NCBI GenBank assembly: GCA_905235475.1
Contig: CAJOLU010000003.1
Coordinates: forward strand, 40,821 to 104,820
Source of the DNA: an uncultured Clostridia bacterium
Lineage (GTDB): Bacteria > Bacillota > Clostridia > Christensenellales > UBA1242
Direction: 5' to 3'
Length of the DNA: 64,000 nucleotides
Shown piece after piece: positions 1 to 64,000 of the stretch (position 1 is its first letter; each line of letters begins with the position of its first letter). The notes beneath the pieces were generated by a model. The model saw only the letters and a list, made by a program, of their open reading frames with translations, made no database searches and was not told the origin of the DNA. A program made the translations under genes and the position numbers.

Positions 1-52
1 CATAAAAATATTTTCAAAAATAAAGAAGTTTTTTGTTGGGGAGGGAATATAG

Positions 53-286
53 ATGAAAAACAAGAATGGCGAAAATCTTTTAAGCACAAATTTTAGTTCA
101 CTAAATAAGTTAAACACACTATTGAAGAGTGAAGTTTTTAAATGTCTTAATTCATATTTGGAGTTTGTTCCAGAAAAAATTATGTGCGACCTTTGCGTTG
201 ATGGAAATGGAGAATATGTTTTTAGGTGCAAAGTTAATGCAAAAAGGCTTAAAATGATGAGCTTTTTGCCAGGAGATGAGTTATGA
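53..286 (+). CDS. MinE-like cell-division topological specificity factor (candidate)
   Basis: A 77-residue protein preceded by a GGGGAGGG ribosome site. Residues about 22-66 read like the MinE topological-specificity region: a short helix (LLKSEVFKCLNSYLEF), then VPEKIMCDLCVDGNG and a beta strand ending in VNAKRLK. This matches in layout the family pattern of helix, 'Y..I.PE.v...l...g....l...ipl'. The N-terminal MinD-binding segment is short and diverged. In Clostridia minE follows minC-minD and often precedes an M50 protease, and here an M50 protease gene starts inside this gene's stop (ATGA overlap). minCD would lie just left of the window. Assignment rests on pattern and context; it could also be an unrelated small protein. 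Confidence 0.5.
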   Translation: MKNKNGENLLSTNFSSLNKLNTLLKSEVFKCLNSYLEFVPEKIMCDLCVDGNGEYVFRCKVNAKRLKMMSFLPGDEL

Positions 287-1131
287 ATTCAAAAATAAAA
301 TTTTCAATTCATCCACTTTTTATTATTTTTGTGTTGGTGCTTGCTCTTCAAGGGCTGTTTGATGTTTTGTGTGCTTATGTTTTAACGCTTTTAATCCATG
401 AATATGCTCATTTTCTTGTGGCAAACAAAAAGGGCTATCACTTAAATAAGTTTTGTCTTATGCCACATGGCATTAGTTTGAGTGGACAAAATGTTTTGTT
501 TTCATATAAAGATGAAATAACCATTGCACTGGCAGGACCAATATGCAATCTTGTGATATCAATTATTGGGTTTGCACTTTGGTGGTTGTTTCCAGCCACA
601 TATCCATACACGCAATTGTTCATTTATGCCAATCTAATAACTGGAACCATAAACTTTTTGCCAGTTTTTCCAATGGACGGCGGAAGAATTGTTTTGGCAA
701 TTTTGGGCAGGCGTTTTACAAGAACAAAAGCATTAAAAATGGTTAGAATTTTGGGGATTTTGGTTTCTTTTGCTTTGATTGGAGTGTTTATTGCAACAAC
801 CTTTTTTGAGGTTAATTTCACATTTCTAACACTTGGGCTATTTTGTTTTTTCACTTCCATTTGGGAAGACAAAAGGTGTGTTTATGAGCGTTCTCACTTT
901 CTAGACAGCAAAAACTTTAATCTAAAAGGCGGGATTGCTGTTCGAGAAATTGCAGTGATTGAAGACATAACATTATATAAACTTGTTAGTGAAATTAGGC
1001 AAGATAGCATAACAAACTTTTGCGTTCTTAACAAAAATATGGAACAAGTTGCCTACATTGAAGAAAAACAGATAGAAAATTTTATAAAAGTTTATCCAGC
1101 AACAGCCACTCTAAAAACCATTTTAAACTGA
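283..1131 (+). CDS. M50-family intramembrane metalloprotease (SpoIVFB/site-2 protease type)
   Basis: A 282-residue polytopic membrane zinc protease. The zinc motif HEYAH is at residues 39-43 inside an early membrane segment, and the second motif NFLPVFPMDGG at about 124-134 supplies the third zinc ligand (Asp132). Both are hallmarks of the SpoIVFB/YwhC branch of M50. After about residue 200 there is a soluble tail of roughly 60-70 residues that resembles a single degenerate CBS-like domain. The start codon overlaps the stop of the upstream MinE-like gene (ATGA), so translation is probably coupled. Family members cut membrane-bound substrates such as pro-sigma factors; the substrate here is unknown, although spore genes elsewhere in the window fit a SpoIVFB role. 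Confidence 0.85.
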   Translation: MNSKIKFSIHPLFIIFVLVLALQGLFDVLCAYVLTLLIHEYAHFLVANKKGYHLNKFCLMPHGISLSGQNVLFSYKDEITIALAGPICNLVISIIGFALWWLFPATYPYTQLFIYANLITGTINFLPVFPMDGGRIVLAILGRRFTRTKALKMVRILGILVSFALIGVFIATTFFEVNFTFLTLGLFCFFTSIWEDKRCVYERSHFLDSKNFNLKGGIAVREIAVIEDITLYKLVSEIRQDSITNFCVLNKNMEQVAYIEEKQIENFIKVYPATATLKTILN

Positions 1132-1202
1132 AAAGATACCCCGTTTTTGTTTGTCTAAACTGGATTTTTGTGTTAAAATAGAGTGTAATTGAGGTAAAAT
1201 AT

Positions 1203-3455
1203 ATGAAACAACTATTGAACTTTTATAATTCTATGTTAAAAGCACAAAATTTTAGTGATGAAGAGGCTATGAGAACGGCAAACTATTTTGTGTCCGACAA
1301 ATATGAAGATGATGAGGGCATTAAAGATGTTAATTTTTCAAACCAAGATTTAATTTATTTGGGAGAGCGTTTGCTGGCTGTTCCAAAATCTGTTATGCAC
1401 AACTTTTTGGTGTATCTCATAAAAAGAGATAGATATAGCACAATAATTGCTTTTTTGAGCAAAGTTTTTGTTGCACACATCGACAAATTTTCTTACACAT
1501 CAAAAAATATTGTTAGAATGAGCAACTTAGAACGCACTTTTGATAGATTTATTGAATGCACTATGTGGGCAGACATAGATTTTTCTTTGTGGCAAGATGC
1601 CTTTTTTAACGCACTTGTGTCATCAAAAGAACCTCTTCAAAGCTGGAAAAGACCAGCAAGAGATTATCTTTTGGATTGGGTGAAAAGAGATGAAAAAGGT
1701 TTTTATGAGTTTGCTTTCCAAAACTTTTCACAATATGGCATTATTATTTTTGGCGTTTTATTTGAAGAAAATGTTGAATCAGCAGCACCAAAATTATTGA
1801 ATTATTATCTTCACAATGAGTTTGAAGAAAAAAGGCAAGTTAAAAACATCTTAAAACAACACTATAGCGAAGTTAACAACTATATTGTGGAATTAAGAAA
1901 AAATAACGAAATGGAAACAGAAGACTACATTAAAACTCTTCTTATTTTTGCTCACTTAAAAGAGGCGACAAAAACCCTTTCTGAACTCTATGCAAAAGAG
2001 AAAGACAAAGAACTTAAAAAACTTATAATAGAAAACGCAGATATTGAAGTTCCAGAAAAAGTTGTTAATTTGGCACAAGCAAAGAAGAATAGTCAAAAAT
2101 ATGAAAGCAAATTTAACTTCTTGGGGTATAGTGAAAATGATTTCAAGCCTTTAATACTTCAAACGGGAGAAGTTGCAGGAAAAGAGTTTGTGAACTATTT
2201 GCTATCTAGTTATGAAGATTTATGTTCTGTTAACGCATTTTTGGAGAACTCCTACTTCAAAAATTTGTTTAACCAAGATAGTTTAGACGATTTTTGCTAC
2301 GATTTGGCGGAAAAATTGGTGACAAAAGATGTTTCAAAATGTGAATGGGCTTACGCCTTGATTGCTCAAAATGCTAGCATAAATATGGCAAGCAAAATCA
2401 TATATTTATTTGCCAGCTGTAAAAACATAAAGGGCTTAAAACTTTTTGTTAAATTATTCATAAAAATTCAAAAAGATGGTGCTTTGGAACTTTTTAACAG
2501 CCTAGACAAAAAGCAGAGAGAACAAAAAATTGTGCTAGATGCATTACTTCAAGGAATGATTGAGAGCGAAGTGTATGATTTAGACACAATTGAAGTGTTG
2601 AGAGATAATATGATTGCAGATTTTAATCTTGAGGGCGGCAAGATTGAAATAGATGGCTGCATCTTAAAAATTGAAACAGACTTTTCTGTGAGCATTGAAG
2701 GGGAACAAAATCCATCAAAAAGCGTTTTATTGGAAAAGAAAAGGCTGGAAAGAGAGTTGGATAGGCAAATAAAAAGGCTTAAAAGCTTTTATCATAGCGG
2801 CAGATTATATCAAAAAGAGCATTGGGAAAAACTTATGGAAAACAAACTTATGCTTTTCCTTGCAAGCAAATTATTATGGGCAAAATATGAAGATGGCAAC
2901 CTTGTTTCTGTGTTTAGGATTGATGATGGAAAGATTTCGAACCTAGCTTCTGTTTCCAAAGTTGGTGGAGAGTATAAAATTGGCTTATTTCATCCAGTTG
3001 AGTATAGCGAATTAGATTGGCATTCAGTGTTTAATGCTAAAAAATCGCCATTTAATCAACTTGATATTAGTGTTTTTTCTCCAAATAATTACAATATTCA
3101 CGCATCTGTTGTTTCAAGATTTAATGGATTTATGGTTAATTCCAAAACATTTTTTGAAAGGATGCTGGGCTTTGACTGGAAATATGGGGTTCAATCTGTT
3201 GATAAATTGGTGTCTAGCATGACAAAGCTTAACAAAGAATTGGGCATTTTGGCTGAAATCAACTTTAGTGCCACACAAATAGATGGCGAAAACACCATAA
3301 GTTTGGGTGAACTTAGATTTTATAAAATTGATGATGTTCTTAAAACTGGCAACAATTTTGTCACAAATAAGACCAAATCTATGGAGATTGGAGTGCTTAA
3401 ACCAAGGTATTTTTCCGATATTATATATGAAATAACCATGGCAGGCAAAAAATAA
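1203..3455 (+). CDS. DUF4132 (MolR-like) large cytoplasmic protein
   Basis: A 750-residue soluble protein with no signal peptide or membrane segment. The first ~500 residues are helical and repeat-like. From about residue 505 a KRLERELDRQIKRLKSFYHSGR segment is followed by W..LMENKLM, then a beta-rich stretch with VFRIDDG, IGLFHPVEYSELDW and FNQLDISVF. That succession is the DUF4132 signature found at the C-terminus of E. coli MolR/YehI-type proteins. Function of the family is not established. The start has a GAGGT site (about 1190) and stands alone, with a TAAAAT -10-like box just upstream. Domain call is from recognised motif order, not a database search. Confidence 0.6.
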   Translation: MKQLLNFYNSMLKAQNFSDEEAMRTANYFVSDKYEDDEGIKDVNFSNQDLIYLGERLLAVPKSVMHNFLVYLIKRDRYSTIIAFLSKVFVAHIDKFSYTSKNIVRMSNLERTFDRFIECTMWADIDFSLWQDAFFNALVSSKEPLQSWKRPARDYLLDWVKRDEKGFYEFAFQNFSQYGIIIFGVLFEENVESAAPKLLNYYLHNEFEEKRQVKNILKQHYSEVNNYIVELRKNNEMETEDYIKTLLIFAHLKEATKTLSELYAKEKDKELKKLIIENADIEVPEKVVNLAQAKKNSQKYESKFNFLGYSENDFKPLILQTGEVAGKEFVNYLLSSYEDLCSVNAFLENSYFKNLFNQDSLDDFCYDLAEKLVTKDVSKCEWAYALIAQNASINMASKIIYLFASCKNIKGLKLFVKLFIKIQKDGALELFNSLDKKQREQKIVLDALLQGMIESEVYDLDTIEVLRDNMIADFNLEGGKIEIDGCILKIETDFSVSIEGEQNPSKSVLLEKKRLERELDRQIKRLKSFYHSGRLYQKEHWEKLMENKLMLFLASKLLWAKYEDGNLVSVFRIDDGKISNLASVSKVGGEYKIGLFHPVEYSELDWHSVFNAKKSPFNQLDISVFSPNNYNIHASVVSRFNGFMVNSKTFFERMLGFDWKYGVQSVDKLVSSMTKLNKELGILAEINFSATQIDGENTISLGELRFYKIDDVLKTGNNFVTNKTKSMEIGVLKPRYFSDIIYEITMAGKK

Positions 3456-3478
3456 TTAAAAAATTTGAAAAAAGGGTA

Positions 3479-3507
3479 TTGCAATTTGTGCGGAAGTGTG
3501 CTATAAT
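3479..3507 (+). promoter_or_regulatory. Sigma-A promoter for the 3540 gene
   Basis: TTGCAA at 3479-3484, a 17-nt spacer and TATAAT at 3502-3507 with an upstream TGC (extended -10). It lies 33 nt before the start codon, with AAAGGAG between. Confidence 0.8.
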
Positions 3508-3539
3508 ACCAATGTATCAAGAAAAAAGGAGTGTTAAAT

Positions 3540-4568
3540 ATGGCATTTTTTGATAGATTTAAAAGAAATAAACAAGTAGAAAGTGAAAAGTTTTATGATG
3601 ATAATTATAAAGATGACAAGATGGATGAAAACTTGAAAAAAAGAAGTAAAAGAAGAAAAGGTTGGTTAATTGGCCTAACAGCAGCAGCAGTTGTTGCAAC
3701 AGTTGCTTTTCCATTCTTAATTGGTTTTGCCGCAGCATCAGCAGGAGTTGTTGGAGCAAGTTTAACAGCAGCTGGAGTGACTGCAGGAGTTGTTGCTCTT
3801 GCCGTTGATATTGCAGCAATTGGTGCTTGGGTAAAATCTTCAGCAAGCAGAAAGGCTGGAAGAGATGCTAAAAAAATTAAGCAAGCATCAGAGAATCATA
3901 AGGTTATTAACACTAATGATTTGAAAAGTCAAACATCAAGAAGAGCCCTTGTAACATACATCAGCAACATAGTTGGTAAGGCAGAAATTGATAAAAAACA
4001 AAATGAAATAACAATAGAAAAACTTTTAGATAGTGTTAAGATCGGCGATGGAGTTAATAAAGATTTGATTAATGCAATCAAAGGAGAAAAAACACCTGGT
4101 GCGGACAAAAGTATTTGGACATCTGATAACATTAAAATGCTCATCGAAGGTATTACACCAAGTGATGCTAAAGCAGCTAGTCAATTTAAGTCAGTAGTAA
4201 AATCAAGCAAACCATGGCTTTTTGACGGCAATGTAATCACAACAGATGATAAAGATAATGTTACAGGTAAATATTCAGTTGTAATAACAGACAAGGTTTA
4301 CACAGACCAAGCAAAATATGCTTATCAAGCTGTTTTAAGTTACATTAACGATGCAGCAAATAAGGCAAATGGAACTGATTTTAAAATGACACAAGGAATT
4401 GGGACAAAGGATAGGGCTGTTAAAGGTCGTAACCAAGAGGCAACATATAATACTGACAAATACACAAGATCAATTCGTTCATTGGCTATTTATGAAGCCG
4501 GACAAGAACAGGGTGTTACTGAGAGCAAACCGACACCTAAGGAACGAATCATTTCACTAATTAAATAA
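3540..4568 (+). CDS. Membrane-anchored protein of unknown function
   Basis: 342 residues. The ATG at 3540 is preferred over an in-frame GTG at 3531 because AAAGGAG (3525-3531) lies 8 nt upstream of it and would overlap the GTG. Residues 1-40 are charged and basic (cytoplasmic). Residues about 43-100 form two long hydrophobic, Ala/Gly/Val-rich segments, and the remaining ~240 residues are a soluble, Lys/Asp/Thr-rich domain. The two adjacent segments suggest a hairpin anchor, which would leave the C-terminal domain on the same side as the N-terminus. No family recognised. It is a single-gene unit with its own strong promoter and terminator. Confidence 0.7.
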   Translation: MAFFDRFKRNKQVESEKFYDDNYKDDKMDENLKKRSKRRKGWLIGLTAAAVVATVAFPFLIGFAAASAGVVGASLTAAGVTAGVVALAVDIAAIGAWVKSSASRKAGRDAKKIKQASENHKVINTNDLKSQTSRRALVTYISNIVGKAEIDKKQNEITIEKLLDSVKIGDGVNKDLINAIKGEKTPGADKSIWTSDNIKMLIEGITPSDAKAASQFKSVVKSSKPWLFDGNVITTDDKDNVTGKYSVVITDKVYTDQAKYAYQAVLSYINDAANKANGTDFKMTQGIGTKDRAVKGRNQEATYNTDKYTRSIRSLAIYEAGQEQGVTESKPTPKERIISLIK

Positions 4569-4595
4569 AAATAGGCGAAAGCCTATTTTTTTTAT
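4569..4595 (+). terminator. Rho-independent terminator after the 3540 gene
   Basis: Stem AAATAGGC / GCCTATTT around a GAAA tetraloop followed by a T-run. Confidence 0.9.
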
Positions 4596-4605
4596 TATGT
4601 TTTGT

Positions 4606-4634
4606 TTGACATTTTTTCGTATAAATTCTATAAT
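4606..4634 (+). promoter_or_regulatory. Sigma-A promoter for lgt
   Basis: Consensus TTGACA (4606-4611), 17-nt spacer, consensus TATAAT (4629-4634), 28 nt before the lgt start codon. Confidence 0.85.
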
Positions 4635-4662
4635 GAAATCAGTTTTGTGTTAGGGGGATTTT

Positions 4663-5424
4663 ATGAGCGTTGTTGCCTTCACAATTTTTGGGGTTTCGGT
4701 TCATTGGTATGGCATTATGATTGCACTAGGCATTATTTTTGCAGTGCTTTTGGCTTTTTATGTTTTTAAATTCCGTGACTTAAAAAATGACTATATAATG
4801 GAACTTGTGCTTTGGATTCTTCCACCAGCAATAATTGGGGCAAGGCTATATTATCTCATCTTTAATGGGGGCCCTTGGGGGTGGGACGCTTTTGCAATTT
4901 GGAAAGGTGGATTGGCTGTTTATGGCTCTATTATTGGTGGGGCCATTGGTGTTATTTTATTTTGTGTTGTGAGAAAAATTAATTTCTTGCGAGTTGCAGA
5001 TGCTGTTGTTCCATGTTTGGCACTAGGGCAATGCTTTGGAAGAATTGGCTGTTGTTTTGGAGGGTGCTGTTATGGGGTGGAAACCACAAACCCAAATTTA
5101 ATGTATTTTCCATTTTCACTAAACATTGATGGCACTTGGCACTTGGCAACCAACTTATATGAAAGTTTCTTCTGTTTAATAATATGCATAGTTCTTGTTT
5201 TGATGCTTAGAAAAATTAAAACAAATGGTATTATTATGGGCTCATATTTTGTGATGTATGGAGTTTTGAGAGCAATTCTAGAAAGTTTTAGAGATGCCCA
5301 AGAGGCACTTTTTATTGGTTCTTTAAAAGTTAGTTTGCTTTTAAGCATATTGCTTGCAGTTGCTGGAGCGGCTTTAATTATAACTCAAGTTATTAGACTA
5401 AAAACGAAAAAGAGGTTAAGTTAG
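4663..5424 (+). CDS. lgt: Prolipoprotein diacylglyceryl transferase
   Basis: 253 residues, polytopic. Lgt moves a diacylglyceryl group from phosphatidylglycerol to the lipobox Cys of prolipoproteins in the membrane. Visible family marks are the early HWYG (14-17), GARLYY after the second segment, the GGLAVYGSIIGG loop, and GRIGCCFGGCCYG at about 126-138, a Cys-rich clostridial variant of the usual GRIGNF.NGE region; LYES follows. Start follows a TAGGGGG site. Its substrates in this window would include the lipoproteins starting at 8734, 28398 and 37648. It is translationally coupled to the next gene (TAGTG overlap). Confidence 0.93.
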   Translation: MSVVAFTIFGVSVHWYGIMIALGIIFAVLLAFYVFKFRDLKNDYIMELVLWILPPAIIGARLYYLIFNGGPWGWDAFAIWKGGLAVYGSIIGGAIGVILFCVVRKINFLRVADAVVPCLALGQCFGRIGCCFGGCCYGVETTNPNLMYFPFSLNIDGTWHLATNLYESFFCLIICIVLVLMLRKIKTNGIIMGSYFVMYGVLRAILESFRDAQEALFIGSLKVSLLLSILLAVAGAALIITQVIRLKTKKRLS

Positions 5425-6185
5425 TGGAAGACTATTATAATAATCAATCAAATTATAACAAACTTAAAAATGAATACGAAAGGATGAAATCGCAAGAGAT
5501 TTTGTATAAAAAGCAAATTGCAAGTTTGGAACAACAAAATAAAGACTTTGAGCAAAAAGTTGATGACTTACAAAAGAAACTAAATGGTCTTCAAGACCTC
5601 TTGATTGACTACACAAACAGGCAAGAAAAGGCTCAAAACATTATTGAATCAACTCAAAACTTAAAACAACTTGAAAGTCAAAGATTGCAACTTCTTTACA
5701 AAAAGTGGGAAGACTTGTCTGCAGAATTGCAAGAAAGGAATGTTACCATTTATTCTTTAGATGACTTATTAAACATTTCAAGTGATTTTAGGCACGCACT
5801 AAAAGTTATTGTTGAAGATTCAACTGCATTGAACGACAAAAGTTATGCCAAAAGTGTTTTGACCAAAATGGCTGGCACAAACAATTCAAATAACAAACTA
5901 ACAAAAAAGTATGTGGCTCGTTCTGTTTCTAAAAAGCACATAAATTACACTGAAAACATTTTTGAAGAAGAATTAACAATTAGCCAACAAGAAAGTGCGG
6001 CAGAAAAGTTTTTAAATGGAGAACAAACATTCATTCCAAAGTCTATGGGAGTTGGAAAAGAAGTTCTTTCAATTCCACCAAAAGAGCAAAAACAAGAAAA
6101 GAAAGAGGGTTTTTCTTTGGAAGAAGCATTAACTCCAAAAGAAAGTTTATCTGAAATTATGTCTGTTTTTAAATTAGATGACTAA
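5424..6185 (+). CDS. Coiled-coil protein of unknown function, coupled to lgt
   Basis: 253 residues beginning with GTG inside the lgt stop (TAGTG), so it is read from the lgt mRNA. Residues about 8-85 are a continuous Lys/Glu/Gln-rich coiled coil with heptad-spaced hydrophobics. The middle (about 90-130) is globular, and the C-terminal ~100 residues look disordered and Lys/Glu/Ser-rich. No signal peptide or membrane segment. Such proteins may act as scaffolds or division-associated factors, but nothing in the sequence fixes a role. Confidence 0.7.
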   Translation: MEDYYNNQSNYNKLKNEYERMKSQEILYKKQIASLEQQNKDFEQKVDDLQKKLNGLQDLLIDYTNRQEKAQNIIESTQNLKQLESQRLQLLYKKWEDLSAELQERNVTIYSLDDLLNISSDFRHALKVIVEDSTALNDKSYAKSVLTKMAGTNNSNNKLTKKYVARSVSKKHINYTENIFEEELTISQQESAAEKFLNGEQTFIPKSMGVGKEVLSIPPKEQKQEKKEGFSLEEALTPKESLSEIMSVFKLDD

Positions 6186-6212
6186 AAAAAGAACGCTTAT
6201 GCGTTCTTTTTA
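6184..6212. terminator. Bidirectional terminator between the lgt operon and dnaI
   Basis: GAACGC (6191-6196), TTAT loop, GCGTTC (6201-6206), with A-runs on the left and T-runs on the right, so it serves both converging transcripts. Confidence 0.88.
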
Positions 6213-6215
6213 TTT

Positions 6216-7136
6216 TTATTTTATTCTCAAATCATTGCCAACAAAATTAACAACTTTTGTGGTTCTTTTGTTAAATATTCTGCTAAACAATCGGTTGCCA
6301 TAACGATTTTCTATCGCATCAAAACTTAAGTTTGTTGAAATAAGTGTTGGAAGCCCATTTATTTCTCTTTCGTTCAAAATTGTGAATAGGTTAGAGGCAG
6401 ACAAATTTCTCATCATTGGTTCTGTTCCAAGGTCATCAATAATCAAAAGGTCACATTCCAGAAGTGGCGATAATATTGTTTCACTTTCAAAAGGAGAAAC
6501 AGTTAATGCTTTTAGCATTGTGTTCGAAAGATTGAATGCAGTAACATACACAACATAAAATTCTTTTTGCAAAAGTTCTTGTGCAATACATTCAAGTAAA
6601 AATGTTTTGCCAGTTCCAACTTCGCCCATAAACACTAGATTCTTTGTTTTGATGTTAGGGAATTTTTCAACATATTTTTTTGCAAGATTATGTGCTTTTT
6701 GAAGCATTTCATTATTTTCTAAAATCTTTGGGTCGCTTTGCGAAAAATTATGAACAATTGCGGAGGTTATTCCGCTATTTTTTATAAGCAGTTTTTGTGT
6801 TTCTGTTTTAAGGCATTGGCACTTTTTGCCATCAACAAAGCCAGTATCTTCACAAAGTTTGCAAGAATAGTTTGGCATTAAGTCTTTTTCTGTTAGCCCC
6901 AATTTTTTAAGTGTAAACAAACGATTTTTCTTAATTTCTTGAAGTTCATTTTCAATGTTTTTGTTGCCAGTTTTTGCTAGTTCAAAAGTTTTTTCTCTAA
7001 ACAAAAGGTCGGCATTTTTGAATTCTTTGCTTTTTTCTCTTGCCATTTTGTAGGTGTTTTCGCTAATGGCTTCATTTTGTCTTTTGCGTTCAAGAATATT
7101 TCTTATTGCCTCATCAACAATTTGTTTTTTGTTCAT
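6216..7136 (-). CDS. dnaI: DnaI-type helicase loader (DnaC/IstB-like AAA+ ATPase)
   Basis: 306 residues. The ATG at 7136 is chosen because AAGGAG lies just upstream; a longer frame to 7166 has no such site. The N-terminal half is helical and carries a Cys-rich zinc-ribbon-like cluster (C92, C95, C106, C108), as in B. subtilis DnaI. The AAA+ domain has Walker A GEVGTGKT (161-168) and Walker B LLIIDDLG (219-226). The family loads the replicative helicase onto DNA together with DnaD/DnaB. It lies 10 nt after the DnaD-domain gene on the same strand, forming a replication-initiation operon. Confidence 0.88.
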   Translation of the reverse strand: MNKKQIVDEAIRNILERKRQNEAISENTYKMAREKSKEFKNADLLFREKTFELAKTGNKNIENELQEIKKNRLFTLKKLGLTEKDLMPNYSCKLCEDTGFVDGKKCQCLKTETQKLLIKNSGITSAIVHNFSQSDPKILENNEMLQKAHNLAKKYVEKFPNIKTKNLVFMGEVGTGKTFLLECIAQELLQKEFYVVYVTAFNLSNTMLKALTVSPFESETILSPLLECDLLIIDDLGTEPMMRNLSASNLFTILNEREINGLPTLISTNLSFDAIENRYGNRLFSRIFNKRTTKVVNFVGNDLRIK

Positions 7137-7146
7137 AAAGTTCTCC

Positions 7147-8601
7147 TTAAATTTCAATTTCGTCAATATCGCTCATAAGGGATTTTATTTCGTCTTCTGA
7201 ATATGTTCTGTCGTGAATGATTGTTTTATCTTTTTTGTCATCAACGCCAGCACCTGATTTATATAGTTCTCCAACAAGTTTTGCTTCATCTAATGTTGTG
7301 ATTTTTTGCTCAAACCAGTTAGACAAGATTTTGTTTATATATTGCATTGGTTGTGCTTTGTCGGCTGAAAGGGTGGCAGCATATTCAATAACTTCTTGTG
7401 GCATATTCCAAGAATAAGTCCAAGTTCTATAAAAATCTCTGTCCCAACTTGTCACATTGCGCAAAAGTGAAGCGGATTCCAAAACTCGTTTAATTTTTTC
7501 ATCTTGAATTTTAACTTTTTCTAGGTGCTGAATAATGCTAGTTGTTGTGATTAACCCATTTTTGTAATATTTTTGCACAACTGCGTCCATTCCTTGAAGA
7601 GAACGAATGTTGTTTTTAAAACAATAACTTGCCAAAAGTTTTAACGCACTTTCATCATATCCACGCATAAGCCAAGGGTTGATGTAACTTTCCACAACAT
7701 TTTCCACATTTTCATAATAAACACCAATAATTTTGTCTATTTCTTTTGCTAATCCAAACAAACTTGCCTTGTGGGTTTCATATTCTTCAATTTCTTTAAC
7801 AGACATTAGGTGTTGTTCATAATATTTTGTGAGTTTTTGGTCTAATTTTTCAAAGCCACCTTTTGTGACTTGTTTTGCCACATACAAAATAACTTCATCA
7901 CTAAAATCAAGTTTTCTTGTCCATTTGATGTATTTTTGCTTTTCTTCTAGTGTTGCTTTTCTAGAAAGTTTTAGTGCTTTAAAAATTTCTTTTAGTTTCG
8001 TTTCTGTTTCACTTAAGTCTTGAAGTTTTTCTTCCACTTGAGAAAAATTCAAAATACCTTCATTTGCCCAGTTCTTTGCAACAGCCAAAATGTAGTTGTA
8101 ACCCACATTTTTGCCTTTTAGGTCGGTGCAATACTTAATAATCATCAAAAGTGCTTCTGGGCTCATATGATAGGTTTCAATGAGCGTGTAATATTCACTG
8201 AACTCGTTTGGTGTTATCATTCTTCCAGAAATAGTGCTTTGAACAGATAGGTTAAATTGCTCATATTTGTCTGCTTTAAATTTCTTTTTTGAAATTGCGT
8301 TTTTAACTGGCAAATATTGTATTTCTGGTGGTGTTGTTTCAACAATTTGCACAAGCCCTTGCTCTTGCCAGAACTTGAAAGCGTTTAGAACATCTGCTGT
8401 TGATATGCCCAAACTTTCGGCAAAACTATCAATTGTTGTGAGGTTTGATTTTAGTTCGTTGTTACAGCAAAGATATAGTCCCCACAAATAAATGCGAACT
8501 TGTTCTCCACTTGCATAAGGCAAATAGTCCTCAATAAAAGTGTTGTCGATAACTGTTATATTCATTGAACTAATTTCACTAGAAAATTTACAAAAAGACA
8601 T
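7147..8601 (-). CDS. DnaD/DnaB-domain replication initiation protein
   Basis: 484 residues from the ATG at 8601, which has an AGAGGTG site; an upstream in-frame start at 8700 would run through the promoter. The N-terminus (about 1-95) is a winged-helix-like domain with GEQVRIYLWGLYLC. After it come several helical DnaB_2/DnaD-type repeats, including the last one around FYRTWTYSWNMPQEVIEYA followed by YINKILSNWF, the DnaD C-terminal ssDNA-binding motif region. It is longer than B. subtilis DnaD (about 230) because the helical module is repeated. It heads the operon with dnaI, consistent with primosome assembly and helicase loading. Confidence 0.82.
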   Translation of the reverse strand: MSFCKFSSEISSMNITVIDNTFIEDYLPYASGEQVRIYLWGLYLCCNNELKSNLTTIDSFAESLGISTADVLNAFKFWQEQGLVQIVETTPPEIQYLPVKNAISKKKFKADKYEQFNLSVQSTISGRMITPNEFSEYYTLIETYHMSPEALLMIIKYCTDLKGKNVGYNYILAVAKNWANEGILNFSQVEEKLQDLSETETKLKEIFKALKLSRKATLEEKQKYIKWTRKLDFSDEVILYVAKQVTKGGFEKLDQKLTKYYEQHLMSVKEIEEYETHKASLFGLAKEIDKIIGVYYENVENVVESYINPWLMRGYDESALKLLASYCFKNNIRSLQGMDAVVQKYYKNGLITTTSIIQHLEKVKIQDEKIKRVLESASLLRNVTSWDRDFYRTWTYSWNMPQEVIEYAATLSADKAQPMQYINKILSNWFEQKITTLDEAKLVGELYKSGAGVDDKKDKTIIHDRTYSEDEIKSLMSDIDEIEI

Positions 8602-8620
8602 TTTAACACCTCTTGCGTTA

Positions 8621-8649
8621 AATATATCAAAAATTTTGATATAAAACAA
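8621..8649 (-). promoter_or_regulatory. dnaD-dnaI promoter with palindromic operator
   Basis: On the minus strand: TTGTTT (-35, 8649-8644), 17-nt spacer, TATATT (-10, 8626-8621). A perfect 9+1+9 palindrome, ATATCAAAA-A-TTTTGATAT (8624-8642), fills the spacer and part of the -10 box, the usual position for a repressor site. Confidence 0.55.
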
Positions 8650-8733
8650 TATTTTTTTAGAAAGTTTTTTAAAATTAGTGCAAAAGTCATATAACCCCAA
8701 AATTAAAAATATAAATAAAAGACGGGGGAAAAT

Positions 8734-10224
8734 ATGAGAAAATACTTTATTTTAGCACTTTTGTTGCTGCCACTTATGTTTTTTGGTTGTTCTCAGGTGG
8801 GAACGATTGAAGAAGTTAGCCAAAATCTTAATAATTATCACATCACAGCCAGTTTAGATAGCGAAAACAAAACAATTTCAGCAGTTGAGGAAGTGCAAAT
8901 TCAAAACAACACAAACAGCCCATGGGAAGAGGTTTGCTTTCACTTGCACCCAAACGCCTTTAAAGAAAATAGGCAAGAGTTCTATGCGGTTAGCGCTGGG
9001 CAAGAAGAACGGGCATATGATGGCGAAAAGTCTTATGGGAAGATTGACATATTAAGCGTTCAAGAAAATGGGCAAGAACAAACTTTTTCTATTTTTGGCG
9101 AAGACGAACACATCTTGAAGATTAAAACGCAAAATTTGCAAGAAAAAGGGGGTAAAACAAGCTTGTCAATCACATTTATGGTGACCATTCCTAAGGTTAA
9201 TCATAGGCTGGGCTATGGCAAGCACACCATAAATGTTGGGAACTGGTATCCAATCTTGTGTGTTTTTGAAGATGGCGAATGGAATATGGATGGTTATTTG
9301 CCAACTGGTGACCCATTTTATAGCAAGATGGCAAACTATGAAGTGGAAATATCATATGATAAAAACTTAAGCCTAGCCAGCACGGGCGTTTTGGTGGGGG
9401 AGAACACAGAATATGGTGTTAAAACAAGCACATATAAAGCCTTGGCAGTTAGGGATTTTGCACTTGTTTTTTCAAATGATTTTGAACTCATAAGCCAAAA
9501 TGTTGGCTCAACTCAAATAAATTATTATTACTATGATGATGAAACACCCGATGTTCACTTAAAAACAGCAGTTGATGCCATAAACACTTTTAACGAACTT
9601 TTTGGAACATATCCATATGATTGTGTTAACGTTGTGAAAACAAACTTTTTGCACGGCGGAATGGAGTATCCAATGCTGGTGTATGTTTCCGACCAAATTG
9701 CTAATGAGAGTGAATATCAAAATGTGATTGTTCACGAACTTGCACATCAATGGTGGTATTCTTTAGTGGGGAACAATGAACTTAAATATGGTTTTATTGA
9801 TGAGGGATTGGCAGAGTATAGCACAGCGCTATTTTATGATATGAATGATGGCTATCAAACAACAAAGAGTGAAGTGATTGGCAATGCCTTGTCATCATAT
9901 TTGCTGTTTTGTGATGTGTATAAAGACGTGTATGGAACAATGGATAAATCAATGAACAGAAATATAAAAACTTTTAACACAGAAACAGAGTATGTTTATT
10001 TAACATATGTTAAAGGGCTTTTGATGTTTGATTCCATTAGTGATGTTCTTGGGCAAAAGAGAATGAATAAAGCACTAAAAGGGTTGTTTGAAGATTATTG
10101 CTTTCAAGAAGTAACTCCAGAAAAGATGATTGAAAGCCTAGAAGAACACAGCCATAGAAAATTAAAAAACTATATTGTTAGTTGGCTTGATGGAAGTGTT
10201 GTGTTGGAAGAACTGAATGGATAA
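8734..10224 (+). CDS. Lipoprotein M1-family (gluzincin) metallopeptidase
   Basis: 496 residues. The N-terminus is a lipoprotein signal: basic MRK, a hydrophobic stretch and a PLMFFGC lipobox with Cys19, so the enzyme sits outside the membrane. An M1-like N-terminal beta domain precedes the catalytic domain. The exopeptidase motif is HGGMEY (GGMEN in aminopeptidases), and the zinc site is HELAHQWW at about 334 with DEGLAEYS carrying the third ligand. Family members cleave N-terminal residues from peptides. Start has a GGGGGAAAAT site. Anchoring would depend on Lgt, encoded at 4663. Confidence 0.88.
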   Translation: MRKYFILALLLLPLMFFGCSQVGTIEEVSQNLNNYHITASLDSENKTISAVEEVQIQNNTNSPWEEVCFHLHPNAFKENRQEFYAVSAGQEERAYDGEKSYGKIDILSVQENGQEQTFSIFGEDEHILKIKTQNLQEKGGKTSLSITFMVTIPKVNHRLGYGKHTINVGNWYPILCVFEDGEWNMDGYLPTGDPFYSKMANYEVEISYDKNLSLASTGVLVGENTEYGVKTSTYKALAVRDFALVFSNDFELISQNVGSTQINYYYYDDETPDVHLKTAVDAINTFNELFGTYPYDCVNVVKTNFLHGGMEYPMLVYVSDQIANESEYQNVIVHELAHQWWYSLVGNNELKYGFIDEGLAEYSTALFYDMNDGYQTTKSEVIGNALSSYLLFCDVYKDVYGTMDKSMNRNIKTFNTETEYVYLTYVKGLLMFDSISDVLGQKRMNKALKGLFEDYCFQEVTPEKMIESLEEHSHRKLKNYIVSWLDGSVVLEELNG

Positions 10225-10268
10225 GTTATGTTAAAGGTTAAAAAAAGTTAAAAATCATTAGAAAACTC

Positions 10269-10297
10269 TTGACAAACACGATTTAATAGGGTATAAT
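10269..10297 (+). promoter_or_regulatory. Promoter of the rplJ-rplL operon
   Basis: Perfect TTGACA (10269-10274), 17-nt spacer, perfect TATAAT (10292-10297), immediately upstream of the L10 leader. Confidence 0.92.
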
Positions 10298-10316
10298 TTG
10301 GATACTAAATTAATAA

Positions 10317-10400
10317 GTCTTCGCCAAAGACAGTAAGTGCTTGGTTTCAAGTATAATCTCGCAAGGGGCTTACCGAGGTAAAGCAAAATATGGATATTCT
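10317..10400 (+). ncRNA. Ribosomal protein L10 leader
   Basis: A structured 5' leader with the conserved AAAGACAGTAAGTG segment, a variable arm and GGGGCTTACCGAGGTAAA, the consensus core of the L10 leader that binds the L10(L12)4 complex for autoregulation. It sits between a consensus promoter and rplJ. Confidence 0.88.
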
Positions 10401-10404
10401 CTCT

Positions 10405-10445
10405 ATCCTTGTGCTTTACTCTTTGCACAAGGATTTATTTTTTTA
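10405..10445 (+). terminator. Attenuator terminator of the L10 leader
   Basis: Ten-pair stem ATCCTTGTGC (10405-10414) / GCACAAGGAT (10425-10434) followed by TTATTTTTTT, placed between the L10-binding leader and rplJ. It fits premature termination when L10 is in excess. Confidence 0.85.
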
Positions 10446-10474
10446 GAAAACACATAAGGAGGGTTCCAATCGAG

Positions 10475-10993
10475 ATGTCAAAGAATTTTGAATTAAAGAA
10501 AGAACAAGTTAAAGACATCAAAGCAAAGATTGAAAAGGCTGCATCTATTGTTTTTGTTGATTATCGTGGTATCACCGTGGCTGACGATACCGAAATGAGA
10601 ACAGCACTTCGTGGAGCTGGTTGCGAATATATGGTTTGCAAAAACAGAATTATGAAGATTGCACTAAATGACCTCGACATTCACTGCCTTGATGACAAAC
10701 TCGAAGGCACACTCGCTGTAGCTTTTAGCTATAATAGCGAAATCGATGCTGCAAAAGCCCTTAAAAAGTTTGCTGACAAATCAAAAGTTCAATTTAAGTT
10801 TGGTCTTTTGAATGGCAACTTTATGGACGTTGCAGAATTGAAGGCTCTTGCTGAACTACCAAGCAAAGAAATTCTTGTTGCTCAATTACTTAGCGTTCTT
10901 AACGCTCCAGCAACTGGACTTGTTAGTGTTCTCAATGGGCCTATCCGTTCACTTGCTTATGCATTAAATGCAATTGCAAGCAAAAACAATTAG
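10475..10993 (+). CDS. rplJ: Ribosomal protein L10 (uL10)
   Basis: 172 residues from the ATG at 10475 (AAGGAGGG about 12 nt upstream); the longer frame starts inside the attenuator. L10 forms the base of the ribosomal stalk and binds L7/L12 dimers through its C-terminal helix. Recognisable are KKEQVKDIKAKIEKA, VFVDYRG at the start of the rRNA-binding domain, and the Ala-rich SVLNAPATGLVSVLNGP region. rplL follows 18 nt downstream, the standard order. Confidence 0.95.
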   Translation: MSKNFELKKEQVKDIKAKIEKAASIVFVDYRGITVADDTEMRTALRGAGCEYMVCKNRIMKIALNDLDIHCLDDKLEGTLAVAFSYNSEIDAAKALKKFADKSKVQFKFGLLNGNFMDVAELKALAELPSKEILVAQLLSVLNAPATGLVSVLNGPIRSLAYALNAIASKNN

Positions 10994-11011
10994 TTTAAAG
11001 GAGAAATTAAA

Positions 11012-11410
11012 ATGGCAAAAATTAATGATTTAATTGAACAAATCAAAGGTTTAACAGTTGTTGAAGTTTCTGAACTTGTTAAAGCTTTGGAAGAAGAATT
11101 TGGTGTTAGTGCAGCAGCTCCAGTTGCAGCTATTGCAGCAGCTCCAGCTCAAGGAGCAGCAGCTCCAGCAGCTGAAGAAGCAGCAGAAGCAAAAGCAACA
11201 TACAATGTTGTTTTGAAAGGTCTTAAAGCTGATGACAAGAAGATTCAAGTAATCAAAGTTGTTAAAGAAATTAGCGGACTTGGTATTGGAGAAGCTAAAG
11301 CATTGGTTGAAAGTGCACCAAAAACAGTTAAAGAAAACGTTCCAACAGAAGAAGCTAAAGAACTTCAAAAGAAACTTGAAGAAGTTGGCGCTGAAGTTGA
11401 ACTTGCTTAA
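11012..11410 (+). CDS. rplL: Ribosomal protein L7/L12 (bL12)
   Basis: 132 residues with an AAAGGAG site. The N-terminal dimerisation and L10-binding helices ([20 protein letters not shown]), an Ala/Pro/Glu-rich hinge, and the C-terminal factor-binding domain ([20 protein letters not shown], then [13 protein letters not shown]) are all intact. It recruits translation GTPases. Co-transcribed with rplJ; the terminator at 11460 ends the operon. Confidence 0.97.
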
Positions 11411-11459
11411 TTGTTTAAAAGCAAAAATATTTATGCCAAATCCTGTGGAAATTTTTGGC

Positions 11460-11501
11460 AAAAAAAGAACTTATTGCTGTGAAATAAGTTCTTTTTTATT
11501 T
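11460..11501 (+). terminator. Terminator of the rplJ-rplL operon
   Basis: AAAAAAGAACTTATT paired with AAATAAGTTCTTTTTT, followed by a T-rich tail. Confidence 0.85.
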
Positions 11502-11517
11502 TGTGATTTTTTGTTGT

Positions 11518-11545
11518 TTGCATTTTTGTTGTTTTGTGATATAAT
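11518..11545 (+). promoter_or_regulatory. Promoter of the Smr gene, predicted leaderless
   Basis: TTGCAT (11518-11523), 16-nt spacer, TGA-TATAAT (extended -10, 11540-11545). Only 7 nt separate the -10 box from the ATG at 11553, and there is no Shine-Dalgarno site, so the mRNA should start at or next to the A of the start codon. Confidence 0.6.
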
Positions 11546-11552
11546 TTAAGTT

Positions 11553-11900
11553 ATGGAATATAAAACATTAAATCTAAAAGAATATATGCCAACTGTTGAC
11601 CAAGCCTTAAAAATGATTGAGATTGAAGTGGAATTATGCAAAAAAGAGGGCATAAAAGCACTAAAAATTATTCATGGTTATGGATCAAGTGGTGTTGGTG
11701 GGGAAATTCGAAAAGCACTCAAAAATTGGGCTAAACTGTCAATGCGTAAGGGGCTTTTTGAAGATTTTATTCGTGGGGAAGAATTTTTGAGTGAAACACA
11801 AAAAGTTAAAGATGCAAAAACAATTTGTCCAGAACTTGTTGGCGACATTGACCTTTATTTTGCAAACCCCGGAATTAGCGTTATTATAATTCAAAAATAA
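11553..11900 (+). CDS. Stand-alone Smr-domain protein
   Basis: 115 residues. It begins with the L-x-L-like strand (TLNLKEYMPTVDQAL) and has KIIHGYGSSGVGGEIRKAL, the HGxG...R core of Smr domains, which act as nucleases or nucleic-acid binders in MutS2 and ribosome-rescue factors such as SmrB. No MutS2 ATPase precedes it. The C-terminal third (about 75-115) extends past the minimal domain. It has no ribosome-binding site and appears leaderless. Confidence 0.75.
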   Translation: MEYKTLNLKEYMPTVDQALKMIEIEVELCKKEGIKALKIIHGYGSSGVGGEIRKALKNWAKLSMRKGLFEDFIRGEEFLSETQKVKDAKTICPELVGDIDLYFANPGISVIIIQK

Positions 11901-11903
11901 CAA

Positions 11904-12172
11904 TCTCTTTCTGTCATTCGTAAGCCTCGACCTGCAGAGTGTCGACCTTGAAGAATCTAGAGATCCTTCGTTAAAGGGCTTCGAAGATGGGCTCAGGATG
12001 ACAAGAGGGCAGTGAAACGAAGAAAGGCTCAGGATGACAAGAGGGTAGGGCTGCGAAGAAAGGCTCAGGATGACACACTCCTTGTCATTCGTAAGCCTCG
12101 ACCTGCAGAGTGTCGACTTTGAAGAATCTCTTTCTGTCATTCGTAAGCCTCGACCTCTGGCGTATTCTATTG
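11904..12172. repeat. Cluster of dispersed-type short repeats
   Basis: Non-coding block with higher GC than its surroundings. It holds three direct copies of TGTCATTCGTAAGCCTCGAC (starting 11912, 12083, 12135), each followed by a GAAGAATC end, and three copies of GGCTCAGGATGACA (11990, 12026, 12062), plus one GATCCTTCG half. The GATCCTTC...GGATGACA type of arm resembles short inverted intergenic repeats seen in many bacterial genomes, and the copies here look nested or tandemly inserted. An open frame on the minus strand here (12140-11739) has Ser/Leu/Pro low-complexity translation and is not a gene. Confidence 0.8.
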
Positions 12173-12198
12173 AAGAATCCCATGCTTTTTAAAGAAAC

Positions 12199-12231
12199 AA
12201 AAAATAAGCACTTTAATTGTGCTTATTTTTT
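12199..12231. terminator. Bidirectional terminator after the large surface-protein gene
   Basis: AAAAAATAAGCAC / GTGCTTATTTTTT around a 7-nt loop; A-run left, T-run right. Confidence 0.85.
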
Positions 12232-12239
12232 GTTTGTAA

Positions 12240-15200
12240 TTAGCTTGTTGCTAAGTCGTAGATTGTTGTTATAAATCCAACAAGTGTGTAGGAGCCATAT
12301 GCGCTTCTAATGCTTGTGTTTCTGTCTTTTGTCACATTATGGCTTGCGTCATATTCATTAAAGTCAATAATTCCTTTATCAAGGAGATTTTCGATTGTTT
12401 GGCTGGCAAAATCAAATTCATTTATTGCATCACAAACATTTAGTAGTTTGGTGTTTGCAATGCTGCTTCCATTATATGTGATTAAACTCAAAATGCCAGT
12501 TGTGAAATCTGTTGTTGTGAACACCTCGCTCATTGTGAGTTCATTTATTGTGCTTCCCAACGTGCTAATTGTTACATTTGGATTTTTGCTTGTTAGGGCA
12601 GACAAAAGTTGGTTTCCAGAAACATCACCCAAGATTTCTGTTAGTTTTATGTTTTGAACTTCTGTTGTGAGTGTTGATGTGAAGTCGCCCCCAAATAGTG
12701 CATTCACCTTAAGTGATAAAATAGCTTTGTTAAGTGTGCTTGCTGTTTGAACTTCGATATTAACAGTTTCACCATCAAATTCTGTGATTGTGTTGCCTGA
12801 GAGCACATATGAAGTTGTTGATTTTGTTAGTTCATAAACATAACTTCCAGAGATAATAAACACTTTATCATTCACAAACACAAATGTGTTGTTTGTGATG
12901 TCAACATCATTGCCCAAATATTGAACAACAGTGTTGCCCTCTTTTAATTTGCCATTAATCAGATCAAGTGTGTAGGTTGTGCCTTCATATTCAAAAGTTT
13001 GCATTGTTATGTCTAGGTATGAATTATAAGTGAATGTTATGTCATATTGGTTGTTTGATTGAACATATAAACCATTCAAAGTGTTTAGGTTGTCAACAAA
13101 ATAATATAAATTGTTGTCATATTCAAAATGATTGTAGAAATAAATTTGTTGGTCCAAAAGTTCAGCAAGACTTGCGTTGCTGGCTTTAAGTTTATCTGTT
13201 ATTGCATCACCAGTTCCAAAGTCGCTAAAGGTGATGTCGCCCAAAATTTTCATAATTCCAGAATCGCTTTCTGTCAAGTCATATAATGAAATGTCTTTAA
13301 TAATGTTGTATAGTCCATTTTCTGCCATAATATCATTAATTGTCACACTTTCCAAAATGAACATAAGTGGGTTATAAGAATTGCTTTCAACAAGCCTATT
13401 TCCAATCACTGCATCGGTCACGAAGCGGTAGGTTGTTCCAGAAATTGTTACTTCTTCCTTTCCTAATGTGTTTGTGATTGCATATGTGTTTGTGCCGTCG
13501 CTAATTTCAGTTAAAGCGGCGTTAATTGTGAGGGTTGTGCCACCAATTTGTGTTTGGCTATTTTCATCAAACAAATAGGTTGGTGAGTTTTTAACTCCAA
13601 GTTCAAAGAATGTAACATTGCCCATTGCTGCAATAATTGGGTTTTCTTCCCCAGGAGCTCTCTCTTTTATTAAGTCGTCAAGTGTTAGATTTGCGTTCGT
13701 AATTGCTTTTAAAAGTGGACTGGCGTCATCGCCTATATTCATAATTTCAGCTAACTTGATATCTTTAATTCTATCTAGCAAAATGTCTGGATAGTCCACA
13801 ATTTCTCCAATTGTTAATCCATTAAGATTTTTAAGAACTCCTTCAAATTCATTGTTTAGAACATCTGTCAACAAAAGATTGTTAAGTTTTGCATCATCGC
13901 CAACTAATTCTTTGAGGTCGCCATCAATAATGTTTTTAACTGTTAAATCAGATAGGGCATAGAGTGCAATTTGAAGAGTTGTGCTCTTTTCAAAAATTGA
14001 ATATGTGTTAGTTCCATCACTAACATTTTCATCAATAATTTCATATTCAACGCCATCAATTTTAAATTTGTTTTCATTATTGATTATTGCTTCTGTTTGC
14101 AAGAATTCAATGTTGTTTTCTTTGTCTAATTTATAAGTGATTGTTGTGTCTTGCGTGAATCCAATGTCTAGCCCAGCAACAAAGTTTAATCTAAAGATTT
14201 GACCAGTAACTTTTGATTCACTTTTGATGTTATAGTAGTTCACAACAGAACCATTAACTATTCCAAATGTTACAAGTTTTGTTCCATCAAAAATGAAGAA
14301 TTTAGCGTCTTGTATAACAATTTCAGCCAAAGTTTCAGTGTTGATTAGTTTTGAATTGGCGTTGTCATATGTGTAGGTAATTCCTGCAATTTCAACTTGA
14401 TTTGAAGTAATTAATGAGGCTTCATTTTTGTAGAAGTATTTGTCATACATCAAATAATTTTTGTTGTTAATTCTGTATGAGAACACATCTTTATCATTAA
14501 TGGTTGCAAATTGAGAATTGGTTTCAGCAACTATTTTTTCTTTTGTGTAAATTTCTTTTTCTTCTGTGTTTACATAATAGTTCACATCATCTTTAGTAAA
14601 GTAAGTGTATGGGTGAACTTCTTCAATAATATTGTTAATAAAGTCTGTTATCTTTAGGGTGTAGACATAGTCTGTAATATCTTTAATTTTTGTGTTTTGG
14701 AATTCTTCATAACTTAAAACAGGAAGGTCTGGCATAGAAATTTTCAAAAGGTCTAAAAATGCACCCATAGTAACATTTTCTGTTATGCTTGCAGCTGAAA
14801 TTTGACCAATTTTTTCTGCCAAAATGGCATCATATCTTGCGTCATCAAGTGGAATTATGTCAATTCCTAAAAGTTTTTCAAATGCACGAATTGAAATGGC
14901 GTCTAGCAATTGATCAACTTTTAAGTTGTTAACGCTAGTGTTTAATATGCCAGTATATTCAGGGTCTTCTGCATCAATAAGGTCTAGTCCAAAAGCGTTT
15001 TGAATAAATCCAATTGTTAGGCTTTCGCCCCCAAAATAGTTTGGAATAATAGAATTTAGCACTTCATAAACTGTTATGTCATCAAGTTTTTTGTAGGTGT
15101 GATTGTAGGTTAGAGTGATTTCACTTTCATCACCAAATGTTATTTTTGTTTTGTCGGTTGAAATAGTGTATGCAACGGAATTTATTGTGAATTGGTTATT

Positions 15201-16184
15201 GTTTAGTTTTGTTGCGAATTCAATTTCTTTGTTCTCAACAACTTGTGATGCAAAGTTAATTGTGTAGGTTGTTCCAGAAAGGACAAATGTTGGGTTAGGG
15301 GTAATATCAAAAATTTCATTGTTTATAAGAGGTTTGTCTAGATTGATTGAGATATTTGCAAGATTCCAAATTTCAGAAATGGAAATCTTTTTATAAATCT
15401 CTGGAAGAACAGCATCAACAAATTCTTGTATTCCACCCTTGTTGCTATCCAAAACATCTTTAAGTTTCACATCTTTAACTTTGATTAATTGTCCATCAAG
15501 ATTTATTTCTATTTCGTTAAAATCTTCAAGTTCCATGCCAAGATTTTGTTTAATAAGTTCTTCAATATCAAGCCCAAGTTTTTCTTTCATATCCCCAATG
15601 GTTACATTTGTGTAATCCGTGAAAAAGTTAACAATTTCATTTGCTGTTTTGTTTTTTGTGTTTTCAGACAAGAAATTAGTGTTTATTCCAAGCATTTTGC
15701 CTGCATCTTCAACTTTGTAGCAATAGTAGAAATATGATGCAACAAGTCCACCACAAAAAACAAGCAAAAATAGGCTAAAGAAAATTCCAACAAAAAACGC
15801 AAAAACGCCACCACGCTTTTTGTATTTGATAACCCTTCCTTGTTTGTCGGTTTTTGGATAAACCCCAGCAGGAGGTGTTTTGAAAAACTCATTAACAGCA
15901 TCAGTGCGTGCTAACGATTCTTCATCGTCCTTTTGTGGGGTGGAAGATTTGTTTTCTTCCACTTTGGCACCTTTTTTGTTTTCTTTCTCTTGTTTTTTTA
16001 GTAGTTTCGCCTGTTTGGCTTCTTCTTTCTTTTTAAGTTTTTCTTGTTTAGCAATTTCTTTTTCGTCTTGTGTGGGTTTGGCTTGCGTTTTGTTAATGCC
16101 TTGTTTACTCGATGAAGAAGCGTCTTGAGGCGCATTATTTTGAGTGTTTAACTCTTCTTTGTTTTCTAACCCTTCTGTGCTCAT
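12240..16184 (-). CDS. Very large membrane-anchored modular surface protein
   Basis: 1314 residues from the ATG at 16184, which has a GGAGGAATTT site; a TTG 12 nt earlier overlaps that site. Residues 1-120 are a Lys/Glu/Gln-rich, probably disordered cytoplasmic tail. About 125-153 is a single strong membrane segment (FAFFVGIFFSLFLLVFCGG), followed by a ~1150-residue extracellular region. That region repeats two kinds of unit: short beta modules centred on 'sGTTYTI'-like strands, and helical units of the 'ikDv.l.eil..' type (e.g. LKDVLDSN, VKNIIDGDLKELV, IKLAEIMNI, IKLTEILGDVSG). There is no LPXTG motif and no catalytic motif. Function unknown; adhesin or cell-wall-spanning scaffold is possible. 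Confidence 0.75.
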   Translation of the reverse strand: MSTEGLENKEELNTQNNAPQDASSSSKQGINKTQAKPTQDEKEIAKQEKLKKKEEAKQAKLLKKQEKENKKGAKVEENKSSTPQKDDEESLARTDAVNEFFKTPPAGVYPKTDKQGRVIKYKKRGGVFAFFVGIFFSLFLLVFCGGLVASYFYYCYKVEDAGKMLGINTNFLSENTKNKTANEIVNFFTDYTNVTIGDMKEKLGLDIEELIKQNLGMELEDFNEIEINLDGQLIKVKDVKLKDVLDSNKGGIQEFVDAVLPEIYKKISISEIWNLANISINLDKPLINNEIFDITPNPTFVLSGTTYTINFASQVVENKEIEFATKLNNNQFTINSVAYTISTDKTKITFGDESEITLTYNHTYKKLDDITVYEVLNSIIPNYFGGESLTIGFIQNAFGLDLIDAEDPEYTGILNTSVNNLKVDQLLDAISIRAFEKLLGIDIIPLDDARYDAILAEKIGQISAASITENVTMGAFLDLLKISMPDLPVLSYEEFQNTKIKDITDYVYTLKITDFINNIIEEVHPYTYFTKDDVNYYVNTEEKEIYTKEKIVAETNSQFATINDKDVFSYRINNKNYLMYDKYFYKNEASLITSNQVEIAGITYTYDNANSKLINTETLAEIVIQDAKFFIFDGTKLVTFGIVNGSVVNYYNIKSESKVTGQIFRLNFVAGLDIGFTQDTTITYKLDKENNIEFLQTEAIINNENKFKIDGVEYEIIDENVSDGTNTYSIFEKSTTLQIALYALSDLTVKNIIDGDLKELVGDDAKLNNLLLTDVLNNEFEGVLKNLNGLTIGEIVDYPDILLDRIKDIKLAEIMNIGDDASPLLKAITNANLTLDDLIKERAPGEENPIIAAMGNVTFFELGVKNSPTYLFDENSQTQIGGTTLTINAALTEISDGTNTYAITNTLGKEEVTISGTTYRFVTDAVIGNRLVESNSYNPLMFILESVTINDIMAENGLYNIIKDISLYDLTESDSGIMKILGDITFSDFGTGDAITDKLKASNASLAELLDQQIYFYNHFEYDNNLYYFVDNLNTLNGLYVQSNNQYDITFTYNSYLDITMQTFEYEGTTYTLDLINGKLKEGNTVVQYLGNDVDITNNTFVFVNDKVFIISGSYVYELTKSTTSYVLSGNTITEFDGETVNIEVQTASTLNKAILSLKVNALFGGDFTSTLTTEVQNIKLTEILGDVSGNQLLSALTSKNPNVTISTLGSTINELTMSEVFTTTDFTTGILSLITYNGSSIANTKLLNVCDAINEFDFASQTIENLLDKGIIDFNEYDASHNVTKDRNTSIRSAYGSYTLVGFITTIYDLATS

Positions 16185-16264
16185 AAATTCCTCCAATTTG
16201 TTATAGTTAAAATATACCTAATATTTTATAAAAAATCAACTAAAAACAGCATTTTATAAATTTT

Positions 16265-16304
16265 ATTTAAAAAAAGAAAACATCTTTCTAAAGATATTTT
16301 CTTT
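16265..16304 (-). terminator. Terminator of rplI
   Basis: On the minus strand AGAAAATATCTTT pairs with AAAGATGTTTTCT, then a T-run. It lies directly after the rplI stop. Confidence 0.75.
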
Positions 16305-16317
16305 CAAAATTTTTATT

Positions 16318-16764
16318 TTATGCTGTTGGACTTTTTAGTTCAACAAAAAACTTGCCATCAATTTTTGGAGCAAAATGAACAGTTCCAGCAAACTTGCCAA
16401 TTGTTTTTAGTTGTGGAACATCAATTTTTCTCTTCTCAATATCATAGCCAAGTTCCTTAAATTTGTCGGCAATTTCTTTGGCTGTGATTGCGCCAAAAAG
16501 TTTTCCATTTTCTCCAACTTTCACATCAAAAGATAGGGTGATACCATTAATTTTTTCTGCAATTTGCCTAAATCCTTCAAGTTCTTGCTCTTTGTGAAAT
16601 TCTTGAGATTTTTTTGCTTGATTTAAAATGTTTTTGTTTGTGTTGTTAGCTGGTTGTGCTAGTTTTTGTTTTAGCAAAAAGTTTCTTGCATAGCCATCAG
16701 AAACAGTCACCATTTCACCTTTTTTTCCAGTTCCTTTAACATCTGTTAATAAAATAACTTGCAT
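16318..16764 (-). CDS. rplI: Ribosomal protein L9 (bL9)
   Basis: 148 residues from the ATG at 16764 (AGGTG site). The N-terminal domain [19 protein letters not shown] and the [14 protein letters not shown] signature are intact, followed by the long connecting helix and the C-terminal domain ([17 protein letters not shown]). L9 binds 23S rRNA domain V. It is a single-gene unit with its own promoter rather than the common dhh-rplI-dnaB arrangement. Confidence 0.96.
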
Positions 16765-16786
16765 TTTGCACCTCCATTTCAATAAT

Positions 16787-16815
16787 ATTTTACAGGATTT
16801 TATGCATAATGTCAA
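16787..16815 (-). promoter_or_regulatory. Promoter of rplI
   Basis: Minus strand TTGACA (16815-16810), 17-nt spacer, TAAAAT (16792-16787), 22 nt before the start codon. Confidence 0.85.
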
Positions 16816-16853
16816 TCACTTTGCAGAAGATAAACACAAACTAGGAGGGGAAA

Positions 16854-17177
16854 ATGGATATTCGTTGCAGAAGAACGATGTGTCGGCACAACAAAGGTCA
16901 CACTTGTTTTGCTGGATTTTTAGATGTTAATTCTCACGCTGTGTGCAAGTCTTATGAAAAAGATAAAGAAAAAAATGTTGATGATATGGATTTCACAAAA
17001 AATATGTTTGAGGTTGCACCTGAATATGAAAACTCACGCCACATTAAAAATGTTTGTCTCAAATGTGATGCAAAAAAATGTTTGTTTAACAATGATGGGA
17101 GGTGTAGGGCAAATGGTATAACAGTTGTTGATGACCACGAAAAATCAAGGTGTGCTAGTTTTATTGAGGATTTATGA
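16854..17177 (+). CDS. Cysteine-rich protein with DUF1540-like modules
   Basis: 107 residues with an AGGAGGGG site. Residues about 70-105 carry CDAKKCLFNNDGRCRANGITV followed by C and A, the DUF1540 pattern (C-x4-C-x-N-x3-C-x-A-x2-I-x-V...C), a small metal-binding module common in Clostridia. Residues 1-35 (CRRTMCRHNKGHTCFAG...C) look like a second diverged copy. Eight or more Cys are spaced for metal binding. No function is established for the family; no membrane segment or signal peptide. Confidence 0.7.
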   Translation: MDIRCRRTMCRHNKGHTCFAGFLDVNSHAVCKSYEKDKEKNVDDMDFTKNMFEVAPEYENSRHIKNVCLKCDAKKCLFNNDGRCRANGITVVDDHEKSRCASFIEDL

Positions 17178-17269
17178 GTTGTGTTAAAAATATATCTTGA
17201 TAGATTTTTTTTTGAAAAAAATATTGATTTATTTTGTTTTTTGTGATACCCTATTTGTGGAGTATTGCT

Positions 17270-17758
17270 ATGGAGTTTGAAAATATAAAAAAATTTTTTT
17301 TAAACAAAAAAAAATTAAATGAAGATAAAGATTTTTTTGTGATTGAATACAAAAATGAAGGGGCTTGCCATATTGTTGACAAAAAACTTTTAGGTATTAT
17401 GCTTGCTGAAAATAGGTCTTTGGAAGAGATGGTGCATCGCGGATATACTTCATATGTGGGTTTTCACTTTGGTAAAGATAAAAAAGTTTATACTAGGCAT
17501 ACTTTAAACGGTATGGGTCAATTTTTTTATGATATGCTTTTGGAAGAAATTGGAGAGCAGCAGATGTGCAAATATTTTGTTGCTCTTGATGACATGAACA
17601 AAAACAAAAATCTCCATAGATTCTTAAGTGAAAAAAATAAAATCGCTTTAAATTTTAAACATAATTCATTATCCAAAATATATAGATATGAGGGTAAAGA
17701 ATTGATTGAACAAAAAAACACCAAACAAAAAACACAGGCCATGCAGGCAAACAAATAA
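17270..17758 (+). CDS. Hypothetical protein
   Basis: 162 residues from the ATG at 17270, supported by GTGGAG 7 nt upstream; the longer frame from 17234 would run through that site. The protein is Lys/Asn-rich, has no signal peptide or membrane segment, and contains a central mixed alpha/beta region (about 25-115) with GFHFGKDKKVYTRHTLNGMG. The last ~15 residues (Lys/Gln/Asn-rich) look disordered. No family recognised. It stands between the DUF1540 gene and a terminator. Confidence 0.55.
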   Translation: MEFENIKKFFLNKKKLNEDKDFFVIEYKNEGACHIVDKKLLGIMLAENRSLEEMVHRGYTSYVGFHFGKDKKVYTRHTLNGMGQFFYDMLLEEIGEQQMCKYFVALDDMNKNKNLHRFLSEKNKIALNFKHNSLSKIYRYEGKELIEQKNTKQKTQAMQANK

Positions 17759-17791
17759 AAAAGAACTCAAACATTTTTGAGTTCTTTTTTT
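17757..17791. terminator. Bidirectional terminator
   Basis: GAACTCAAA / TTTGAGTTC stem with A-run left and T-run right, shared by the converging 17270 gene and the YdjC-type gene. Confidence 0.85.
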
Positions 17792-17807
17792 GTGATGTGT
17801 TGCACTA

Positions 17808-18554
17808 CTAAATTTGTGAGAAATTCACAAGTTCAAGTTCATCAAAAACGCCATCTTCAAAGGCTTTTTTTAATGATTTAAGTTCAAGTTCACGCCCCAA
17901 ATAGTTGGTTTGAGAGATTGTGAACTCATCAATATATCCGGGCAGTGTCATAAGTTCGCAAGTGCCTTTTTTTGTTTTTAAAAATTGTGTTATTTGCTCT
18001 AATTTTTGTTCTGTTGGTCCACTATAACTTTCGTGAAAATCACTTAAAAACATATCAGTTGTTTTAATGCCCATATCAAGTGCCATTTGTTTTGTTTTTT
18101 CCGTCATTGAACGAACGGGAAGAGAAAACTCTTTGGCAAGTTCGAGATATGCTTGCATAACCTCTTGAGATGAGTAGAAATAGTGATGATAATCTAGATG
18201 GGTTGGAGTTATTCCAAAAGAATAAAATTTTTCAATTTGTGCTTTTAGTTCTTTTTTCACATCTTCATATGTGGCATAAAAAGGCATTGAGCACATATAG
18301 TGGAAACTGCCATCACTTTCCACAAGATGTGGAACTTCTTCTTGCTTGCAAACAGGCTTTCCATAAGTTAGATTTAAGTGAATGCCAACATTTTTAAAGT
18401 TGTTTTGCTTAATCATTTTAACGGCTTCATCTGTGTGTTGTGCGTTAACAAACAAACTGGCACTTGTGATAAAACCTTGTTTAAGCCCCTCGCATATTCC
18501 TTTGTTTATGCTTTGAGATAGCCCAAAATCTTCTGCATTTATGATTAATTTCAT
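17808..18554 (-). CDS. YdjC/ChbG-type carbohydrate deacetylase
   Basis: 248 residues, complete. The family removes N-acetyl groups from oligosaccharides such as chitooligosaccharides with a divalent metal. The N-terminus NAEDFGLS carries the metal-binding Asp, GIHLNLTYGKPV the first His, and THLDYHHYF the second His cluster; all are present. Start has an AGGAG site. No sugar transporter or glycosidase lies nearby, so the substrate is open. Confidence 0.88.
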   Translation of the reverse strand: MKLIINAEDFGLSQSINKGICEGLKQGFITSASLFVNAQHTDEAVKMIKQNNFKNVGIHLNLTYGKPVCKQEEVPHLVESDGSFHYMCSMPFYATYEDVKKELKAQIEKFYSFGITPTHLDYHHYFYSSQEVMQAYLELAKEFSLPVRSMTEKTKQMALDMGIKTTDMFLSDFHESYSGPTEQKLEQITQFLKTKKGTCELMTLPGYIDEFTISQTNYLGRELELKSLKKAFEDGVFDELELVNFSQI

Positions 18555-18582
18555 AATTTACTCCTATTTTTATATATGAAAA

Positions 18583-18619
18583 GAAAAAAGTTGCTTCACA
18601 TTGTTTGGGCAACTTTTTT
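18583..18619 (-). terminator. Terminator of rpsT
   Basis: Minus strand AAAAAAGTTGC / GCAACTTTTTT stem followed by a T-run, just after the rpsT stop. Confidence 0.85.
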
Positions 18620-18621
18620 AA

Positions 18622-18900
18622 TTATTTTGCACTATTTTTTTGTGCATCACTAAGAAGTTTAGCCAATTTTGACTTTTTAGAACTTGCTGTGTTTTGATGA
18701 TAAACATGGTCAAGTCTTGCTCTGTCAATCAAACTGAAAATTTCATTAAGTTTTGTTGCAGCGCTTTCAAAATCACCTTTTGTTATTAGTTCTTTGTATT
18801 TACGAACTTCAGTGGCAATACGGCTCTTCTTTGATTTATTGTTTTGGTGAGCGATTTCGTTTGTAACGATTCTCTTTTTCTGTGATTTGATGTTTGCCAA
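18622..18900 (-). CDS. rpsT: Ribosomal protein S20 (bS20), TTG start
   Basis: 92 residues. The start is TTG at 18900 (encoding the usual M-A-N-I-K-S beginning), placed 8 nt after AAGGAG; no ATG fits. NIKSQKKRIVTNEIAHQNN and the Lys/Arg-rich helices match S20, which binds 16S rRNA. The low-efficiency TTG start is a known feature of rpsT in E. coli, where it is linked to autoregulation. Confidence 0.93.
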   Translation of the reverse strand: MANIKSQKKRIVTNEIAHQNNKSKKSRIATEVRKYKELITKGDFESAATKLNEIFSLIDRARLDHVYHQNTASSKKSKLAKLLSDAQKNSAK

Positions 18901-18932
18901 TTTATTTCTCTCCTTCGTCAAATTATGTGTAA

Positions 18933-18961
18933 ATTGTATCATAAAATTTTAAGTAAATCAA
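18933..18961 (-). promoter_or_regulatory. Promoter of rpsT
   Basis: Minus strand TTGATT (18961-18956), 17-nt spacer, TACAAT (18938-18933). It is back to back with the gpr start region. Confidence 0.8.
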
Positions 18962-18997
18962 GAGATATTTAACACTTTTTTGGAAATAATTTATTTT

Positions 18998-19825
18998 ATG
19001 AACAGCAAAACCCCTTATTCTCTTATGATTGACGAGCAAATTGAACCATTTTGCCAAGAAATTCCCACTAAAAATGTGCAAAAATTGCCATACGATACAA
19101 TAAAATATGAAATACACATAAAAAAGCAAGATGAACAAAAATATGGCATAAAACAAGGGAAATATGTGTGCATTCAAACCTCTAAAACGTTTGTTTATCT
19201 AAACAAGGCAAAAGACTTTGTTGCAAACGAACTTTCAAAAGTTTTGAACAAGTTCTTAAAACAGGCAAAGTTCACTCAAAATCAAATTGTTTTGGTGGCT
19301 GGAATGGGGAATGGTGATGTTGCTTGTGATAGCCTTGGCAATTTGGTTACATCACGCCTTTTGGCAACTGAATATTTGCCAGAAGAACTAAAAAAAGAAT
19401 TGGGGAATTTGTGCTTTGTTAATTGTGGTGTTGGTGGAAAAACTGGCATAAGTTCTTTTGATGTTTTAATGGGTGTGAAAGAAAAAGTTAAACCAAACAT
19501 AATTATTATGGTTGACTCACTCTTAACAACAGATGTTAAAAAAATTGGAACTTGTTTTCAAGTTTTTGGCAATTCGCTTATTCCTGGGGGCGGGGTTGGA
19601 AATTCTCAAGAGGGCTTTAATAAATTGAACCTAGATGGAAATGTTATTTCAGTTGGCGTTCCACTCTTAATTCAAGCAAAAAGTTTGGGGAAAGTGAAAA
19701 AAGGCATTGAAGAAATGTTTTTCACACCCAAGGAAGTTGATTTCTATGCAAGAAGATGCTCGCAAATAATTGCAGATGCCATTAACCAAAGTGTTCACAA
19801 AAGTGGTTACAAAAAGTTTTTTTAA
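18998..19825 (+). CDS. gpr: Germination protease (spore GPR endopeptidase)
   Basis: 275 residues. GPR degrades small acid-soluble spore proteins at germination; it is an A25-family enzyme made as a zymogen in the forespore. Recognisable are VLVAGMGNGDVACDSLG, the TGISSFDVLMGVKEKVKPN segment and the DSLLTTDV...IPGGGVGNSQEG block, with VISVGVPLL. The ATG at 18998 is preferred to an upstream TTG at 18980; no Shine-Dalgarno is seen, and AATAAT (18985-18990) lies 7 nt before the ATG, so the mRNA may be leaderless. murI follows 17 nt later. Confidence 0.85.
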   Translation: MNSKTPYSLMIDEQIEPFCQEIPTKNVQKLPYDTIKYEIHIKKQDEQKYGIKQGKYVCIQTSKTFVYLNKAKDFVANELSKVLNKFLKQAKFTQNQIVLVAGMGNGDVACDSLGNLVTSRLLATEYLPEELKKELGNLCFVNCGVGGKTGISSFDVLMGVKEKVKPNIIIMVDSLLTTDVKKIGTCFQVFGNSLIPGGGVGNSQEGFNKLNLDGNVISVGVPLLIQAKSLGKVKKGIEEMFFTPKEVDFYARRCSQIIADAINQSVHKSGYKKFF

Positions 19826-19842
19826 AACATAGAATAATTTGT

Positions 19843-20586
19843 ATGAGAAATTTTCCAATAATGGTGTTTGATAGCGGAATTGGTGGGCTGGGCACTCTTT
19901 GCGAAATTGAAAAGAGTTTGCCAAATGAAGAGTTTGTGTTTGTTGCAGATTTTCAAAACTCGCCATATGGAAACAAAACAAAAAAGCAAATTAAAGATTG
20001 TGTTTTAACTGTTTTGAAAAAATATGTGAAAAAGTTTGAACCAAAATGCTTGGTTGTTGCTTGCAACACAGCAACGGCTGTGTGTATTGATGAAATTAGA
20101 AAAACTTTTGATGGAGTTTTTTGTGTTGGGTGCGAACCAGCGGTTAAAGTTGCACAAAAAGAAGGAAAAACACGGATTTTGGTTCTTTGCACAAAGGCAA
20201 CAAGAAAGTATAGTGCCTATCTAAAAAAGCAAAAAAATATTGTTGTTTTTTGTCCGCAAAAACTTGCAACGCTTATTGATAACAATTTTTTATGCGAAGA
20301 AACAATAATAGTTTATTTAAACAAATGCCTGAAAAAGTTTTACAAAAAGTTTGATGCCGTTATTTTGGGGTGCACTCATTATGTTCTGTTTAAAAAAGAA
20401 ATTGAAAAAATTGTTGGTTGCAAAACTTATGAGGGCAATAGTGGTATTTCAAAACACATAAGCAAAAATGTTGCACATTCAAAAACAAAAGGGAAAGTTC
20501 ATCTCATAAGCACAACAACAAAAAAGGAGCAATTCTTAATTGATTGCCACCAAAAAATAAAAGGAGAAAAAATATGTGTGGAATAA
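19843..20586 (+). CDS. murI: Glutamate racemase
   Basis: 247 residues. It makes D-glutamate for peptidoglycan. Catalytic features are intact: VFDSGIGGL with the conserved Asp-Ser, VACNTATA with the first catalytic Cys, and ILGCTHY with the second. SPYGNKT is the substrate loop. The start lacks a Shine-Dalgarno site; TAGAAT (19830-19835) is 7 nt upstream, so translation may be from a leaderless mRNA or by readthrough from gpr. The 3' end overlaps glmS by 13 nt, tying two wall-precursor genes together. Confidence 0.92.
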   Translation: MRNFPIMVFDSGIGGLGTLCEIEKSLPNEEFVFVADFQNSPYGNKTKKQIKDCVLTVLKKYVKKFEPKCLVVACNTATAVCIDEIRKTFDGVFCVGCEPAVKVAQKEGKTRILVLCTKATRKYSAYLKKQKNIVVFCPQKLATLIDNNFLCEETIIVYLNKCLKKFYKKFDAVILGCTHYVLFKKEIEKIVGCKTYEGNSGISKHISKNVAHSKTKGKVHLISTTTKKEQFLIDCHQKIKGEKICVE

Positions 20587-22364
20587 CTGCATATGTTGGA
20601 GATGATATGGCTGTGCCAAGAGTTTTGGCTTCCCTTAAAAAATTGGAATATCGTGGGTATGATTCCTCTGGCATAGCTTTTTTTGAAAATGAAAAATTAA
20701 ATGTGGTGAAATCTGTTGGAACAATTGATAGGTTAGAAGAAAGAATTTGCCCTCGTGAAAAACAATCTCATATTGCAATAGGGCACACAAGGTGGGCAAC
20801 TCACGGAAAAGCAAATGAGGCAAATGCTCATCCACATTTAAGCCAAAACAAAAGTGTTTGCGTGATACATAATGGAATTATTGAAAATTATTTAAGTTTT
20901 AAAAGCAAACTAACAAACATAAACTTTTATTCTCAAACCGACACAGAGGTTTTTGCAAATATGCTTGATGTGTGTTTAAATCAAGATTTTTCCACTCAAA
21001 ATGTGTTAAAAAACTTGAATGAGTTAACAAAACAAATAAAGGGTTCATATGCGTTTGCAATTTTGCTTTCTTCTTGCAAAAATAAAATATATTTTGCAAA
21101 ACAAAAAAGCCCGCTTATTTTGGGAATTGGTAAAAACTTTTCAATGCTTTGCAGTGACGAAAGTGCCTTGTGTGAAAAAACAGAAAAAGTGATTTATTTG
21201 CAAGATGGAGATTATGGCTTTATCGACAAAAGTCAAGCACAAATTTTTCACAGCGGAAAAGAAACAAAAAGAAAACAATTTGCCTTTAATTTTAGTGCGA
21301 ATTGTGTGAGCAAATGTGGCTGTGAATTTTTTATGGAAAAAGAAATCAAAGAGGGAACACAATCTGTTTTGGCAACTCTTGAAAATTTGCAAAGTATTAA
21401 CACAAGGCGTTTGGAACGAGAGATGAAAAATTCAAAAAAAATCTTTGTGGTTGGGTGCGGAACGGCGTTGCATGCTGGCGAAGTTTTTAAAAGCGTTTTG
21501 GAAAAAGAATGTGGGCTTGATGTTATTTTGGATTACGCCAGCGAATTTCGTTACAAAAAACCAAACATAGGAAAAGACAGTTTGTGCATATTTATTAGCC
21601 AAAGCGGCGAAACTGCCGACACACTTGCTTCTGCCTCTTTTGCGAAAAAGAAAGGAGCAAAATGTCTTGCAATCACAAATGTGCAAACAAGCAGAATTAC
21701 AAAAATTTGCCCATATGTTTTAAAGACGCAAGCAGGTGTTGAAGTTGCTGTTGCATCAACAAAAGCATTTATGGCACAACTTGCCGCACTTTATTATCTT
21801 GTTTTGTTATTTGCAAAAATTTATAATAAAAAAATCACTTTTTCGTTAAAAAACATATTAAATTTGTGTAAAAATGGAAATAATGATGAAAATTTTGAGC
21901 AAATTGCAAAAATTGCACAACTAATCAAAGATGAAAAAAGTTTGTTTTTTGTGGGGAGAGGGTTAGATTATTTTATGGCAAAAGAGGGGGCATTAAAACT
22001 TAAAGAAGTATCTTACATACATTGTGAGGCGTTCGCTGGTGGGGAACTAAAACACGGCAGTTTGTCGCTTATTGATGAAAACACTTTTGTTGTTTGTTTG
22101 CTAACTCAAAAAGAGTTAATAAACAAGATGCACGCAAACATTATTGAGATGCAATCAAGGGGAGCAAAGGTTATTTTGATATCTCCATTTTGCGAACTCA
22201 AAGATAAAGTTTTTATGTTTGTTGAAATAAGGCAAGCAAAATCTAGTTTAATGCCTTTTGTTGTGAGCCGTCCACTTCAAGAACTTGCTTTTTTGTGTGC
22301 AAAAGAAAAAGGGTTAAATCCAGATATGCCAAGAAATTTGGCAAAGAGCGTGACTGTTGAATAA
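20574..22364 (+). CDS. glmS: Glutamine-fructose-6-phosphate aminotransferase (isomerising)
   Basis: 596 residues from the ATG at 20574 (AAAGGAG site) so that the nucleophile Cys follows Met (MCGITAYVG). It converts fructose-6-P and glutamine to glucosamine-6-P, the first step to UDP-GlcNAc. The glutaminase domain has GHTRWATHG, HPH and HNGIIENY. Two SIS domains follow, with CGTALHAGE, SQSGETADT and the C-terminal PLQELAF..A..KGLNPD.PRNLAKSVTVE. The GlmS ribozyme is not present upstream; the start lies inside murI. Confidence 0.96.
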   Translation: MCGITAYVGDDMAVPRVLASLKKLEYRGYDSSGIAFFENEKLNVVKSVGTIDRLEERICPREKQSHIAIGHTRWATHGKANEANAHPHLSQNKSVCVIHNGIIENYLSFKSKLTNINFYSQTDTEVFANMLDVCLNQDFSTQNVLKNLNELTKQIKGSYAFAILLSSCKNKIYFAKQKSPLILGIGKNFSMLCSDESALCEKTEKVIYLQDGDYGFIDKSQAQIFHSGKETKRKQFAFNFSANCVSKCGCEFFMEKEIKEGTQSVLATLENLQSINTRRLEREMKNSKKIFVVGCGTALHAGEVFKSVLEKECGLDVILDYASEFRYKKPNIGKDSLCIFISQSGETADTLASASFAKKKGAKCLAITNVQTSRITKICPYVLKTQAGVEVAVASTKAFMAQLAALYYLVLLFAKIYNKKITFSLKNILNLCKNGNNDENFEQIAKIAQLIKDEKSLFFVGRGLDYFMAKEGALKLKEVSYIHCEAFAGGELKHGSLSLIDENTFVVCLLTQKELINKMHANIIEMQSRGAKVILISPFCELKDKVFMFVEIRQAKSSLMPFVVSRPLQELAFLCAKEKGLNPDMPRNLAKSVTVE

Positions 22365-22383
22365 ATTTTGTTTTTATTCACAA

Positions 22384-22413
22384 AAAAAGAAAGTGTAAAC
22401 CACTTTCTTTTTG
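22384..22413 (+). terminator. Terminator of murI-glmS
   Basis: AAAGAAAGTG / CACTTTCTTT stem, TAAAC loop, T-rich tail. Confidence 0.85.
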
Positions 22414-22447
22414 TTTTATGTTACATTATATTTTTAAATAAAAAAAA

Positions 22448-22716
22448 GACTGTGCGGTCATTTCGAAAAACCTTAACAGAGCAGTAATCTTTTTAAAAGC
22501 TCCCAAGAGGCTACCTTATGGCACATCACAAACAACCTCTTAATGCTGCTGCCTTCCGGCTCTGACATGGTTCAAAGCGCGTGATTGCACAAGACCTTTT
22601 GCTCAACACCCTTAAAAAGCACTTACGCTATTAAAAATTCCCCTAGATGACTGGTCAGCCCCGCTGTAGTGGATTGCGAGTAACAGGGCACCACTAGCTC
22701 CCCGCTTAGCACAGTC
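22448..22716 (-). ncRNA. ffs: Large signal recognition particle RNA (scRNA)
   Basis: About 269 nt on the minus strand. The 5' end GACTGTGC (22716-22709 side) pairs with the 3' end GCACAGTC (22455-22448), closing the long rod. The apical domain IV contains the Ffh-binding AGCCGGAAGGCAGCAGC, and the Alu-type 5' domain carries GGGGAGCTAGTGGTGCCC. This is the ~270-nt Bacillus/Clostridium class rather than the short 4.5S type. A T-run immediately follows the 3' end on the minus strand, acting as terminator. It fills the 490-nt gap between glmS and the CBS gene. Confidence 0.92.
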
Positions 22717-22723
22717 TAAAGTT

Positions 22724-22752
22724 ATTATAGCACCTTTAATTGATTTTTGCAA
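22724..22752 (-). promoter_or_regulatory. ffs: Promoter of the SRP RNA gene
   Basis: Minus strand TTGCAA (22752-22747), 17-nt spacer, TATAAT (22729-22724), 7 nt before the predicted RNA 5' end. Confidence 0.88.
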
Positions 22753-22852
22753 CAAAAAAGCTTTAAAAAATGCTTTAATTTATAATTTTGTTGTTTTTTA
22801 ATTGTTTTTTTTGTTATATTATGTTATTCTTTTATGAGATGAGGTGTGATAA

Positions 22853-23587
22853 ATGATAGTAGATACAAGTAAAACAAATGCACAACGCTTTATTTTGGCA
22901 TATAACACAATAGATCAAGCATTAAGATCAATATATAACTACAAAAGGAGCATGACTTTTTCTGATATGATTAGAAGAACAGTTCCAATTAATAGTGTGA
23001 TAAGAAAATATGAAGATAAACTCATTGACTACGCAAGGCTTAGAAATTCAATTATTCACAACTCAAATGATGAGTTTGTGATTGCAGAACCTCACACAGA
23101 TGTTGTTCTTTTGATGGAAAAAATTGCAGAAATGATAACAAAACCACCAAAGGTTATTGATATTGTTGCAAAAAAACCAGTTTTAACAATTGAAGCAGAT
23201 GTTTCAGTTAAAGACGTTATTAGCATCATTGCAAAATCTGGATTTAAAACTTTGCCAGTTTATGAAAATGGGAAAGTTTTGGGTCTTGCCACACCAAACA
23301 GAATTGTGGATTGGATGGGTTCAAAAATAGAGTCAGAGGAAAACATTGAAGGCATTTTGAATGACCATCAAATTTCTCAAACCTTAAAAGAAAGTGACCT
23401 AAATTCAAGGTTTACAATTTGCTCAGAGAATTTAACAATTCAAGAGGCATTGGACCTATTTTATAAGAATAGACTATTATCAGCTGTAGTTATAACTAAA
23501 ACTGGAAGTAGTTATGAAAAGATTTTGGGTTTAATCACAATTAGTGACATTATGGACTTAAACAAAGTTTTAGACGATTATGAATAA
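22853..23587 (+). CDS. CBS-pair protein with an N-terminal HEPN-like helical domain
   Basis: 244 residues with a GAGGTG site. Residues 1-95 are all-helical and contain RLRNSIIHN (about 63-71), which fits the R-N-x3-H motif of HEPN domains; many HEPN proteins are RNases, while others only bind nucleotides. Residues about 108-160 and 180-240 are two CBS domains (VSVKDVISIIAKSGFKTLPVY, then LTIQEALDLFYKNRLLSAVV and GLITISDIMDL), which usually sense adenine nucleotides. The gene lies 20 nt upstream of ileS on the same strand and may be co-transcribed. CBS call firm, HEPN call tentative. Confidence 0.7.
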   Translation: MIVDTSKTNAQRFILAYNTIDQALRSIYNYKRSMTFSDMIRRTVPINSVIRKYEDKLIDYARLRNSIIHNSNDEFVIAEPHTDVVLLMEKIAEMITKPPKVIDIVAKKPVLTIEADVSVKDVISIIAKSGFKTLPVYENGKVLGLATPNRIVDWMGSKIESEENIEGILNDHQISQTLKESDLNSRFTICSENLTIQEALDLFYKNRLLSAVVITKTGSSYEKILGLITISDIMDLNKVLDDYE

Positions 23588-23607
23588 TTTTATGGAGATG
23601 GACAAAA

Positions 23608-26600
23608 ATGTATAACAAGGTAGATAGCAAATTAGATTTACCAAAACTAGACAAAGAAGTTTTGGATTTTTGGGATAAAGATAACACATTTAAAAAGAGT
23701 GTGGAACAAAGGAAAGGCCAAAAGCCTTTTGTTTTCTTTGATGGTCCACCAGGAGTTAATGGGCTTCCTCACATTGGTCACTGCATTAATAGGGTGTTTA
23801 AAGATTTGGTTTTGCGATACAAAACTATGAAGGGCTTTTATGTGGAAAGACAAGCGGGTTGGGATACGCACGGACTTCCTGTTGAATTAAAGGCAGAACA
23901 AGACCTTGGAATCAAGAACAAACAAGAACTAGAAAAGTTTGGAATGGAAAACTTTATTAACAAATGTAAGGAAGTTATGACAACTTATGAAAAAGTTTGG
24001 GTTGACACTTCAAAACTTATTGGTTTTTGGATTGATATGGATAAGCCGTATATGACTTGTGACCAATCATACATCGAAAGTGTTTGGTGGTCACTTAAAG
24101 AAATGTTTGACCGCGGACTTATTGTGAAAGGATATAGAGTTGCACCATATTGTGACCGTTGTGGAACAAGCCTTGCTGAACACGAAGTTGCACAAGGGCA
24201 CAAAGAAGTAACCGACAAAACACTTTATGTGAAGTTTAAGTCAAAAGATTTTGATGGGGCATATTATGTTGCTTGGACAACAACTCCTTGGACTTTGCCA
24301 TCAAATGTTGCTCTTTGTGTTAACAAAGATGCACAATATGACCTTGTTGAAGCAAATGGCGAAAAGTATATTTTGGCAAGTAGTTTGGTTAAAAATTTGT
24401 TTGAAGATTCAAAGGTTTTGCAAACATTTAAGGGTCAAGACTTAATTGGGAAAGAATATTTTCCACTTTATGATTTGCCTGAAAGTGTTTATGAAAATAA
24501 AAAATGTTTCTTCATAACTTCTGCTGATTATGTTACTCTCACCGATGGAACAGGAATTGTTCACATTGCACCAGCGTTTGGTGAAGAAGACTATAATGTT
24601 GGAAAAGATTTCAATCTTCCAGTTGTTAAAATGGTTGATGAGGCAGGAAAGTTTAAAGATGGAATTAAATATGCTGGAATGCACAGAAGAGAGGCCAACG
24701 AACAAATTATTGCAGACCTAAAAGAGGAAGGAAAAGCACTTAAAGTTCAAACAATCACTCACGTTTATCCACACTGTTGGAGATGTAAGAGCCCACTTAT
24801 GTATTATGCAAGAGAGGGTTGGTTCATCACGATGAGTGGATTTAGAAAAGAACTAACAAACAACAATAATGATGTTTGTTGGCACCCAGAAAACGCAAAA
24901 GAGGGCAGAATGGGTAAGTTCTTGGAAGATGCTCACGACTGGAACCTTTCTCGTGACCGTTTTTGGTCAACTCCTTTAAATATATGGGAATGTAAGAATT
25001 GTAACAAAACGATTGCGATTGGGAGCATTCAAGAGTTAAAAGAAAAGAGTGGAATTAAAGAAGATATTGAACTTCACAGACCATACATAGACAAAGTGAC
25101 AATCCCTTGTGAATGTGGTTCTGTTATGAAAAGAGTTCCTCAAGTTATTGATGTTTGGTATGAAAGTGGGGCAATGCCTTTTGCATCTCTTCACTATCCT
25201 TTTGAAAATCAAGAAAAGTTTAAAGAAAGAGCAGTTGCAGACTTTATTGTGGAAGGGCAAGATCAAACTCGTGGTTGGTTCTATTCTTTGCAGGCAATTT
25301 CAACAGTTTTGTTTGATAGAACGCCATATAAACACTGTGTTATGACTGGTGTTGCGTTAGATAAAAACGGAATAAAAATGAGCAAGAGCCTCGGCAATGT
25401 TGTTGATGCTGTTGATGTTTGCCAAAAATATGGAGCAGATGCGTTTAGGTGGTTCTTTGCTTCAAACGCATTTCCATGGCAAAGTGCATCATTTGATGAA
25501 ACAAACCTTCAAGAAGTTCAAAGAAAGATTATTGGAACTCTTTGGAACACATATTCATTCTATGTTTTGTATGCAAACATTGATGATTTTGAGGGCGGAA
25601 GCATAGACCTTAAAACTCAAAAACTAACTGTTATGGATAAGTGGATTTTGAGTGAATATAACAGTTTGGTTGAATCTGTAACCAAAAATATGGACGATTT
25701 CAACTGGACTCAAGCAACAAGAGATATTGAAATATTTGTGGATAAATTGTCAAACTGGTATGTAAGGCGTTGTCGTGAAAGATTTTGGGTTGATGGAAAT
25801 GTTCAAGACAAGTTTGTTGCCTTTGAAACACTTTATGAAGTTTTGATTGGAGTTGTTAAGCTTGTTGCACCAGTTATGCCATTTTTGGCTGAAAACATCT
25901 ACCAAAACCTAACACACGGCAAAAACAGTGTTCATCTAGAAGACTATCCAGTTTGCGACCAAAGTTTTATTAACAAAGAACTAGAAGAGCAAATGCAAGA
26001 AATTATTAAGATTGTTGACTTGGCAAGAACTGTTAGAGCAACAACAAATCTAAAAACCAGACAACCACTTCCAAAAATGCTTGTTCACACTTCGGCCAAC
26101 ATTGCTCTGACGGATGAAGAAATAAAAATTATTGCAGATGATATTAATGTTAAAGAAGTGTTGTTTATTGAAAACCCAGAAGAATATCTGAACTTTGAGT
26201 TAAAACCACAACTAAAAACTTTGGGACCTCGTTATGGAAAAAGACTAAACGAAATTAGAGAATTTTTGGCATCTTGCGATTCTTCTTCTATTGTTCAAAA
26301 ACTTCAAAATGGAGAACTTGTTGATGTGGCAGAAGACATCACAATTGGCTTAGATGATGTTTTAATCTACACAAAGAGTAAAGACAAGTTCTGTGCCGAT
26401 TCAAGTTATGGAATAACAGTTGTGCTAGACACAACTTTAACAGAAGATCTTATTTGTGAAGGGCATATGCGTGAGATTATTTCAAAACTTCAAAATATGA
26501 GAAAAGACAGTGGGTTTGAAGTTGAAGATGAAATTGAAATCACTTATGATTGTGGAGAAGAACTTGAAAAAGTTATTCAAAAAACAAAGAGTGAAATTCA

Positions 26601-26703
26601 AAAAGTAACTCTTGCAAAAACAATGGAAAAAGCACAAAATGATGGAGAAGAAATTGACATCAACGGAATGAAAGCAACTTTCAAAATTAAAAAGGTGAAA
26701 TAA
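23608..26703 (+). CDS. ileS: Isoleucyl-tRNA synthetase, type 2-like
   Basis: 1031 residues. It charges tRNA-Ile and edits Val. The class I motifs are HIGH at residues 55-58 (GLPHIGHC) and KMSKS at 590-594. The WTTTPWTLPSN editing-domain block, GWDTHGLPVELKAEQDLGI and the C-terminal PRYGKRLNEIREFL follow the eukaryote-like (IleS2) subfamily, which tends to tolerate mupirocin, rather than the usual bacterial type. Cys-rich pairs (CDRCG; C-x2-C near 470 and C-x-C near 500) suggest zinc sites. There is no T-box leader upstream. A pseudouridine-synthase-fold gene follows directly. Confidence 0.93.
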   Translation: MYNKVDSKLDLPKLDKEVLDFWDKDNTFKKSVEQRKGQKPFVFFDGPPGVNGLPHIGHCINRVFKDLVLRYKTMKGFYVERQAGWDTHGLPVELKAEQDLGIKNKQELEKFGMENFINKCKEVMTTYEKVWVDTSKLIGFWIDMDKPYMTCDQSYIESVWWSLKEMFDRGLIVKGYRVAPYCDRCGTSLAEHEVAQGHKEVTDKTLYVKFKSKDFDGAYYVAWTTTPWTLPSNVALCVNKDAQYDLVEANGEKYILASSLVKNLFEDSKVLQTFKGQDLIGKEYFPLYDLPESVYENKKCFFITSADYVTLTDGTGIVHIAPAFGEEDYNVGKDFNLPVVKMVDEAGKFKDGIKYAGMHRREANEQIIADLKEEGKALKVQTITHVYPHCWRCKSPLMYYAREGWFITMSGFRKELTNNNNDVCWHPENAKEGRMGKFLEDAHDWNLSRDRFWSTPLNIWECKNCNKTIAIGSIQELKEKSGIKEDIELHRPYIDKVTIPCECGSVMKRVPQVIDVWYESGAMPFASLHYPFENQEKFKERAVADFIVEGQDQTRGWFYSLQAISTVLFDRTPYKHCVMTGVALDKNGIKMSKSLGNVVDAVDVCQKYGADAFRWFFASNAFPWQSASFDETNLQEVQRKIIGTLWNTYSFYVLYANIDDFEGGSIDLKTQKLTVMDKWILSEYNSLVESVTKNMDDFNWTQATRDIEIFVDKLSNWYVRRCRERFWVDGNVQDKFVAFETLYEVLIGVVKLVAPVMPFLAENIYQNLTHGKNSVHLEDYPVCDQSFINKELEEQMQEIIKIVDLARTVRATTNLKTRQPLPKMLVHTSANIALTDEEIKIIADDINVKEVLFIENPEEYLNFELKPQLKTLGPRYGKRLNEIREFLASCDSSSIVQKLQNGELVDVAEDITIGLDDVLIYTKSKDKFCADSSYGITVVLDTTLTEDLICEGHMREIISKLQNMRKDSGFEVEDEIEITYDCGEELEKVIQKTKSEIQKVTLAKTMEKAQNDGEEIDINGMKATFKIKKVK

Positions 26704-26704
26704 A

Positions 26705-27400
26705 ATGACAAATTGTTTATATAAAGACAACCATATCTTGGTTGCCTTCAAAGAGCAAAACATACCGCAAGAAGCTTTGATGCAAAACATAAAAAATGAA
26801 TTATTAAAACAAAATGAAAAGGCATCATTTTTGGAACCTATTCACACTCTTTGTGTGGAGGCTGGTGGCATTGTTGTGTTTGCTCGTTCAACAAAAGCAC
26901 AAGAAAGACTATTAAAGCAAGTGGAAGAGAATGAGTTTTTGCTTAAACACTTTGCTGTTTGTGTTGGCAGACCTAAGTTTTCAACAAGATTTATTTTTAC
27001 GGAAGAGGGAGAGGAAGAGCCTAACTACCAATATCTTCACCGAAATCCAAAAACAAAACTCTTGGAGTTTATTCCAAGCCTAAACTATGATGCACAAAAG
27101 GTTTATGATCCTTACAAAGTTTTGGAAGATGCTGGAAAAATTTCTTTGGTTGAAATGAGTGGTGGCCTTAAGTTTTTTGACGAAATTAGATTTTTGTTAA
27201 AAGATGCAAACAGCCCTGTTTTTGGAGATAAAGCCTATGGTGGCGACACTTTGGCAAAAGACACAAATATGGCACTTTTTGCTGTTGAAGCAAGGTTTTG
27301 CCACCCCACAACTAACAAAAATATGGTGTTTAGGGTTTATCCACCTATAGACAAAAAACCTTGGAGTTATTTTAATATTGAAAAGTTTTTGAGAATATAA
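26705..27400 (+). CDS. RluA-family pseudouridine synthase homologue lacking the catalytic Asp
   Basis: 231 residues, starting 1 nt after the ileS stop. It aligns by eye along the RluA/TruC core: HTLCVEAGGIVVFAR (residues 47-61) matches HRLDxxTSGLLLFAK, and DPYKVLE...FFDEIRFLLKDANSPVFGDKAYGG matches the 'HQIR.hL...G.Pi.GD..YG' block. The essential Asp of HRLD is Cys50 and the following Thr-Ser is Ala-Gly, so uridine isomerisation is not expected. The fold looks intact, suggesting RNA binding or another role. Close coupling to ileS suggests a translation-related job. Confidence 0.72.
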   Translation: MTNCLYKDNHILVAFKEQNIPQEALMQNIKNELLKQNEKASFLEPIHTLCVEAGGIVVFARSTKAQERLLKQVEENEFLLKHFAVCVGRPKFSTRFIFTEEGEEEPNYQYLHRNPKTKLLEFIPSLNYDAQKVYDPYKVLEDAGKISLVEMSGGLKFFDEIRFLLKDANSPVFGDKAYGGDTLAKDTNMALFAVEARFCHPTTNKNMVFRVYPPIDKKPWSYFNIEKFLRI

Positions 27401-27405
27401 ATTTT

Positions 27406-27440
27406 AATCACCCATTTTATTGACTTTATGGGTGATTTTT
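27406..27440 (+). terminator. Terminator of the ileS operon
   Basis: AATCACCCAT / ATGGGTGATT stem followed by TTTTAAT. Confidence 0.85.
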
Positions 27441-27474
27441 AATATACTTAAAAAAACAAAAAAGGAAGTAACAT

Positions 27475-28401
27475 ATGGCTGGTTATAAAGTTTTGTTAAG
27501 AACTCTGGCAGTAATTATCATTTTGGGACTTGTTGGGTTTGGCATATATTATGTTGTGGTTGGTGGCTTTTCTAATGCGCATGCTTCTTATTCTGTTCAC
27601 AAACAAATAGAGAACAGTGAGGAAGAAGCGTATATGCAAAATTTAGATAATGACAAAATTGTTCGTTTGAGCACATATGGTGTGGATGGCAATTCATTTA
27701 AGAATTATTATAACGCATATTTGTGCCTAGATTATGTTATAAATGAAACGGGCGATGACCTATATTTTGCCCCAAAATCCGCACAAGAAAAAAGGGATTT
27801 AGATGGAAAATATAGTTCATATTTTAATGCAATAAAAACGGCATATAAAGACTTTTATGTTTTTGATGAGTCATATAGTGCCTACAAAAGTGCAGATTCC
27901 GCAGGTGGAGAGGTTCTCACAAGTTGGGAAGAAGCACAACTTTCAAACCTTGCACCAACAGTGTTTCTATCAATGAAAAATTTGGCAACAAAAGCATATG
28001 AATTAAGTGATGTGAATTATAATTTTGTTGTGAAGTATTGTTTGGGCGGCAGCACATATGGCAACTTGAAATACACAATGCTGCAAGCAATTAATGGGCA
28101 AACAAATGTTTTGTTTGAATCTATTGAGGCTGGTCAGCAAACAGAGATAAATGCCTATGCAAACTATTCAACAAATGCAGTTCAAAGATATAAAAACGAA
28201 AAGGCATCAAACTTTTCAAGTGAGTTGAACACATCAAGCAACCAATATGCCTTTAAACATATGTTTTATAATTTAAACAATGAAGAATTAAGTAATTGTT
28301 ACAAAAGCACAAACAAGCAAACTTATGTTAATAGTTTAACTGAAAGTTCATACAAAACTTCTTTGCAAAAAATATGCACTGTGATGGGGTGGATATCATG
28401 A
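27475..28401 (+). CDS. Membrane-anchored protein, function unknown
   Basis: 308 residues with an AAGGAAG site. One membrane segment at about 8-30 (LRTLAVIIILGLVGFGIYYVVVGG) with no cleavage site, then ~275 extracytoplasmic residues rich in Tyr, Asn, Ser and Lys, largely helical. No family recognised. Its last codons overlap the next lipoprotein gene (ATGA), so the two are translationally coupled and probably act together at the outer membrane surface. Confidence 0.7.
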   Translation: MAGYKVLLRTLAVIIILGLVGFGIYYVVVGGFSNAHASYSVHKQIENSEEEAYMQNLDNDKIVRLSTYGVDGNSFKNYYNAYLCLDYVINETGDDLYFAPKSAQEKRDLDGKYSSYFNAIKTAYKDFYVFDESYSAYKSADSAGGEVLTSWEEAQLSNLAPTVFLSMKNLATKAYELSDVNYNFVVKYCLGGSTYGNLKYTMLQAINGQTNVLFESIEAGQQTEINAYANYSTNAVQRYKNEKASNFSSELNTSSNQYAFKHMFYNLNNEELSNCYKSTNKQTYVNSLTESSYKTSLQKICTVMGWIS

Positions 28402-29441
28402 GGAAATTTATGTTTAGCACAATTTTATGTGCATTATGTTTAATTTTGCCTATAATGTTTGTTGGGTGCGGAGAAACACGCTCATTTGAAGAGGTTTCAA
28501 AGATGTATCATGAGGCTATAGGGGAATATAGAGGAGTGTTTTTCAACTCAAGCAACGAAGTTAGCGTTGCCTACGCCCAGAGGCTTCAAGATGAAATTAA
28601 CAGCGCTGACTCTAGTAGTTTGTTCTATAACCTAAAGAGTGACGAAAATAATCCAGCCGCAATTTTTGAACCAGCCCTTGGGGCCAATGTTTTGGTTATG
28701 GAATATTTTATTGATTGGAATTTGGCAAACTATAAAAATGTGCCAGGCGAGGAGATGAACTCCCTTTATTCCAGTGCGGAAAACCTAAAGGCAAAACTTT
28801 ATGAATTAAAAAGAGTTAAAATTGCTCTTGAAGCAGCATCAAATATGAATAACTGGATTGTGGATTATAGAAAGGCTTTTTGTGATGCTATTGTGAGTTT
28901 TAACAATTTTTCATCAAAGTTTTTAACTATTTTTGAAAAGTATGTTAATGAAGATAGTGCACCAAATGGCAGAGTGTCTGTTGCACAAACTCAACTTGAA
29001 TTTGCAAAAAAAGTGATTGATTCAGCAACGCTTGTCACAGATTATTACATAAAAGATAGCATAAACAAACCTTTTTCAGGTGATAGTGTGATTTCAACTA
29101 ATTTTGTTGCAACCTACAAAGCCGCGAAAAATGTTTTTGCAAGTGAAAAGTTTCAATCAGTTATAAATCAAGAAAAAACACAAGAAGAGCAAAAAATTAT
29201 TGAAATTTTGCAAAAAGTTGAGGGATATAACTCATATTACTATTTTGAAAAACAAAAAGTTGAAAATATTTTAAGCAAAAATAGTTTTAGTGCTTTAAAA
29301 GAAAAGGAAACAAAGAATACTTTATCAGCAGATGAAAGAATTATTTTAGATAAACTATATGATTTTTTCCACACTCACACTGTGATGAAAAACTATATGA
29401 CAGAATATAAAGACGCATTGGTTGCTTTTAGTAATGCGTGA
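28398..29441 (+). CDS. Putative lipoprotein, function unknown
   Basis: 347 residues from the ATG at 28398 in an ATGA overlap with the previous stop and a GGGGTGG site. The N-terminus is a lipoprotein signal: MRKFMFST, hydrophobic core, LPIMFVGC lipobox (Cys at about 23). The mature part is helical with many Lys/Glu/Asn residues and no recognised motif. It is followed within 10 nt by gltX, so it may be co-transcribed with it. Confidence 0.7.
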   Translation: MRKFMFSTILCALCLILPIMFVGCGETRSFEEVSKMYHEAIGEYRGVFFNSSNEVSVAYAQRLQDEINSADSSSLFYNLKSDENNPAAIFEPALGANVLVMEYFIDWNLANYKNVPGEEMNSLYSSAENLKAKLYELKRVKIALEAASNMNNWIVDYRKAFCDAIVSFNNFSSKFLTIFEKYVNEDSAPNGRVSVAQTQLEFAKKVIDSATLVTDYYIKDSINKPFSGDSVISTNFVATYKAAKNVFASEKFQSVINQEKTQEEQKIIEILQKVEGYNSYYYFEKQKVENILSKNSFSALKEKETKNTLSADERIILDKLYDFFHTHTVMKNYMTEYKDALVAFSNA

Positions 29442-29451
29442 AGGAGATTTT

Positions 29452-31095
29452 ATGGACTATAACAAACTGGCAGACCTCTTATTCCCAGAAGTTGATAAAA
29501 CGCCAGATTATTGGGAAAACAAATATAAAGATAGAAAGTTGCCACAAGGGGCAGAAGTAACTCGTTATGCACCAAGCCCAACGGGGTTTGTTCATTTTGG
29601 TGCCTTGTTTGCAACCCTTGTTAACAAATTAACTGCAAAGAAAACAAATGGAGTTGTTTTTTTAAGAATTGAAGACACAGACAAAAAACGCGAAGTTGAT
29701 GGCGGAGTTTCTGGAATTGTTAACACTTTAAAATCTTTTGATATAGATTTTGATGAAGGGGCAACCTTTGGGGGTGAATATGGGCCTTACATTCAAAGTG
29801 AGCGTGAAGAAATATACAAAACTTATGCCAAAGAACTTGTAAGGCAGGGAAAGGCATATCCTTGTTTTTGTTCTGAACAAGACCTTAATGAAATGCGTGA
29901 AACACAAGAAAAGAACAAAGAAAATTCAGGATATTATGGCAAATATGCAAAGTGCCGCAATTTAACTTTTGAAGAAGTTGAACAAAAGATTAAAAATGGA
30001 GAAAAATTTGCTTTGCGTTTCAAGTGCCCATATGGCGAAAATGACAAAGTTGAAATTAATGACTTGATTCGTGGAACAAGAATTATTCCGCAAAACATAA
30101 ATGATGTGGTTATCGTAAAATCTAATGGGCTTCCACCATATAATTTGGCACATGTGATTGATGACCATTTAATGAAAACAACAGTTGTTATTCGTGGAGA
30201 TGAGTGGTTTCCATCTCTCAGCGAGCATTTGCAACTTTTTGAAGCATTTGGCTTCACTCCACCAAAATATGCGCACATTTCTCCAATTCAAAAGTTGGAC
30301 GAAAACGGCAACAGAAGAAAGCTTTCCAAACGCAAGGACCCAGAAGCAAATATGGACTTTTTTGCTGAAAACGGCTATCCAATTGGCGCAGTGAAAGACT
30401 ATTTGATGACGCTTATTAACAGCGATTTTGAGGACTGGCGAGCAAACAACCCAACAGCAAGCATTTATGATTTTGATTTTTCACTTAACAAAATGAGTGC
30501 AAGTGGTTCACTTTTTGATATTGTTAAACTTACAGACATTAGCAAAAATTATATTTCTCATCTAACAAACACAGAGGTTTATGCCCTTGCACTTGAATGG
30601 GCGGAAAAGTATGACCAAAAGTTGTTTGAAAGTTTAAACAATAACAAAGAATATTGGCATGGAATTTTGAATATTGATAGAGACCAACCAAAGCCAAGAA
30701 AAGACATAAGTCACTTTAAAGAAATTTACAACATATATGAATATATGTTTGATGAAAACTTTGATGGCAATGTTGTTTTTCCAGAAAAATTTCAAAAAGA
30801 AGATATTAAAAAAGTTTTAACACAATATCTAAATTATTATGATGAAAATGATGATCAACAAACTTGGTTTAACAAAATAAAAGATTTATCAGAACAAATT
30901 GGCTACGCAAGAGAAGTTAAAATGTTTAAACAAAATCCAGAAAGCTATAGAGGGCATTGTGGCGATGTTTCCACAATCATTCGTGTGGCGGTGACTGGAA
31001 GAGAACAAACACCAAACCTATATGATATTCTAAAGTTATTGGGCAAAACAAGGTTGCAAAATAGGTTTTCAAAAGTTCTTGAAAAAATGAGTTAA
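29452..31095 (+). CDS. gltX: Glutamyl-tRNA synthetase
   Basis: 547 residues from the ATG at 29452 (AAGGAG 29441-29446); an earlier in-frame start at 29422 precedes that site. It charges tRNA-Glu and, in lineages without GlnRS, often tRNA-Gln. Class I motifs: YAPSPTGFVHFGALF (HIGH variant VHFG), FLRIEDTD, and KLSKRKDPE (KMSKS). It is longer than the usual ~485 residues because of an N-terminal ~45-residue extension and insertions in the C-terminal anticodon-binding part. The Cys-rich CFCSEQDL site follows the connecting region. Confidence 0.93.
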   Translation: MDYNKLADLLFPEVDKTPDYWENKYKDRKLPQGAEVTRYAPSPTGFVHFGALFATLVNKLTAKKTNGVVFLRIEDTDKKREVDGGVSGIVNTLKSFDIDFDEGATFGGEYGPYIQSEREEIYKTYAKELVRQGKAYPCFCSEQDLNEMRETQEKNKENSGYYGKYAKCRNLTFEEVEQKIKNGEKFALRFKCPYGENDKVEINDLIRGTRIIPQNINDVVIVKSNGLPPYNLAHVIDDHLMKTTVVIRGDEWFPSLSEHLQLFEAFGFTPPKYAHISPIQKLDENGNRRKLSKRKDPEANMDFFAENGYPIGAVKDYLMTLINSDFEDWRANNPTASIYDFDFSLNKMSASGSLFDIVKLTDISKNYISHLTNTEVYALALEWAEKYDQKLFESLNNNKEYWHGILNIDRDQPKPRKDISHFKEIYNIYEYMFDENFDGNVVFPEKFQKEDIKKVLTQYLNYYDENDDQQTWFNKIKDLSEQIGYAREVKMFKQNPESYRGHCGDVSTIIRVAVTGREQTPNLYDILKLLGKTRLQNRFSKVLEKMS

Positions 31096-31120
31096 TTTAT
31101 AAAAAAATTAAGTTTTTTTA

Positions 31121-31149
31121 TTGACAAACAAAAAAAATAATGTTATCAT
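31121..31149 (+). promoter_or_regulatory. Promoter of the tRNA-Ala/tRNA-Ile unit
   Basis: TTGACA (31121-31126), 17-nt spacer, TATCAT (31144-31149), 36 nt before tRNA-Ala. Confidence 0.85.
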
Positions 31150-31184
31150 AAGAAAGTTACAACTAAAGATTTGATAACATTTGT

Positions 31185-31261
31185 GGGGGTATAGCTCAGC
31201 TGGCTAGAGCACCTGCCTTGCAAGCAGGGGGTCATCGGTTCGAATCCGATTATCTCCACCA
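31185..31261 (+). tRNA. tRNA-Ala (anticodon UGC)
   Basis: 77 nt including encoded CCA. Acceptor GGGGGTA / TATCTCC, D-arm AGCTCAGCTGGCTAGAGC, anticodon loop with TGC between CTGCC-type stems, T-arm TCGGTTCGAATCCGA. All arms pair. Confidence 0.95.
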
Positions 31262-31303
31262 CTAATGAAATGGGGTTGAACTTCTCAATCCCATATCATT
31301 TAC

Positions 31304-31380
31304 GGGAGAATAGCTCAGCTGGTTAGAGCATCCGCCTGATAAGCGGAAGGTCGATGGTTCGAGTCCATTTTTTCCCACCA
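31304..31380 (+). tRNA. tRNA-Ile (anticodon GAU)
   Basis: 77 nt with encoded CCA. Acceptor GGGAGAA / TTTTCCC, D-arm AGCTCAGCTGGTTAGAGC, anticodon GAT in CCGCCTGATAAGCGG, T-arm GATGGTTCGAGTCCATT. Ala-Ile tRNA pairs usually sit in rRNA spacers; here the pair stands alone. Confidence 0.95.
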
Positions 31381-31760
31381 ACAAAAAGAGGCGTAAGCCT
31401 CTTTTTTAAGCGGTATTTTGCTTGATAGGTTAGCAAGTTATCATTTACCAACAAAAAGAGGCGTAAGCCTTTTTTTTGTTCTAAGCGGATACCAGTTGAT
31501 AGGTTAGCAAGTTATCATTTACCAACGAAAAAGAGGCGTCAGCCTTTTTTTTGTTCTAAGCGGAAACCAGTTGATAGGTTAGCAATTTGAGCCAACAAAA
31601 AGAGGCGTAAGCCTCTTTTTTAAGCGGTATTTTGCTTGATAGGTTTGCAGTTTGTGTCAACGAAAAAAGGCAACTTTGTTGCTTTTTTTTGTTCTAAGCG
31701 GAAACCAGTTGATAGGTTAGCAATTTGTGCCAACAAAAAGAGGCGTAAGCTTCTTTTTTG
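31381..31760 (+). repeat. Six tandem terminator hairpins in a ~70-nt repeat array
   Basis: Directly after tRNA-Ile. Hairpins (AAAAAGAGGC-GTAA-GCCTCTTTT or variants) occur at about 31383-31408, 31453-31478, 31528-31552, 31597-31622, 31663-31690 and 31735-31759. Between them lie five copies of a 40-45-nt spacer built on AAGCGG...TTGATAGGTTAGCAA. Spacers are of two types in the order A-B-B-A-B (A with TATTTTGCTTG, B with ACCAGTTG). The fifth hairpin has a different stem (GCAAC/GTTGC) but keeps its structure. No open frame lies here; the next gene starts at 31856. Confidence 0.88.
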
Positions 31761-31855
31761 TTTTTTTAAATTGTTTTTAACTCTCACTTGTTTTATTTTG
31801 TTTTACTGAAAAAATTTTTTATGCTATACTTGTAAAAAATGTTTGGGGTGTTTTT

Positions 31856-32311
31856 ATGAACAAATTTATGAAAATTGCCATCAACGAGGCAGAAAAAGGA
31901 ATTGAATTATCTCATGGTGGGCCTTTTGGTGCTGTTATTGTTAGAAACGGAAAAGTTATTGCAAAAGGTCATAACAGGGTTTTAAATAATATAGACCCAA
32001 CATGTCATGGCGAAATTGATGCAATTAGAAAAGCGTGCAAAAAACTAAAAACTCACGATTTGTCTGGATGTGAAATATACACAACAGGTTATCCTTGTTT
32101 GATGTGTTACGGAGCAATTTTGTGGGCAAATATATCAAAAGTGTATTATGGTTGCAATGTTGTTGATGCACAAAAAATTGGTTTTAGAGATAACAAATTT
32201 GAAAAAAATTTTATTAACAAAGGAAAAGTTTTGTGCGAAGAAATTGGCAGAGATGAGTGCGTTAAGTTATTCAAAAAATATAAAATGATTGAAGATAAAG
32301 AAAACTATTAA
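31856..32311 (+). CDS. Nucleobase deaminase of the CMP/guanine deaminase superfamily
   Basis: 151 residues; GGGGTG site and an extended TGC-TATACT -10 box at 31825-31830. The zinc sites are CHGEIDAI (HAE variant) and YPCLMCYGAI (PCxxC). The C-terminal GFRDNKF resembles the guanine deaminase (GuaD) 'GFDD..' region, so guanine or a related base is the likely substrate; tRNA adenosine deaminase (TadA) is less likely as its RNA-binding C-terminus is absent. It lies 11 nt before a miniature subtilase gene. Confidence 0.82.
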   Translation: MNKFMKIAINEAEKGIELSHGGPFGAVIVRNGKVIAKGHNRVLNNIDPTCHGEIDAIRKACKKLKTHDLSGCEIYTTGYPCLMCYGAILWANISKVYYGCNVVDAQKIGFRDNKFEKNFINKGKVLCEEIGRDECVKLFKKYKMIEDKENY

Positions 32312-32322
32312 AGGTGCATGTT

Positions 32323-33105
32323 ATGTTTTATTTTTTTAAAAATGGCAACAAGAAAGCAAAAACAAGTTATCAAACCGTTAATGGTTCTTTGGGCATTAAG
32401 CCAAAACTAACCGGCAGAAATGTTAAAATTGGAATTATTGATTGGCTTTTTGGAGATGAAAATAGTTTTAATTTTGCTGGCAGAGTTGACTTAACAAAAA
32501 GTGGGTTTTTAAACAATTGTGAACACGGCTTTGCAATGGCAAGCACTTTAAAAGAAATTGCACCAGATTCGCTTATTTATGCAATTAACGGAATTAACAG
32601 AGATATAATAAAAGATGACCAAAAAAGAGTGGAAATTTTGGAAAAAGCTGTTTTGTTTGCAATTGAAAATAACATAAAAATTTTAACACATTCTCATGCA
32701 AAAATTCTTGATGAAACTGCAAATAAAAAACTTGACAAAGTTTTAAAAAGGGCAAGCAAAAATGGCATAATAACAATTTTTTTGCATTGTGAAAACAAAG
32801 AAAATTTGTGCCCAGTTTCAACAACTTATTCTGGTAAAATGAAAAGCAATTTCTTCAAAATTTTTGAATACGATTTTAACTTTTTAAATCCAGTTGCTTA
32901 TGAAAAGTGGATTGAGAGCAACAAAACAGATAACACACAATTTTTGTCATGGTCGTCAATGGGTGTCATTTTGGCAGGCTTTGTTGCATTGATGCTTGAG
33001 AAAAAACCTGAACTAACACAAAAAGAAATTATAAGTTTGTTAAATAGTGGCAGAGGCAAGGTTGTTAATATTTTTAACACAATAAATTTAATGAAAAAAC
33101 AATAA
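32323..33105 (+). CDS. Miniature subtilisin-like (S8) protein without signal peptide
   Basis: 260 residues from the ATG at 32323 (AAAGGTG about 7 nt upstream). The catalytic triad positions of subtilases can be placed: Asp40 in VKIGIIDWLFGDE, His68 in EHGFAMASTLKEIAP, and Ser212 in WSSMGVILAGFVALML, where the usual GTSMAxPHVAG has become SSMGVILAG. It is shorter than typical subtilases and has no signal or prodomain, so it is presumably cytoplasmic. It could be a diverged active protease or a subtilase-fold binding protein. Co-oriented with and close to the deaminase gene. Confidence 0.65.
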   Translation: MFYFFKNGNKKAKTSYQTVNGSLGIKPKLTGRNVKIGIIDWLFGDENSFNFAGRVDLTKSGFLNNCEHGFAMASTLKEIAPDSLIYAINGINRDIIKDDQKRVEILEKAVLFAIENNIKILTHSHAKILDETANKKLDKVLKRASKNGIITIFLHCENKENLCPVSTTYSGKMKSNFFKIFEYDFNFLNPVAYEKWIESNKTDNTQFLSWSSMGVILAGFVALMLEKKPELTQKEIISLLNSGRGKVVNIFNTINLMKKQ

Positions 33106-33134
33106 AAAATAGAGCAAAAAGGCTCTATTTTTTG
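33104..33134. terminator. Bidirectional terminator left of the XRE/SLOG module
   Basis: AAAAAATAGAGC / GCTCTATTTTTT stem. Its core is the same as the hairpin at 34007-34038 on the other side of the module. Confidence 0.87.
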
Positions 33135-33374
33135 CTAAAACACTTCATCAGTGCTGTTAAAATAATCCCTATCAAAAAATTCTTTTAACGTTATTCCAGC
33201 ACCAGCACACAATTTTTTAATTGTTAAAACTTTTGGGCACTTACTTTTATTTGACATGAAATCAAAAATTGTTGATGGAGTTATGTTTGAATTTAAACAA
33301 AGAGCAGTTAAATTTGTTTTCTTTTCAGCAACTAGCTCATTAATTCTTTTTCTTAAAGCTTCATCAATGTTCAT
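33135..33374 (-). CDS. XRE-family HTH regulator
   Basis: 79 residues from the ATG at 33374 with a GGAGG site; the longer frame runs through two operators. The fold is a compact Cro/CI-type helix-turn-helix: LRKRINELVAEKKTNLTALC, SNITPSTIFDFMSNKSKCP and LTIKKLCAGAGITLKEFF, similar to small Firmicute XRE proteins. It is divergent from the SLOG gene, and palindromes TTACG-N6-CGTAA lie at 33385, 33430 and 33486, the first touching this gene's ribosome site. Autorepression and control of the SLOG gene are inferred. Confidence 0.82.
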   Translation of the reverse strand: MNIDEALRKRINELVAEKKTNLTALCLNSNITPSTIFDFMSNKSKCPKVLTIKKLCAGAGITLKEFFDRDYFNSTDEVF

Positions 33375-33384
33375 AATTGCCTCC

Positions 33385-33400
33385 TTACGATATTTCGTAA
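33385..33400. promoter_or_regulatory. Operator O1 for the XRE regulator (inferred)
   Basis: TTACG-ATATTT-CGTAA, a perfect 5+6+5 palindrome adjacent to the GGAGG site of the XRE gene. Confidence 0.7.
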
Positions 33401-33429
33401 ACATTTTATTTTTAAAATTAAAATTTGTC

Positions 33430-33445
33430 TTACGGAGTTTCGTAA
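33430..33445. promoter_or_regulatory. Operator O2 for the XRE regulator (inferred)
   Basis: TTACG-GAGTTT-CGTAA, identical to O3, between the divergent genes. Confidence 0.7.
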
Positions 33446-33485
33446 AAATGTTTAACAATTATAAATCTTTTTATTATCTTTATAT

Positions 33486-33501
33486 TTACGGAGTTTCGTA
33501 A
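33486..33501. promoter_or_regulatory. Operator O3 for the XRE regulator (inferred)
   Basis: TTACG-GAGTTT-CGTAA, running into the AAAGGAG site of the SLOG gene. Confidence 0.7.
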
Positions 33502-33516
33502 AGGAGTGTGGTGTTT

Positions 33517-34008
33517 ATGGAAAAAACAGCATGTTTTATTGGGCATAGAAAAATTTTGAAAAACCAAGAACTTATAAAAAAACTTGAATATATCATAAAA
33601 GATTTGATAATAAATAAGGGTGTTAAAACATTTTTGTTTGGAAGTAAAAGTGAATTTGATGACCTTTGCCATAATGTTGTTTCAAGTTTTAAAGAAAAAT
33701 TTGATGGCATTAAAAGAGTTTATGTTCGCTCGTCTTTTGAAAATATTAGTTGTGATTATAATGCATATTTGCTTAAATTTTATGAACAAACAATTTTTCC
33801 AAATTGTTGCAAAAATGCGGGAAAGGTTTCACACATTAAAAGAAATGAATTTATGATTGATAACAGTGAAATTTGTGTTTTTTATTATAATAGTTCATAT
33901 TCACCAAAAAATACTTTTGGCTTAATGGTTGAAAGAAAATCTGGAACGCAAATTGCCGTTAATTATGCTAAACGCAAGAAAAGAAACATAATAAATTGCT
34001 GTGATTAA
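33517..34008 (+). CDS. SLOG-fold (DUF1273/YpsA-like) protein
   Basis: 163 residues from the ATG at 33517 (AAAGGAG at 33500-33506); GTG codons at 33508 and 33511 are alternatives. The opening ACFIGHRKI and the later NSEICVFYYNSS and KSGTQIAVNYAKRKK follow the DUF1273/YpsA pattern of the SLOG superfamily (Rossmann-like nucleotide- or ligand-sensing proteins). In YpsA-type proteins the 'GHR' and 'SGT..A..YA' motifs frame a ligand pocket. It is divergently paired with an XRE regulator through three operators, which marks a small self-contained regulated module. Confidence 0.75.
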   Translation: MEKTACFIGHRKILKNQELIKKLEYIIKDLIINKGVKTFLFGSKSEFDDLCHNVVSSFKEKFDGIKRVYVRSSFENISCDYNAYLLKFYEQTIFPNCCKNAGKVSHIKRNEFMIDNSEICVFYYNSSYSPKNTFGLMVERKSGTQIAVNYAKRKKRNIINCCD

Positions 34009-34038
34009 AAAAATAGAGCAAAAAAGCTCTATTTTTTT
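34007..34038. terminator. Bidirectional terminator right of the XRE/SLOG module
   Basis: AAAAAAATAGAGC / GCTCTATTTTTTTT; shared by the SLOG gene and the converging SDR gene. Confidence 0.87.
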
Positions 34039-34823
34039 TCTTTTAAAATGCCTTTTAAAATGCCTGTTTGCCATCTTTTTGGCAGTGCACTCAAAAGCCT
34101 TAGATAAAAGTTTCTGTTGATGTTATATATATATTTTGGCTTTTTCTTTTTTAGGATTTTTAGCACTAATAATGCAATTTTTTCTGGCGAGATGTTTTTT
34201 GTTTCCACTTTTTCTGTTATTTCTTTGAATTTATTTGAATTATATTTATATAACTTTGTGTTATTGCAAAACTCGTCAATTTCTTTTTGAGATACCCCAA
34301 GCAAATTTGTGTTTACCGCCCCCGGTCTTAACACAACAACTTGAATTCCCAAAAGGTTTAGTTCCATTCTTAAAGAGTAGGCATATTTTTCTAGGGCAGC
34401 TTTTGTGATTCCATAAAGCCCAGTGAATGGAAGAGGGTCAAGGGGCGCAAGTTCACTTGATGTTATGATAATTTTGCTATCTTTGTTAAGAAGTGGCAAA
34501 AAAACCTTGTTTATGCGGTAAACTCCAAACAAGTTAATATTAAAAATCTTTAAAATATCCTCTTCAGAAATTTCCACCAAAGAGTTTAACTTATAAATTC
34601 CGCCAAAGTGAATAATGGCGTCTAGATGGTTGGTCTTTTTTGAAATTTCCTCAAACGCACTTTCAACACTTTTAAAATTTGCAAGGTCTGTTTTAACAAA
34701 ACAGTCATCTTGGCTGTTATCACAAATATCTAGGCAAAAAACGTTATATCCTTGGCTTTTTAGTAGAGCGGTGGTTGCCTTGCCCATACCGCCCAAAGCC
34801 CCTGTTATTAATATGTTTTTCAT
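34029..34823 (-). CDS. Short-chain dehydrogenase/reductase
   Basis: 264 residues. Classical SDR: nucleotide-binding TGALGGMG at 7-14, an acidic LDICDN after strand 2 that favours NAD(H), NINLFG-like region, catalytic Ser in IITSSE and YGITK with catalytic Tyr and Lys, and the RPGAVNT loop. Substrate cannot be deduced; the C-terminal region resembles SDRs acting on acyl or lipid-like substrates only loosely. The start has no Shine-Dalgarno but a strong promoter 6 nt upstream, so the mRNA is predicted leaderless. Confidence 0.85.
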   Translation of the reverse strand: MKNILITGALGGMGKATTALLKSQGYNVFCLDICDNSQDDCFVKTDLANFKSVESAFEEISKKTNHLDAIIHFGGIYKLNSLVEISEEDILKIFNINLFGVYRINKVFLPLLNKDSKIIITSSELAPLDPLPFTGLYGITKAALEKYAYSLRMELNLLGIQVVVLRPGAVNTNLLGVSQKEIDEFCNNTKLYKYNSNKFKEITEKVETKNISPEKIALLVLKILKKKKPKYIYNINRNFYLRLLSALPKRWQTGILKGILKEKK

Positions 34824-34829
34824 ACAAAC

Positions 34830-34858
34830 AGAATAGCAAATAACATTCTTAATTGCAA
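34830..34858 (-). promoter_or_regulatory. Promoter of the SDR gene, predicted leaderless
   Basis: Minus strand TTGCAA (34858-34853), 17-nt spacer, TGC-TATTCT (-10 at 34835-34830). The ATG at 34823 begins 6 nt after the -10 box. Confidence 0.7.
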
Positions 34859-35001
34859 CTTAAATGCGTAAATTTGTGAATATTTGCAGAAGAATGTTTC
34901 ATTTTTGTCATAAATATTTGTGAATATACCTTATTTTATTTGACTTTTATTCCCAAAAATTGGTATTATTAGGGCAATAAATGAATAAAAGGAGAAAAAT
35001 T

Positions 35002-35334
35002 ATGGCAAACGAAAAAGATGAAAAAGTTGTTGAGGCAAAGGCTGAACCAACTGAACAAAAGAAAGAACAAAAAAGTGTAACATTTGCTCTTGGAACTCTT
35101 TCAGTTATTTTAAGCTTGTGCTCACTCGGAATATGGTTTTTATGTAGAATGCTTTTGGGGTTCGGTGCAGGACTTGGAATGGTTGCTACTAACATATTCT
35201 TTATCATAGCGTTTGGACTTGGCGTTTTTGCTGGTGTTTTGGCTTGGATTAATGCAAAACAAAAATTCACATTACCACTTGCTTTTGCTGCATTTGTGAC
35301 ACTTGTATCTTGTCTTGGGTTTGTAATAGAGTAA
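35002..35334 (+). CDS. Small multi-pass membrane protein
   Basis: 110 residues from the ATG at 35002 (AAAGGAG 8 nt upstream); the ATG at 34981 has none. A charged 25-residue Lys/Glu head is followed by three predicted membrane segments (about 28-50, 55-80 and 88-108). No family recognised. It sits just ahead of the HD hydrolase gene on the same strand, 21 nt apart. Confidence 0.65.
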   Translation: MANEKDEKVVEAKAEPTEQKKEQKSVTFALGTLSVILSLCSLGIWFLCRMLLGFGAGLGMVATNIFFIIAFGLGVFAGVLAWINAKQKFTLPLAFAAFVTLVSCLGFVIE

Positions 35335-35355
35335 TCACATTAAAAGGATCAATGA

Positions 35356-35946
35356 ATGGTAAAAGAAAACAAACAAGAGTTCATTAACATTTACAAAAAT
35401 TGCATCAAGAGGGAAGGGGCAGACAAACTTTTGGAATGGCTTGAAAAAACAGATTTCTTCACGGCTCCAGCAAGTTCAAAATTCCATTCAAACTTTGAAG
35501 GTGGTTTGTGTGCTCACTCGTTAAATGTTTACAAACGAATGAAAGAACTTTGCGAAAATGAGTTTAAAGATGCAATGAATGAAAAAATTAGTGAAGAAAG
35601 TTTGGCAATCATAACGCTACTTCACGATGTTTGCAAAGTTAACACTTATAAACAAGAGCTCAGAAATGTTAAGGTGGACAACAACTGGGTTCAAAAACCA
35701 TATTATGTTGTTGATGAAGAACTCCCATATGGGCATGGCGAGAAATCAGTTTATATTTTAAGTGGTTTTATGAAACTTTCAAGAGAAGAGGCAATGGCAA
35801 TTAACTGGCATATGGGTGGATTTGATAGCAGAGTGCTGGGTGGTTCATATTCACTCAGTTCTGCATTCTATCAATATCCTATTGCAGTTTTATTGCATAT
35901 GGCAGATTTTATGGCGACTTATTTAGATGAACACATAGAAAAATAA
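35356..35946 (+). CDS. HD-domain phosphohydrolase
   Basis: 196 residues. The metal-binding HD pattern is present: AHSLNVYKRM (first His), LLHDVCKVN (His-Asp) and, downstream, GHGEKS and WHMGG, which fit the later ligands. HD proteins of this size hydrolyse nucleotides or similar phosphoesters; the exact substrate is not evident. Start has AAAGGA; a PHP phosphoesterase gene follows 11 nt later, so two metal-dependent phosphohydrolases are likely co-expressed. Confidence 0.78.
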   Translation: MVKENKQEFINIYKNCIKREGADKLLEWLEKTDFFTAPASSKFHSNFEGGLCAHSLNVYKRMKELCENEFKDAMNEKISEESLAIITLLHDVCKVNTYKQELRNVKVDNNWVQKPYYVVDEELPYGHGEKSVYILSGFMKLSREEAMAINWHMGGFDSRVLGGSYSLSSAFYQYPIAVLLHMADFMATYLDEHIEK

Positions 35947-35956
35947 GGAGAGAACA

Positions 35957-36901
35957 ATGTATAACAGATTATATAAGCAAGGTCAACTTTTGGATATGCA
36001 CATTCACACACAATATTCAGATGGAATGTATAGTGTTCCTGAACTTGTTAACTTTGCAAATCAAAGGGGAATTGATGTTTTGTCTTTCACAGACCATGAT
36101 GTTTTGTATGCAAACTATGAAATGAGAGATTTAACCGCAAAAGATAAATCAGTTTTTAATGGAAAATACATAAATGGTTGTGAAATTGCTGTTTCATATA
36201 ATGGCAAGAAATATGAAGTTTTGGCGTATGATTTTGATTTAGATGAACTTTCAAAGTTTGAAGCACTAAACTGGGATTTTCAATCACAACTTGAAATTGA
36301 AAGACTTCAAAAATTGGTTGAACTTGGAAAGAATTTGGGATTTAAAATAACCCCAGGACTTTCTTTTGATGTGAAATATAGATCCGCCCACAAATGTTTT
36401 TTTGCTGATTTGGCAAAATATCCAGAGAACTTGCTTTTGTATGAAAAATATCACATAAATAAGTCTGATAACCTATATCGTGACCATATGATCAAGCCAG
36501 GTTCTTTGTTCCATTGCTATGACATTGTTGGAGAAACCCCACCAATTGAATATGTTTGTGACAAAATTCACAAGGCAGGTGGACTTGCCGTTTTTGCTCA
36601 CGCATTTACTGTGTATGGCGAAAAGGACCCTAAAAAACTTGTTAAAGATTTGAATGAGTTAAAAATATTGGACGGTTTTGAATGCATTCACAAAAAGTTC
36701 ACTATTGACAATTCAATTTGGCTATATCGTTTCTGCCTAGACAACAACTTAATTCCAACTGGTGGAACTGATATGCACGGAGAGGGCTTCAAGATTAATG
36801 GGGTTCGTTACGAACCAGAATTTTTGGCTTTTGACAAATATTCTCAATTAGAGCCAAGATTTCCAATTCTAAAAACAATAAGAGGAGATATAATTAGATG
36901 A
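35957..36901 (+). CDS. PHP-domain phosphoesterase
   Basis: 314 residues with an AAGGAG site. PHP motifs are intact: MHIHTQYSDGMY (motif I), SFTDHDVLYA (motif II), VFAHAF (motif III) and GGTDMHGEG (motif IV). This is a trinuclear-metal phosphoesterase like YciV/TrpH (3',5'-nucleoside bisphosphate phosphatase / 5'-3' exoribonuclease AM). The protein has an insertion between motifs II and III. It overlaps the next small gene by an ATGA junction. Confidence 0.82.
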   Translation: MYNRLYKQGQLLDMHIHTQYSDGMYSVPELVNFANQRGIDVLSFTDHDVLYANYEMRDLTAKDKSVFNGKYINGCEIAVSYNGKKYEVLAYDFDLDELSKFEALNWDFQSQLEIERLQKLVELGKNLGFKITPGLSFDVKYRSAHKCFFADLAKYPENLLLYEKYHINKSDNLYRDHMIKPGSLFHCYDIVGETPPIEYVCDKIHKAGGLAVFAHAFTVYGEKDPKKLVKDLNELKILDGFECIHKKFTIDNSIWLYRFCLDNNLIPTGGTDMHGEGFKINGVRYEPEFLAFDKYSQLEPRFPILKTIRGDIIR

Positions 36902-37143
36902 TTGAAGAATATATTATATTAACACTTATGATTTTGCTTGTAACTTGTTTAATTTGCAGTGTTTGTGCATATTATCACTACAAAAAAATATCAAAAATTT
37001 TTGCAGAAGACAGAACAGACTATCCAAAAAGTATGGTGGCTTTGTCTGAAAGTAAAATTTTGGAAATACCAGCTAGAAAGGAAAAATTTACACTTTATGT
37101 TTATGAAAACGGACAGAAAAAAGAATTTAAAATAAAAAAATGA
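36898..37143 (+). CDS. Small single-pass membrane protein
   Basis: 81 residues, starting in an ATGA overlap with the PHP gene. One N-terminal membrane segment (about 5-27, ILTLMILLVTCLICSVCAYY), then a basic/acidic cytoplasmic domain ending KKEFKIKK. No family recognised. Confidence 0.6.
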   Translation: MIEEYIILTLMILLVTCLICSVCAYYHYKKISKIFAEDRTDYPKSMVALSESKILEIPARKEKFTLYVYENGQKKEFKIKK

Positions 37144-37153
37144 GAGGTGTTAT

Positions 37154-37582
37154 ATGATTTATCTTGCTTGTGACCATGGTGGCTATACCACAAAACTAAA
37201 AGTTATTAATTTATTCGAAAAATATAAATTAGAATATAAAGATTTGGGCACCAACACAACCGACAGCGTTGACTATCCTGATTATGCTGAAAAACTTGCC
37301 AAGGCAATTGAAAAAAATCCAGATGCTGTTGGAATTTTGATTTGCACAACAGGTATTGGAATGTCTATTGCAATCAATAGATTTAAGTTTTTGCGCGGAG
37401 CACTTTGCCATAGTGTTAAAGATGCAAAAATGGCAAGAGAACATAATAATGCCAATGTTTTGGTTATGGGGGCAGATATGCGCTTTAGAAGGCGTAAGAA
37501 AATTATAAACACATTTTTAAGCACGGAGTTCGAGGGTGGCAGGCACGAAAAAAGAGTGAAAAAATTAGAAAAATTGGGTTAA
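37154..37582 (+). CDS. rpiB: Ribose-5-phosphate isomerase B
   Basis: 142 residues with an AGAGGTG site. It interconverts ribose-5-P and ribulose-5-P. ACDHGGYTTK, the YPDYAE strand, the catalytic-loop ILICTTGIGMSIAINRF (Cys in place; the usual CGTG is CTTG), and HNNANVLVMGAD are all RpiB/LacAB signatures. Last gene of the 35-37.6 kb cluster. Confidence 0.92.
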   Translation: MIYLACDHGGYTTKLKVINLFEKYKLEYKDLGTNTTDSVDYPDYAEKLAKAIEKNPDAVGILICTTGIGMSIAINRFKFLRGALCHSVKDAKMAREHNNANVLVMGADMRFRRRKKIINTFLSTEFEGGRHEKRVKKLEKLG

Positions 37583-37647
37583 TCCCAATTTTTATGTTCT
37601 AAAACAATTTTTGGTTGCATAAACATATTATAGGGAAGGTGAAAATT

Positions 37648-38331
37648 TTGGTTAAAGTTAGAAAGAAATGTTTGTGCACCATTTTTTCTTTAGTCACTTT
37701 TGTGTTTTTGTTTTCAGCGTGTTCACAAAGTGCATTAGAAGAGTGCCAAAACAAAATCTCAGACGAAAGACAAAACTATTTTGAGGGCGAAACGCAAAAC
37801 TACTATGTAAGTTTTTCAAGTGGAATGCGAGAAAGCCCTTATGTTCTAAACGGCAAAAGTGAGAATTGCGTTGAGTTTGGTGTTGTGACCATAAAGCCAA
37901 AAGGTGGCTTTGAGGAAGAAAACATAACCTATAAAGTTTGTGTGGACAATGATGAGTTTAGTGGGGAGTTTGAAAAAAGCCCTTTTGATGACTCTTATGC
38001 TGCCGACATAAGCAAAAAAGTTGATGAAGATGCTGTTCTTATTATAAAAGTAAATAATGGAAGTGGCGAAGAGGTTGCTGAAATGACCAACATAACAAGT
38101 GGCTTTAAAATAAACAGCCAAAAAGCCCTTGAAATTGCTTTAAATGAAATAGGGGAAAAGTATGACGGCTTAAAAAATAAGGATTTTGAAATTTATATCA
38201 AAATTGTGGCAGACATAACAAACAAAATGCCAGACAAATATTATCTTGTTATGTTTCTAGATTGTGAGGGCAATAGCCTAAATGTGATAATAAATCCACA
38301 AACGGGGGAGTGTGAAATTAAAAAACTATAA
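37648..38331 (+). CDS. Putative lipoprotein, TTG start
   Basis: 227 residues. The TTG at 37648 is chosen because AAGGTG (37636-37641) lies 6 nt upstream; an earlier TTG at 37615 has no site. The N-terminus is basic, then hydrophobic, ending in FLFSAC (lipobox Cys). The mature part has a beta-rich first half and a C-terminal ~65 residues resembling a PepSY/YpeB-like 'alnia l.e...g....' fold (KALEIALNEIGEKYDGL, YYLVMFLDCEGN, INPQTGEC). Function unknown. Confidence 0.68.
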   Translation: MVKVRKKCLCTIFSLVTFVFLFSACSQSALEECQNKISDERQNYFEGETQNYYVSFSSGMRESPYVLNGKSENCVEFGVVTIKPKGGFEEENITYKVCVDNDEFSGEFEKSPFDDSYAADISKKVDEDAVLIIKVNNGSGEEVAEMTNITSGFKINSQKALEIALNEIGEKYDGLKNKDFEIYIKIVADITNKMPDKYYLVMFLDCEGNSLNVIINPQTGECEIKKL

Positions 38332-38447
38332 ATTTTTAAAAATTTGTAACATTTTTGAAAGAATTTTAATACTATGACTATGTGAGATTTAAGCACAAAA
38401 GATAAAACTACATAAAGATACGCACTAAAAAACAAGGAGGACAAAAG

Positions 38448-38660
38448 ATGTTTGGCAATATGTTTGGCGGAATGGATTGCGGTGGCTGTGGAAAATCAAA
38501 AAACTCAAGCTGTGATGTTTTAACTCTATTGGTTGTTATTTATGTTTTACTTAACTGTGGCATACTTAACTGTGGGTTAGACCTTTGCACAATTTTAATT
38601 TTGTTATTATTCTTCTGTTGTTGCTTTAAAAAGAAATCTTTTAATCAATGTAACTGCTAA
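38448..38660 (+). CDS. Cysteine-rich hydrophobic small protein
   Basis: 70 residues after a strong AAGGAGG site. Eleven Cys in 70 residues: CGGCG near the N-terminus, single Cys through two short hydrophobic segments (about 24-40 and 44-58), a CCC run at 56-58 and a CNC end. It is preceded by a ~70-nt untranslated leader and followed by a terminator, so it is an independent gene. No family recognised; small Cys-rich hydrophobic proteins occur in spore coats and in metal handling, but neither is shown here. Confidence 0.65.
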   Translation: MFGNMFGGMDCGGCGKSKNSSCDVLTLLVVIYVLLNCGILNCGLDLCTILILLLFFCCCFKKKSFNQCNC

Positions 38661-38663
38661 AAA

Positions 38664-38690
38664 TAATCCCTGCTAGTCAGGGGTTTTTTA
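38664..38690 (+). terminator. Terminator of the Cys-rich gene
   Basis: CCCTG / CAGGG short stem followed by GTTTTTTA. Confidence 0.75.
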
Positions 38691-38781
38691 TTTAAAAAAT
38701 TTGTAAGTTTCTTAAAAAAGGGGATATTGACTTTTTATGCCTACTATGATATAATTTTTATATCATAGAGGAGTGAAAATT

Positions 38782-40104
38782 ATGGAAAATAATAGTAAGA
38801 GAGTAAAAAAGGTTGCAAACACCTTATATAATGCTTATTTAGAAAGAATAGATGAATACGATAGGCAAATTGCTGAATTAAAACTAGAAGAAGAAAGAGT
38901 TTTGAAGCCATTTAAAGAAAGAATAGAAATAATTGAAAGAGATGGCGGAGAAAAAACACAAGAACTTGATGCAAAAATAAACGAATTAAATCAACAAATT
39001 CAAGAACAAAGGCAACACTTTGAAGAAGCAAAGAAACTTGCTATTAGTCCAACTAGTGAAATAGAGGCAGAAATGGCAAAAACAAAAACTCAAAGCCAAG
39101 CCATGTTAAAGAAGCCGGCAATTGCGAAAAGAGGAGCTATTGCTGCTATTGTTGGGGCTGCTTCTGCGGCTGCTGCACATATGTGGAGAAATAATGAAAT
39201 TGCTGAAAAAGGTTCAGAAGCAGCTTTTCTTGAAAACGCAGCATTTCCACGACAAGTTGTTGATAATATTAAACATGAAGTGGAGTATTATAATGCTAAC
39301 ATAAAAGGGACAGAGCAAGATATCGAAATTTTTGGCAAAATTTATGGGAACATAGACATGGAAACATTAACACCAAGCAATTATTTGGAAAGTATTGAAC
39401 GGGCACTTATGAATGCATCAGTTAAAGTTGATGGCCAAGATGTTATTATCGTTGATGATTTTGGCGTATCCACCGAAGAGTCAGTGGATGTCATTATGGA
39501 AAACGTAAGAGAAATGATGTTTGATGGTTACTCAACTTATCAAAGTGAAGTTGCTGCCAGCATTCCAAACCTAACACCGCTTGCTGCTGTTTTGGGTTTT
39601 GGAATCACAATGTCAACAGTATATTTCCAATGTATTAAGGCAAAAATTCAAAGGCGTTCTATGCGAAAACAAATGGCAAAAATTGAAAAAGAAAATTTTT
39701 TAAAAATTGGAGAAATTTACAAAGAAGAATGTGCTGTTATTTCTGCTCTTACAGCAGAGCGTGATAATTTAGTTTCTGAAAGAGATTCTGTTAAAAAAAA
39801 TGAAGTTGAACGACTTGCCTTTGAAGTTAATGTTGAAAGTGATATAGCGTGCAAAAACATAAATCTAAACATTGAAAGGTTTAAAATTATGAAAGATATT
39901 GAATACATAGAATACTTAAGGCAAATGGCTGAAGAAGGATTTGATATTGCTGCTTCACGAGGTAGTGCAAAAATTATAAAAATAGGGAAACCAAGCAGTT
40001 ATATTGAAGAAAAACAAACTCTTTTGGAAAGGTTGGATAAAGTTAGTGCAAAAATAGACACTCAAAAAACACCTATTGCAAGCAAAAATGAATTTATGGC
40101 ATAA
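38782..40104 (+). CDS. Coiled-coil membrane protein, function unknown
   Basis: 440 residues from the ATG at 38782 (AGAGGAG). Layout: coiled coil (about 10-105), membrane segment (about 118-135, Ala/Gly-rich), a ~130-residue middle domain, second membrane segment (about 270-288), and a second long coiled coil (about 295-400). The two coiled coils would thus lie on the same side of the membrane, presumably cytoplasmic, with the middle domain outside. No family recognised. Confidence 0.68.
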   Translation: MENNSKRVKKVANTLYNAYLERIDEYDRQIAELKLEEERVLKPFKERIEIIERDGGEKTQELDAKINELNQQIQEQRQHFEEAKKLAISPTSEIEAEMAKTKTQSQAMLKKPAIAKRGAIAAIVGAASAAAAHMWRNNEIAEKGSEAAFLENAAFPRQVVDNIKHEVEYYNANIKGTEQDIEIFGKIYGNIDMETLTPSNYLESIERALMNASVKVDGQDVIIVDDFGVSTEESVDVIMENVREMMFDGYSTYQSEVAASIPNLTPLAAVLGFGITMSTVYFQCIKAKIQRRSMRKQMAKIEKENFLKIGEIYKEECAVISALTAERDNLVSERDSVKKNEVERLAFEVNVESDIACKNINLNIERFKIMKDIEYIEYLRQMAEEGFDIAASRGSAKIIKIGKPSSYIEEKQTLLERLDKVSAKIDTQKTPIASKNEFMA

Positions 40105-40110
40105 TAAGGG

Positions 40111-40142
40111 AAAAGAGCTCTTGAAATGGAACTCTTTTTGTT
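40111..40142 (+). terminator. Probable terminator of the coiled-coil gene
   Basis: AAAAGAG / CTCTTTT arms with a 14-nt loop, then a long T-rich tail. Weaker than others in the window. Confidence 0.5.
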
Positions 40143-40277
40143 TTTTTTAAAACTTTTTATCACAAAGATAAACAAAGACAAAATTCGACAGTATAATATT
40201 TTCTATCTTACTTAAAATGTTTGTGTTAAAAAATGTTGTATTTTATCAAAAAGATAGAATTAATTATGCGTAATTTG

Positions 40278-40306
40278 TTGACAAATTGGGTAATATGAGG
40301 TAAAAT
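40278..40306 (+). promoter_or_regulatory. Promoter of the Ig-like surface protein gene
   Basis: Consensus TTGACA (40278-40283), 17-nt spacer, TAAAAT (40301-40306), followed by a ~30-nt leader with AAGGAG. Confidence 0.85.
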
Positions 40307-40341
40307 ACAATCATTAAACAATACAATTCAAGGAGACTTAA

Positions 40342-43300
40342 ATGGAAACTAAAAAAGCAAAGAAATTTTCAATTGCAATGTTTTTGGTGGCTTTTGCTCT
40401 TATGATTGCTGCAGTTTTTGCAATGCCAGCAGTTGTTTTTGCTGAACCAGCACCAAAAAGCACAAGTGCCAACTTAACAATAAACTATAGTTTGGCAGAT
40501 TACACTATTGCGTCAGACAGCAATGGAGAATACATTATTATACCAAGTGTAAACACTGGTGCAAAAATTGAGGCAACAACAGCCAATGGGGCAAAAAAGA
40601 AGGCAACAATTGATTCAACAGATGTAACCCAACCAAAACTATATTTGGTTGGTAATGTTAGCAGTTATGATGTTGTTTATTCTTTTGAAAATTCAGATGG
40701 AAATGTTGCAACAGAAACAATTAACATTAATCTAGAACAACAAGATTCATCTTTCAAGTTTGAGACAAACAGCAAAGAAATCATTCCTTCAACAGTTCAA
40801 CAATCAGTTGGAAACACAATAACATTCCCATACCCATTTGTTTATGTTGGAGAAGAAAGTGACACACCAATCAATGTTAACGCAGCAACAGGAAGACCAG
40901 AAGATGTAACAGGCCTTAGTGTGACATTAACATCACCAAGGGGAACAAATGTTACAGAAAATTTTGTAAAGAATTCCAATGGATATTATGAATACAAAAT
41001 AACAGATGCAACAGAACTTGGAAAATACACGGTTAGATACACATACAAAACCGCAACAGCTCAAACAGTTATCAAAACATTTAACTTCACAGTTAAAGAT
41101 GGAGCAGTTGAACAAGCAATTAAGATAGACAAATTTAATGCATCACTTCCAAGTGCGATGGCTCTTTTTGTGGAAACAGAACTTCCAAAACCAGTTGTTG
41201 TTAACACAAAGAACTCTGGGGTTGAAGTTAGTGTGTTCTCAACACTATATTTGCAATTCACACCTTCTAAAGCAGAAGATGCAGACAAAGCAACAACATA
41301 CACAAACGACATTGAAAAGAAAGGTGTTGATGGCTACACATATGAGTCATCTTTAAATGAATTTAAGTTCACACCAACAGTTGCTGGAACATTCACAGTA
41401 ACTTATAATGTTGTTGATTTCTTTGGAAACACAGCAGAAACAAGTTCAGCCGTTAATGCAATCACTGCAAGAAAAACAGCAGAAAGCGGAAGTGGATATA
41501 TTGTTGAAGCATATGCAGATTTTGATGCAGAAAAAGCATTAATCGAAAGTGGCGACTACAAAACTGCAGAATACAAAATTCCTTCAAAAGTTACAGTTGT
41601 TAACGCATCAGCAGAAGACATTTCAACAGAAGAAGTTTGGAATCTTCCAGCAATTTTTGGAATTGATAAGCTCACAACAAACAGTGCAGACTTAACTTAT
41701 GAAAGAATTGTTAGATACACAAACAGCAACAACACATCAATCAAAATTTCATTCTTAAGTTCAGGAAGTGAACAACCATCTAACGCTATTTACCAATCAA
41801 GTGGAACATACAAAGCATCAGCTAATGAAACCATTCCATTTAGGTTCACAGAAGAAGCAGACTACACAGTTGAATATGTGGTTAGAGATTCTGCAAACAA
41901 CACTCTTTTTGATAAGACATACACAGTTTCAGCACAAAAAGACTATAGTGACGCTAGGGAACCAACAGTTAAATTTGAAGGTTTAAGCACAACAACAGTT
42001 GCTGCTGGAAAAGTTTTGAAATTCAAAGTTACAGGACTTGACACAATTTCAGACACAGATTCAACAGTTGCAGATTCAAGACTTAATATGGCTGTAACAG
42101 CACAAGTTGGAACTGACCCAGAAGAAACACTATTTGCTGATAGCAATGGTTACTACACATATGACACAAAAGATTTAGAAAATGGTGAAATCCTAGTCAT
42201 CAAAGCGGTTGCAACAGATGATTATGGCAATGCAACAACATCAAACAACACAAAAACAATCACAATTAAAAAAGTTACTGGAGCAAATGTTCCAACAGCA
42301 ACAGATTTCGACTTCGACACAAATAACACACACGACCAATATTGGGTTATTGATTCAGAAACATTAAAATCTGTTCTTTCAGGAACAACAGTAAAACTTC
42401 CAGAAGTAACATTTACTGATGCAAATGGCAATAACAACCTTTCTGTTAAAGTAACAGCAAAAGTTGGTTCAACAATTGTTTACCAAAGTGCAGCAAACTC
42501 AGGCAACACAACATCAGTATCCCTTGGAAATGAAACATTTGTTGTTTCAAGAAGTGGAGATTATGTTGTGAACTATGTTGCAACAGATGCAGCAGGAAAC
42601 AAACTTGTTAAGAGTTTTGTGTTCACTGTTATTGGACCAGAAAAAACAATTATTAACCTTGGTTCATTTGATTCTAACTATGAATACGGAACAGAAATTG
42701 ATATTAGAAACTTAAGCGTAATTCTTCAAACAAATGCAGGAAGTGAGAATATCACAGATGACTGCACACTTATCACAAATATTTCATCAACTGCAACAGA
42801 TGCTGAAATTAAAGCAGCAGCACAAACAGCCGCTGCCAGTGGACAAGCAATTTTAGTTCAAATTATTGGTGATTACGAACTCACAGATGATGAAAGCATC
42901 ATCAAAGCAGGTCAAAACGGAAGTGTTACAATAAACTATTGGGCTGTTGGAAACTGGACAGATGTTGATGAATTCAACAGAAACTTCACAGAAACAGCAA
43001 AATCAGTTAACTTCACAGTTAAAGACACAACAAAACCAACAATCATCGTTGATGAAGCTTTGATTGAAGATGTTGTTCCATACGACAGCAAAAAAACCGG
43101 CAAATATGACAATATGATAAAAATTGCAGATATGCAAAAAGTTTGGGATTTGTCTGGAATTGAAGATGGAAGCATTAAAATCACAGCAAAATATAACAGT
43201 TCAACAAAAGATGCTGAAATTATTGTTCTTGGTGGCTCATTCACAGATGGCAATGATGTGTTCTATGTTGGAAACAACAAAGTAACAATTGAAAATGTTG

Positions 43301-44028
43301 AATATGAATTTGATGCAGACGCAAAAACTTTAACAAGTGGTGGAACAACTTACACACTTGATGCAAACGACAAAGTAACAATTAACTCAGTTGAATACAC
43401 CTTTGCAGAAGAAACAGAATATTATGGTTACTTCAAAGCAAACGCAAATGGAGTTGTGACAGTCACATACAGTGCAACAGACACAATGGGCAACACTCAA
43501 ACAAAAACCTACACAATCACAGTTGGAGATGTAACACCTCCAGAAATCAATGCAACAGCAGTTAAAACAGCAGTTGAAAATGCAAAATATCAAAAGGGTA
43601 ACACAGTTACAATCAACCTTAAAGATGATTTAAAGATTATTGATGATGTTAGCTCAATTTCATACGAAAGTGTTAAAGTAACAGTAACTCGTGATGGTGA
43701 GGCAGTTGATGTTGACACATCAGATGCAACAAAGGCAGTTTTTGAAGTTTCTGAATATGGAACTTACACAATTAGTTTTGATGTTAAAGATGGTGCAGGT
43801 TACAGTGCAGAAACAGCAACTGTTCAATTCACAGTTTCAAATAACACAAATTCAAAAACAGTTTCATCAACAACAGTTTGGGGAACAGTTCTAATTGTTG
43901 TTATCTTGGTTGCTCTTGGAGTTATTATATTCTTGTTTGCAAAACCATCAAAATCAAAACAAACAGTTAAATTAACTGAAAATAAGAAAGATGAAAAAGA
44001 CAACAAGAATGACAAAATAGAAGTTTAA
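40342..44028 (+). CDS. Large Ig-like repeat surface protein with C-terminal membrane anchor
   Basis: 1228 residues. N-terminal signal peptide (KKAKKFSIAM, long hydrophobic core, probable cut after VVFAEP). The extracellular part is Thr/Ser/Asn-rich and made of repeated ~90-110-residue bacterial Ig-like units, each ending in strands such as GKYTVRYTYKT, GTFTVTYNVVDFFGN, DYVVNYVATDAAGN, GVVTVTYSATDTMGN and GTYTISFDVKDGAGY. One membrane segment near the C-terminus (WGTVLIVVILVALGVIIFLF) and a Lys/Asp/Glu tail; no LPXTG motif. It is probably an adhesin or stalk. It uses ACA for Thr strongly and is a single-gene unit. Confidence 0.82.
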   Translation: METKKAKKFSIAMFLVAFALMIAAVFAMPAVVFAEPAPKSTSANLTINYSLADYTIASDSNGEYIIIPSVNTGAKIEATTANGAKKKATIDSTDVTQPKLYLVGNVSSYDVVYSFENSDGNVATETININLEQQDSSFKFETNSKEIIPSTVQQSVGNTITFPYPFVYVGEESDTPINVNAATGRPEDVTGLSVTLTSPRGTNVTENFVKNSNGYYEYKITDATELGKYTVRYTYKTATAQTVIKTFNFTVKDGAVEQAIKIDKFNASLPSAMALFVETELPKPVVVNTKNSGVEVSVFSTLYLQFTPSKAEDADKATTYTNDIEKKGVDGYTYESSLNEFKFTPTVAGTFTVTYNVVDFFGNTAETSSAVNAITARKTAESGSGYIVEAYADFDAEKALIESGDYKTAEYKIPSKVTVVNASAEDISTEEVWNLPAIFGIDKLTTNSADLTYERIVRYTNSNNTSIKISFLSSGSEQPSNAIYQSSGTYKASANETIPFRFTEEADYTVEYVVRDSANNTLFDKTYTVSAQKDYSDAREPTVKFEGLSTTTVAAGKVLKFKVTGLDTISDTDSTVADSRLNMAVTAQVGTDPEETLFADSNGYYTYDTKDLENGEILVIKAVATDDYGNATTSNNTKTITIKKVTGANVPTATDFDFDTNNTHDQYWVIDSETLKSVLSGTTVKLPEVTFTDANGNNNLSVKVTAKVGSTIVYQSAANSGNTTSVSLGNETFVVSRSGDYVVNYVATDAAGNKLVKSFVFTVIGPEKTIINLGSFDSNYEYGTEIDIRNLSVILQTNAGSENITDDCTLITNISSTATDAEIKAAAQTAAASGQAILVQIIGDYELTDDESIIKAGQNGSVTINYWAVGNWTDVDEFNRNFTETAKSVNFTVKDTTKPTIIVDEALIEDVVPYDSKKTGKYDNMIKIADMQKVWDLSGIEDGSIKITAKYNSSTKDAEIIVLGGSFTDGNDVFYVGNNKVTIENVEYEFDADAKTLTSGGTTYTLDANDKVTINSVEYTFAEETEYYGYFKANANGVVTVTYSATDTMGNTQTKTYTITVGDVTPPEINATAVKTAVENAKYQKGNTVTINLKDDLKIIDDVSSISYESVKVTVTRDGEAVDVDTSDATKAVFEVSEYGTYTISFDVKDGAGYSAETATVQFTVSNNTNSKTVSSTTVWGTVLIVVILVALGVIIFLFAKPSKSKQTVKLTENKKDEKDNKNDKIEV

Positions 44029-44043
44029 TAAACTAATTAATAT

Positions 44044-44074
44044 AAAAAAGTGGATTTAAAACCACTTTTTTTGT
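44044..44074 (+). terminator. Terminator of the Ig-like protein gene
   Basis: AAAAAAGTGG / CCACTTTTTT stem with T-run. The ~210 nt between here and 44282 are AT-rich and show no ORF, repeat or structure I can support. Confidence 0.85.
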
Positions 44075-44281
44075 TTTATAGAAGATAAAAATGTTTTTAT
44101 ATAAAAGATGTTAATGCGTTGGAGAATTAGCGAAAAAAATATATTAAACAAGAATTAAGATAAGTGCTAAATGAATTATAATATGAAGAATATTAATTAT
44201 AAGTTATGAAATATAGTTACTAAAATATTATTTATTTAGTTATAAAAGTTATATGGAATGTTGTAAAATTAGATTAAACAC

Positions 44282-44309
44282 AAAAAAGAGCCAATTTAGG
44301 CTCTTTTTT
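44282..44309 (-). terminator. Terminator of the ABC-exporter-like gene
   Basis: Perfect AAAAAAGAGCC / GGCTCTTTTTT stem; on the minus strand it follows the stop at 44328. Confidence 0.85.
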
Positions 44310-44327
44310 GATTAAAAACTTGTTCAA

Positions 44328-46001
44328 TTAATCATAGTTGTTGCTAAGATTATTCCTTGTTATGTGTGTTATTTCACCTTTTTCAATTGTTACAATTTTA
44401 TCACAATATTCTGCATATTTATCGTTGGCAGAGAAGATTATAATTGTTCTTTTTCCATGAAGTGCGTTAATTAAATTCAATAGGTTTTGTTTTTCATCAA
44501 AAGTCAAACTGGTTGGGAATTCATAAAGAGCAATAACTTCTGCTTGTGTTAATAGCGTTCTTGCAAATCCAACCAAATATTGTTTATCAAAAGGAAGAGT
44601 TAACACATTTGTGTAGATTTTGTTTGGGAGAGAGTTAATATATTCAAGTAGATGCATTTTTTCCAAAACATTTATAATATCGTTTTTATTTTTGTTTACC
44701 ATTTTTAAGTTGTAGAGAATTGAACCATCAAAAAACATTGGGTGAGTGCTTAAATAATTGAAGTTTGATGTGTATGTCTTTTTGGAATATTTCATAATAT
44801 CCAAACCATCTAAATTTATTTGACCTTTGGTTGGTGCAAGTTCTCTATGCAAAAGTTTAAATATTGTGCGTTTACCAGATCTTTTTGTTCCATAAATAAG
44901 TGTTGTTTGAAGGGCATTTATGTGCAAATCTATGTTTTTTACTGCTGGGTTATTTTCTTTATCAGCTTTATAGTGAACATTGTTAAAATCAACAAAACCA
45001 ACAATTTCATCGTTATCAATATCACCAAATTCAAGGTTTGGTTTTTCAGTGAAGTTTAAGATATTTTGAACTCTGTTAACATATATTGCGGAGTTTTTGA
45101 GATATGGCATAAATTCAAACACGGAGTTGGTTGTTTCAATTCCAGCTGTTATGTATGGAATAATGATGAAGTATGTTTCAATAGATAATGTTCCTCTTGC
45201 TGTTAAAACAACAGAACCCAGAGTTAGAATAAAGATCATAAAATGATAGAAGACATAGAAGTAGTTGCCGATTGATGAGTCTGCCATTGTTTTTTTGTGT
45301 AGGTCAGAGATGTAATGAGATAGGTGATTTGAGTATTTTCTTTTCCAAGTTTTGTTTAAGTTGAGGTCATTAACCATATCTTTTGAATCAACAATTTCAG
45401 AAAATAGGGTGTATTGTTCGTCGATGTCTTCGCGAATAGTGCGTTGCCTTTGTGCTCTTTTGTTTTCCAAATGATTTAACAATAGGAAGTTAAAAACATC
45501 ACAAATAAGAATTGCAAGCCCAACCCAAACATTAATTACGAAAATGATAATTATCGTCACAATAAGTCTAAAGATTTTTGCAATACACATTGCGGCTTTA
45601 TCGGCGGTGTCGCCAAGATTAAATATTTCTGTATGTAAAATATTTAGAAGCTTTTCTTTTGGTGTTTTCTTAAAATTTGAATTTTTAGATTTATAGATTT
45701 TATCAACAACTTCATTATTCAGCCTTACAAAAACACTTTCAATAAGTTTTGCATACACCAAATAATTCACATGGTAGAACAATCTTTCAAGCACTAACAA
45801 CCCAAACACAATAGTAAGATATAAAACAGCACCCCACCAGTTACTGGCGTTAATTGCAATAATAACTTTTGCTGCGAATATTGGTGAGATGATGATGCAC
45901 GAATAAGACAGAATCATTGCAAGAGTTGATATAATAAAATATTTCTTGCTTGGTTTTGCAACTTTCCACCAAGTTTTTAGTATTTTTATATTTTCAAACA
46001 T
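44328..46001 (-). CDS. ABC-exporter-fold protein with degenerate ATPase motifs
   Basis: 557 residues from the ATG at 46001. Residues ~20-310 have the six-segment exporter membrane domain and ~340-557 the nucleotide-binding domain. Every ATPase motif is altered: Walker A is GTKRSGKR (371-378; Arg replaces Ser/Thr), the Q-loop Gln is Thr (STHPMFF), the LSGGQ signature is LPFDKQYLVGFAR, Walker B ends ALYE (Tyr for Asp, 493) and the H-loop His is replaced (FSAN, about 523-526). The frame is intact, so this is not a simple pseudogene. No partner half-transporter is adjacent. The promoter implies a leaderless mRNA. It may bind but hardly hydrolyse ATP. Confidence 0.75.
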   Translation of the reverse strand: MFENIKILKTWWKVAKPSKKYFIISTLAMILSYSCIIISPIFAAKVIIAINASNWWGAVLYLTIVFGLLVLERLFYHVNYLVYAKLIESVFVRLNNEVVDKIYKSKNSNFKKTPKEKLLNILHTEIFNLGDTADKAAMCIAKIFRLIVTIIIIFVINVWVGLAILICDVFNFLLLNHLENKRAQRQRTIREDIDEQYTLFSEIVDSKDMVNDLNLNKTWKRKYSNHLSHYISDLHKKTMADSSIGNYFYVFYHFMIFILTLGSVVLTARGTLSIETYFIIIPYITAGIETTNSVFEFMPYLKNSAIYVNRVQNILNFTEKPNLEFGDIDNDEIVGFVDFNNVHYKADKENNPAVKNIDLHINALQTTLIYGTKRSGKRTIFKLLHRELAPTKGQINLDGLDIMKYSKKTYTSNFNYLSTHPMFFDGSILYNLKMVNKNKNDIINVLEKMHLLEYINSLPNKIYTNVLTLPFDKQYLVGFARTLLTQAEVIALYEFPTSLTFDEKQNLLNLINALHGKRTIIIFSANDKYAEYCDKIVTIEKGEITHITRNNLSNNYD

Positions 46002-46007
46002 ATAAAA

Positions 46008-46036
46008 ATAATAGCATTTAACAACAAAAAAGTAAA
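46008..46036 (-). promoter_or_regulatory. Promoter of the ABC-like gene, predicted leaderless
   Basis: Minus strand TTTACT (46036-46031), 17-nt spacer, TGC-TATTAT (-10 at 46013-46008), then 6 nt to the ATG. Confidence 0.6.
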
Positions 46037-46063
46037 ACAAAAAAACAATTTTTTGAGTTTTAG

Positions 46064-46092
46064 TTGAGTTTTTTCGCATTTTGTGATATGAT
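46064..46092 (+). promoter_or_regulatory. Promoter of the tRNA-Thr unit
   Basis: TTGAGT (46064-46069), 17-nt spacer, TATGAT (46087-46092), 22 nt before the first tRNA-like copy. The terminator at 46531 closes the unit. Confidence 0.7.
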
Positions 46093-46113
46093 GTAATCGT
46101 GTTTCAATATTAT

Positions 46114-46212
46114 GCTGATGTGGCTCAGTTGGCGATGAGCGTTTCAAAAAACTTGCCAGTGGCAAGTTTTTAGCGAAGAGAGCGAGCAGTTTGTAACTGC
46201 CGCTGGAAGACC
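46114..46212 (+). other. Disrupted tRNA-like copy 1 with two-hairpin insert
   Basis: Begins with GCTGATGTGGCTCAGTTGG (46114-46132), one base different from the first 19 nt of the tRNA-Thr at 46280. Where the D-loop would continue comes an insert with hairpin 1, ACTTGCC-AGT-GGCAAGT flanked by A/T runs (46146-46171), and hairpin 2, AGCG-a-GCAGTT-tgt-AACTGC-CGCT (46181-46204), then GGAAGACC. No 3' tRNA half follows. It lies inside a unit with its own promoter and terminator. Confidence 0.65.
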
Positions 46213-46279
46213 TTGGGGCTACCTAAAACATAAAAGTTAAACTTACTAGAAAACATATTGTATACACAAAAAGATATAT

Positions 46280-46355
46280 GCTGATGTGGCTCAGGTGGTA
46301 GAGCAATTGATTCGTAATCAATAGGTCAGGGGTTCGAATCCCCTCATCAGCTCCA
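46280..46355 (+). tRNA. tRNA-Thr (anticodon CGU)
   Basis: 76 nt with encoded CCA. Acceptor GCTGATG / CATCAGC, D-arm GGCTCAGGTGGTAGAGC, anticodon stem ATTGA/TCAAT with CGT in the loop TTCGTAA, T-arm GGGGTTCGAATCCCC. All arms pair. Confidence 0.93.
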
Positions 46356-46384
46356 TTCGTGTAACATAAGTTGTGCTCTAACAA

Positions 46385-46528
46385 CGGGCTCAGTTGGCGC
46401 GACGCGTTAAGAAAACTTGCCAGTGGCAAGTTTTTAGCCAAAGCGGACACCACTTTATGTGGTGGCGGAAGAGCAGCGCGCTCATGAATAGCGCAGGTCA
46501 GGGGCTTAAAATCCCCTCATCAGCTCCA
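46385..46528 (+). other. Disrupted tRNA-like copy 2 with related two-hairpin insert
   Basis: Starts GGGCTCAGTTGGCG without a matching 5' acceptor. The insert has the same hairpin 1 (ACTTGCC-AGT-GGCAAGT, 46412-46434) and a hairpin 2 at the same place but with a different stem (CACCAC-tttat-GTGGTG within CG...CG, 46444-46467). Then GGAAGAGCA leads into a tRNA 3' half: GCGCGCTCATGAATAGCGC (odd 9-nt loop), GGTCAGGGG, a damaged T-loop, and CCCCTCATCAGCTCCA identical to the end of tRNA-Thr. Not a functional tRNA as it stands. Confidence 0.65.
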
Positions 46529-46530
46529 AT

Positions 46531-46565
46531 AAACACTTTGTCATAATGCAAAGTGTTTTTTTGTA
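46531..46565 (+). terminator. Terminator of the tRNA-Thr unit
   Basis: AAACACTTTG / CAAAGTGTTT stem followed by a T-run. Confidence 0.85.
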
Positions 46566-46620
46566 TTTGACTTTTGCGTAGTGAGTGTTTTATAATAAAT
46601 CTATAACAAAAGGAGCAAAT

Positions 46621-49071
46621 ATGATAGATAAAATTGAAGTGCGTGGAGCAAGAGTTCACAACTTAAAAAATATTAATGTTGACATTCCATTAAACAAAAT
46701 TGTTGGAATTTCGGGTGTTTCTGGAAGTGGTAAGTCTTCTTTGGCACTTGGTGTTTTGTATGCAGAAGGTTCAAGAAGATATTTGGAGGCACTTTCAACC
46801 TACACAAGACGAAGAATTACCCAAAGTGAGAAAGCCAAAGTTGATTCTGTGTTGCATGTGCCATCAAGTTTGGCACTTCATCAAAGACCAAATGTGCCAA
46901 GCATACGCTCAACTTTTGGAACAGCAACTGAACTTTTGAACTCATTAAGACTAATGTTTTCGCGTTGTGGTAACTATATTTGCCCTAATGGTCATATTTG
47001 TAAGGCTTCTGCACAAGTTGCTAGGGAGCAAGATATTGAGTGTGACGTGTGTCATGTGAAGTTTCGTGGGTTGGGTGCTGAAGATTATGCTTTTAATTCG
47101 CGTGGTGCGTGCCCTGTTTGTCAGGGAACTGGGATTGTTCAAACAGTTGATATGGACTCTCTTGTTCCAAACCAAAATTTGAGCATTGATGATGGCGCTG
47201 TGGCACCTTGGAACTCGCTTATGTGGTCACTTATGGTTGATGTTTGCCGTGCGATGGGTGTTAGAACTGATATTCCATTTAAGGATTTAACTGATGAGGA
47301 AAAGCAAATTGTATATGATGGTCCAATGGTTAAAAAACGAATTTTCTATAAGTCAAAAAACGAAGATAGTGTGAACGCTGGTGAACTGAATTTCACATAT
47401 TATAGTGCCAAAGCCACAGTTTTGAATGCTTTAAAGAAAGTTAAAGATGAAAAGAGTATGGCTCGTGTTGCCAAATTTTTGAAAGAAGAAAAGTGCGAGG
47501 AATGTGGAGGATCAAGGCTAAACAAGAGGGCTAATTCCACACTTTTGGGTGGAAAAACATTATATGAAACAACGCAAATGAGTTTGCTTGAATTATATAA
47601 ATGGTTGCCAGAGGTGGTTGAAAATCTAGACAGCCAAGTAAAAGAAATGGGGCAAAATATTTTGGAAGAATTTATGGTTGATGCAAAAGCGCTACTATCT
47701 TTGGGGCTTGGTTATTTAACACTTGATAGAGCATCTAACACTCTTTCAACTGGAGAACTTCAAAGGGTGCAACTTGCAAGAACTGTGAAAAACAGGACAA
47801 CTGGTGTTTTGTATGTTTTAGATGAGCCTTCAATTGGGCTTCATCCAAATAATGTTGATGGTTTAATTGATGTTATGCATAAACTGGTTGAAGATGGAAA
47901 CTCAATTGTTTTGGTGGACCACGACACAAATATTTTAAAAGTTTGCGACCACATTATTGAAATTGGGCCAAAAGCAGGTAAAAATGGTGGTAACATTATT
48001 TTTGAAGGAACAGTGAAAGAATGTGAAAAGAGTGAAAAGTCTGTTATTGGGAAATATTTAGCAGAGAAAGAACAAATAAAAGTAATTGAAAACTCTAAAA
48101 ATGTTTTTGACAAGGGTCAAATCACATTAGAAATGGACAAAATTCACACCTTAAAACCAATGAAAGTAAGTTTTCCAAAAAATAAGATGACAGTTGTTAC
48201 TGGTGTTTCAGGAAGTGGAAAAACAACACTTGTTTTGGAGTCACTTTGCCCAGCAATTATGGCAAGTTTGCATAAAGAAAAAAAGCCAGAGCACATAAAA
48301 AGCATAGATGCTTCTGGAATTAAAAAAGTAAATTTAATTGATGCCACGCCAATTGGCAGTAATGTTCGAAGCACCGTTGCAACTTATTCTGGAGTTTTAG
48401 ATGATTTAAGAAAGTTGTATGCAAGTTTAAGTCACAAATATAAGAATAGTGATTTTTCATATAACACTGGGAAATTAAAGTGTAAAACTTGTGATGGAAC
48501 TGGAATTATTTCTATGGATATTCAGTTCTTGCCAGACCTTGAACTTGTTTGTGATGATTGTGATGGACTTAGATATTCAAAAGAAGTTGAATCTGTTTTA
48601 TATAACAACAAGTCCATAAAAGATGTTATGGCACTAACTATTGATGAAGCAATTAAGTTCTTTGAAAAAGAAAGTAAAATTAAGAGCAAGCTTGAAGTTT
48701 TGTCTGAATTGGGGATTGGGTATTTGACTTTGGGAGAAAGCACGCCGGCACTTTCTGGTGGAGAGGCACAAAGGCTAAAACTTGCGTCAGAAATTGATAA
48801 ACTTCAAAATGATGCTTTGTTTGTGTTTGATGAGCCAAGTGTAGGGCTCCATCCAGATGATGTTAAAAATCTTTTAAAAGTGTTTAAGAAATTGATGAAA
48901 AACGGGGCAACAATCATTGTTATTGAACATGATTTAGATATTATTAAGAACGCAAATTATATTATTGATATGGGGCCACTTGGTGGTGAAATGGGTGGAG
49001 AAATAGTGGCAGCAGGCTCTGTGGAAGATATTAAAAATTGCAAGAAAAGTTTAACTGGCAAATATTTATAA
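46621..49071 (+). CDS. UvrA2-like excinuclease ABC ATPase
   Basis: 816 residues from the ATG at 46621 (AAAGGAG site). Two ABC ATPase halves: Walker A GVSGSGKSSL (about 35-44) and GVSGSGKTTL, signatures STGELQRVQLART and SGGEAQRLKLASE, Walker B VLDEPSIGL and VFDEPSVGL. Zinc modules (CPNGH..C, CDVC, CPVCQGTG, CKTCDGTG...CDDCDG) are present. At 816 residues it is about 120 shorter than canonical UvrA (about 940), as in class II UvrA2 proteins that lack the UvrB-binding region and are tied to DNA-damage or drug tolerance rather than core repair. No uvrB is adjacent. Confidence 0.85.
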   Translation: MIDKIEVRGARVHNLKNINVDIPLNKIVGISGVSGSGKSSLALGVLYAEGSRRYLEALSTYTRRRITQSEKAKVDSVLHVPSSLALHQRPNVPSIRSTFGTATELLNSLRLMFSRCGNYICPNGHICKASAQVAREQDIECDVCHVKFRGLGAEDYAFNSRGACPVCQGTGIVQTVDMDSLVPNQNLSIDDGAVAPWNSLMWSLMVDVCRAMGVRTDIPFKDLTDEEKQIVYDGPMVKKRIFYKSKNEDSVNAGELNFTYYSAKATVLNALKKVKDEKSMARVAKFLKEEKCEECGGSRLNKRANSTLLGGKTLYETTQMSLLELYKWLPEVVENLDSQVKEMGQNILEEFMVDAKALLSLGLGYLTLDRASNTLSTGELQRVQLARTVKNRTTGVLYVLDEPSIGLHPNNVDGLIDVMHKLVEDGNSIVLVDHDTNILKVCDHIIEIGPKAGKNGGNIIFEGTVKECEKSEKSVIGKYLAEKEQIKVIENSKNVFDKGQITLEMDKIHTLKPMKVSFPKNKMTVVTGVSGSGKTTLVLESLCPAIMASLHKEKKPEHIKSIDASGIKKVNLIDATPIGSNVRSTVATYSGVLDDLRKLYASLSHKYKNSDFSYNTGKLKCKTCDGTGIISMDIQFLPDLELVCDDCDGLRYSKEVESVLYNNKSIKDVMALTIDEAIKFFEKESKIKSKLEVLSELGIGYLTLGESTPALSGGEAQRLKLASEIDKLQNDALFVFDEPSVGLHPDDVKNLLKVFKKLMKNGATIIVIEHDLDIIKNANYIIDMGPLGGEMGGEIVAAGSVEDIKNCKKSLTGKYL

Positions 49072-49085
49072 TAAAATTTATTTAC

Positions 49086-49115
49086 AAAAAGCAGGATGAA
49101 TTTTCCTGCTTTTTT
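49086..49115 (+). terminator. Terminator of the UvrA2-like gene
   Basis: AAAAAGCAGGA / TCCTGCTTTTT stem with T-run. Confidence 0.87.
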
Positions 49116-49276
49116 GCATATTATTTTGTTTAAAAACATAAGATTAAATAACTTAAAAAGTTAAAATCGACACAATTCGACAAAAATATTAAATATCCAG
49201 CAATAATATAGCGTAAATAAAACTTTTTAAATTAGACTTAAAACAAAAAATAAATTAAAATAAAGGAGTATGTTAA

Positions 49277-50041
49277 ATGAAATTTTTAGTGCTAAAAAAA
49301 CATACTTTAAAAATCGCCATTATAGGTTTGTGCTTATGTGCACTTTTGGCACTTCCTTTTGGCGAGAATTCCGCAGCATCAGTTTTCTTTGGTGACAACT
49401 TACGAAAGGTCCCAATCTATTCTGTTGAAACAACAGAAAATAAAGTGGCAATATCTTTTGATGCAGCTTGGGGCGCAGACAAAACAGAGGGAATTATGGA
49501 AACGCTTAAAGAGTATCACGCAAATGCCACATTCTTTTTGGTTGGATTTTGGGTGGAAGATTATCCAGAGGTGTCAAAGAAGATTGCAGAAAATGGTTTT
49601 GAAATTGGAACACATAGCAACACACACCCAGATATGGTTAAACTTTCTCGTGAACAAAAAAAATTAGAACTAACCACGTCTATTGATATAATACAAAAGA
49701 CAACGGGTGTTTCGCCATCATTATTTCGAGCTCCTTTTGGGAGTTATAACAATGAACTAATTGATGTGGCAGAAAGCTTAAATTTAAAAACAATTCAATG
49801 GGATGTCGATTCATTAGACTGGAAAGGTATTAGTGCCAATGAAATACATTCACGAATTATGTCTAGGGTGAAAAATGGCTCAATTATTTTGTGCCATAAC
49901 AATTCCAAAAACATTTTAAACGCACTTCCATTAATTCTTTCATCTCTTCAAGCCAAAGGGTATAGCATTTGCAGTGTGGGCGAATTAATTTATCAGGATT
50001 CATATGTGATTGATAGGGCTGGTGTTCAGAAAAAAATATAA
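49277..50041 (+). CDS. PdaB-like polysaccharide deacetylase (CE4)
   Basis: 254 residues with an AAAGGAG site. N-terminal membrane segment/signal (LKIAIIGLCLCALLALPFG). CE4 catalytic motifs: SFDAAWG (motif 1; the 'aW' variant is typical of the spore protein PdaB), HSNTHPDM (motif 2, metal His), RAPFGSYN (motif 3), WDVDSLDWKG (motif 4) and ILCHNN (motif 5, here Asn after His). The family deacetylates peptidoglycan-type sugars; PdaB is needed for spore stability. With gpr it is one of two spore-linked genes in the window. Confidence 0.84.
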   Translation: MKFLVLKKHTLKIAIIGLCLCALLALPFGENSAASVFFGDNLRKVPIYSVETTENKVAISFDAAWGADKTEGIMETLKEYHANATFFLVGFWVEDYPEVSKKIAENGFEIGTHSNTHPDMVKLSREQKKLELTTSIDIIQKTTGVSPSLFRAPFGSYNNELIDVAESLNLKTIQWDVDSLDWKGISANEIHSRIMSRVKNGSIILCHNNSKNILNALPLILSSLQAKGYSICSVGELIYQDSYVIDRAGVQKKI

Positions 50042-50059
50042 AAAACAATGGAGTAAATA

Positions 50060-50734
50060 ATGAGTTTTGAATTATGTAATAATAACAAGGTATATTTGTA
50101 TGGAAAAGTTGTGTCTAAACCAGAGTTTAGTCATGAAATATATGGAGAAAAATTTTTTGATATTAATATTGAAGTGAACAGGTTATCAGAGCAAACAGAC
50201 ATCATTCCAATAACAATTTCTGAAAGGCTTTTTAATGAGGAAACAATGGGGCTTAATTGTTTTGTTGCGGTTAAAGGGCAGTTTAGGTCATATAACAAAA
50301 TGATTGATGGCCATAGCAAACTAATGTTAACAGTTTTTGTTAGAGAAGTTTGTGAGCCAAACTTTGCACTTAATGGAAATGTTATAGAAATTGTGGGGTA
50401 TGTGTGCAAAAACCCAATCTTTCGAACAACGCCTTTTAGAAGAGAAATTTGTGATGTTTTGCTTGCTGTTAACAGGGCGTATAACAAGTCGGATTATTTG
50501 CCTTGCATCGCTTGGGGGCGAAACGCTAGATTTGTTAGTGAATTGGAAGTAGGGCAAAAAGTTTTTATGACTGGCAGAATTCAGTCTAGGCAATATCAAA
50601 AACGAATAAATGAAAACTCTTCGGAAACACGAACGGCTTTTGAAGTTTCAATTTCTCAAATATCCACAGAGGACAACATAGAAAAAGTTTTGTTTGAAGT
50701 TGAACAAGCAAATTTGGTTAGCAAAGGGATATAA
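50060..50734 (+). CDS. SSB-like protein with two OB folds
   Basis: 224 residues with an ATGGAG site. Residues about 6-95 (NKVYLYGKVVSKPEFSHE...FFDINIEVNR...FVAVKGQFRSY) and 104-205 (NVIEIVGYVCKNPIFRTTP...CDVLLAVNRAY...KVFMTGRIQSRQY) each follow the single-stranded-DNA-binding OB-fold pattern, so the protein is an internal duplication rather than a tetrameric single-OB SSB. It lacks the acidic C-terminal tail of housekeeping SSB. Role in recombination or replication is likely but not specific. Confidence 0.72.
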   Translation: MSFELCNNNKVYLYGKVVSKPEFSHEIYGEKFFDINIEVNRLSEQTDIIPITISERLFNEETMGLNCFVAVKGQFRSYNKMIDGHSKLMLTVFVREVCEPNFALNGNVIEIVGYVCKNPIFRTTPFRREICDVLLAVNRAYNKSDYLPCIAWGRNARFVSELEVGQKVFMTGRIQSRQYQKRINENSSETRTAFEVSISQISTEDNIEKVLFEVEQANLVSKGI

Positions 50735-50774
50735 AAAGAGTTTGAAGTTTGGCAAAATTAAAATTATCACAAAA

Positions 50775-50809
50775 TAAAGGAATTACAAAATAATGTAATT
50801 CCTTTTTTG
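50775..50809. terminator. Bidirectional terminator
   Basis: AAAGGAATTAC / GTAATTCCTTTTTT stem between the converging SSB-like and 50832 genes. Confidence 0.8.
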
Positions 50810-50831
50810 CGTTAGTTTCAAAAAGCAGAAA

Positions 50832-52352
50832 CTATTTGTTTTTATCTTTTTTGAGCATTGTTACCAAAATTAAGATTGCTCCAAAAACAACTGTGATTGA
50901 CACCAAAACAATTCCAATGATCTCGCCACTTGTTAAAGCCCTTCCACCATTGTTTATGTTTTCATCTTCTATGATTGATGGCTCAATTGTTGTTGTGGTG
51001 TTTTCTATATAGTAGTTTGTGTTGATGTAATATGTTTTGCCTTTATAAACAATTTGTGAGAATTGTGTTCCAGAAAAGTCTTTTGTGCCAAAGTTTTGGA
51101 TTGTCATTGTGTGAAGTGTGTTCTTGCTTAAAACTAGGGGCTCTCCGTTTTCATCTTTTGCTAAATATGCTGCATCTTGAGTTGATGGATAAAGATAGAG
51201 TGGTGTTTTTTGATGCAAAATTCGAATTGTTTTTTCTGTTTCCGAACTGCTGCTAACTTGTGCGTCTTGGCACTTAATAAAGCCAGTGATTGGCAACTCT
51301 GACATATCGTTAATGAACACAAAATAGAAGTCGCCAGTTTTTGTGATTGCACAAAGATTGGTGTTTGCATCTATTATTATGGTTTCGTCATTAAGGGTTT
51401 GAGTGTAGATGCAGTTATCATAAGAGTAGAGGATTGTGTTTTTTGTGGTGGTTATTAGAAAGCATTCAAACCTCTCATTTTTATAGTCCACAATTGTGCT
51501 TGAGGATAGTGGGTCAATAAAATCTTCTGCTTGCAATTTTGTGATTTGAGTGTTTGTTGCACAAAAAATTTCTCCACTCAAATATTCAATTTCAAAAGTT
51601 GTTGCATTTGCAAAAATGGGGTTTTCAAAACTGCTAATTTCAGTTTGTGTTGATTTATATAGTTTTTGGTCTGTTAAAACAAATAGGGTGTTGTGATAAT
51701 CTAGTTTAATATCTTTGATTGTTCCGCTAATTGTGTTTAATCCAAAATAGTTGTTTAGTTCAACATATGAATTATTTTCAACTTTGTAGAATGAGTTTTC
51801 CGCAAAAAGAATTAAAAAGTTTTTATCTAGTGAAACTGCAATTTTACTATTTTGATTTAATGTTATTCCATCTAGTTTGCAAAAAACATCAAATTTGTCA
51901 CTTACATTTTTAACCAAAACATAAGAAACATCCTCAGTATCTTTACATAGGGCATAGATATTGTTATTAATGTCGCAATCAAGGTCAAAAATTTTTCCAA
52001 CATCATTATTATCCCCAAAAAGATTGAAAACGTGATCTTGACTCAACATTCCAAAAGAGCCAGTTTGGGTGTAGAAAACATTTCCATCAAAGTCGGCAAT
52101 AACAAGTTCAGGCGTTTTTGATGTTTCAAAACTTTGAGTTTCATTTGTGTGTTGATTTATGTAACAAATTTGTTTGTTCGTTGTGTCTGTGTAATAAAGA
52201 GTGCTGTTCTTATAGTCTAAACTGCTTGAAGAAACTTCAATCAAAAAACCACTTTCTTCAGCATAAGCAACTATGTTCGTTGGCAAAAGTAACAAGATTG
52301 AAATAACCACAGTTGCTAGAATTGCACTTAAATATTTTATTATTTTCTCCAT
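50832..52352 (-). CDS. Secreted membrane-anchored protein with repeat domain and SH3-like region
   Basis: 506 residues; weak ribosome site. Signal peptide (ILATVVISILLLLPTNIVAYAEES), then ~330 residues of short repeated strands (e.g. FDGNVFYTQTG, LDYHNTLFVLTDQKLY) that look like a beta-propeller, then a bacterial-SH3-like region (about 370-450: IRILHQKTPLYLYPS ... YKGKTYYINTNYYI). A C-terminal membrane segment (IIGIVLVSITVVFGAILILV) and a KKDKNK tail complete it. Same architecture, in longer form, as the 53363 gene. Function unknown; a wall- or surface-sensing role is plausible. The folD relic promoter may drive it. Confidence 0.68.
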   Translation of the reverse strand: MEKIIKYLSAILATVVISILLLLPTNIVAYAEESGFLIEVSSSSLDYKNSTLYYTDTTNKQICYINQHTNETQSFETSKTPELVIADFDGNVFYTQTGSFGMLSQDHVFNLFGDNNDVGKIFDLDCDINNNIYALCKDTEDVSYVLVKNVSDKFDVFCKLDGITLNQNSKIAVSLDKNFLILFAENSFYKVENNSYVELNNYFGLNTISGTIKDIKLDYHNTLFVLTDQKLYKSTQTEISSFENPIFANATTFEIEYLSGEIFCATNTQITKLQAEDFIDPLSSSTIVDYKNERFECFLITTTKNTILYSYDNCIYTQTLNDETIIIDANTNLCAITKTGDFYFVFINDMSELPITGFIKCQDAQVSSSSETEKTIRILHQKTPLYLYPSTQDAAYLAKDENGEPLVLSKNTLHTMTIQNFGTKDFSGTQFSQIVYKGKTYYINTNYYIENTTTTIEPSIIEDENINNGGRALTSGEIIGIVLVSITVVFGAILILVTMLKKDKNK

Positions 52353-52444
52353 TTTTTTCCTTTTGTTTTTTATTTTCTTTCAATAGTTTTTTATTAACTT
52401 TTTCAATAGATTTTGTGTTTATTTTGTTTTGAATAAGATGATCA

Positions 52445-52531
52445 TCAATCATTTTTTACATTCTTTTCAACGCGTGTTCTAAGATCTCCTTTAATTTCGC
52501 TCGACAATATTTTTCCATTTAGTTCGATCAT
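52445..52531 (-). pseudogene. 5' relic resembling folD
   Basis: A 28-codon frame from ATG at 52531 to TGA at 52445. The peptide starts MIELNGKILSSEIKGDLRTR, a close match in pattern to FolD N-termini ('i..GK..a..ik.el...v'), but stops before the catalytic YxxxK region, and no further folD sequence follows. It keeps a promoter directly upstream with 6 nt to the ATG. This looks like a decayed or deleted methylenetetrahydrofolate dehydrogenase/cyclohydrolase gene; identity rests on a short match. Confidence 0.5.
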
Positions 52532-52537
52532 ACCAAA

Positions 52538-52566
52538 ATTGTAACATAAATAATAACAAAAAGCAA
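52538..52566 (-). promoter_or_regulatory. Promoter upstream of the folD-like relic
   Basis: Minus strand TTGCTT (52566-52561), 17-nt spacer, TACAAT (52543-52538), ATG 6 nt later (leaderless layout). No terminator is seen before the 52352 gene, so the promoter may now serve that gene. Confidence 0.6.
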
Positions 52567-52765
52567 GAAGTAAATATTGTTTGGGTTATTTTATCTAAAA
52601 AATTTATTTTTAAGATTTTTATGATTTTGTGTGATATTGTGACATATTATTGTTGCAATATATGTGAAAAACTAGAACATATATTTAAAAAATAAATCAA
52701 ATGTTCTAAAAATTTAATATTTTACAATATTTTAAAATAATATTCAAAAATATGGCGTGTGACTA

Positions 52766-52793
52766 TTGACAAAGGTAGAATATATATTATAAA
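52766..52793 (+). promoter_or_regulatory. Promoter of the sigma-region-4-like gene
   Basis: TTGACA (52766-52771), 16-nt spacer, TATAAA (52788-52793), leader of ~60 nt with AAAGGAG. Between it and 52566 the DNA is very AT-rich with no supported feature. Confidence 0.7.
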
Positions 52794-52860
52794 ATGCAGT
52801 TGATAGGGCGTATATCGCTCTAGGGCTATTTACATATTTTTTTAAAAAAAAGGAGAAAAA

Positions 52861-53361
52861 ATGAAAGAAAAAATTTTAATGAAAAGTGTTTTGGAGGGGT
52901 ATCACTTTATGGACAAAATTGTGAAAAAACTAGATGCTAATGTGATATCAAAAAGTGTTAATTCTCACCATACACAGGGGTGTAACGAAACACTAAATCT
53001 TGCTTGTGAGGTTTTGCATCTTTCTAATAGAAAACACAAGTTACTTGAAATTAAGGCTTTAATTGAGGAATGTATAAAATCGCTTCCACCAGATAGCGCA
53101 AAAGTGCTTATGCTCAAATACGTTGACGGGTTTAAAAACGCTGACATTGCAAAAATGCTTGGCTGTGGAGTTAAAAAAGTTGCAAGACTTTTGGATAAAG
53201 CGATTGGTGATGTCACCTTGTTTTTCTATGCCAAAGGTTTTGGCTTTTTAAATCTTTATAACTATTTAAAAGATGAAGATTGGCTCATTGGCATTTTTGA
53301 TCATCATCTAAAATATGCAAACAGATTTTCGCAAAAGATTGCGCCTGTTAGCTTTGTTTAA
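52861..53361 (+). CDS. Sigma-70 region-4-like DNA-binding regulator (possible phage late regulator)
   Basis: 166 residues with an AAAGGAG site. Residues about 75-125 form a helix-turn-helix of sigma region 4 type: SLPPDSAKVLMLKYVDGFKN then DIAKMLGCGVKKVARLLDKA. No region 2 is present. Similar stand-alone region-4 proteins (ArpU/RinA-like) regulate late or packaging genes in Gram-positive phages, and the phage terminase begins ~870 nt downstream on the same strand. A role in switching on the head-tail operon is inferred; it could also be a host gene. Confidence 0.62.
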   Translation: MKEKILMKSVLEGYHFMDKIVKKLDANVISKSVNSHHTQGCNETLNLACEVLHLSNRKHKLLEIKALIEECIKSLPPDSAKVLMLKYVDGFKNADIAKMLGCGVKKVARLLDKAIGDVTLFFYAKGFGFLNLYNYLKDEDWLIGIFDHHLKYANRFSQKIAPVSFV

Positions 53362-53362
53362 C

Positions 53363-54133
53363 TCAAAAATCTAAATCATCAAACTTTGGTGGAGTGACGA
53401 TTTTTCGCACTGGTTTTTTCTTTTTAAGTGGAAGGAATATTGCCAAGAGTAGAAGAAATCCAACAACACACAAACATATGATGATTAAAATAGTTTTACT
53501 ATCCATTAATTCGGGAGATAGAATAAAACCGCTTTCTTCTGCTGCGGCTGGAGTGAGCAAAACTTCTTCGGTGTTTTCTGGAATTTCTTTTAGGTTTTGT
53601 GTGAGTGGGGCATAAATAAATCCAGACAAGTTGTTCTCATCGTCACCAAACCTAACATAAAACCATTCGGTGCCAAGTCCTAAAATTGCTTCATCACCGG
53701 TTGTTGTTCCCAAATATATTGCTTCTTTGCTTGTGGGAATAACTCCCAAATATTCTCCGTTTGTGCTTGGAATATCTCTTATGACAGCTTGAACACTGCT
53801 GTTAACGCAAAAAGTTATGTCCACGGGAAAGGGCATTAGCGGAGTGCTGTAAACTTTGGTTACATTTTCTTTTTTAACATAGCCAACAACATTGTTAAAA
53901 TTGACTTTGTAATATTCTTCATCTGCACAATCCAAAATTTCAGCAAAATATGTGGTTGGAAGCGAAAAGCAAATGCTTTCGTTGTTGGAAGATGGAATTT
54001 CTTTATATAGCATGGTGTTATCCGTTGTGATTCTGCACCACTCAAAATTTTCTTCTTCGGCAAAGATTATTTGGCTTGTTGGGCAAAGCGCAAAAACAAG
54101 AAAACATAATGCAATAATTAGTTTATACTTCAT
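53363..54133 (-). CDS. Secreted membrane-anchored SH3-like protein
   Basis: 256 residues with a GGAG site. Signal peptide (LIIALCFLVFALCPTSQIIFAEE), two SH3b-like stretches (about 30-95: VGYVKKENV; about 105-185: RDIPSTNGEYLGVI and WFYVRFGD...SGFIYAPL), a C-terminal membrane segment (TILIIICLCVVGFLLLLAIFL) and a basic tail. It shares this layout with the 50832 gene. The stop lies 1 nt past the converging sigma-like gene. Function unknown; SH3b modules often bind wall peptides. Confidence 0.7.
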   Translation of the reverse strand: MKYKLIIALCFLVFALCPTSQIIFAEEENFEWCRITTDNTMLYKEIPSSNNESICFSLPTTYFAEILDCADEEYYKVNFNNVVGYVKKENVTKVYSTPLMPFPVDITFCVNSSVQAVIRDIPSTNGEYLGVIPTSKEAIYLGTTTGDEAILGLGTEWFYVRFGDDENNLSGFIYAPLTQNLKEIPENTEEVLLTPAAAEESGFILSPELMDSKTILIIICLCVVGFLLLLAIFLPLKKKKPVRKIVTPPKFDDLDF

Positions 54134-54160
54134 AGTTTTATCTCCTACAATATTTTAACA

Positions 54161-54200
54161 AAACAATAATTGTATTTCTGGTGCAATTATTGTTTTTTAT
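54161..54200 (+). terminator. Hairpin with T-run ahead of the phage operon
   Basis: AACAATAATTG / CAATTATTGTT stem followed by TTTTATT, 30 nt before the terminase start. It could stop plus-strand readthrough into the phage genes, or act as an anti-termination target. Confidence 0.6.
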
Positions 54201-54230
54201 TGCCAAAAAGTGAGTTTTAAAAGGATTTAT

Positions 54231-55664
54231 ATGAGTTATTTGGAAATTTTAAATTCATTAGACCAGGTGGAAAAAAGTTTGCAAAAGTTTAGGGCACATA
54301 ACAAATTATTAACATACAATAAAGAAAAAATACACAAAAAGCAAATTGAGTTTCACAAATGCCAAAAAAGAAATAGATGGGTTTTTGGTGGAAACAGAAG
54401 TGGAAAAAGTGAGTGTGGTGCCGTTGAGGCTGTGTGGCTTTGTCGCGGGATTCACCCATATCGTCAAAACAGAAAAGGAGTGGAAGGCTGGGTGGTTTCA
54501 CTGAGCCAACAAGTTCAAAGAGATGTTGCTCAAAAGAAAATTTTGGAATATCTAAACCCAGAATGGATTGTTGAAGTTGTTATGCTATCTGGAAGAAAAG
54601 ATGCTCCGCAAAACGGGATTATTGATTATATTGTGATTAGAAACGTGTTTGGTTCCGTTAGCCGTTTAGGATTTAAGAGTTGTGACCAAGGGAGAGAAAA
54701 GTTTCAAGGAACAAGCCTCGATTTTGTTTGGTTTGATGAAGAACCTCCATATGATATCTATCTTGAATGTAAGATGAGAGTTTTAGACAAAAGGGGAGAT
54801 ATTTTTGCAACAATGACACCACTAAAAGGACTGACTTGGGTTTATTCACAAATATATCTAAATCCCAACAATGATAACGAGATTTGGACAATTTTTATGG
54901 AATGGGCAGATAATCCATTTCTTGACAAACAAGAAATTGAAGAAATGAGCAAGTCTCTCAGCACAGAAGAACTTGAAAGCAGACGTTATGGAAAATTTTT
55001 GAGTTATGGTGGTTTGGTTTACAAAGAGTTTGATGAAAACATTCATGTGATTGAGCCTTTTGATGTTCCAAAAGAGTGGTATAACAATATCTCAATAGAC
55101 CCAGGTCTTCACAACCCACTTTCTGCCCACTTTTATGCTGTTGATTTTGATGGAACAATTTATGTTGTTGCGGAGCATTTTGCTTCAATGCAAACAGTGG
55201 AATGGCATGCGGAAAAAATAAAAAGCATATGCCAGCAACTGGATTGGCCAAAAAGAAGTGATGGGCGATATGAGGCGCTCATTGATTCTGCTGCCAATCA
55301 AAAAACACTATCTTCAAACAAAAGCGTAACTGAACTTTTTTGGGAAAATGGAATTGCTGTGAATCCAAAAGTTAATAAAGATATGTTTAGTGGTATTTCA
55401 CGAGTTAAGAGTTATTTAAAAAATGTTAATGGGGAAGTTAGATTAAAAATTTTTTCAACTTGCACTAACCTTATTCGTGAAATGAAAAATTATTGGTGGA
55501 GCGAGAATGATAACCCTATAAAAAAAGATGACCACTCTTTAGATGAACTTAGATATTTTGTGATGTCGATGCCAGAAACAAAAATGCCTTTTGAAACAAA
55601 AACACAAGTTCAAAAACATAAAGAAAAGTTAATAAGAAAATTGCAACAAAAACAAGGAGCGTGA
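54231..55664 (+). CDS. Phage terminase large subunit
   Basis: 477 residues from the ATG at 54231 (AAAAGGA site); an in-frame GTG at 54210 overlaps that site. It is the packaging motor: ATPase domain with Walker A-like GGNRSGKSE (about 53-61), Walker B FVWFDEEPP, and motif III region MTPLKGLTW; C-terminal nuclease domain with acidic clusters ISIDPG, ALIDSAA and DDHSLDELRY. First gene of the phage head module. No HNH or clear small terminase is upstream. Confidence 0.93.
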   Translation: MSYLEILNSLDQVEKSLQKFRAHNKLLTYNKEKIHKKQIEFHKCQKRNRWVFGGNRSGKSECGAVEAVWLCRGIHPYRQNRKGVEGWVVSLSQQVQRDVAQKKILEYLNPEWIVEVVMLSGRKDAPQNGIIDYIVIRNVFGSVSRLGFKSCDQGREKFQGTSLDFVWFDEEPPYDIYLECKMRVLDKRGDIFATMTPLKGLTWVYSQIYLNPNNDNEIWTIFMEWADNPFLDKQEIEEMSKSLSTEELESRRYGKFLSYGGLVYKEFDENIHVIEPFDVPKEWYNNISIDPGLHNPLSAHFYAVDFDGTIYVVAEHFASMQTVEWHAEKIKSICQQLDWPKRSDGRYEALIDSAANQKTLSSNKSVTELFWENGIAVNPKVNKDMFSGISRVKSYLKNVNGEVRLKIFSTCTNLIREMKNYWWSENDNPIKKDDHSLDELRYFVMSMPETKMPFETKTQVQKHKEKLIRKLQQKQGA

Positions 55665-55669
55665 TTGAC

Positions 55670-55945
55670 GTGGACAAACAAAAAATTGAACAAGCACTTT
55701 TTAAAAAAGCAATGGGCTATGACTTTGAAGAAAGCGTTGAAGAGTTTTGTTTAGATGAGGAAAATGGAAAATATAAACCAATCAAAAAACGAGTGAGCAA
55801 AAAACATATGCCACCCGACATTCCTGCAATGAAAGCACTTCTTTCAATGAGTGAAAATCAAAATAACAAATATGATTTAATGACAGAAGAAGAACTCTTG
55901 AAGGAACGAACACGGCTTTTGAATGAATTGATGGAAGAAACTTAA
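55670..55945 (+). CDS. Small phage protein between terminase and portal (possible small-terminase-like)
   Basis: 91 residues. A GTG at 55670 lies 10 nt after AAGGAG and is preferred to the GTG at 55661, only 1 nt from it. Acidic and helical; KKHMPPDIPAMKALLSMSEN resembles the 'PPDttA..fwLkn' stretch near the C-terminus of many small terminase subunits, but the DNA-binding N-terminus of TerS is absent. The 3' part (TEEELLKERTRLLNELMEE) is a helix. Overlaps closely with TerL, so co-expressed. Confidence 0.55.
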   Translation: MDKQKIEQALFKKAMGYDFEESVEEFCLDEENGKYKPIKKRVSKKHMPPDIPAMKALLSMSENQNNKYDLMTEEELLKERTRLLNELMEET

Positions 55946-56037
55946 TTTTGGTGTTTGCAAAAATTTGACTTAAAAAAATTTAAAAAATATGTAAAATGGT
56001 GTGCAAAAATGCAATTTTTTTAAAAAAAGGAGAAAAA

Positions 56038-57909
56038 ATGAAGCAAAATTTAACAAAAAAACAACAAAAAGATTTGGTTCAAGAAGTTTTAAAAGACTAT
56101 AAAAGAAGAGTTGAAGAGAAAAAAATTTTTGAAACAAAGTGGCAATTAAATATAAATTATTTACTTGGAAATCAAAATGCCCATATTGGTTTGGGAGATA
56201 TATATGAAAATCAAAACAAATTCTATTGGCAAGAAAATAACATCTACAATCACATTGCTCCATTAATTGAAACAAGGCTTGCTCGTTTAAGTGAAGTGAA
56301 ACCTTCTATGGTTGTTCTTCCAGCAAGTGCACAAGATGATGACATTTCAAACGCAAAAGTTTGCCGTGATATTTTGGATTCTTGTTCATCAAAAATTAAT
56401 CTATCAAAAATTATTTCAAACGCAACAACTTGGAGTGAGATTTGTGGAACCTCTTTTTATAAAATTGTTTGGAATAACAAAAAGGGAGAAACGGTTGGAT
56501 TTAATCAAAATGGAGAAAAAATTTATGAGGGTGATGTTGATGTTTTGGTATGCTCGCCATTTGAGATTTACCCAGACAGCAATTTAAGTTGTGATGTTGA
56601 TGCTTGTGGGAGCATAATTTATGCCAAAAGTTATGATGTGAACAAAATTTTTGATGAGTGGGGCATAAAGGTTCAGGGAAGTGATGTGCAAAGTTTTGCA
56701 CTGTCATCACAAGCGGGCATGTTTGGAAATCCAAATAGTTCACTTCTATCAAAAATCACAAAACACAATCAAGCACTTGTTTTGGAAAAATATGAATGCC
56801 CAAGCAAGGAATATCCAGATGGCAGACTTATTATTGTTTGTGAAGACAAACTTTTATATTATGGGAAATTACCATATAAAAATATGCACGGCGGAGAAAG
56901 AGGCTTTCCTTTTGTTAGGCAAATTTCAATCAGTCAACCAAATTTGTTTTGGGGCACAAGTGTTATTGAAAGGCTTATTCCAATTCAAAACGCATACAAC
57001 ACAGTTAAAAACAGAAAACACGAATTTATGAATAGGGCATCTTTGGGAGTTTTGGCTGTTGAAGATGGCTCTGTTGATGTTGAAAGTTTGGAAGAAGAAG
57101 GTTTGGCACCTGGTAAGGTTTTGGTGTATAGGCAAGGAGCAAGTTTGCCAACGCTTTTGTGTGATGATTCTGTTCCAAATAGTTTTAGTGAAGAAGAAAA
57201 AGCACTTTTGGAAGAATTTTTGTCTGTTGGTGGGATAACAGATCTTTTTGGAGGAAACAACACCAACGCATTAGCAAATTTAAGTGGTGTGGCATTGCAA
57301 CTACTAATTGAGCAAGAATATTCAAAAATTTCTGCTATTGGAGAAAACATAAAATTTGCCGTAAGACAAATGGCAGAACAAATATTAAGGCTTTATAAGC
57401 AATTTGTTGTGGGACAAAGAGTTTCAAGGCTTGTTGGCAACAATGGTGTGGCAAGTTTCTTTTATTGGGATAGAGGAAACATCAGTTCTGATGAGGTTGT
57501 TTTTGACACTCAAGCGGAAAGCTTGCGTTCTATGACTCAAAAGCGAAATCTTGTTTTAGAACTTTTGGATAAAGGCATTTTTGCTGACGAAGACGGCAAG
57601 ATTAGTGGAGAAATGAAGTTAAAAGTTTTGGATGCTTTAGGCTTTGGAATGTGGGAAGAAAGTTTGGATACCAACTCAATTCAACTGCAAAAAGCACAAA
57701 GAGAAAATGTTGAATTACTCACAAACGGAGTTGTTCCAAAAGTTTTGGATATTCACGACCACAATTTGCACATAAGTGCACACACGGCTTTTGTTTTGTC
57801 TAAAGAATTTGAAAAGGCATGTGAGCAAGATGAAAATCTTGAAGCAATTATGTTGCAGCATATAAACGAGCATAAACAAATGCTTGAAAAAACAAATAAA
57901 GGAGTTTAA
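56038..57909 (+). CDS. Phage portal protein
   Basis: 623 residues from the ATG at 56038 (AAAGGAG). Portal of the P22-like class: long helical N-terminus, WSEICGTSFYKIVWN, SPFEIYPDSN, and FWGTSVIERLIPIQNAYNTV, the conserved crown/stem block, followed by GLAPGKVLVYR. It forms the dodecameric DNA channel at one capsid vertex. Order TerL-portal-scaffold-coat agrees. Confidence 0.87.
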   Translation: MKQNLTKKQQKDLVQEVLKDYKRRVEEKKIFETKWQLNINYLLGNQNAHIGLGDIYENQNKFYWQENNIYNHIAPLIETRLARLSEVKPSMVVLPASAQDDDISNAKVCRDILDSCSSKINLSKIISNATTWSEICGTSFYKIVWNNKKGETVGFNQNGEKIYEGDVDVLVCSPFEIYPDSNLSCDVDACGSIIYAKSYDVNKIFDEWGIKVQGSDVQSFALSSQAGMFGNPNSSLLSKITKHNQALVLEKYECPSKEYPDGRLIIVCEDKLLYYGKLPYKNMHGGERGFPFVRQISISQPNLFWGTSVIERLIPIQNAYNTVKNRKHEFMNRASLGVLAVEDGSVDVESLEEEGLAPGKVLVYRQGASLPTLLCDDSVPNSFSEEEKALLEEFLSVGGITDLFGGNNTNALANLSGVALQLLIEQEYSKISAIGENIKFAVRQMAEQILRLYKQFVVGQRVSRLVGNNGVASFFYWDRGNISSDEVVFDTQAESLRSMTQKRNLVLELLDKGIFADEDGKISGEMKLKVLDALGFGMWEESLDTNSIQLQKAQRENVELLTNGVVPKVLDIHDHNLHISAHTAFVLSKEFEKACEQDENLEAIMLQHINEHKQMLEKTNKGV

Positions 57910-57911
57910 AG

Positions 57912-58526
57912 ATGGAAGAAATGGAAACTGGGGAACAACCAAACAATTTGAGCACAGAATCTCAAAACGGCTCCCCAACAACGAAATTTTCTAGCGTGGA
58001 AGAACTTGAAAAAGCATATCAAAACTTGGAAAAAGAGTTCACAAAAAAGAGCCAAACACTAAAAAAGCTCTTAAAGGAAAAAGAAGAAAGTGATGCACAT
58101 TCTTGTGGTTCTCAAGAAGAAGTTTTGCCGTTTTTTGAAAGAGAAGATTGGGAGCAAAACCTACAAGAATTTTTGCAAGAAAACCCAAAGGCAAAACCTC
58201 ACGCAAAAGAAATTTCAAAAATGGTGATGGAAGACAAGGACTTGCAAAATGCAAACAATCCCCTTCTTTTTGCTTGGCAAAAGTGGCTTACAAAAAACTA
58301 TAAAGACAAAAATGATTATTTGCTTGACGAAAGTTTTTATGATGAGCTTTTGCATAATGAAAAATTAAAAAATAAAATCATCACAAACTACATAAAAGAA
58401 ATAAATAGTCGTGATGAAACTCCGCCAATTATGAACTTTGGCTTTTCTGGCGTTCAAAAGAATAATTATAAATCCACAACGCTGGAAGAGGCAAAAGAAT
58501 TGGCAAAAAAAATCTTTAACAAATAG
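57912..58526 (+). CDS. Phage scaffolding protein (inferred)
   Basis: 204 residues, starting 2 nt after the portal stop. Acidic, Ser/Asn-rich N-terminus, a coiled coil at about 30-60 (SVEELEKAYQNLEKEFTKKS), then helical and Lys-rich to the end. Composition, size and place between portal and coat genes fit a scaffold that shapes the procapsid. No sequence motif proves it. Confidence 0.7.
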   Translation: MEEMETGEQPNNLSTESQNGSPTTKFSSVEELEKAYQNLEKEFTKKSQTLKKLLKEKEESDAHSCGSQEEVLPFFEREDWEQNLQEFLQENPKAKPHAKEISKMVMEDKDLQNANNPLLFAWQKWLTKNYKDKNDYLLDESFYDELLHNEKLKNKIITNYIKEINSRDETPPIMNFGFSGVQKNNYKSTTLEEAKELAKKIFNK

Positions 58527-58535
58527 GAGAAAAAT

Positions 58536-59708
58536 ATGGTAACAATGACAACTGCTCAAAATGCATTGAAAGATATTTATCTTGATGTTGTTTCTGAGCA
58601 ACTAAACACAAAAACAAATGTTTTATTTAATCAATTCAAACAAACAAGCCAAGACATTTATGGTCGTGAAGTTCAAAGACTTGTTCCATATGGTATTAAT
58701 GGTGGAATTGGAGCGGGTGATGAAGGTGGAGCGTTGCCAACAAGCGAGCAAAACCAATATTTAAACTTCACCACAACTCTGAAAAACCTTTATGGAACAA
58801 TTGAGATAACCGACAAAGCAATCAAAGCATCAAGCGATGATGCGGGTGCTTTTGTGAACCTTTTATCTGCCGAAATGGAAGGGCTTTTAAATTCTTCTAA
58901 ATTCAACTTGGGAAGAATGATGTATGGCGATGGTTCTGGCGTTTTAACAAGCGTTTTATCTGCTGTTAAATCAACTGGAAAAATAACAGTTTCGAGTGTG
59001 AAAAACCTTATTGAAGGATTGGTTGTTGATTTTTATGACGGTTCCACTCTTGTGATGGGTGGAGCAAAAATTGTGTCTGTTGATAGAGAAAACAAAACAA
59101 TTTTAACAGACCAAACATTAACAACAAATTTTGTTAACAATGCAAGTTCATATGTCATTTATGTTCAAAACAGTAAGGACGAAGAAATAACGGGACTTGA
59201 AAAAGTTTTTGCTCAATCTGGCTCAATTTATGGAGTTAGCAGAGCAACATATCCATTTTTAACAAGTTATTTAAAACAAATGAATGCTGGGGAAACTTTT
59301 GATGAAATTGTTCTTCAAACTGTTTTAGATGAAGTGGAAATGAGAACTGGTAACAAAATGAATATGTTGGTTACAACAAATGCTGTTAAAAGAAGTTTTG
59401 CATCAACCTTACGCCCTTATTCAAAGAATTTGGAAGTAAACACCTTGGAAGGTGGCTATAAGGCACTTTCATTTAATGGGGTTCCACTTGTTGGCGACAA
59501 GTTCTGCCCAGATGGGGTTTTGTATGCACTAAACACAAATGATTTTGCTGTTCACAGACTTTGTGATTGGGAGTGGCTTGCTAATGAAGATGGCTCAATT
59601 CTAAAGCAAAAACAAGGTTATGCAAGTTTTGTTGCAACCCTTGTTAAATACGCAGAACTTGTTTGCTCAAAGCCAGGAGCACAAGGAAAAATTTCAAATA
59701 TAGTTTAG
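58536..59708 (+). CDS. Phage major capsid protein 1
   Basis: 390 residues with a TAGGAG site. HK97-fold major capsid protein of the type with N-terminal ALKDIYLDVVSEQLN, the conserved LKNLYGTIEITDKAIKAS block, GAFVNLLSAEMEGLL and a C-terminal GDWEWL-like region with KYAELVCSKPGAQ. It shares most of these motifs with the next gene and is clearly a paralogue of it. Confidence 0.88.
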   Translation: MVTMTTAQNALKDIYLDVVSEQLNTKTNVLFNQFKQTSQDIYGREVQRLVPYGINGGIGAGDEGGALPTSEQNQYLNFTTTLKNLYGTIEITDKAIKASSDDAGAFVNLLSAEMEGLLNSSKFNLGRMMYGDGSGVLTSVLSAVKSTGKITVSSVKNLIEGLVVDFYDGSTLVMGGAKIVSVDRENKTILTDQTLTTNFVNNASSYVIYVQNSKDEEITGLEKVFAQSGSIYGVSRATYPFLTSYLKQMNAGETFDEIVLQTVLDEVEMRTGNKMNMLVTTNAVKRSFASTLRPYSKNLEVNTLEGGYKALSFNGVPLVGDKFCPDGVLYALNTNDFAVHRLCDWEWLANEDGSILKQKQGYASFVATLVKYAELVCSKPGAQGKISNIV

Positions 59709-59723
59709 GAGGAAAAAATAATT

Positions 59724-60884
59724 ATGGTAACAATTAACACAGCAAATGCAGCCCTCAAAACAATGTATTTAGATGTGGTTGCAAATCAACTTAACACAAA
59801 AACACATCCATTTTTGGCTGAATTAGAAAAAACAAGCCAAGATGTTGTTGGAAAGTTAGTGAAAAGGCTTGTTCCATATGGTGTTAATGGTGGAATTGGT
59901 GCGGGAACAGAAAATGGCTCACTTCCATTAGCATCTGAAAACAAATATTTGTTGTTTGAAAGTTCATTGAAAAACTTGTATGGAACAATTGAAATAACCG
60001 ACAAAGCATTAAAAGCATCAAACAGTGATGCTGGGGCTTTTGTGAATTTGCTAACAGCAGAAATGGAGGGCTTGTGTGAATCTTCTAAATGGAGTTTTGC
60101 AAGAATGCTCTATGGAAATGGAAGTGCAAAACTCACAACAGGTCTTGCAACAGCATCTGGAGCAAACACTTTTGTTGCTGACAAATTAAACAATGTTATG
60201 GTGGGTCAAAATGTTGATGTGTATGTTGATGATGTTTTCTCTCACAGCACAAAAATTCAATCTATTAACTATGGAACAAAAACATTAACCCTAAAAGATG
60301 CTTGCACTGCTGATATGGCAAACAACTCAAAAACAACAACTTTGTATGCTGCTGGCAGTAAGGACAAAGAAATAACTGGATTGGGTGCGATTTTTGATAA
60401 CACAATTCCAACAATCTATGGAGTTAGCAAACAAGACTATCCATTTTTGAATCCAATTTCAAAAACCACATCAAATTTAACAGAAGAAGATATGATGGGT
60501 GCAATGGACGATGCAGAAGAAAAATCTGGAGGAGAAATCAACTTCATTTGTGGGGCATATGATGCAAGAAGAGCATATCAAGCACTTTTTCAAAACAACA
60601 AACTAAATGTTGATTTCACAACTCTTTGTGGAGGATACACAGCAATAACATTTAATGGAATTCCTTTCTTGGCAGAAAACTTTATTGACTCAAAAACAAT
60701 CTATTTTCTAAACAGTGAAGACTTTAAAATTCACCAACTTGGTGATTGGGCTTGGCTCGAAAATGATAAGGGTCAAATTCTTAAACAAAGAGAAGGATAT
60801 CCAACTCACTCTGCAACACTTGTGAAATATGCTGAACTTGTTTGTGCAAGACCAGGTGCACAAGCAAAACTTGTGATTTCATAA
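59724..60884 (+). CDS. Phage major capsid protein 2 (paralogue)
   Basis: 386 residues with AGGAGG upstream. It repeats the pattern of the preceding gene: ALKTMYLDVVANQLNTKT, RLVPYGVNGGIGAG, LKNLYGTIEITDKALKAS, GAFVNLLTAEMEGL, and KYAELVCARPGAQ. The two differ most in the middle (about 125-250), so each may form a different part of the shell, or one may be a variant. Tandem coat paralogues are uncommon. Confidence 0.86.
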   Translation: MVTINTANAALKTMYLDVVANQLNTKTHPFLAELEKTSQDVVGKLVKRLVPYGVNGGIGAGTENGSLPLASENKYLLFESSLKNLYGTIEITDKALKASNSDAGAFVNLLTAEMEGLCESSKWSFARMLYGNGSAKLTTGLATASGANTFVADKLNNVMVGQNVDVYVDDVFSHSTKIQSINYGTKTLTLKDACTADMANNSKTTTLYAAGSKDKEITGLGAIFDNTIPTIYGVSKQDYPFLNPISKTTSNLTEEDMMGAMDDAEEKSGGEINFICGAYDARRAYQALFQNNKLNVDFTTLCGGYTAITFNGIPFLAENFIDSKTIYFLNSEDFKIHQLGDWAWLENDKGQILKQREGYPTHSATLVKYAELVCARPGAQAKLVIS

Positions 60885-60926
60885 TAGAGCGAATGAAAGG
60901 AACAATGTGGGAAGGGGGACGGCAAA

Positions 60927-61301
60927 ATGCTTATAAGAATTTATGAAGATGTTTTTAACATAACAAATAGGCTAAAAGAAATTGATGATAGTTATTTTGT
61001 GGTTTACAACACGCAGAAGAAAAAGTTTGAAGTTCATTCTTCAAAACAAAAAAACACATATTGCCTAACAATTCAAAATGGTGGGCTAGATGCAAGAGTG
61101 GTGCCTTTGGTGCTAAAAACAAGAAGAGAAAATTACCAAAAAATTATTGATGAAATGGATAGAGCAAATGAAGAAATTGAAAAAGAAAACAAAAGAAAAA
61201 TAAAAGATTTGTGTGAAGACAAAGCAAAAGAAATGTTTTCTTATGCAAAAAGTCATGATGACGCAAATTTTGAAGATGCCTACAAAACAAGATGGGCTTA
61301 A
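60927..61301 (+). CDS. Phage structural-module protein, conserved hypothetical
   Basis: 124 residues. Starts MLIRIYEDVFNITNRLKEID, followed by YFVVYNTQKKKFEVH and LTIQNGGLDARVV, a pattern I recognise from short proteins found after coat genes in phages of gut Firmicutes; the C-terminal half is a basic/acidic helix. Function unknown; a connector or head-completion role is possible. Confidence 0.7.
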   Translation: MLIRIYEDVFNITNRLKEIDDSYFVVYNTQKKKFEVHSSKQKNTYCLTIQNGGLDARVVPLVLKTRRENYQKIIDEMDRANEEIEKENKRKIKDLCEDKAKEMFSYAKSHDDANFEDAYKTRWA

Positions 61302-61312
61302 AAGGAGAAAAG

Positions 61313-61882
61313 ATGAAAGCAAAAGAAATAATGGAAATAGTTTTGAAAAGCATTAAAAGAGAAGATATCTTAAGCACTTCTGCCTTTATTGAAGGTGGAA
61401 CTGTTTGCACAAGCGAACAGCAAGAAGTGTTTGATGATGTTTTAAGCAGTATAAACGATTCAATAATGGCAATAAGTTACATATATTTGCCACAAAAAAT
61501 GAAAGAAGAAATTGTTGTTTCTAACAATCAATTTAGTTATCAAGATTTAAGCAAAACCCTTATTGATGTGGTGCGTCTAAAAGATAAAGCAGGAGTTTTG
61601 CACAAGTTTTGCACATATCCAACATATTTAAAAAGTGATAATGGTGTGTTTGAAATAACCTACACTTTTCAGCCAGAGATTGTTTCATCTATTGATGATG
61701 ATGTGGAAATTGAAAACAAGAACATTTCTTCATATGTGATTGGTTTGGGGTGTGTTGCTAATTTTTATTTAAAGAGAGGGGCATTTGATGAATCGGTTAT
61801 TTGGGAACATGCCTTTAAGGAACAAATTAATGCTTGCAAAAGAAAAAAATATATTCCACAAATAAAAGTTAGGGAGTGGTGA
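61313..61882 (+). CDS. Phage head-tail connector candidate (gp4 position)
   Basis: 189 residues from the ATG at 61313 (AAAGGAG). Helical N-terminus (about 1-70), then mixed strands with YLPQKMKEEIVV and HKFCTYPTYLK. Size (P22 gp4 is 166) and position between coat and gp10-sized proteins suggest a tail accessory/adaptor. The sequence shows no recognised motif. Confidence 0.55.
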   Translation: MKAKEIMEIVLKSIKREDILSTSAFIEGGTVCTSEQQEVFDDVLSSINDSIMAISYIYLPQKMKEEIVVSNNQFSYQDLSKTLIDVVRLKDKAGVLHKFCTYPTYLKSDNGVFEITYTFQPEIVSSIDDDVEIENKNISSYVIGLGCVANFYLKRGAFDESVIWEHAFKEQINACKRKKYIPQIKVREW

Positions 61883-61883
61883 A

Positions 61884-63305
61884 ATGGCAAAGAAAATTAA
61901 AATTGATTTTTCCACCAACGCTCAAAATGGCATAAATTGCACCAAAAATTTGGTGAACTTTCAGATAAAAAACAAAATGTTAAGAAATGGAATGGGTGTC
62001 AATAATTTAAGTGTTTGTTATAACGGCACACACACCAAAACTTTTGTGATTAGAGATGATGTGGCAAGAATTTTGGATTCATATTTTTATACTTATTTTA
62101 ACACAGTGGGAGTGGAGTATGGAATATTTTTGTTGTGTGCACAAAAAACAGATGATTCTATTGTGCTTTTGTCGGCAACATTCGAAACAAGTTCAAGCAC
62201 ATTTTATGAAATTTCTGGAATTAATTTTTCAAGTGTGCCAATAATGGCGCCATTCACTATTGGTGGTTTAACATATTTTTTATTTGTTCCAACAAATTTT
62301 GAAGATTATTCTTATCTTTTAACGAACAACTCAAGCATCACAATTCACAACATTCCAGCCAGCAATGATGTGGCATTTTATGATGGAAAAGTGTATGCAA
62401 TAACAAAAGCAAATGCAAATAAATTGTTTATAACCAGCAATGAAAGTGTTGATAGTTTAATCTCTTCACAATTTAATGGAGATATTGTTGATTTTTCTGA
62501 TGGATTGGGTAAGTTTTTGGCGTTAAAGCAAATGAATGGCTATCTGTATGCCATACGCGAAAAAGGAATTACAAGAATTATGTCTTCTGGCTGCGGTGAA
62601 AGCTTTTCATATAAAACAATTAGTTTTGATTTTTCCAAAATATTTGAAGGCACAATTTGCGTTTGTGATGATGTTATGATGATGGTTGGGGTTGACGGCG
62701 TTTATGTTTTTGATGGCATAGATTTTCAGAAATTGAGTTTTGATTGCAATGAAAACTTGGAAGATATTAATCGGGCAAATTGTGCGACATATGATGGTGT
62801 TAATTATTATTTTTCTGCAAATTTGCAAGATGAAACAAAAGAACATGAATTGCCTTGTGTTGGGCTTACACATAATAGCCTTGTGTGTGTTAACACAAAA
62901 ACAAAAGAAGTTTTATGCACCAGAGGGGTGAGTGTTTCAAAACTAATGTCTTGCTTTCATAATGGAATAACAAAAGTTGTTATATGCTTTGATGATGTAA
63001 ATCAAAACAAATTGGGCGAGATTAATTTTGATGGGCAACTATTTGATAGTGTTTCCACTAAAATATGGGAGTCTTATGATGCTTGTTTTGATGAAAAACA
63101 TGTGATAAAAAGCATTGAACTATGTGGAAATGGACAGTTTGAAATAAAAATATTTGCTGATGACAAAAAATATGTTTTTAACGCCAGTTTAACATCTGTT
63201 CCAACAAAGATTAACACAAATTTGCGTGGTAAAAAGTTTGAACTTGTGCTAAAAAGTTCATCACAAGATGCAAGTGCCTATGATATTTTTGTGGAGGTTT
63301 TGTGA
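61884..63305 (+). CDS. Phage tail/packaged-DNA stabilisation protein candidate (gp10-like)
   Basis: 473 residues starting 1 nt after the previous stop. Mostly beta with repeated strand-turn units (e.g. FYDGKVYAITKAN, YLYAIREKGITRI, GVDGVYVFDG), consistent with a propeller-like fold. The length matches P22 gp10 (472) and the gene lies where gp10 does, after the coat and connector. Assignment is by size, order and fold impression only. Confidence 0.55.
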   Translation: MAKKIKIDFSTNAQNGINCTKNLVNFQIKNKMLRNGMGVNNLSVCYNGTHTKTFVIRDDVARILDSYFYTYFNTVGVEYGIFLLCAQKTDDSIVLLSATFETSSSTFYEISGINFSSVPIMAPFTIGGLTYFLFVPTNFEDYSYLLTNNSSITIHNIPASNDVAFYDGKVYAITKANANKLFITSNESVDSLISSQFNGDIVDFSDGLGKFLALKQMNGYLYAIREKGITRIMSSGCGESFSYKTISFDFSKIFEGTICVCDDVMMMVGVDGVYVFDGIDFQKLSFDCNENLEDINRANCATYDGVNYYFSANLQDETKEHELPCVGLTHNSLVCVNTKTKEVLCTRGVSVSKLMSCFHNGITKVVICFDDVNQNKLGEINFDGQLFDSVSTKIWESYDACFDEKHVIKSIELCGNGQFEIKIFADDKKYVFNASLTSVPTKINTNLRGKKFELVLKSSSQDASAYDIFVEVL

Positions 63306-64000
63306 TGCCAACAAATATTGCAAAAAAGGCATATAAAATGTCTAGTGATAACGCAGATGAAGTTATGGAAAACAAAGCAGAAATTAGTAGTCTTAAAAAC
63401 AAAATAGCACAAATACACACTCACACACACGAAAATAAAAGCATTTTAGACCAAACAACGGCAAGTTATTTAATTGCTGAAAAACAAAAACTTGCTGGAA
63501 TTGAACAAAATGCCCAGCAAAATGTTCAAGCAGATTGGGCGCAAACCCAAACTAATGCAGATGACTTCATTAAAAATAAGCCAAACATTCCAACAAAAAC
63601 AAGTGATTTAACAAATGATAGTGATTTTATAACTTCAACTCAGGCGGGAAGTTCTTATGTTCCACAAACAAGAACAATTAACGAAAAGGCACTATCTAGC
63701 AACATAACATTAATGGCTAGTGATGTTGGGGCAAAACCTAATTTTAGTGAAAACACAGCATTCAACAAAAACTTTGAAACAAGTGCATCAAACATAAAAA
63801 TTAATGGGACAGCGAGTGTTGGAAGTTTAAATAGCGTTGCAAGAGCAGACCACATTCACCCAAGCGACACAACAAAAATTGATAAAATAAACGCGGCAAA
63901 AAGAGTTTATGCCACTGATTCTAGTGGTAATCAAACAAGTCTTCCATATGGTAACTCAAACAATCCATATGACGAGCCAAACTTTATTGTTAGGCGAGAT
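63305..64000 (+). CDS. Phage tail fibre (partial, runs off the window)
   Basis: Open from the ATG at 63305 (TGATG overlap with the previous gene) to the right edge, 232 codons with no stop. N-terminal coiled coil with IAQIHTHTHENKSILD, then ADWAQTQTNADDFIKNKPNI, the collar/shaft repeat seen in many tail fibres, TKTSDLTNDSDF, and SVGSLNSVARADHIHPSD, another shaft motif of phage fibres. It is likely the receptor-binding fibre. The C-terminus is outside the window. Confidence 0.85.
   Translation, partial: MPTNIAKKAYKMSSDNADEVMENKAEISSLKNKIAQIHTHTHENKSILDQTTASYLIAEKQKLAGIEQNAQQNVQADWAQTQTNADDFIKNKPNIPTKTSDLTNDSDFITSTQAGSSYVPQTRTINEKALSSNITLMASDVGAKPNFSENTAFNKNFETSASNIKINGTASVGSLNSVARADHIHPSDTTKIDKINAAKRVYATDSSGNQTSLPYGNSNNPYDEPNFIVRRD

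What the first reader, a model, noticed from the sequence alone, without database searches (positions are those of the whole stretch)
46114..46528. tRNA-Thr flanked by two disrupted tRNA-like copies carrying a shared two-hairpin insert
Copy 1 has an intact tRNA 5' end (GCTGATGTGGCTCAGTTGG) and copy 2 an intact 3' end (CATCAGCTCCA), and both are interrupted at the D-loop by a ~70-nt insert. The first hairpin (ACTTGCC-AGT-GGCAAGT) is identical in the two; the second keeps its place and length but has different paired bases (GCAGTT/AACTGC versus CACCAC/GTGGTG), which is a covariation signature of a selected RNA structure. The trio sits between one promoter (46064) and one terminator (46531). It could be a mobile hairpin element that targets tRNA D-loops, an unknown structured RNA derived from tRNA, or an old tRNA array broken by insertions.
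Basis: partly seen in the sequence, partly recalled or inferred. Interest (0 to 1): 0.75.

Follow-up and report, generated by a model that had tools for sequence, protein, structure and literature searches.

The report
Hairpin repeat that invades tRNA genes
A short DNA repeat made of two hairpins has inserted on both sides of a tRNA gene here and beside many tRNA genes in related gut bacteria, usually leaving a broken piece of the tRNA next to an intact copy; what moves it is unknown.

Summary
tRNA-Thr(CGT) at 46280-46355 is flanked by two tRNA-Thr fragments, each interrupted at the D-loop by a ~75-nt two-hairpin insert, E. E is a family: a covariance model matches in 74 of 118 genomes of the window's family (E<=0.01), 83 of 297 of the order (1e-4) and 30 of 391 of the class (1e-5). 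Of 128 distinct copies, 94 lie within 500 bp of a tRNA. Of 46 copies whose break could be placed in the intact neighbour, 17 are in the D-loop and 15 in the T-arm on the other strand; GG precedes 38 of 46 breaks. One end of the tRNA is repeated, an intact tRNA stays beside it, and a short inverted copy of the broken arm often lies between. The two breakpoint copies are typically about 165 bp apart. Hairpin arms covary strongly. In another family 13 copies sit in a palindromic repeat, not at tRNAs. Best reading: a non-autonomous palindromic mobile repeat entering hairpin-encoding DNA, akin to YPAL/REP repeats but with tRNA-arm targeting I did not find described. Mover unknown; RNA function not shown.

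The parts
46111..46132 (+). repeat of the tRNA-Thr 5' end (tRNA positions 1-19 plus 3 upstream bases); matches 46277-46298 at 21 of 22
46133..46204 (+). E1, the first double-hairpin insert
   Evidence: R1 match, 72.7 bits as G000:C3:86955-87028
46147..46171 (+). hairpin 1 of E1: AAAAACTTGCC-AGT-GGCAAGTTTTT
46181..46204 (+). hairpin 2 of E1 (GCAGTT-TGT-AACTGC with outer AGCG/CGCT)
46205..46223 (+). segment R after E1 (GGAAGACCTTGGGGCTACC); CTACC is antisense to the D-loop GGTAG, 5 nt, not above its control of 4.9
46280..46355 (+). intact tRNA-Thr, anticodon CGT
46373..46397 (+). left flank of E2: a stretch antisense to the tRNA D-arm (TGCTCTA exact, 7 nt) followed by a sense D-arm piece GGCTCAGTTGG (46387-46397)
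46398..46470 (+). E2, the second double-hairpin insert
   Evidence: R1 match, 98.4 bits as G000:C3:87219-87290
46411..46435 (+). hairpin 1 of E2
46448..46464 (+). hairpin 2 of E2 (CACCAC-TTTAT-GTGGTG)
46471..46528 (+). repeat of the tRNA-Thr 3' half, degenerate in the anticodon arm and T-loop; its last 16 nt are identical to the intact tRNA
46531..46558 (+). terminator-like hairpin with T run
   Evidence: consensus scan

Best explanation
E is a non-autonomous palindromic mobile DNA repeat of about 75 nt: two hairpins with conserved unpaired motifs around them (GAC before and CAAA after hairpin 1 in most copies). It inserts right after a GG(G) in DNA that encodes a stem-loop, in this family mostly arms of tRNA genes. 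Read directly from sequence: a few recurrent break points in tRNA arms; one end of the tRNA repeated on one side of E; an intact tRNA next to it; often a short inverted copy of the broken arm between E and the intact tRNA; a typical distance of about 165 bp between the two copies of the breakpoint. Inferred: E acts as folded single-stranded DNA or at a stalled fork; breakage and strand switching on the target hairpin duplicate one flank and copy a few bases of the arm back to front; recombination between the direct repeats later makes tandem arrays or removes the insert cleanly. In the window one insertion repeated the 5' part of tRNA-Thr (E1) and a second the 3' part (E2).
For: Family of copies at many different tRNAs: 94 of 128 distinct copies within 500 bp of an ARAGORN tRNA, 18 too close to a contig end to tell, 16 far, although tRNA genes are sparse (33 matches in about 1.1 Mb in G002). 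Recurrent breaks: 17 of 46 in the D-loop, 15 of 46 in the T-arm on the minus strand, 14 elsewhere; GG before 38 of 46 breaks against 8.3% of positions in the same tRNAs. Distance between breakpoint copies: median 169 for 46, 39 of 46 within 140-195; D-loop group alone 165.2 +/- 10.8, n=17. Inverted arm: longest antisense match to the own target 8.5 nt on average against 5.3 for targets of other tRNAs, n=48 rows including two repeated records. Mirror form: in 17 of 30 copies with an intact tRNA upstream, the tRNA end is repeated downstream of E. Empty site: the Thr locus beside the same ABC transporter gene is occupied in G000 and G002 and empty in G001. Covariation. Same break rule outside tRNAs: after AAAGGG in a palindromic repeat in G353, 14 occupied and 45 empty copies in the fetched stretches.
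Against: No movement was observed and no mover found: RVT_1 and Y1_Tnp are absent from G000 and G002, as is PF02371. The window's own E1 has an antisense match no better than control (5 against 4.9). 7 of 46 distances lie outside 140-195. 16 copies are not near a tRNA. In G353 E may have spread with its host repeat. G001 is closer to G000 than G002 is (one gene), so the empty site there may be a loss. Up to three bases at the break may belong to E itself, which favours finding G's there.
Confidence: 0.75

Rival explanations
1. E is a functional structured RNA transcribed from the tRNA promoter; the tRNA 5' piece is its leader and the antisense segment pairs with the neighbouring tRNA or its precursor to regulate it.
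For: Strong covariation; in clean helices 10 G.T and no A.C pairs, as if one strand folds; in the D-loop group E lies downstream of the tRNA 5' end in the sense direction; antisense stretches of up to 17 nt match the own tRNA.
Against: In the T-arm group E is antisense to the tRNA, so the tRNA promoter cannot make the same strand there. Helices are nearly all Watson-Crick (854 of 864), whereas tRNA stems from the same loci hold about 4-5% G.T (14 of 355 and 32 of 658 pairs). No Rfam family fits. Window E1 keeps almost no antisense. Copies in G353 are not at tRNAs.
Confidence: 0.12
2. There is no mobile element: hairpins at tRNA genes arise again and again by replication slippage, template switching and tandem duplication, and compensatory changes come from palindrome correction.
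For: The inverted arm copies look like template-switch scars; helices are almost perfectly Watson-Crick; tandem arrays are common.
Against: A shared core (mostly GCGACGCGTTAA before and AGCCAAAGC after hairpin 1) recurs in many genera and families at unrelated sites, which local slippage would not spread.
Confidence: 0.07
3. E is a miniature derivative of a reverse-transcriptase, Y1 (IS200/RAYT) or IS110-type element whose enzyme acts in trans.
For: RAYT-type enzymes move hairpin repeats (abstract of PMC3733652). RVT_1 in 28 of 118 and Y1_Tnp in 21 of 118 family genomes.
Against: None of the three is found in G000 or G002, which hold several copies. Of 40 RT or Y1 loci searched with R1, one gave a match, at E=0.06. 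PF02371 in 2 of 20 genomes; Y1 in 3 of 10 E-bearing genomes outside the family, 2 over the cut-off. An enzyme since lost cannot be excluded.
Confidence: 0.06

Closest known systems
YPAL / RU-2 repeat of Yersinia (passages of PMC2229807)
   Same: Short repeat without a gene, inverted repeats internal, target duplications of variable size (3-26 bp), targets that span or adjoin dyad symmetry.
   Different: About 168 bp and from Yersinia; tRNA-arm targeting and an inverted copy of the target are not mentioned in the passages I saw. I did not compare the sequences.
REP repeats, GTAG and CGTC types (abstract and passages of PMC3733652)
   Same: Small palindromes with unpaired motifs; some sit inside other palindromes; the CGTC type has no known transposase.
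   Different: E has two hairpins, a 10-11-pair stem with a 3-nt loop and usually a central G.G, GAC/CAAA instead of the CGTC and CCA tags, and tRNA genes as main sites.
Double-hairpin and repetitive hairpin elements of mitochondrial DNA (listing; passages of PMC2800124)
   Same: Repeats built of one or two hairpins that spread through a genome by an unknown process.
   Different: Sponge elements are described with conserved stems and changing loops; in E the stems change with compensation. Organelle genomes.
Rickettsia palindromic elements (passages of PMC2229807)
   Same: Palindromes that can lie in reading frames; one E copy lies in frame in a P-type ATPase gene (L179).
   Different: Main sites of E are tRNA genes.
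Integrative islands and prophages at tRNA genes (recalled, no call)
   Same: tRNA arm as target, intact tRNA kept through a duplicated piece.
   Different: Those are kilobases long and carry an integrase; E is about 75 nt with no gene.

Membership tests
Small non-autonomous palindromic mobile repeats of bacteria (broad sense of PMC2229807) | under 200 bp, no protein encoded, many dispersed copies | tested here: met
   about 75 nt; copies in many genomes and at many sites
Small non-autonomous palindromic mobile repeats of bacteria (broad sense of PMC2229807) | target site duplication | tested here: met
   repeated tRNA end of 7-76 nt (33 cases chosen as distance 140-195 and repeat <=80)
Small non-autonomous palindromic mobile repeats of bacteria (broad sense of PMC2229807) | actual movement | tested here: inconclusive
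   occupied and empty orthologous Thr locus, but loss is possible
YPAL/RU-2 | targets at dyad symmetry with variable duplications | tested here: met
   breaks in tRNA arms and palindromes
YPAL/RU-2 | sequence similarity to YPAL | not tested
   no YPAL sequence was fetched
CGTC-type REP | unpaired CGTC tag, 8-9 bp stem, 4-5 nt loop, CCA tail (as told in PMC3733652) | tested here: not met
   GAC and CAAA around a 10-11-pair stem with a 3-nt loop
GTAG-type REP with RAYT | Y1 transposase in genomes that carry the repeat | tested here: not met
   Y1 absent from G000 and G002; 21 of 118 in the family, 3 of 10 elsewhere
IS110/bridge-RNA type element | IS110 transposase domain PF02371 | tested here: not met
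   2 of 20 E-bearing genomes
Functional tRNA | cloverleaf found by ARAGORN or Rfam in copies 1 and 2 | tested here: not met
   only the middle gene is called
Functional non-coding RNA | discrete transcript | not testable with these tools
   no expression data

The most novel reading that the evidence does not exclude
E shows a distinct way of inserting DNA: it picks hairpin-encoding arms of tRNA genes after GG(G), makes a partial duplication of near-constant length (about 165 bp from breakpoint to breakpoint) that leaves a working tRNA, and copies some of the broken arm back to front, without an enzyme of the three transposition families tested being needed in the same genome.
Probability: 0.3. 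Interest if true: 0.82.

Novelty: new variant of a known kind. Interest (0 to 1): 0.62.

Why it matters
tRNA genes are classic docking sites of large islands. Here a repeat with no gene uses several tRNA arms, on either strand, and an intact tRNA stays beside it. The recurrent break points, the near-constant length and the inverted arm copy are concrete marks of an insertion process that can be tested. It also explains pseudo-tRNAs, and at least one false tRNA call (L163), in genomes of uncultured Clostridia.

Tried and rejected
Mover: RVT_1 in 28 of 118 family genomes, Y1_Tnp in 21 of 118, 20 over the cut-off, PF02371 in 2 of 20 chosen genomes; none in G000 or G002. Y1 in 3 of 10 E-bearing genomes outside the family, 2 over the cut-off. 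R1 on 40 RT and Y1 loci: one match, E=0.06. I drew no formal correlation.

Autonomous version between two E copies: L170 and L179 looked possible. The L179 gene is a cation ATPase by Pfam; the two longest frames between the L170 pairs match nothing in Pfam. Not settled for L170.

Viral contigs: 3 stretches held the 18-base hairpin pattern; R1 matched one of them, over hairpin 1 only. Not counted as E.

Trans-spliced split tRNA: hairpin 2 of the two window copies cannot pair with each other (reading). Assembly chimera: same arrangement in G002.

G.T against A.C as a strand test, every version: strict finder, hairpin 2 only, 2 against 0; permissive finder 122 against 72, mostly false helices; loose finder 26 against 6 for hairpins 1 and 2 together, with tRNA arm regions 24:18 and 57:24 in the same finder; finder that admits only clean helices 10 against 0, p=0.002. 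The copies are related, so this is weak support.

Rows dropped: searches gave 86 and 67 matches. I tabulated 131 copies (12 of them from the window, L009 and genus loci found earlier), leaving out records fetched twice and partial matches; one search then dropped three as identical, of which one (L176) is a true tandem copy. The 94 near copies carry 30 ARAGORN labels, one of which (Ala-GGC at L163) is a false call over E itself; an intact tRNA-Thr does lie beside that copy, so 29 labels stand. The break finder was run on 127 copies and placed 46 in a neighbouring tRNA; for the others the best match was another E copy, non-tRNA sequence or nothing usable. The figure 167.6 +/- 10.5 is for 33 cases already limited to 140-195; unlimited, the 46 give mean 182.7, sd 45.0, median 169.

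Literature: search listings; passages of PMC2229807 and PMC2800124; abstract and passages of PMC3733652. None that I saw describes a clostridial tRNA-arm repeat; this covers the held open-access library and those terms only.

Full report
What is in the window. tRNA-Thr(CGT) lies at 46280-46355. Upstream lies a copy of its first 19 nt (46114-46132) that runs straight into a two-hairpin insert, E1. Downstream lies a second insert, E2 (46398-46470), between a D-arm piece and a tRNA-like 3' half that ends at 46528. Both inserts hold the same first hairpin and a second hairpin with different paired bases.

It is a family. A DNA search of the window's genome found two more copies, in tandem with a 161-bp period, before tRNA-Lys(CTT) just outside the window. 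In the genus 6 of 9 genomes matched the query; two of the six (G001, G003) matched only its tRNA piece. A covariance model from 8 copies matches in 74 of 118 family genomes at E<=0.01, 83 of 297 of the order at 1e-4 and 30 of 391 of the class at 1e-5. The draws overlap and include training copies. An exact 22-base pattern occurs in 32 stretches of named records, mostly titled Clostridia or Clostridiales bacterium or Christensenella; one is the complete genome of Oscillospiraceae bacterium CE91-St43, where E lies in a palindromic repeat.

It sits at tRNA genes. Of 128 distinct copies, 85 have an ARAGORN tRNA within 300 bp and 9 more within 500; 18 are too near a contig end to tell and 16 are far. 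The labels of the 94 cover 29 isotype/anticodon classes after one false call is set aside. tRNA genes are sparse, for example 33 matches in about 1.1 Mb in G002.

Where it breaks the tRNA. The break could be placed in the intact neighbour for 46 of the 127 copies tried: 17 in the D-loop, 15 in the T-arm on the minus strand, 14 elsewhere, among them anticodon and variable-loop positions. The two bases before it are GG in 38 of 46, against 8.3% of positions in the same tRNAs. Up to three bases may be shared with the start of E, which favours G's.

What the insertion leaves. On one side E carries a repeat of the tRNA end with some flank. The distance between the two copies of the breakpoint has median 169 for the 46 and lies within 140-195 in 39; seven are longer, two of them across a second E or a wider gap. 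In the D-loop group it is 165.2 +/- 10.8, n=17. The recognisable repeat varies far more (7-76 nt, mean 30.2, sd 16.4, in 33 cases limited to distance 140-195 and repeat <=80; correlation with distance 0.24). I read this as a duplication of near-fixed length of which mostly the tRNA part has stayed identical. That is an inference.

The inverted arm. Segment R between E and the intact tRNA often holds target sequence forward and then reversed. The longest antisense match to the own target averages 8.5 nt, against 5.3 for targets of other tRNAs; 26 of 48 rows reach 8 or more (two repeated records among the 48). The window's E1 has 5 nt, no better than its control of 4.9.

A mirror form exists. 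In 30 copies an intact tRNA lies upstream within 300 bp; in 17 its end is repeated downstream of E, and the left flank holds antisense stretches of up to 14 nt (no control was run for this side). Window E2 is of this form, with 7 nt. So the trio is one intact tRNA-Thr with one insertion on each side.

Structure. On 73 distinct rows of 86 matches, 89.2% of cells pair, 18 of 19 pairs have a change on both sides, and none of 500 shuffles reaches any of the five measures; slid controls pair 59.8% at most. The alignment is fitted to the model and holds a few partial rows, so it leans towards the structure. One pair of hairpin 1 is unpaired in 58 of 73 rows, usually G opposite G. Among clean helices 854 of 864 pairs are Watson-Crick, 10 G.T, none A.C. 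Such near-perfect palindromes suit a DNA hairpin; the bias hints that one strand folds.

Mobility. The Thr locus beside the same ABC transporter gene is occupied in G000 and G002 and empty in G001; the Thr sites of G003 and G007 are empty too, but their flanks gave no match to that gene. G001 is closer to G000 than G002 is (77% against 66% identity in that one protein), so loss through the direct repeats is a simple account. In G353, of another family, 13 copies (12 identical over the 70 nt printed, one with a single change) sit after AAAGGG in a palindromic repeat that has 14 occupied and 45 empty copies in the fetched stretches; no tRNA is called in those loci. There E may have spread with its host repeat.

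Mover. RVT_1 28 of 118, Y1_Tnp 21 of 118 family genomes, PF02371 2 of 20 chosen genomes; none in G000 or G002. A lost or host enzyme remains possible.

Known relatives. From passages read, YPAL of Yersinia shares internal inverted repeats, variable target duplications and targets with dyad symmetry; REP repeats can lie inside palindromes and the CGTC type has no known transposase; mitochondrial hairpin elements are alike in build. E does not meet the CGTC features and was not compared with YPAL in sequence. I file it as a new variant of small palindromic mobile repeats.

Limits. Most genomes here appear to be metagenome assemblies, so contig ends cut many repeats. Copies are related, so counts are not independent events. 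There are no expression or movement data.

Noticed in passing
L179 1040-1150 (G035:C1): An E copy lies inside an open frame of 923 aa that Pfam calls a cation-transporting P-type ATPase; here hairpin 1 has a different stem while its flanking motifs are kept.
   Followed up: partly
L170 1056-1232 and 2848-3024 (G110:C12): Two pairs of E copies in opposite orientation, 1.8 kb apart and nearly identical; the two frames between them match no Pfam family.
   Followed up: partly
L190-L200 (G353): E sits in an abundant modular palindromic repeat that itself occurs in tandem; that host repeat was not studied.
   Followed up: partly
many T-arm copies, e.g. L171, L181, L087: An extra hairpin with loop GACA (TCCGACAGGA) lies between hairpin 2 and the inverted arm; it looks like a mark of a subfamily.
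   Followed up: no
window 46471-46528: The 3' half after E2 has lost tRNA-Thr identity (changed anticodon arm, T-loop CTTAAAA) yet keeps paired stems; in G002 the same half keeps its T-loop.
   Followed up: no
L163 1088-1187 (G109:C1): ARAGORN calls a false tRNA-Ala over an E copy inserted in a tRNA-Thr copy; such calls may be in public annotations.
   Followed up: yes
L102 and L130 (G078): Reverse transcriptase domains in open frames of 1243 and 1286 aa, unusually long; no E nearby.
   Followed up: no
window 46621-49071: A short UvrA-type ATPase frame (UvrA_DNA-bind by Pfam) follows the unit; no match to it in the compared stretches of G001 and G002.
   Followed up: partly
window 10306-10448 and 22450-22714: Rfam matches to an L10 leader (+) and a large bacterial SRP RNA (-).
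   Followed up: no
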